Source: Verrucomicrobia bacterium UBA4286
Lineage (GTDB): Bacteria; Verrucomicrobiota; Kiritimatiellia; RFP12; UBA1067
DNA: 17,872 bases
Direction of reading: 5' to 3'
NCBI GenBank assembly: GCA_002395905.1
Contig: DGVK01000082.1
Location: 477-18,348 of the forward strand
Within the stretch, counting starts at the first letter, position 1. Each line of letters begins with the position of its first letter. This document shows positions 1 to 17,872 of the stretch, in pieces. A model generated the notes under the pieces. It saw only the letters and a list, made by a program, of their open reading frames with translations. It made no database searches and was not told where the DNA came from. A program made the translations under genes and the position numbers.

Positions 1-647
1 CATACTTCGGCCGCCTCTTCGAACCTGTGCGTCTGCCGGGAGGGTCGATAGCGTTCGACTCCATAGTGCCGTCGATGCTGGCGACTCTGCCGGATGTTCT
101 CATCGCGCTCGTGGTTCTGCTTGTCCTCTCGGCGTCGATGTCGACCCTCGCCAGCCTTGTCCTGACCTCGGCCTCGACGCTCACGCTCGACATAATCTAC
201 CGTGACAAAGCGAGCGGCGAGGGAGAGGTCGCCGCCGGACAGCTCGATGACTCTGTGGCGGCGAAGATCGAGCGGCGCAAGGTTGTCGTCATGCGCGTTC
301 TCATACTCTTCTTCATCGCGCTCTCGCTCATGATAGCGCTCAATCCGCCGACGTTCATCGCGCAGCTCATGGGCGTGTCGTGGGGAGCGCTCGCGGGCGC
401 GTTTCTTGCGCCGTTCATGCTGGGCCTCTATTCGCGGCGTGTGACGCGCTTTTCGGTGTGGGCGTGCTTTGCATGGGGCGTCGGGCTCACGGTCGTGAAC
501 ATGCTGCTCGGCAATCCGGTGAACCCGATAGACTGCGGCGCGCTGGCGATGCTCGGCGGCTTCGTCGTCGTGCCGCTTGCGAGCCTTTTGAGCCCGAGCC
601 TCCCCGGTGCGTATGTGGACAGGATCTTCAAGTGCTACGCGAAGTGA
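1..647 (+). CDS. Sodium:solute symporter (SSF/SSS family), C-terminal part, 5' truncated by window edge
   Basis: The reading frame is open from base 3 at the window edge, so only the last 214 residues are present. The visible part begins near the end of a transmembrane helix followed by a helix rich in small and hydroxyl residues (SASMSTLASLVLTSASTL, about 110-180) ending in LDIIY. This is the typical SSF segment that contributes Ser/Thr ligands to the Na2 site in LeuT-fold symporters, followed by the conserved Asp. At least three more hydrophobic helices follow, and the chain ends in a short basic tail. Family knowledge: these inner-membrane proteins import sugars, sugar acids or other solutes with Na+. 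The substrate cannot be read here. The stop TGA overlaps the GTG start of the GH95-like gene, so the two are probably co-translated, which hints at a glycan-derived substrate (inference). Confidence 0.88.
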   Translation, partial: YFGRLFEPVRLPGGSIAFDSIVPSMLATLPDVLIALVVLLVLSASMSTLASLVLTSASTLTLDIIYRDKASGEGEVAAGQLDDSVAAKIERRKVVVMRVLILFFIALSLMIALNPPTFIAQLMGVSWGALAGAFLAPFMLGLYSRRVTRFSVWACFAWGVGLTVVNMLLGNPVNPIDCGALAMLGGFVVVPLASLLSPSLPGAYVDRIFKCYAK

Positions 648-2419
648 AAAAAGCCCTCTCCATCATGCTCGCGGCGGCGCTCGCCGCGTGCCGCCTCGCC
701 GCGGCGCAGGTCACTGTCATAGAAGCGTCGGCTCCTGCGCGCGACTGGCGTCATTCATCGCTCACCGGCAACGGAACGCTCGGCGCGATGGTCGAGGGGC
801 ATGTGGCGGACGAACTGATCCATTTGAGCCATGCGCGTCTCTACATGCCGATGGATCCCGAACTGGATAAAGGCGCGCGCGATCCGTTCATGGCGGCATG
901 CGACCTCAAGATATGCACAGGGATCGAGACCTGGTCGGACTACCGCCGGCAGACGCTTCTGCGCACCGGAGAGTGCGTCGTTGAGGCGACGGACGGCGAC
1001 GGCCGCCGCTACAGGCGCAGGGTGTTCGCGTCGCGGCCCGACGCCGTGATAGCGATAAAGATCGAGGACGACGCCAGGCGCGAGGCGTTCTTTACGCTCG
1101 ACGCGATCCCCATAGACGGCTATCGCGACGCAAAGACTTTCGAGACCGGAGTGAGACGTTTCGAGGCTGGCAAACGCGAAGGATGCCTTTACTACCGCTG
1201 CGAGTTTTCGAACCGCAACCAGTGGAACGATCTCGCGGGATACGTCGTCGCGCTGGCTGCGGGGAAGGGGAAGCAAGAGGCGTTCGTCGCGATTGAGCCT
1301 GTTCTGAAAGACCCTCTCGCGCCCGATCCGTTCCCCGCCATGCGCAAACGTCTCGCCGCGGCCGTCGCCGACGGATACGAGACGCTGCTTTCGCGCCACG
1401 CGCCTGCGCAGGGGGCGATCTTTTCGCGTGTGTCGCTCGACCTCGACTGCGACGACCCGCGCACAGGACGCTGCTTCGCGGCCGGACGCTACAACATAAT
1501 CTCGTCATCGGGCGACGACCATGTGCCGAATCTCCAGGGGCTGTGGGCCGCGTCGTGGAGCGAGCCGTGGGGAGCGGTCTACCGCGAAAGCGGCCACCTG
1601 CCCTGCGCGACGGCTTTCTACAACCGCGGCGACACGACCGAGTTCAACGAGTGCCTTCTCAAGTGGATGGAGCGCAAGGTTAAAGACCCGCGCCACGCCC
1701 ACCACAAGACGTGGCGGCTGCCGTACCGTCTCATGGACGGCTACCGCCACACACTCGACGCCGGCTGGTTGAAGCGTATCGAGCAGATCGTCAAGGATGG
1801 CGGCGCAAGGCCCGCGCCTTCGGCGGACGATCCCGACGCGCTTATCGACGCGCTCTTCGACGACCGCCCGCCGGAGATAGTCACGAACGCCGCGCTCACC
1901 GCCGTCGTGCGCGCGACAATAGCCGAGAGACTCGAAGGCGACGGACATTCCATGAAGGCGCTCGACTGGACGAGGCTCGGGCTCGCCGCATGCAAGCTTA
2001 TGGACGCAGCCTCGGCGGAGAAGTGCCTCGCGCGTCTTACCGACGGATACTGGACGGACGGCGGCGGTTCGTTCCATGCCAAAGGCGCGGCGTTCAACAT
2101 GGACGCCTCGGGCGGCTATCCGTATCTCGTGTCGGAGATGCTCGTCCACGCCGAGGACGACGGAGTGTTGTTCATGCCGGCGAAACCTGCCGCATGGCGT
2201 TCGGGAAAGATCAAAGGGCTGCTCCTGCGCGGCGCGGTGCGGCTGGACGAGCTTTCGTGGAACGGCGATGAATGGCGCGCGTCTCTGCGCTTCAAAGACG
2301 GGACGCTCCTGGAACTCACGCAGGCCGATGCGCCGGACGGACGCTATCTCTATAAAGACAGGAAGAACGCCGCGCGTTCAGTGAAAGGCAGGGCCGATGA
2401 GCTGCAGAGTGTCGATTGA
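644..2419 (+). CDS. Secreted GH95-like (alpha-L-fucosidase family) protein, shortened and probably lacking the catalytic residues
   Basis: I start it at GTG 644, whose GTGA overlaps the symporter stop. This gives 591 residues with a clear signal peptide: two Lys, a hydrophobic core, then a possible lipobox LAAC (residues 13-16), so it may be a lipoprotein. An alternative signal-peptidase I site lies after LAAA near residue 21. The N-terminal GH95 sandwich domain is recognisable: GNGTLGAMVEG (42-52), ADELIHLSHARLYMP (55-69), SDYRR and YRRRVFASRPD (123-133). The barrel start GRYNIISSS (281-289) and NLQGLWAASWSEPWG (296-310) also match GH95, as do the C-terminal NMDASGG (485-491) and the LMPAKPAAW-like strand (510-518). 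Two things are odd. Where active family members have Asn-x-Asn after the WG..Y motif, this has Ser316-Gly-His318. The stretch between there and Asp487 is about 170 residues, whereas the B. bifidum AfcA residues (as I recall, Asn421/Asn423, Glu566, Asp766) span about 345, so the part carrying the acid Glu seems absent. It could be a binding protein, a divergent enzyme or a decaying gene; the frame is intact. Confidence 0.78.
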   Translation: MKKALSIMLAAALAACRLAAAQVTVIEASAPARDWRHSSLTGNGTLGAMVEGHVADELIHLSHARLYMPMDPELDKGARDPFMAACDLKICTGIETWSDYRRQTLLRTGECVVEATDGDGRRYRRRVFASRPDAVIAIKIEDDARREAFFTLDAIPIDGYRDAKTFETGVRRFEAGKREGCLYYRCEFSNRNQWNDLAGYVVALAAGKGKQEAFVAIEPVLKDPLAPDPFPAMRKRLAAAVADGYETLLSRHAPAQGAIFSRVSLDLDCDDPRTGRCFAAGRYNIISSSGDDHVPNLQGLWAASWSEPWGAVYRESGHLPCATAFYNRGDTTEFNECLLKWMERKVKDPRHAHHKTWRLPYRLMDGYRHTLDAGWLKRIEQIVKDGGARPAPSADDPDALIDALFDDRPPEIVTNAALTAVVRATIAERLEGDGHSMKALDWTRLGLAACKLMDAASAEKCLARLTDGYWTDGGGSFHAKGAAFNMDASGGYPYLVSEMLVHAEDDGVLFMPAKPAAWRSGKIKGLLLRGAVRLDELSWNGDEWRASLRFKDGTLLELTQADAPDGRYLYKDRKNAARSVKGRADELQSVD

Positions 2420-2873
2420 CGGCAGACTGCCGCCGCATGTGAGGCTTGCGGCGCGCGAACTGAGGCGGGCGGCCGCGTTCTTCGCCGAGAAATCGTCGGC
2501 GCGCGTCGGCGTGCCGTTCCGCGAAGTGTCGATCATCCTGCATGACGACGCGGGAAGCGCCGCCGCCCACAGAGCGGTGATGGACGTCGAAGGCCCGACG
2601 GACGTCATAACGCAGGGTTTTGACGCGATGCCCGGAGAAGAGCCGGGCGTATACGGCGAGTTATATGTGAATTGGGAAAGAGCGGTGGCCGCCGCGCCGG
2701 CGAGAAAAGGGTGGTCGCCTGCGAAGGAGCTTCTCCTTTATGTCGCGCACGGGATGGACCATCTCTCCGGCGCCGACGACCATTCGCCGCGCGACTGCGC
2801 CGCCATGCGCCGCCGCGAGCTGCGGTGGCTCGCCGCGTTCGACAGCGACGGTGCCAGCGGGAGCGGCGCATGA
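2397..2873 (+). CDS. ybeY: Endoribonuclease YbeY (rRNA maturation factor)
   Basis: A 158-residue protein of usual YbeY length. YbeY is a cytoplasmic metal-dependent RNase needed for 16S rRNA 3' maturation and ribosome quality control. The family signs are the SIILHDD strand (45-51), the conserved Arg59 followed by GPTDV (66-70), GELYVNW (87-93), and the zinc motif region AHGMDHLSGADDH (117-129). The His spacing is H118-x3-H122-x6-H129, one residue longer than the usual H-x3-H-x5-H; Asp128 sits where the third His normally falls. The ATG overlaps the end of the GH95-like gene by 23 nt and has AAAGGCAGGG just upstream. The stop overlaps the next start (ATGA). Its position directly before a CorC-type gene matches the ybeY-corC order common in bacteria, which supports the call despite weak similarity in the N-terminal part. 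Confidence 0.9.
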   Translation: MSCRVSIDGRLPPHVRLAARELRRAAAFFAEKSSARVGVPFREVSIILHDDAGSAAAHRAVMDVEGPTDVITQGFDAMPGEEPGVYGELYVNWERAVAAAPARKGWSPAKELLLYVAHGMDHLSGADDHSPRDCAAMRRRELRWLAAFDSDGASGSGA

Positions 2874-4123
2874 CGGTAGTGCTTCTTATAGCGCTCTTCC
2901 TGCTGTCGGCGTTCTTCTCAAGCGCCGAGACGGTTCTTTTCTCGCTTACCGGCGGACAGCGCGCGCGCATCCGCGAGCGCAGCGCCGCCGCAGACCAGCG
3001 AATAGGCCGCTGCCTTTCCGACAAAGCGGTTCTCTTCTCCACAATCCTTGTAGGCAACACGTTCGTCAACTTCGCCATCTCGACGCTCTCCTACTACCTC
3101 TTCTCACGGCTGCTGCCTGGCTTCGGGTGGCTTGTGGTTCCCGTGGTGACGGTTCTTCTTCTCGTCTTCGGCGAGATAACCCCCAAGCGTCTCGCTCTCA
3201 AATACACCGAGCGAATCGCGCCCGCCGTCGCGCGCCTCATATGGTTCTGGCGCGCGGTCCTTACGCCGTTCAACGCCGTGCTGCGGCTTACGTCAAAGGC
3301 GTTCGCGCCTGCGTTGGAACGCGAGCGCCGCGCCCTGTCGGACGATGAACTGGTTTCTGTTATGGAGTCGGCCGCGGCCGACGGCGCGGTCTCGACCGCC
3401 GACGCCGAGATGGTCGAAGGCGTGCTGAGACTTTCGGAGCTTTGCGCCAATGACGAGATGACGCCGCGCGTCGACATAGAGGGTTACGATGTCGACCGCG
3501 ACGAAGCCTTCCTGCGCGACTGCCTTAAGAACGCGAAGCATCACTATCTGCCTGTGTTCAAGCGCACGCCCGACGCGATAGAGGGCGTGATCGACGCGCG
3601 GACGGGCCGCCGCCTCGAGGCGCTTTTCGTGCCAGAGACCGTTACCCTCGACGACCTTCTCGTGACCTTCGCCAAGAGCGGCATGCCGCTCGCGGTTGTC
3701 CTCGACGAATACGGCGGGACTGCGGGCATAATAACGCCGACCGACGTTCTCGAGCTTATCGTGGGGCCGGGCGTTCTCGGCCACGCCAGCCAGGAGCCGC
3801 AGATCGTCCGCAAAGGCCCGAATGAATGGGAGATAGACGCGCGCGCGAGTCTCGATGAAATCAACCGCGCTCTCGACCTCGAGCTGGAGGCAGAAGACGC
3901 CGACCGCCTTTCGGGATGGGTTCAGTTCCACGCCGAGCGCATCCCGCACGTCGGCCAGCAGATCGAGGCCGACGGCTGCCGCGCTACGGTTCTAAGACGC
4001 CGCCGCCGTCGCGTGACGCTTGTGAAGCTTGAGGTTCTCTCGCGTCCGGCGGCCGACACAGACGAGGAGATAATCGCCGAAACCGATGAAGCCGTGGAAC
4101 GCACTGAGGGGGATGATTCATGA
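2870..4123 (+). CDS. CNNM/CorC-HlyC family membrane protein with CBS pair
   Basis: Starts at ATG 2870, overlapping the ybeY stop, with GGGAG upstream; 417 residues. Order of domains: DUF21/CNNM transmembrane domain (about 1-185) with FFSSAET (15-21), VGNTFVNFAIST (61-72) and FGEITPKRLAL (100-110); a CBS pair (about 195-298) with EMTPR (196-200) and LDEYGGTAGIITPTDVLE (278-295); then the CorC_HlyC C-terminal domain (about 305-390). An acidic tail (395-417) ends the chain. Family members sit in the inner membrane and are linked to Mg2+ (and Co2+) efflux; some relatives were named haemolysins. The CBS domains usually sense ATP-Mg. The ybeY-corC pairing is widely conserved. The transported ion here is inferred from the family only. 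Confidence 0.92.
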   Translation: MTVVLLIALFLLSAFFSSAETVLFSLTGGQRARIRERSAAADQRIGRCLSDKAVLFSTILVGNTFVNFAISTLSYYLFSRLLPGFGWLVVPVVTVLLLVFGEITPKRLALKYTERIAPAVARLIWFWRAVLTPFNAVLRLTSKAFAPALERERRALSDDELVSVMESAAADGAVSTADAEMVEGVLRLSELCANDEMTPRVDIEGYDVDRDEAFLRDCLKNAKHHYLPVFKRTPDAIEGVIDARTGRRLEALFVPETVTLDDLLVTFAKSGMPLAVVLDEYGGTAGIITPTDVLELIVGPGVLGHASQEPQIVRKGPNEWEIDARASLDEINRALDLELEAEDADRLSGWVQFHAERIPHVGQQIEADGCRATVLRRRRRRVTLVKLEVLSRPAADTDEEIIAETDEAVERTEGDDS

Positions 4124-4755
4124 GCACGTTTCTTCTTGTCGTCGCGGCGCTTCTGTCGCTCGCCCTCGCCGCTCTGTGCGCAGGAGCAGAGACGGGCTAT
4201 CTGTCTGTGAGCCGCGAGAGGATTCTCCATCTGGCGCGAGAAGGCGGCAGAAAGGCCGCGCTCGTCCAGCGCGCGCTGAAGGAGATGCCGCGCACGATGG
4301 CGATGCTCCTCATAGGCAACAACCTGGCGAGCGTCACCTACTCTGCGTCGACTGCGGCGCTTTCGGCCGCGTTATTCGATAAAGGGTCCGCCGCGAGCCT
4401 CGTATGGGGATTCTTCGCCGCGTTCACGGTGCTTTACGTTTCGGAGTTCATGCCGAAGCTTCTTTTCGCGGCGCGTCCGCTGAGGCGCATTCTTTCTGTT
4501 GCGGACGCTGTGGAGGCTATGTCGTTCGCGCTGAGACCGGCGACGGCGGTCGCGATGAAACTAACCGACCTTTTCATGCCGCGCGGCGAGCAGAAGTACA
4601 GGCTTACGTCGGCCGACCTGCTGCGCATCCTCCAGGACCGAAAGGACGGCGTGTGCCTGTCGGATTTCGAAAGCGCGCTCATAACGCGCATAATCGTCCT
4701 GCGAGTGAAGGGGAAACCCATCACGCCCGAGGCGATTCTCTCCGCCCTGCGCTAG
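4120..4755 (+). CDS. Second CNNM/DUF21 membrane protein without CBS domains
   Basis: Starts at ATG 4120 (ATGA overlap with the preceding stop), with GAGGGGG as Shine-Dalgarno sequence; 211 residues. It is a short paralogue of the gene before it: an N-terminal hydrophobic helix, then AGAETGYLSVSRERI (21-35), IGNNLASVTYSASTA (65-79) and SEFMPKLLFA (108-117), which align with the SSAET, VGNTFVN and GEITPK motifs of its neighbour. After the membrane domain it has only a short soluble tail (about 160-211) where the neighbour has CBS and CorC domains. The tail resembles the linker helix that precedes CBS in the neighbour. The overlap and pairing suggest the two form a heteromer, with the sensing domains supplied by the longer partner (inference). 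It ends 1 nt from the stop of tex on the other strand, leaving no space for a terminator. Confidence 0.85.
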   Translation: MSTFLLVVAALLSLALAALCAGAETGYLSVSRERILHLAREGGRKAALVQRALKEMPRTMAMLLIGNNLASVTYSASTAALSAALFDKGSAASLVWGFFAAFTVLYVSEFMPKLLFAARPLRRILSVADAVEAMSFALRPATAVAMKLTDLFMPRGEQKYRLTSADLLRILQDRKDGVCLSDFESALITRIIVLRVKGKPITPEAILSALR

Positions 4756-4756
4756 G

Positions 4757-7012
4757 CTACAGGCTGGCGAACGGGTTGCACGAAAAGCCCGAGCCAGAGG
4801 ACGGCGCGAACGAAGTGCGTCTTGACGGCCCTCGCGCTCTCGACGCTCCTGCGACCGCGCCTGCGGCAGAGATCGCGCCCGCCCCGGCTGTCGGATGTGT
4901 CTTCGCCGAAAGTGAAATCCTGCCGCGCGCGCGGTCGACGCCGATTACAGTGACCTTGAGCCTGTCGCCCGCTTTCACGACGCTTGCAGGGTCGGTAACG
5001 AAATTGTCGCTAAGCTCCGAGACGTGCACGAGGCCGTCCTGATGGACTCCTATGTCGACGAACGCGCCGAAAGCGGTGACGTTGGTCACGACGCCTTCGA
5101 GCTTCATTCCTTCTTTAACATCCTCTATCTTCGTGACATCGTCGCGGAACTTCGGCGGCTCGAAGACCGCGCGCGGGTCGCGTCCAGGTTTGACCAGTTC
5201 GGCGACGATATCCTTCAAAGTGGGTTCGCCGACGTCATCGGTTATGTAGCGCCTCACGTCTATCTTCTTTGCTGCGGCGGCGTTGCCGACGAGCTGTGCG
5301 ACAGACATCCCCGCGTCGGCCGCCATCCTGTCGACAAGCGCATATCTTTCGGGATGCACCGCCGAAGCGTCGAGCGGATTCGCCGCGCCGCGTATCCTCA
5401 GAAAGCCTGCGCACTGTTCGAATGCCTTCGCGCCGAGGCCTTTCACCTTTTTCAGGTCTTCGCGGGAGCGGAACTTGCCGTTTTCGTTGCGCCATTCGAC
5501 GATGGCCTTTGCGAGGGACGGGCTCACGCCCGAAACGCGCTCTAGAAGGGGGGCGCTTGCGGTGTTGAGTTCCACGCCCACGCCGTTCACGCAGCTCACG
5601 ACGACCTCGTCGAGCTTTGCGCCGAGAAGCGGCTGGTGCACGTCGTGCTGGTACTGGCCGACGCCTATCGCCTTCGGGTCGACCTTCACCAGTTCGGCGA
5701 GAGGATCCTGCAGTCTGCGCCCGATGGAGATCGCGCCGCGCACGGTGAGATCGAGGTCGGGGAATTCCTTGCGCGCGATTTCGCTCGCCGAATATACCGA
5801 GGCTCCCGCCTCGCTCACGCTCACCACCATCGGCGTCGGTATCTCGGGGTGCTGTTCGTGCAGACGCTTGAGCGTCTGGCGCACGAACGACTCGGTTTCT
5901 CGGCCGGCGGTGCCGTTCCCGACGGCGACGGCTTCCGGACGGTACTTGTTCACGATCATCGCGAGAGCCTTGGCCGATTCGTCCGGCTTCTGCTGCGGGA
6001 AGATGACGGTCTTGCCGAGGTATTTGCCTGTCGCGTCCATCATCGCGACCTTGCAGCCGGTTCTTATGCCCGGGTCGATGGCCAGCACAGCCTTTTCTCC
6101 GAGCGGGCTTGCAAGAAGCAGGTGGCGCAGATTCTCGGCGAACACTTCGACTGCGGCGCGGTCGGCCGACATCTTCTTCTCGACGGTAACGTCTATTTCA
6201 CAGCTAGGCGCGAGCAGGCGCTTGTATGCGTCTTCGGCGGCCGTCTCGATCTGCATCACGGCTGGATCGTCCTTTGAGGCGGTCACGCCGCGCGCCTTTT
6301 CTACGAGAGTCATCATGTCCTCGATGACAGGCTTGGAGTCCAAGGCGAGCTTCACCCAGAGAACACCCTCCTTCTGTCCGCGCCTTATCGCGAGATAGCG
6401 ATGGCTCGGAATTGAGGCGACAGGTTCCTCGAAGTCGTAATACTGCTCGAACTTCGTGGGTTCCGTCGGCCTGGGGCTGGCGACCTCGCTCTTCACGACG
6501 CCCTTTGTCGCGAACGCCTGGCGCACGAGCCCGCGCACCTCTGCCATGTCGGCGATGCGCTCAGCGAGAATGTCGCGCGCGAACTGCAGGTCCTCTTCGC
6601 CCGCCTCGAACGGTTCGCCGCGCCAGATTGCATCGGCGAGAGGCTCGAAGCCTTTTTCCTTCGCGATCTGCGCGCGCGTGCGGCGCTTGGGCTTGTAGGG
6701 CTGGTAAAGGTCTTCAAGGGCGCTCTTCTGCCAGCAGTCGGCAATCTTGCCGCGCAGCTCGTCGGTAAGCTTTCCCTGTTCATCGATTGATTTGAGAATC
6801 GTATCCTTGCGCGCTTCAAGTTCGGAGTAGTATTCGAGGCGGTCTTTTATCTTGCCGATCGCCACCTCGTCGAGATTGCCGTGGGCCTCCTTGCGGTAGC
6901 GGGCGATGAAAGGAACGGTGCTGCCGTCGGCGAGAAGCTTTTCCACCGCCGCGACCTGCCTGGAAGTTGCGCCGACTTCGGCGACAATTCTGTTTAGTGC
7001 TTCAGAGTTCAT
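4757..7012 (-). CDS. tex: Tex-family RNA-binding transcription accessory protein
   Basis: 751 residues from the ATG at 7012, close to the 770-780 usual for Tex. Tex binds nucleic acid and associates with the transcription machinery. Domains in order: helical N-terminal part with VPFIARYRKE (33-42) and DLYQPYKPKRRTRA (101-114); YqgF/RuvC-like domain with AIDPGIRTGCK (311-321) and GNGTAGRETE (365-374); helix-hairpin-helix domain with LNTAS (482-486) and GLGAKAFEQCAGFLRI (525-540); S1 domain (about 632-704) with GMKLEGVVTNVTAFGAFVDI and LVHVSEL. A low-complexity Ala/Ser/Gly tail (705-751) follows. An ATG four codons upstream (7024) lies inside the TATAAT box and cannot be transcribed from that promoter, so 7012 is preferred. 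There is no Shine-Dalgarno sequence. The gene is monocistronic and divergent from rubrerythrin. Confidence 0.95.
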   Translation of the reverse strand: MNSEALNRIVAEVGATSRQVAAVEKLLADGSTVPFIARYRKEAHGNLDEVAIGKIKDRLEYYSELEARKDTILKSIDEQGKLTDELRGKIADCWQKSALEDLYQPYKPKRRTRAQIAKEKGFEPLADAIWRGEPFEAGEEDLQFARDILAERIADMAEVRGLVRQAFATKGVVKSEVASPRPTEPTKFEQYYDFEEPVASIPSHRYLAIRRGQKEGVLWVKLALDSKPVIEDMMTLVEKARGVTASKDDPAVMQIETAAEDAYKRLLAPSCEIDVTVEKKMSADRAAVEVFAENLRHLLLASPLGEKAVLAIDPGIRTGCKVAMMDATGKYLGKTVIFPQQKPDESAKALAMIVNKYRPEAVAVGNGTAGRETESFVRQTLKRLHEQHPEIPTPMVVSVSEAGASVYSASEIARKEFPDLDLTVRGAISIGRRLQDPLAELVKVDPKAIGVGQYQHDVHQPLLGAKLDEVVVSCVNGVGVELNTASAPLLERVSGVSPSLAKAIVEWRNENGKFRSREDLKKVKGLGAKAFEQCAGFLRIRGAANPLDASAVHPERYALVDRMAADAGMSVAQLVGNAAAAKKIDVRRYITDDVGEPTLKDIVAELVKPGRDPRAVFEPPKFRDDVTKIEDVKEGMKLEGVVTNVTAFGAFVDIGVHQDGLVHVSELSDNFVTDPASVVKAGDRLKVTVIGVDRARGRISLSAKTHPTAGAGAISAAGAVAGASRARGPSRRTSFAPSSGSGFSCNPFASL

Positions 7013-7030
7013 CAGGCCGCACATTATACC
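7012..7030 (-). promoter_or_regulatory. Extended -10 promoter of tex, near-leaderless
   Basis: On the minus strand, TATGGTATAAT is present with TATAAT at 7028-7023 and TGG just before it. Ten bases separate the box from ATG 7012. If transcription starts about 7 nt past the box, the leader is only 3-4 nt. No convincing -35 was seen at the usual distance, which fits an extended -10 promoter. Confidence 0.72.
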
Positions 7031-7140
7031 ATATTTTGTGCCGTATGGCCGGACTGCGCCCTATAAGTAGTCTCAGGCGGCGTGCCGAGCCAACGCGGAC
7101 GTTCTTTCGGCTTCTGGCGCCGCGCGGCAGGGAGCGGATG
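7031..7140. other. Divergent tex / rubrerythrin intergenic region with two short palindromes
   Basis: This stretch holds no gene. An imperfect palindrome, GCCGA-gcc-AACG-cgga-CGTT-ctt-TCGGC, occupies 7084-7111, and a perfect 10-base palindrome GCCGCGCGGC lies at 7119-7128, where the -35 of the rubrerythrin promoter would fall. Either could be an operator for a regulator of oxidative-stress genes, but short GC-rich palindromes are common by chance in such DNA. Confidence 0.3.
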
Positions 7141-7145
7141 TTTTT

Positions 7146-7153
7146 GGTATAAT
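7146..7153 (+). promoter_or_regulatory. Extended -10 promoter of rubrerythrin
   Basis: TTGGTATAAT, with the TATAAT hexamer at 7148-7153 and TGG directly upstream. It leaves 47 nt to the ATG, so the transcript has a leader of about 40 nt. No clear -35 is visible 16-18 nt upstream; a GC palindrome lies there instead. Confidence 0.75.
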
Positions 7154-7186
7154 ATCGTCGCAAACAAACCACTGGAAACCAACAGC

Positions 7187-7193
7187 AAAGGAG
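7187..7193 (+). promoter_or_regulatory. Strong Shine-Dalgarno site of rubrerythrin
   Basis: AAAGGAG lies 7 nt before ATG 7201, in an A-rich leader. It contrasts with the neighbouring xseB and tex starts, which lack such a site. Confidence 0.85.
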
Positions 7194-7200
7194 TCGGTAA

Positions 7201-7734
7201 ATGGAACTCAAAGGATCAAAGACGGAGAAAAACCTCATGGCGGCGTTCGCCGGAGAATCGCAGGCTCGCAACAAGTACGACTACTTCGCCTCGCGCGCGA
7301 AGAAGGACGGCTACGAGCAGATTGCAGCGATTTTCCAGGAGACCGCGCTTAACGAGAAGGAGCACGCCAAGCTATGGTTCAAGGAGCTCGGCGGCATCGG
7401 CGACACCCCTGCGAATCTTCTCGCGGCGGCGGCGGGCGAGCACGAGGAATGGACCGGTATGTACAAGCGTTTCTCCGAGGAGGCCAAGGCCGAGGGCTTC
7501 GACCGCCTCGCCGATCTCTTCGCGAAGGTCGCGGAGATCGAACGGCATCACGAAGAGCGCTACCGCAAGCTCGCCGGAAACATCGAGACGGGCGAGGTCT
7601 GGGTGAGAATAGGTGTCAACCGCTGGCAGTGCCGCAACTGCGGCGCGATCGTCGAAGGCGAGAAAGCCCCCGAGCTTTGTCCCGTCTGCGCCCACCCCAA
7701 GGCCTACTTCCAGGTGGAGCCGCAAAACTACTGA
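7201..7734 (+). CDS. rbr: Rubrerythrin (diiron peroxidase)
   Basis: 177 residues, normal length for classical rubrerythrin: a cytoplasmic protein that reduces hydrogen peroxide in anaerobes using a diiron site fed by a rubredoxin-like iron centre. The four-helix domain carries the ligand motifs GESQARNKY (Glu19), NEKEHAK (Glu52, His55), GEHEEW (Glu80, Glu83) and [10 protein letters not shown] (Glu114, His117). The C-terminal rubredoxin-like domain has CRNCG (Cys144, Cys147) and CPVC (Cys160, Cys163), all ligands present. It has its own promoter and a strong Shine-Dalgarno site and appears to be monocistronic, since xseB has its own promoter 30 nt after the stop. Its presence suggests an anaerobic or microaerophilic host exposed to transient oxidants. 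Confidence 0.96.
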
Positions 7735-7740
7735 CGGCGT

Positions 7741-7777
7741 TTGAACGGTCGGCGGAGTTATGGTATAATAGCCGCCG
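7741..7777 (+). promoter_or_regulatory. Promoter of the xseB operon, leaderless architecture
   Basis: This is the most complete promoter in the window: TTGAAC at 7741-7746 as -35, a 17-nt spacer, and ATGGTATAAT with TATAAT at 7764-7769. Only 8 nt separate the box from ATG 7778. An in-frame TAG (7769-7771) overlaps the box and no other start codon lies between, so translation must start at 7778, at or within about 1-2 nt of the predicted transcript 5' end. Confidence 0.82.
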
Positions 7778-7981
7778 ATGAAATTCGAAGACAACCTTGC
7801 CAAGCTTGAGGAGACTGTCCGCAAAATGGAGTCGGGCGAGCTTTCGCTCGACGACATGATCGTCTCTTTCGAGGAGGGCCGCAAACTGGTCGAGGCGTGC
7901 ACGCGCGATCTCGAGGCAATACGGCTTCGCATAGAAAAGGTGACCAGGGACGGCGCCGCCGTAGAGGAGATGAAACTGTGA
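7778..7981 (+). CDS. xseB: Exodeoxyribonuclease VII small subunit
   Basis: 67 residues, the normal XseB size. XseB binds the catalytic XseA subunit; the complex degrades single-stranded DNA to oligonucleotides. The characteristic pattern is intact: FEDNLAKLEETVRKMESGEL (3-22), LDDMIVSFEEG (24-34) and the helix to about 55, forming a predicted helical hairpin. There is no xseA next to it in the window, so the catalytic partner must be encoded elsewhere. It is the first gene of an operon with a GHKL ATPase, gltA and hrpB, and its stop overlaps the next start (GTGA). It lacks a Shine-Dalgarno sequence and is probably translated from a leaderless mRNA. Confidence 0.95.
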   Translation: MKFEDNLAKLEETVRKMESGELSLDDMIVSFEEGRKLVEACTRDLEAIRLRIEKVTRDGAAVEEMKL

Positions 7982-9141
7982 GCCGTATCATCCATGTGCA
8001 GGCGCAGGCCGACCACATAGAGTCGCTTTCAAAGGCGGCTCCGCTCGCCGCCGTCGAGGAGCTCGTCTGGAACGCGCTCGACGCCGATGCGCGCGAGGTG
8101 AGGGTCGATCTGGTGACGAACGCGCTGGGAGCGGTTGAGGCCGTGCGCGTCGCCGACGACGGCAACGGCATAGACGTGCTCAGCGCCGACGCGACATTCG
8201 GTTCGCTTGGCGGCAGCTGGAAGCGCGGCATATCCGAGACTGCGCACGCCCGCCGCAGACTGCACGGCCGTCACGGGCGCGGCCGCTTCAAGTCGTTCGC
8301 GCTCGGCGGACATGTCGAGTGGCGAACGACGACGCGCTCCGGCGGCGGCCTCACGTCTTATGTTATCTCAGGCGACATCATGAATCCGGGCGAGTTCGCG
8401 CTTGACGTCGAGCTCCAGCCGGGACCTGCGACAGGCACAGAGGTCTTCATCTCCAACGTTAGGGCCAATTGCGATTCTCTTCTCAACGCTGTCGAGACGG
8501 TGCAGTCGCTAGCCGCGCGTTTCGCGCTGTATCTCAAGAGCTATCCCGACGTACGGATATATTTCAACGGGCTTCCCGTTACGCCTGTCGTGGTGCAGAA
8601 GAAGACGACCGACTACCGCCTGACGCTGGAGAACGGCGCCGAGGCGAAGCTTGAAATCATCGAATGGAAGCGCCGCTTCGTCGGCGCGGGGCGTATCGTC
8701 TTCGCCGGGCCGGACGGTTTCGAACTCCACGAGCAGCCGGCGGGAGTGCGCACAGGCGGCGCGAGCTTCACCGCCTACCTCGTCTCGCCGCGATTCCCCG
8801 CCCTCGCTGCGGAGAACGCACTCGTCATGGACGAGCTCAACCCCGAGGTTAGGATGTATCTCGACGCCGCGAAGAAGATCATCCGCTCCCACTTCGTCGC
8901 GCTCGGCGACGCGCTCGCCTCTGGCAGGCGCGCGGGCTGGGTGGAGGAGGGAAGCTACCCGTTCGACCCGAAGGACGGCTCGCCAGAGGCAAAGCGCTTC
9001 GAGACGCTGTCGGTCGAGCTGTCGGACAGAATGGAGTCCTTCACCGAGCTTTCTGCGGCGGAACGCAGCATTGTATTCAGCCTTCTGAAGCGCGCGATGG
9101 CCACGGTTAAGCGCGGAGGAATAAAGGAGTTTCTTAAATGA
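7978..9141 (+). CDS. Short GHKL-fold ATPase (HSP90/MutL/MORC-like ATP-binding protein), role unknown
   Basis: 387 residues from GTG 7978, which overlaps the xseB stop and has GAGGAG upstream. The N-terminal part is a GHKL ATP-binding domain: N-box VEELVWNALDADA (26-38) with Glu28 and Asn32, G1 box VADDGNGID (58-66), a lid region FGSLGGSWK (74-82) and the glycine-rich GRHGRGRFKSFALGG (97-111), then TGTEVFISNV (152-161). A second domain (about 165-280) looks like the S5-fold transducer domain of this superfamily, followed by a helical tail with YPFDPKDGSPEAKRF (327-341). The GSWK and GRGRFKSFALG pattern resembles larger bacterial MORC-like ATP-binding proteins, which as I remember them continue well past this point; this one stops after the helical tail, with no endonuclease or DNA-binding domain seen. 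Its stop overlaps gltA (ATGA). The neighbours (xseB, hrpB) would fit a nucleic-acid role, but that is only context. Confidence 0.82.
   Translation: MSRIIHVQAQADHIESLSKAAPLAAVEELVWNALDADAREVRVDLVTNALGAVEAVRVADDGNGIDVLSADATFGSLGGSWKRGISETAHARRRLHGRHGRGRFKSFALGGHVEWRTTTRSGGGLTSYVISGDIMNPGEFALDVELQPGPATGTEVFISNVRANCDSLLNAVETVQSLAARFALYLKSYPDVRIYFNGLPVTPVVVQKKTTDYRLTLENGAEAKLEIIEWKRRFVGAGRIVFAGPDGFELHEQPAGVRTGGASFTAYLVSPRFPALAAENALVMDELNPEVRMYLDAAKKIIRSHFVALGDALASGRRAGWVEEGSYPFDPKDGSPEAKRFETLSVELSDRMESFTELSAAERSIVFSLLKRAMATVKRGGIKEFLK
9123..9129 (+). promoter_or_regulatory. Strong Shine-Dalgarno site for gltA inside the preceding gene
   Basis: AAAGGAG ends 8 nt before ATG 9138 and lies within the last codons of the GHKL ATPase gene, allowing independent as well as coupled initiation. 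Confidence 0.85.
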
Positions 9142-10493
9142 TAGACAAAGAGTGGCTCAAGCATCATGCCGACATGGTCCGCACGGCGGATTTCATCGAT
9201 CCGGCTCTCTACACTAAATACGGCGTCAAGCGCGGCCTTAGAAACGAGGACGGTTCCGGCGTGCTGGTAGGCCTCACGACGATAGGCAACGTCCACGGCT
9301 ACGTGATGAGCGAAGGCGAGAAACTCGCCGTCGAGGGCGAGCTTTATTATAGAGGCATCAACGTCAAGGATATAGTCGCCGCCGACAAGCGCGAGCACCG
9401 CTTCGGCTACGAAGAGACGGCTTATCTGCTCTTGTTCGGTGTCCTGCCGACGCCGCGCGAGCTCGTCGTGTGGAAAGACCGCCTCGGCTTCTACCGCAGG
9501 CTTTCCGACGGGTTCAAGGAGAATGCGATTTTCCGCAATCCGTCGAAGGACATAATGAACGCCATCGCGCGCGCCGTCCTCTTCGCCTACGCTTTCGACG
9601 AGACGGGCAATCCGGACGACCTCGCCCTTGAGAAGTGCCTCAACCAGTCCGTCGAGCTTATCGGCGCGCTGCCGACGATAGCGGCATACGCCTACCAGGC
9701 CAAGGCCCACTACCACCGCGGCCAGTCGCTGCTCATCCGCAATCCCGACCCGAAGAAGTCGACGGCCGAGAACATCCTTTCGCTCATCCGCGAAGACGGG
9801 CGCTACACAAAGCTCGAGGCCGAGACGCTCGACCTCGCGCTCATCCTCCACGCCGAGCACGGCGGAGGCAACAACTCTTCGTTCGTGACGCACGTCGTCA
9901 CGAGTTCGTTCACCGACATCTATTCGTCGATCGCGGCGTCGATACTTTCGCTCAAAGGCTCCCGCCACGGCGGCGCGAACCTGCGCGTCATGCGCCAGAT
10001 GGACGAGATAAAGAAGAATGTCAAGGACTGGCGCAATCCGAACCAGGTCGTCAACTACCTTGAGAAGATCGCCGACAGACGCGCAGGCGACAGGACGGGG
10101 CTTATCTACGGCCTCGGCCACGCGGTCTACACGATAAGCGATCCTCGTGCGCAGCTTCTCAGGAAGAAGGCGCGCGAGCTCGCCCGCGAGAAGCGCCGCA
10201 TGGACGAGATGAGGCTTTTCGAGACTGTCGAGGAGCGCGGCCCTGCGGTGATCAAGGCGCGCCATCCGCGCGCCGAGGACGTGTGCGCTAACGTCGACCT
10301 GTATTCCGGCTTCGTCTACGACATGCTCGGGATCCCGAAGGATCTCTACACGCCGCTCTTCGCCGTTGCGCGCTGCGTGAGCTGGTGCGCCCACCGCATG
10401 GAGGAGCTTATCAACAACGGGCCGATCATCCGTCCGGCGTACAAGCCCATCTACAGGCCCAGGCAGTACGTCGCGCTCAAGGACCGCCGCTGA
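9138..10493 (+). CDS. gltA: Citrate synthase family protein (citrate/2-methylcitrate synthase)
   Basis: 451 residues. Citrate synthases condense oxaloacetate with acetyl-CoA; close relatives use propionyl-CoA. The catalytic triad is visible: His241 in LHAEHGGGNN (237-246), His328 in GLGHAVYTISDPRA (325-338) and Asp387 in ANVDLYSGFV (384-393). GSRHGGAN (274-281) and ELYYRG (68-73) are further family motifs. The long N-terminus and the insertion around 345-380 place it with the roughly 450-residue form common in anaerobes rather than the E. coli type. The allosteric NADH features cannot be judged. It starts by an ATGA overlap after a strong Shine-Dalgarno sequence, in an operon with DNA/RNA-related genes, so the context says nothing about its pathway. 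Citrate versus methylcitrate activity cannot be decided from the sequence. Confidence 0.94.
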   Translation: MIDKEWLKHHADMVRTADFIDPALYTKYGVKRGLRNEDGSGVLVGLTTIGNVHGYVMSEGEKLAVEGELYYRGINVKDIVAADKREHRFGYEETAYLLLFGVLPTPRELVVWKDRLGFYRRLSDGFKENAIFRNPSKDIMNAIARAVLFAYAFDETGNPDDLALEKCLNQSVELIGALPTIAAYAYQAKAHYHRGQSLLIRNPDPKKSTAENILSLIREDGRYTKLEAETLDLALILHAEHGGGNNSSFVTHVVTSSFTDIYSSIAASILSLKGSRHGGANLRVMRQMDEIKKNVKDWRNPNQVVNYLEKIADRRAGDRTGLIYGLGHAVYTISDPRAQLLRKKARELAREKRRMDEMRLFETVEERGPAVIKARHPRAEDVCANVDLYSGFVYDMLGIPKDLYTPLFAVARCVSWCAHRMEELINNGPIIRPAYKPIYRPRQYVALKDRR

Positions 10494-10507
10494 AAACGGC
10501 GCGGCGC

Positions 10508-12895
10508 ATGTTTCCCGCCGAGGAGAGGATTGGCGACGTGCGCCGCGCGCTTGCGCGGAACCGGTGCGCCGTGCTTACTGCGCCGCCCGGGAGCGGCAAG
10601 ACCACCTGCATCCCTCCTGCGCTTCTGGACGAGCCGTGGCTTGAAGGGCGGAAGATCGTCATGCTTGAACCGCGCCGCCTCGCGGCGCGCTCTTGCGCAG
10701 GTTATATCGCCTCGCGCCTCGGCGAACCGGTCGGCGCGACCGTCGGCTACCAGGTGAGGCTTGAGAGGAAGACCGGCCCTGCGACACGCCTTGAGATCGT
10801 GACGGAAGGGCTCCTCGCGCAGCGTCTCGTGGCGGACCCCGAGCTTTCGGATACAGGCCTTGTGATCTTCGACGAGTTCCACGAGCGCTCGCTCGCGTGC
10901 GACCTCGCCTTCGCGCTCGCGCTCGAATCGAGAAGGGCGCTCAGGCCCGACCTGCGGCTTCTTGTGATGTCCGCCACGCTCGACGCCGACGAAGTCGCCG
11001 CGCACATCGGCGACGCCGATGTGGTTCGCGCCGAGGGGCGCATGTTCCCGGTCGAGACGCGCTATCTGGGCGAGACGTCGATGGCCGCGGCGGTCTCGCG
11101 CGCGGCGAAGGAGACTTCCGGCGACATGCTGTGCTTCCTGCCTGGCGAGGGCGAGATACGCCGTGCGGCGGAGGCTGTAGAGGCGTCGCATCCCGAACTG
11201 GCCGTGCTGCCTCTCTACGGCGCTCTGCCAAAGGAGGCGCAGGACGCCGTCTTCGCGCCGTGCGCAAGACGCAAGGTGGTGCTCGCGACTTCAATCGCCG
11301 AGACTTCGCTCACAATACCCGGCATAACGTGCGTCGTTGATTCTGGGCTTATGCGCGTCCCGCGGTTCTCGCCCGCGACCGGCATGAGCGGACTCGTCAC
11401 GCTGCCTCTCACGCGCGACCGCGCCGAGCAGCGCCGCGGCCGAGCCGGTCGGCTCATGCCGGGCGTGTGCTACCGGCTCTGGGACGAAGGCGCCGACATG
11501 CATCGTCCCGCGCGGATGACTCCCGAGATTCTCGACGCCGATCTCGCGTCTCTCGTCCTTACGAGCGCGGTGTGGGGCGCCGTGAGACGGTGTGACCTGC
11601 CCTGGATGACGCCTCCGCCGGCCGGCGCATGGGACCAGGCGGCCGGGCTTCTCTCGGCGCTCGGCGCGATAGACGGGAGCGGCAGGCCTACGCCCAAAGG
11701 CGAGGCGATGGCCCGCCTCGCCATGCACCCGCGTCTGGCGAACATGATGATCGGCGCCGGCGGCGGTGATGATGCGGCGTGCCTCGCGGCCATAGTCGAG
11801 GAGGGCGTGCGCGGACGCGAAACCGACATACGCAAAGTAATGGACGAGGTTCGCGAAACTCCGAACAGACCTTTCTCGAAACGCATCCTCGCGCTTGCGA
11901 AGAGGTTCGCCGCCGCGCGCACCGGCGCGCCGCGGCGCGAAGACCTTTCGGAGGGCGCTCTGCTCGCACTTGCGTATCCCGACCGCATCGCAAGGAACCG
12001 CGGCAATGGAACGTTTCGCATGGTCTCGGGACGCGGCGCGGCGCTGGACCGGACGGACGCGCTCGCGAAGTCGCCGTTCGTCGTCTGCTGCGAGCTGGAC
12101 GACCGGCAGGGCGACGCGAAGGTGTTTCTGGCGTGTCCGATAGAAGAGGCCGAGGTGGAGCGGCTGTTTGCGGAAAAGATCGTCGAGGAGCCGCTTTGCG
12201 AATGGGACCGGCAGAACGAGCGTGTGAAGTGCGTGGTCCGGCGCAGGCTTGGCGGGATGGCGCTCGGCGAGGCGCCTGTCTCGGCGCAGGGCGACGACGG
12301 TCGGGTCGCGGCGGCGATGCTCGACGGCGTGAGGCAGAAGGGCGCGGCCAACCTGCCGTGCTGGACGAAGGAGACGCTTCAGATGAAAGCGCGGATGGAC
12401 TTCCTCTCCAGAACTCTCGGCTGGCCGCAGGTGACGGACGGCAGTGTGATCGATGCGCTTTCGGGCTTTGTCGGCGGCATGACGAAATGGCGCGACCTTG
12501 AGCGGGTCGACATGTCGCGCGTGATGGACGTCGTCCTCGCCGGCGCCGGGCACGATCGCCGCGAACTCGACCGCCTCGCGCCGACGCGCATGGAGGTGCC
12601 GAGCGGCAGTCACATGCTTATACACTACGAGGGCGACGAGCCGACTGTGGAAGTCAGGCTGCAGGAGTGCTTCGGGCTTATGGAGACGCCGAAGGTCGCT
12701 GGCGGGCGTGTGCCTGTTGTCATGACGCTTCTTTCGCCCGCGCAGAGGCCGGTACAGGTGACGAAAGACCTCGCCGGATTCTGGCGGGAAGGGTATCAGC
12801 TTGTGCGCAAGGACATGCGCGGCCGCTACCCGAAACACTACTGGCCGGAGGACCCTTTCACGGCCGTCGCGACGCGCCGCGTCCGCCCGAAGTGA
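10508..12895 (+). CDS. hrpB: ATP-dependent RNA helicase HrpB
   Basis: 795 residues from ATG 10508, a typical HrpB length (about 800-840). Superfamily 2 DEAH-type helicase motifs in order: Walker A APPGSGKTT (25-33), MLEPRRLAAR (52-61), TEGLL (99-103), DEFHER (122-127; HrpB proteins commonly have DEFH), SATLDA (155-160), LPLYGALP and ATSIAETSLTIPG in the second RecA domain, and QRRGRAGR as motif VI. The helicase-associated domain and the HrpB C-terminal region, including HYEGDEP and the final RGRYPKHYWPEDP, are intact, the latter being a hallmark of HrpB. No role in the cell is firmly known for most HrpB proteins. It follows gltA by 14 nt with no clear Shine-Dalgarno sequence, so translation may rely on ribosomes arriving from gltA. 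Confidence 0.95.
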   Translation: MFPAEERIGDVRRALARNRCAVLTAPPGSGKTTCIPPALLDEPWLEGRKIVMLEPRRLAARSCAGYIASRLGEPVGATVGYQVRLERKTGPATRLEIVTEGLLAQRLVADPELSDTGLVIFDEFHERSLACDLAFALALESRRALRPDLRLLVMSATLDADEVAAHIGDADVVRAEGRMFPVETRYLGETSMAAAVSRAAKETSGDMLCFLPGEGEIRRAAEAVEASHPELAVLPLYGALPKEAQDAVFAPCARRKVVLATSIAETSLTIPGITCVVDSGLMRVPRFSPATGMSGLVTLPLTRDRAEQRRGRAGRLMPGVCYRLWDEGADMHRPARMTPEILDADLASLVLTSAVWGAVRRCDLPWMTPPPAGAWDQAAGLLSALGAIDGSGRPTPKGEAMARLAMHPRLANMMIGAGGGDDAACLAAIVEEGVRGRETDIRKVMDEVRETPNRPFSKRILALAKRFAAARTGAPRREDLSEGALLALAYPDRIARNRGNGTFRMVSGRGAALDRTDALAKSPFVVCCELDDRQGDAKVFLACPIEEAEVERLFAEKIVEEPLCEWDRQNERVKCVVRRRLGGMALGEAPVSAQGDDGRVAAAMLDGVRQKGAANLPCWTKETLQMKARMDFLSRTLGWPQVTDGSVIDALSGFVGGMTKWRDLERVDMSRVMDVVLAGAGHDRRELDRLAPTRMEVPSGSHMLIHYEGDEPTVEVRLQECFGLMETPKVAGGRVPVVMTLLSPAQRPVQVTKDLAGFWREGYQLVRKDMRGRYPKHYWPEDPFTAVATRRVRPK

Positions 12896-12917
12896 GCGCT
12901 GCGCGGCCGGGGAATTT

Positions 12918-12934
12918 GATATAATGTGAACGCT
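12918..12934 (+). promoter_or_regulatory. Promoter of pgpA, leaderless architecture
   Basis: TTTGATATAAT, with the hexamer at 12920-12925. It ends 9 nt before ATG 12935 and 12 nt before a second in-frame ATG (12938). An in-frame TGA (12917-12919) lies directly upstream of the box. The only other start codon is GTG 12926, immediately after the box and thus upstream of the expected transcription start. No Shine-Dalgarno sequence and no good -35. Confidence 0.7.
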
Positions 12935-13411
12935 ATGATGAAGAAAGCATTTTCAAAGTTCACGCTTTTTCTCGCGACGGGATGCGGGATAAGCCTCTTC
13001 GTGCCGTTCGCGCCCGGGACGTTCGGTTCGCTGCCTGGCGTCGCGCTCGCCTACGCGACGGCGCTGCTGCCGCCGTGGGCGCAGATTCCGCTGTGTCTCG
13101 CGCTCGCGCTTCTCGCGGTGCCGGTCTGCGGCTCGGCCGAAAGGCAGCTCGGCATACGCGACGACGGCCGCATCTCTGCGGACGAATGGATGCTTTTCCC
13201 GATAGCGACAGTGGCCCTGCCGCTGCACTCGCTTCCTTGGTGGTCGATGGCGGTGTTCTTCATTGTCGTGCGCTTCTTCGATATAATCAAGCCGCCGCCC
13301 GCCAAAGGACTGCAGTCGCTTCCCGGCGGACGCGGAATAGTCGTCGACGATCTTGTCGCGAATCTCTACGCGCTCGGTGTGAACTGGCTGATATTCTCCG
13401 CCGTCATGTAG
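12935..13411 (+). CDS. pgpA: Phosphatidylglycerophosphatase A
   Basis: 158 residues, usual PgpA size. The inner-membrane enzyme removes phosphate from phosphatidylglycerol phosphate, giving phosphatidylglycerol. Family motifs: PGTFGSLPGVALAY (27-40), SADEW (81-85), RFFDIIKPPPAKGLQSLPGG (113-132) and GIVVDDLVANLYA (134-146), with hydrophobic helices between them. The position of SADEW corresponds to the DE pair usually written IVIDE in this family, here slightly diverged. I choose ATG 12935 because the promoter box ends at 12925; ATG 12938 is equally possible. The last 8 nt overlap the end of the convergent AraC-type gene. It probably stands alone, as hrpB upstream ends before the promoter. 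Confidence 0.93.
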   Translation: MMKKAFSKFTLFLATGCGISLFVPFAPGTFGSLPGVALAYATALLPPWAQIPLCLALALLAVPVCGSAERQLGIRDDGRISADEWMLFPIATVALPLHSLPWWSMAVFFIVVRFFDIIKPPPAKGLQSLPGGRGIVVDDLVANLYALGVNWLIFSAVM

Positions 13412-14342
13412 CACGTCCGTCGCGGAACTGCCGCGGCGACATGTCGCAGTGCTGGCGGAATTGCATTGTAAGGTGGCGCGGCGACGCGAAGCCGAGGTCG
13501 CGCGCGATTTTGGCGATGCGGTCGTCCGTGTCGCGCAGCCGCCGTCTGGCCTCCTCTATCCGGCATGAAACGATGAATGCGTGAGGGGGGAGTCCCGTCG
13601 CCTGCTTGAAGAGGAACGAGAAACGGCTTTCGCTGAGCGCCGCGCGGCGCGCCAGTTCGTCGATCGATGCCGTCTGCGCCGGGTTTCTGCGGATGTCGGC
13701 GATCACGTCCATAAGCCGTCGGTTCGCGTGTTCTTCGCCTGCTTCGCCGCGTTCTGCGCAGGCGATTATGACAAGCAGGATCATAAGCGCGATGGACTTG
13801 AGCTTGATGGTCCTGAACGCTCCGCGCGGCTCCGTGTTGCATACCGCGAAAAGGTTCTGGAACAGTTGCTTGAGGCGCGAGTCCGCCGGGAAGCGGCACT
13901 TGTCTATCGCCGCGAGACGCCTGCACAGCAGGTCGGATTCTTTCTGCGAGAGCCCCAGCACCGGCGTTCCGCGCCGTGCCGGATATTTGAACAGCAGCCA
14001 GAAGTGTCGCTGGCCGCGCCGACGCTCCACGAGGTGGTGCGCAACTTTCGGCTGGGTGAGGAACACGTCGCCCGGCATACAGCGGAACTCTCCAGACTCG
14101 GTCGCGAAGGTGAGCGAGCCGCGCAGACAGTAGTGGACCTCGATGCAGCCCGGGTGGACATGCATAGGGAAGTTCGCGCGCAGGAAGTTGATGTGCGACT
14201 GCCCTACGCCTGCGATGCACTCCAGACCGTCCTGCGCGAGCGAAAAGAGGTGCATTTCGTTCGAAGCGCCGAGATTGCTCTTGGAGCTGACCGCTCTGCG
14301 CCCGCCGGCTTTCGCGTACGGAAACTCTGGTTTGTCGTTCAT
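13404..14342 (-). CDS. AraC-family transcriptional regulator with cupin sensor domain
   Basis: 312 residues. The N-terminal half is an AraC-type cupin ligand-binding domain: FPMHVHPGCIEVHYCLRGSL (58-77, with the HxH pattern) and CMPGDVFLTQPKVAHHL (88-104). The C-terminal half is the two-helix-turn-helix DNA-binding domain: SIDELARRAALSESRFSFLF (226-245), then the linker helix and IAKIARDLGFASPRHLTMQF (276-295), ending in the family signature MSPRQFR (301-307). Such regulators often activate sugar-use genes when bound to a sugar. The gene is divergent from the large secreted LamG protein, sharing a 109-nt intergenic region, so that gene is the first candidate target (inference). The start is fixed by an in-frame TAA inside the promoter box. 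Confidence 0.93.
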   Translation of the reverse strand: MNDKPEFPYAKAGGRRAVSSKSNLGASNEMHLFSLAQDGLECIAGVGQSHINFLRANFPMHVHPGCIEVHYCLRGSLTFATESGEFRCMPGDVFLTQPKVAHHLVERRRGQRHFWLLFKYPARRGTPVLGLSQKESDLLCRRLAAIDKCRFPADSRLKQLFQNLFAVCNTEPRGAFRTIKLKSIALMILLVIIACAERGEAGEEHANRRLMDVIADIRRNPAQTASIDELARRAALSESRFSFLFKQATGLPPHAFIVSCRIEEARRRLRDTDDRIAKIARDLGFASPRHLTMQFRQHCDMSPRQFRDGRAT

Positions 14343-14379
14343 GGTGTGGCATTATATACCATCCGGCGGAAAAAGTCCA
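14343..14379 (-). promoter_or_regulatory. Promoter of the araC-type gene, leaderless architecture
   Basis: On the minus strand, GGATGGTATATAAT ends in TATAAT at 14356-14351, 8 nt from ATG 14342. A TGGACT at 14379-14374, 17 nt upstream of the hexamer, is a partial match to a -35. An in-frame TAA (14354-14352) within the box rules out any earlier start, and no Shine-Dalgarno sequence fits in the 8 nt. Confidence 0.78.
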
Positions 14380-14400
14380 TAGAACAACTATTCGCTGATA

Positions 14401-14412
14401 TTGGAAGTTGGA
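14401..14412 (+). promoter_or_regulatory. Possible operator: TTGGA direct repeat before the LamG gene
   Basis: TTGGA occurs at 14401-14405 and 14408-14412, a 7-nt step, just upstream of the -10 box of the LamG protein gene and in the space shared with the araC-type gene. AraC proteins often bind directly repeated half-sites, but five-base matches are weak evidence. Confidence 0.25.
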
Positions 14413-14415
14413 TTA

Positions 14416-14424
14416 TGGTATAAT
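14416..14424 (+). promoter_or_regulatory. Extended -10 promoter of the secreted LamG protein
   Basis: TTATGGTATAAT, hexamer at 14419-14424, nearly identical to the xseB and tex boxes. It lies 27 nt before ATG 14452, leaving a leader of about 20 nt that carries an AAGGAA Shine-Dalgarno site (14438-14443, 8 nt from ATG). No strong -35 was seen, in keeping with an activator-dependent promoter. Confidence 0.78.
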
Positions 14425-14451
14425 GAAGTCACAAAGGAAGGAACTGCCAAA

Positions 14452-17400
14452 ATGAAAGCCATCTCTGGAAAGCTTCTCGCCGCCAGCGCGCGTCTTTCGG
14501 TCGCTGCGCTGGTCTGTTCATTCGCCTCCGCAGCATATGCGGGAGTGAAGTATTGGGACAACCCCGACTTCAAGGCATACGATGTCGGCGACTACGTGCA
14601 GGACGGACTCGTCCTCCACTACGACGGCATTCGCAACGTCGGCGCAGACGCGGAGCATTCGACGACTTCCGACACCTGGGTGAACCTGGCGTCTGACGGC
14701 TCCCTTCCGCTCACTTGGTGCAGCTGGATTTCATCAAACTCCAAATTCCAGAGAGTTCGAAACGACACGACCCAAGGAACTTGGGAAGAAGACGGCTTCC
14801 ATTTCGACGGACGGTCGGTCTTTGCGACCGAGGAGTCGTCAAACCTGTTCTCGCTTCCCGAGACCTACACGATGCAGTTCACGATGACAGCCGACTTGTC
14901 GGAGGCAACCGGGACAGACGGGTCTGGATACCTTTTTAGGCCAGGAAAGGACTGGAGTCAGGGTGGCGTTGCCGTTCGAAATACGGCAAACGGAAGCGTA
15001 ACTCCGGAAAATGCAGTCTACGTAGTTGACAACGCCCGCTTCAACACCAATAACACGCGCCCGAATTTCGCAGACGACACGCCGCGCTACGCGACGGTTC
15101 TAGGTACTTCCGCATCCCTAGCCTGCTTTGACGGTACCTCTATTCCGGCAGTTGGAACAGCCTATACGGACTCCTGCCGAGCCAACGTCAATGCACGCGC
15201 CGCACATGCCAACAACTGGATTGCCTTTGGCGCGCAGTACTACAATTCTAACCAGACAGGCACTACGCGCGATACCATTAAAGATATTCAGGGCTTCAAT
15301 GGCACACTCCATGCCATTCGCTATTACAGCAAAGCGCTCTCTGCGAACGACCTCGCGTGGAACCGCGTGGTTGACCAGAACCGCTTCTTCGGAGAGTCCG
15401 CTCCGATTCCTGTGACGAACATCGTTGTTGCTACGGCTGTCGAGGGCGTTGATGGCGACCAGCCCTGCGGCGCATACGCGCTCGACGCGGAAGGCTTCAC
15501 CTTCACCGCACCCGCCCAGCGGACAATCAAGGGCAAGCGGTATGTCCTGAACGGCTATACCATCGAAACGTGGAATGGTTCCGATTGGGGCGCGGCGGTC
15601 GAGTACGCCGTAAATTCCTACGATGCAACATCGGCGGGCAAGGTTCGTCTCACTTGGCGATATGAGCGCCCGGCAGGAGAAGGACAGCTCGCGACCTACG
15701 GTCTTGGCGACTACGTGACGGACGGACTTCTCCTTCACTACGACGGCATCTGCAATGTAGGCGCAAATGCCGCGCACGACTCTGCCGCGCATCAGTGGAA
15801 GAACATCGCTCCCGGCTACGAGAGTCGGTGGCCGATGGACTGGTGCTCCTACACGGAAAGCAGCGCCAACAACTATGCGTGGCATCGTAATGATTATACG
15901 CAGGGCGCGTGGACGGACGATGGCTTTGCCTTCAACGGAAAAGGTTATTTCGCCAAGTGGAATGATGGCGACCCGTTTGCCATCCCCGCAAATTTCACAG
16001 TTCAAATTTCGGTGACAGGCGCGATTGCCGACCAACTCGGCGACCCCGACTATCTTTGGACAGGTCAGCACGGATGGAGCTACGGCAGCGTCGCGATGCG
16101 CAAGTCGAACAACAGCGCCGCGAACGGCAACGCCAACAGCGTCTACTACGTGAACTCGACCGTCCACCCGGACGCCCGCCCCAACTTCTATCCGGTGGGC
16201 GCAAGGCCGTCCTACGTGACCGTGATAGCCGATTACGACGACACCAAGACCACCTACATCTTCGACGGCACCGCGCGGCCGGCAGCCGGCGGCACAGACG
16301 CCCCGGCCATCACTGGCTTATCCCCGGCGACCAACCAGACCTGGTTCAGCGTCGGCGGATTCCATGGCCGGACGGGAACGGCTGCCAACCTTCAGAGCTT
16401 CAATGGAACAGTCCACAACTTCCGTTTCTACAACCGCGCCCTGACAGATGCCGAAGTCGCGCAGAACCGCAAGGTCGACGAATACCGGTACTTCGGGCGC
16501 TACGCCGAACCGAACGTCATTGTCCAATCGACCTACTCCTACCTCGAAGGCTACGACAAGTGCGGCGGCTACGAGGTCGTGGACTCCTACACCTTCGCCG
16601 CGCCGGAGACGGTGACGGCGAAGGATATCAAATACGAATGTGTTGGCTACACAGTTGAAACGCAGGATGCGAACGGAAATTGGGGTGCGGCGGTTGGTTA
16701 TGAGGGCTGCTCATACAAATACACAGCCGGATCTGGAACAGTCCGCCTCACCTGGAAGTGGAAGGCGACGCAAGGCCTTCGCACCGCCTCGGACTACGAC
16801 TTCGACGACTACTCGCCCGCCGGGCTCCGTCTCCACTACGACGGAAAACTCAACGCCGGCGTCGGCGTGGCGCACAGCACGACCGCCTCGAAGTGGGTCA
16901 ACGTCGGTTCGGGCGGAGACTACTACAACATGAGCCTCACCAAGGGTGACGACGACAGCGCCTGGGCGTCGGACGGCTATGCCTTCGGCGGCAAGAGCAA
17001 GTTCATGACGGCGGTCTCGAACGTCTGGAACCGGACCTATACGGAGCAGACCGTTCTGGATGCCCTCTATGCCGATAACACGGCGGGCAATGGCGAGAAC
17101 TACGTCTATTCCTCCGCTTGGAGCAAAATGGCGCTGGTTGTCTGCGGCACCTCCAATCCCAAGACAGTCTGGTTCCACACGCAGGGGCTTGAATCCCACG
17201 CTCAAATGCCGCATGTCGCCAACGCGGATGCAGAGCGCTTCACCTACGTGACGACGATGCTGGACGACGCCGAGCGCACTGCGACCGTGTTCACGGGGAC
17301 CGAGCCGCCGACCGGAGGAACCATCGCGGACGGATATCTGGAGCGGTCGTCGATGGCCGATGCCCACGTCGGCAAGCTGGCCCTCGGCGGCTGGGGCGGC

Positions 17401-17829
17401 GGAGTCGACAGCTACCTTGTCGGCACCGTGAAGGACTTCCGCTTCTACGACCGCATTCTTACGCAGGAGGAGCTCGTTCGCAACCGCAACGTCGATGCCG
17501 TGCGCTACTTCGGTGCGCTGGCCGTGACGAACGTGGTGGTGACGACGAAGTACGCAGATGTCGAGGGCGGCGAGGAGGTGCTTGCCGAGGCCGCTGGCGC
17601 GTACAAGGTCGAGGGCTGCTGGACGTTCACCGCGACGAAGGTCAAGGACGTCAACGGAAACATCAAGAACGTTGCTGGCTACTATACCGAGGAACTCGTG
17701 AACGGTGCATGGTCCAACAAGACCTGGCATGATGGCATCAGCTACACATATCAAGAGGGTGATGACGCGGCAACTGTCCGCTTGACCTGGAGCGGCCCGC
17801 CTCCTGGCATGATGATCATTGTCAGGTGA
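14452..17829 (+). CDS. Large secreted protein of three composite LamG (concanavalin A-like) modules
   Basis: 1125 residues from ATG 14452. A signal peptide covers 1-30 (KLLAASARLSVAALVCSFAS core, cleavage predicted after AYA30). Three tandem modules follow. Each begins with a GDY-x-x-x-GL-x-LHYDG motif (about 46-57, 419-430, 785-796) and has a LamG-like sandwich closing with a F/YRFY-x-R-x-L-T-x-E/DxxxNR-x-VD-x-x-R-Y/F-FG motif (ends near 314, 682 and 1021). After that comes a linker domain of about 85-110 residues that starts VTN-VV or PNVIV, has a CGxY or GAY turn and GYTVE/YYTEE, and ends RLTW. The chain ends in GPPPGMMIIVR. LamG folds usually bind or trim carbohydrate or protein ligands; no catalytic motif was recognised. 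It is probably exported and may be displayed on the surface. Similar long LamG proteins are, as I recall, abundant in gut Kiritimatiellota. The base composition is patchy and unlike its neighbours. Confidence 0.85.
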   Translation: MKAISGKLLAASARLSVAALVCSFASAAYAGVKYWDNPDFKAYDVGDYVQDGLVLHYDGIRNVGADAEHSTTSDTWVNLASDGSLPLTWCSWISSNSKFQRVRNDTTQGTWEEDGFHFDGRSVFATEESSNLFSLPETYTMQFTMTADLSEATGTDGSGYLFRPGKDWSQGGVAVRNTANGSVTPENAVYVVDNARFNTNNTRPNFADDTPRYATVLGTSASLACFDGTSIPAVGTAYTDSCRANVNARAAHANNWIAFGAQYYNSNQTGTTRDTIKDIQGFNGTLHAIRYYSKALSANDLAWNRVVDQNRFFGESAPIPVTNIVVATAVEGVDGDQPCGAYALDAEGFTFTAPAQRTIKGKRYVLNGYTIETWNGSDWGAAVEYAVNSYDATSAGKVRLTWRYERPAGEGQLATYGLGDYVTDGLLLHYDGICNVGANAAHDSAAHQWKNIAPGYESRWPMDWCSYTESSANNYAWHRNDYTQGAWTDDGFAFNGKGYFAKWNDGDPFAIPANFTVQISVTGAIADQLGDPDYLWTGQHGWSYGSVAMRKSNNSAANGNANSVYYVNSTVHPDARPNFYPVGARPSYVTVIADYDDTKTTYIFDGTARPAAGGTDAPAITGLSPATNQTWFSVGGFHGRTGTAANLQSFNGTVHNFRFYNRALTDAEVAQNRKVDEYRYFGRYAEPNVIVQSTYSYLEGYDKCGGYEVVDSYTFAAPETVTAKDIKYECVGYTVETQDANGNWGAAVGYEGCSYKYTAGSGTVRLTWKWKATQGLRTASDYDFDDYSPAGLRLHYDGKLNAGVGVAHSTTASKWVNVGSGGDYYNMSLTKGDDDSAWASDGYAFGGKSKFMTAVSNVWNRTYTEQTVLDALYADNTAGNGENYVYSSAWSKMALVVCGTSNPKTVWFHTQGLESHAQMPHVANADAERFTYVTTMLDDAERTATVFTGTEPPTGGTIADGYLERSSMADAHVGKLALGGWGGGVDSYLVGTVKDFRFYDRILTQEELVRNRNVDAVRYFGALAVTNVVVTTKYADVEGGEEVLAEAAGAYKVEGCWTFTATKVKDVNGNIKNVAGYYTEELVNGAWSNKTWHDGISYTYQEGDDAATVRLTWSGPPPGMMIIVR
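14578..15657 (+). repeat. Composite LamG module 1
   Basis: 360 codons from the Tyr before DVGDY to RLTW. It contains the LHYDG motif, a Trp-rich strand (WCSW), the closing LamG motif near residue 300-314, and the linker domain with CGAYALD and GYTIETWNG. Much of it is AT-richer than the core genes: the 60-base line from 15241 has 42% G+C by hand count. Confidence 0.85.
15697..16755 (+). repeat. Composite LamG module 2
   Basis: 353 codons, aligned to module 1 at an offset of 1119 nt (373 codons) at the LHYDG motif. It keeps the WCSY strand, LWTGQHGWSYGSVAMR corresponding to LFRPGKDWSQGGVAVR in module 1, and the linker domain with CGGYEVVDSYTF and GYTVETQD. It is the closest match to module 1 in protein sequence. 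Confidence 0.85.
16795..17790 (+). repeat. Composite LamG module 3
   Basis: 332 codons, at an offset of 1098 nt (366 codons) from module 2. It is shorter and more divergent in the LamG part (the WCSW strand and the NxVYYV strand region are replaced), but keeps LHYDG, the FRFYDR closing motif with DAVRYFG, and the RLTW end of the linker domain. Confidence 0.8.
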
Positions 17830-17872
17830 TTGATATCTGTTCCTCAAATCTTCTTGCTGCCCCCCCCCCCCC
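17830..17872. other. 3' flank of the LamG gene ending in a C13 run
   Basis: After the TGA there are 30 nt with no hairpin or terminator that I can see, then 13 consecutive C (17860-17872) up to the last base of the window. The run may be a real tract or an assembly end artefact. Confidence 0.6.

Follow-up and report, generated by a model that had tools for sequence, protein, structure and literature searches.

Leaderless initiation is established but uncommon, and it is known mainly from Actinobacteria, Deinococcus and archaea. Leaderless genes with a TA-like signal approximately 10 bp upstream of the start are described by Zheng et al. (2011) in 207 of 953 bacterial genomes, with a loose TAnnnT in high-GC groups, and a word search of the main text of that paper returns no mention of Verrucomicrobia, Akkermansia or Opitutus (PMC3160421). 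In Akkermansia muciniphila, 10% of the transcription start sites (TSS) mapped by Cappable-seq lie at the annotated gene start, with YR at -1/+1 (Ettwiller et al. 2016, PMC4782308). In Deinococcus-Thermus, a -10 motif adjoins about 30% of the ORFs throughout the phylum, and genes with an RBS occur alongside (PMC12340547).

A comparison of these systems with the locus described here, which lies in a window of 17,872 nt (the whole stretch of DNA analysed) from Verrucomicrobia bacterium UBA4286, reveals both similarities and differences. The leaderless genes of Zheng et al. share the box distance, the lack of a Shine-Dalgarno (SD) sequence and the substantial share of genes, whereas the full TATAAT with an extended -10 is present here at 60% GC in place of the loose TAnnnT (PMC3160421). 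A. muciniphila belongs to the same phylum in the GTDB sense and also has leaderless TSS, but it is a member of another class, and its TSS are measured whereas those discussed here are predicted from sequence (PMC4782308). Deinococcus-Thermus likewise combines a -10 region adjoining the ORF with RBS genes; however, the pattern is phylum-wide there and belongs to part of one order here (PMC12340547). Leaderless genes themselves are already a known kind, and the present case is a further lineage.

Candidate promoters and start codons in the window

The candidate -10 boxes, the start codons and two leadered genes of the window are as follows.

7028-7023, minus strand: tex candidate -10 box TATAAT, with TATGG directly before it (extended -10)
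7012-7010, minus strand: tex start codon ATG, 10 nt from the box, placed by homologues and the Tex_N position
7764-7769, plus strand: xseB candidate -10 box TATAAT, with TTATGG before it and an in-frame stop TAG at 7769-7771
7778-7780, plus strand: xseB start codon ATG, 8 nt from the box; Exonuc_VII_S covers residues 3-54
12920-12925, plus strand: pgpA candidate -10 box TATAAT, with TTTGA before it
12935-12937, plus strand: pgpA start codon ATG, 9 nt from the box; a second ATG at 12938
14356-14351, minus strand: candidate -10 box TATAAT of the AraC-type regulator, TGGTATATAAT, with an in-frame stop TAA within the box
14342-14340, minus strand: start codon ATG of the AraC-type regulator (araC), 8 nt from the box
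7148-7153, plus strand: leadered contrast, rubrerythrin TGGTATAAT, 47 nt to the ATG at 7201, SD AAAGGAG at 7187-7193
14419-14424, plus strand: leadered contrast, LamG-domain protein TGGTATAAT, 27 nt to the ATG at 14452, SD-like AAGGAAGGA at 14434-14442

The gene identities in the window are upheld by Pfam, and the positions of the four boxes and their distances from the start codons agree with the preliminary description. The further claim that no earlier start is possible for xseB, araC and pgpA holds insofar as all three in-frame stops are present (in pgpA it is TGA at 12917-12919, upstream of the box). In pgpA, however, an earlier start is permitted on paper by a GTG in frame at 12926-12928, between the box and the ATG; this GTG abuts the box and is therefore not transcribable from it. 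In tex, the gene caller picks another in-frame ATG as the start, at 7024-7022, which shares bases with the box (TATAATG). The ATG at 7012 is favoured by the homologues L051, L052 and L053, which have an ATG at the aligned codon (L051 has an additional in-frame start three codons earlier), and by the Tex_N domain, which starts at residue 5. A later start of xseB would cut its Exonuc_VII_S domain. The TGG of araC lies two bases too far upstream for the strict extended -10 register, so this box does not count as an extended -10 in that sense.

The window contains nine TATAAT compared with 0.85 in shuffles, and composition alone predicts 0.002 at 6-11 nt from its 14 called starts. Additionally, the rubrerythrin and LamG-domain genes provide an internal contrast, with a leader and an SD sequence behind the same TGGTATAAT; the preliminary description is silent on both.

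Spacing, SD sequences and the promoter element across the genome

A lack of genome-wide TATAAT enrichment at this distance had been named in the preliminary description as evidence against leaderless transcription, and the opposite is seen. The genome sequence (2.37 Mb, 60% GC) was scanned with each pattern and its reversal as a control. TATAATN{6,12}ATG is found 220 times compared with 17 for the control, and the extended box TGNTATAAT followed by 6-9 nt and ATG (pattern TGNTATAATN{6,9}ATG) is found 148 times compared with 0. The counts are 314 and 5 for TGNTATAATN{0,30}ATG, and 17 and 2 for the extended-box pattern with GTG in place of ATG. TATAATN{13,19}ATG is likewise above its control (69 compared with 7), partly owing to second ATGs behind a first.

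The spacing was then measured in 456 genes called in 61 stretches, which make up 28.8% of the genome and comprise the window, 20 stretches from contigs already seen in the pattern-match list and 40 taken by number. The start calls are blind to promoter and SD, and in one stretch of E. coli the caller recovered 30 of the 44 typed starts. A strict TATAAT lies 6-11 nt from the start in 37 genes (peak at 8 nt), at 12-21 nt in none and at 22-110 nt in 37; the 189 genes from the by-number contigs alone give 11, 0 and 13. The peak and the empty zone would place +1 at the start codon, as expected of leaderless genes, and 37 of 76 strict boxes within 110 nt upstream stand at the leaderless distance. 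The share of genes with a near box is higher in the window and the match-list stretches (34/267) than in the by-number stretches (14/189). With the same pipeline, none of 164 E. coli genes has a strict TATAAT at 6-11 nt.

An SD sequence is present in 2 of 48 near-box genes and in 37 of 65 distant-box genes (Fisher p 1.2e-9); the shuffled expectation for near-box genes is 7%. The absence is partly forced because the box fills the SD zone. A pyrimidine occupies -1 in 36/48 near-box compared with 24/65 distant-box genes (Fisher p 6.5e-5), which matches the expectation for +1 at the start codon (initiator YR at -1/+1), and ATG is the start codon in 94% of the 48 near-box genes. Among leadered genes, SD sequences reach 57% compared with 29% in shuffles. 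The anti-SD CCTCC is intact in the 16S of the order-mates L151-L154 and in that of L155, from the genus-mate G289; no 16S was found in the MAG itself. L155 is 79-81% identical to L151-L154, which are 83-90% identical to one another, and it may be misbinned. A Bacteroidota-like, SD-free lineage was considered and rejected, given the excess of SD over shuffles in leadered genes and the intact anti-SD in relatives.

The extended -10 T(A/T)TGGTATAAT is common to the near-box and distant-box classes, and TG stands one base before TATAAT in 33/37 strict near and 28/30 strict distant boxes. A TTGACA with at least four matches at 15-19 nt accompanies 10/37 near (shuffle mean 5.6) and 10/30 distant boxes (4.5), and one with at least five matches accompanies three promoters of each class (shuffles 0.6 and 0.5, respectively). 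The -35 is thus weak rather than absent and is seen in a minority of both classes; its complete absence, a first impression from the logo, was dropped after this match count. Extended -10 promoters of sigma-70/sigma-A have the form TRTGnTATAAT. The element described here resembles them in both the position of TG and the weak -35, and differs in that it looks dominant for leaderless and leadered genes alike.

Transcription starts and alternative readings

The explanation that best fits these data, with a probability of approximately 0.86, is that the four boxes are -10 promoters, mostly extended, with +1 at or within ~4 bases of the start codon, and that leaderless translation exists side by side with a second mode. 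The leaderless interpretation of the preliminary description gains support from the genome-wide enrichment, the bimodal spacing, the loss of SD, the pyrimidine at -1 and the use of ATG. We infer the exact +1 positions and the translation route as follows. RNA polymerase would start on the start codon or no more than about four bases from it, which would leave the mRNA of near-box genes without room for an SD sequence, so that it would be translated as leaderless mRNA; the 5'-terminal AUG would probably be recognised by ribosomes loaded with initiator tRNA. The same promoter element would serve two modes, leaderless (box at 6-11 nt, no SD) and leadered (box at 22 nt or more, mostly SD).

It is possible, if doubtful, that +1 lies 1-5 nt upstream of the ATG, which would make the mRNAs SD-free and not strictly leaderless. 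The spacer in the genus peaks at 7-8 nt rather than 6, with a minor group at 11 nt (7/48 genes), and a +1 six nt behind the box leaves 1-5 nt. However, the pyrimidine at -1 makes the A of the start codon a suitable +1, and in G026, a genome of the sister family, the spacer is exactly 6-7 nt in 41 of the 96 cases listed. A distance of 6-7 nt is the textbook spacing from -10 to +1.

Wrongly called starts, with true translation starts further downstream behind ordinary leaders with SD, are very improbable. Start calls from coding score alone are imperfect, as the E. coli stretch indicates, and in 6 of 10 near-box genes scanned (10 of the 14 in by-number stretches) no Pfam domain begins before residue 33, which leaves the start unfixed by the domain. 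However, in the remaining four a domain begins at residue 2, 5, 8 or 13, in line with the N-terminal domains of xseB and tex, and a downstream in-frame ATG or GTG with an SD within 25 codons is present in only 2/48 near-box genes, below the 8/65 of leadered genes. The domain and homologue support for part of the genes suggests that the ATG or GTG lies at the true N-terminus.

It is just as improbable that the A/T-rich motif is a translational signal, for example a site for ribosomal protein S1, rather than a promoter. An A/T bias at -20 to -10 has been proposed as such a signal in some phyla (PMC5397173), and the motif occupies this zone in place of an SD. Against a translational role stand the perfect match to TATAAT together with the TG of an extended -10, and the presence of the same 11-mer before leadered genes, among them the two of the window that carry this element in addition to an SD. 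Finally, chance or base composition, in whose favour nothing was found beyond the frequency of the ATG triplet and the fact that TATAAT can itself end in ATG, is refuted by the zero count of the reversed control, the empty zone and the 60% GC of the genome.

Distribution among relatives and significance

To measure the pattern in the clade, the ratio N6-12/N13-19 of TATAAT to ATG was calculated for 288 genomes, and a ratio of at least 1.8 was counted as a signal. The ratio is 3.19 in the genome of the window (G000) and about 3 in its genus. A signal is present in 5/6 genomes of the genus (G000 included), 3/8 of the other genera of the family, 8/10 of f2 and 2/5 of f4 (14/4 and 23/12, both with fewer than 40 matches), and in none of the two genomes of f3 or the 22 of f36.g56; the strong cases are the genus itself, a further two genera of its family and one sister family. 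In other orders of the class, 0/49 genomes reach 1.8, plus 3/17 rows with small counts (4/1, 11/6 and 11/6), and elsewhere in the phylum 2/169 do so (18/8 and 23/8, with reversed controls of the first number of 18 and 11). No genome outside the order with at least 40 matches shows the signal, and all are below 3.19. This survey rules out phylum-wide leaderless use. The pattern is confined to parts of one order, so the "major mode in the lineage" of the preliminary description has to be narrowed to these and does not extend to the class or phylum.

The presumed assignment to Kiritimatiellota fits the nearest tex relatives, which are MAGs titled Kiritimatiellae, Verrucomicrobia, Lentisphaerae or uncultured bacterium, many of them from ruminant guts. 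A ratio of at least 1.8 is found in 30/34 named MAGs close in tex, and G183/L057 (1.60), L106, L104 and L086 fall below it despite their place in the near group. Among the tex relatives, 8/78 have a near box. In G026 (68% GC), gene calls are unreliable (1/185 near-box) and only the pattern listing was used, in which 30/35 distant-box cases have an SD-like motif. In the thin samples of called genes from G203 and G282, 10/158 (with two strict boxes at 12-17 nt) and 9/235 are near-box, respectively; small first samples gave 1/52 for G282, 3/34 for G259 and 3/64 for G051.

Leaderless or near-leaderless (0-4 nt) transcription as a major mode beside SD translation is the best reading of these results. 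Somewhat favoured, in addition, is a broader reading in which leaderless transcription has risen to a main mode in one order of gut Kiritimatiellae with SD kept: it would serve about half of the near-consensus promoters (37/76), with an extended -10 and little -35, the spacing would be tuned to 6-7 nt in the sister family, and tex-like genes seem to switch modes. Because the signal is missing from some of the sister genera and sister families, its gain or loss is datable. In practical terms, starts may be misplaced by gene finders that look for an SD, and TATGGTATAAT-N7-ATG fusions could be used in reporter designs for such uncultured rumen bacteria. A further leaderless lineage, with signal-free close relatives and SD still in use, would offer a natural series on how and why genes switch their mode of expression.

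Boxes and start codons in the window

The preliminary description placed TATAAT 8-10 nt before four ATGs, those of tex, xseB, pgpA and an AraC-type regulator gene, and read the boxes as promoters of leaderless genes; every coordinate is correct, the gene identities are given by Pfam, and both the observation and the main reading are upheld. The window contains 9 TATAAT, versus 0.85 in shuffles, and four of the six that lie upstream of window genes fall within one 6-nt zone of 110 nt (binomial p 1.2e-4). The alternative codons and remaining boxes are as follows.

7024: in-frame ATG of tex, overlapping the tex box
12917-12919: in-frame stop of pgpA, preceding the box
12926: in-frame GTG of pgpA, between box and ATG
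7148-7153: rubrerythrin box, TGGTATAAT, 47 nt from the start at 7201; Shine-Dalgarno (SD)-like sequence present
14419-14424: box of a LamG-domain gene, TGGTATAAT, 27 nt from the start at 14452; SD-like sequence present
9346, minus strand: intragenic TATAAT
13282, plus strand: intragenic TATAAT
15893, minus strand: intragenic TATAAT

An earlier start had been held impossible for pgpA; the stop before the box is indeed present, but a possible start codon, the GTG, does lie between the box and the ATG. Neither this GTG nor the tex ATG at 7024 could be transcribed as a start from its own box, and the tex codon aligned with 7012 is ATG in three relatives (L051, L052 and L053). The rubrerythrin and LamG-domain genes provide a contrast within the window, in that the same TGGTATAAT stands at a larger distance from the start.

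Spacing and properties of near-box genes

The genome-wide enrichment of TATAAT near ATGs, proposed as a check, is observed in the MAG of the window (2,374,221 bases, 237 contigs, 82.6% complete; window on contig C33), in counts that include second ATGs behind one and the same box: TATAATN{6,12}ATG occurs 220 times versus 17 for the reversed pattern, TATAATN{13,19}ATG 69 versus 7, TGNTATAATN{0,30}ATG 314 versus 5, TGNTATAATN{6,9}ATG 148 versus 0, and the form with GTG instead of ATG 17 versus 2. One of the matches, TATAATN7ATG at 15893-15898 on the minus strand, is antisense within the LamG-domain gene and is probably due to chance.

Spacing was examined in the window and 60 further stretches, together 683,586 bases or 28.8% of the genome. 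They contain 507 genes, of which 456 have 120 nt upstream; starts were assigned from the coding score and the type of start codon and nothing else. Among the 456 genes, strict TATAAT lies 6-11 nt from the start in 37 (peak at 8), at 12-21 nt in none, at 22-110 nt in 37 and at 0-5 nt in 2. The first 20 stretches came from contigs already in the hit list, which is a bias; the other 40 were picked by contig number (three numbers, already taken, were passed over), and their 189 genes give 11, 0 and 13 at 6-11, 12-21 and 22-110 nt. The near-box share is 34/267 in the first set plus window versus 14/189 in the by-number set, or 38/258 versus 13/188 after retraining of the caller. In E. coli K-12, the same pipeline finds strict TATAAT at 6-11 nt in 0/164.

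The 48 near-box genes, which exclude tex because the start caller chose 7024, begin with ATG in 94% of cases. An SD is present in 2 of them (shuffle 7%) versus 37 of the 65 distant-box genes, with the box at least 22 nt away (shuffle 29%); its absence from the near class is partly forced, as the box is in the way. A pyrimidine occupies -1 in 36/48 versus 24/65, and an SD-led start follows within 25 codons downstream in 2/48 versus 8/65. No alternative in-frame start exists back to the previous stop in 34/48 (120 nt examined). Additionally, Pfam scanning of 10 of the 14 near-box genes in by-number stretches placed a tRNA synthetase class I W/Y domain from residue 2, Rnf-Nqr from residue 5, TPP enzyme from residue 8 and KDPG aldolase from residue 13, in one gene each, and first domains at residue 33 or beyond in the other 6.

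Promoters aligned on TATAAT read T(A/T)TGGTATAATA in both classes (37 near and 31 distant strict cases), and the extended TG is found in 83% of the 48 near-box genes. The -35 element is weak: at least 4 matches to TTGACA at 15-19 nt occur in 10/37 near cases versus 5.6 shuffled, and in 10/30 distant cases versus 4.5. To judge from the sampled genes, an extended -10 of the form T(A/T)TGGTATAATA with a weak -35 may be the house-keeping promoter of the genus.

Distribution among relatives and SD use

The ratio of TATAATN{6,12}ATG to TATAATN{13,19}ATG was compared over 288 genomes of the phylum, the upper value serving as median for even numbers. Own-genus genomes (6) have a median of 3.06, and those of the family's other genera (8) have one of 1.56 (2.6-2.7 in g2 and g7, 0.90 in one other genus). 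Further medians are 2.64 in family f2 (10), 1.07 in family f4 (5), 1.13 in f36.g56 (22) and 0.95 in other orders of the class (49); two f3 genomes give 1.12 and 0.82, and 17 small-count rows of the class sum to 131/147. The 169 other phylum rows sum to 19295/21140, and 0 of the 136 among them with at least 40 hits reach 1.8. Named relatives, for which 48 of 80 loci were used, reach at least 1.8 in 30/34 MAGs close in tex (L051-L106; titled Kiritimatiellae, Verrucomicrobia, Lentisphaerae or uncultured bacterium) and in 1/14 more distant ones. The latter is L128 (RGIG10146, yak rumen; 2.58, 178/69), outside the near tex group, possibly a separate gain or a misplaced branch. The excess is absent from G259 (own family, genus g6; 45% GC in sample; 422/470), possibly through loss.

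In G026, of sister family f2, the arrangement is tighter than in the own genus: in most cases TGCTATAAT is followed by a spacer of 6-7 nt, and the ATG is preceded by C. The 96 listed TGNTATAATN{0,30}ATG matches have a spacer of 6 in 22, 7 in 19 and 8-18 in 14, with a second group at 19-30. At spacers of 6-9, a pyrimidine is at -1 in 43/45; at 18 or more without an ATG at 6-9, an SD-like motif occurs in 30/35, by a looser motif set searched over the entire leader. Two further relatives, G203 and G282, have near-box calls in 10/158 and 9/235 genes and likewise lose the SD, in small numbers. Single genes seem to switch between modes: where the start region of tex can be read (78 loci), a near box is present in 8 and an SD-like motif in 30 of the rest.

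SD motifs of leadered genes exceed shuffles, and SD use persists beside near-box genes. The own MAG has no 16S; GGATCACCTCCTTTC is the 16S end in four order-mates (L151-L154) and in L155, from genus-mate G289, which may be misbinned, since it is 79-81% identical to these four and they are 83-90% identical among themselves.

Proposed mode of expression

The usual spacing from box to +1 is 6-8 nt, on which the inferred +1 is based. Most likely, the extended -10 promoter starts transcription at the start codon or at most 4 bases from it, and the resulting leaderless mRNA is then translated. Following established background and PMC10783764, a ribosome with initiator tRNA would meet the 5' AUG. A YR preference at the TSS is described for all species analysed in PMC4782308.

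Leaderless genes were reported in 207/953 bacterial genomes (Zheng 2011, PMC3160421), where a word search of the main text found no mention of Verrucomicrobia. PMC12340547 describes a Deinococcus-Thermus case and a domain-wide scan that may include this phylum. In PMC10783764, one table of anti-SD types includes Kiritimatiellae, and Akkermansia is called SD-scarce; in sections of this paper and of PMC5397173, no report of leaderless genes in Kiritimatiellota was found. Searches of the open-licence literature for leaderless genes in Kiritimatiellota or the PVC superphylum, and for a TSS or promoter in this group, found none among the papers so covered. The nearest measured precedent is the 10% of leaderless TSS in Akkermansia muciniphila (PMC4782308). 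The finding extends an already known mode of gene expression to one more lineage and does not constitute a new mode.
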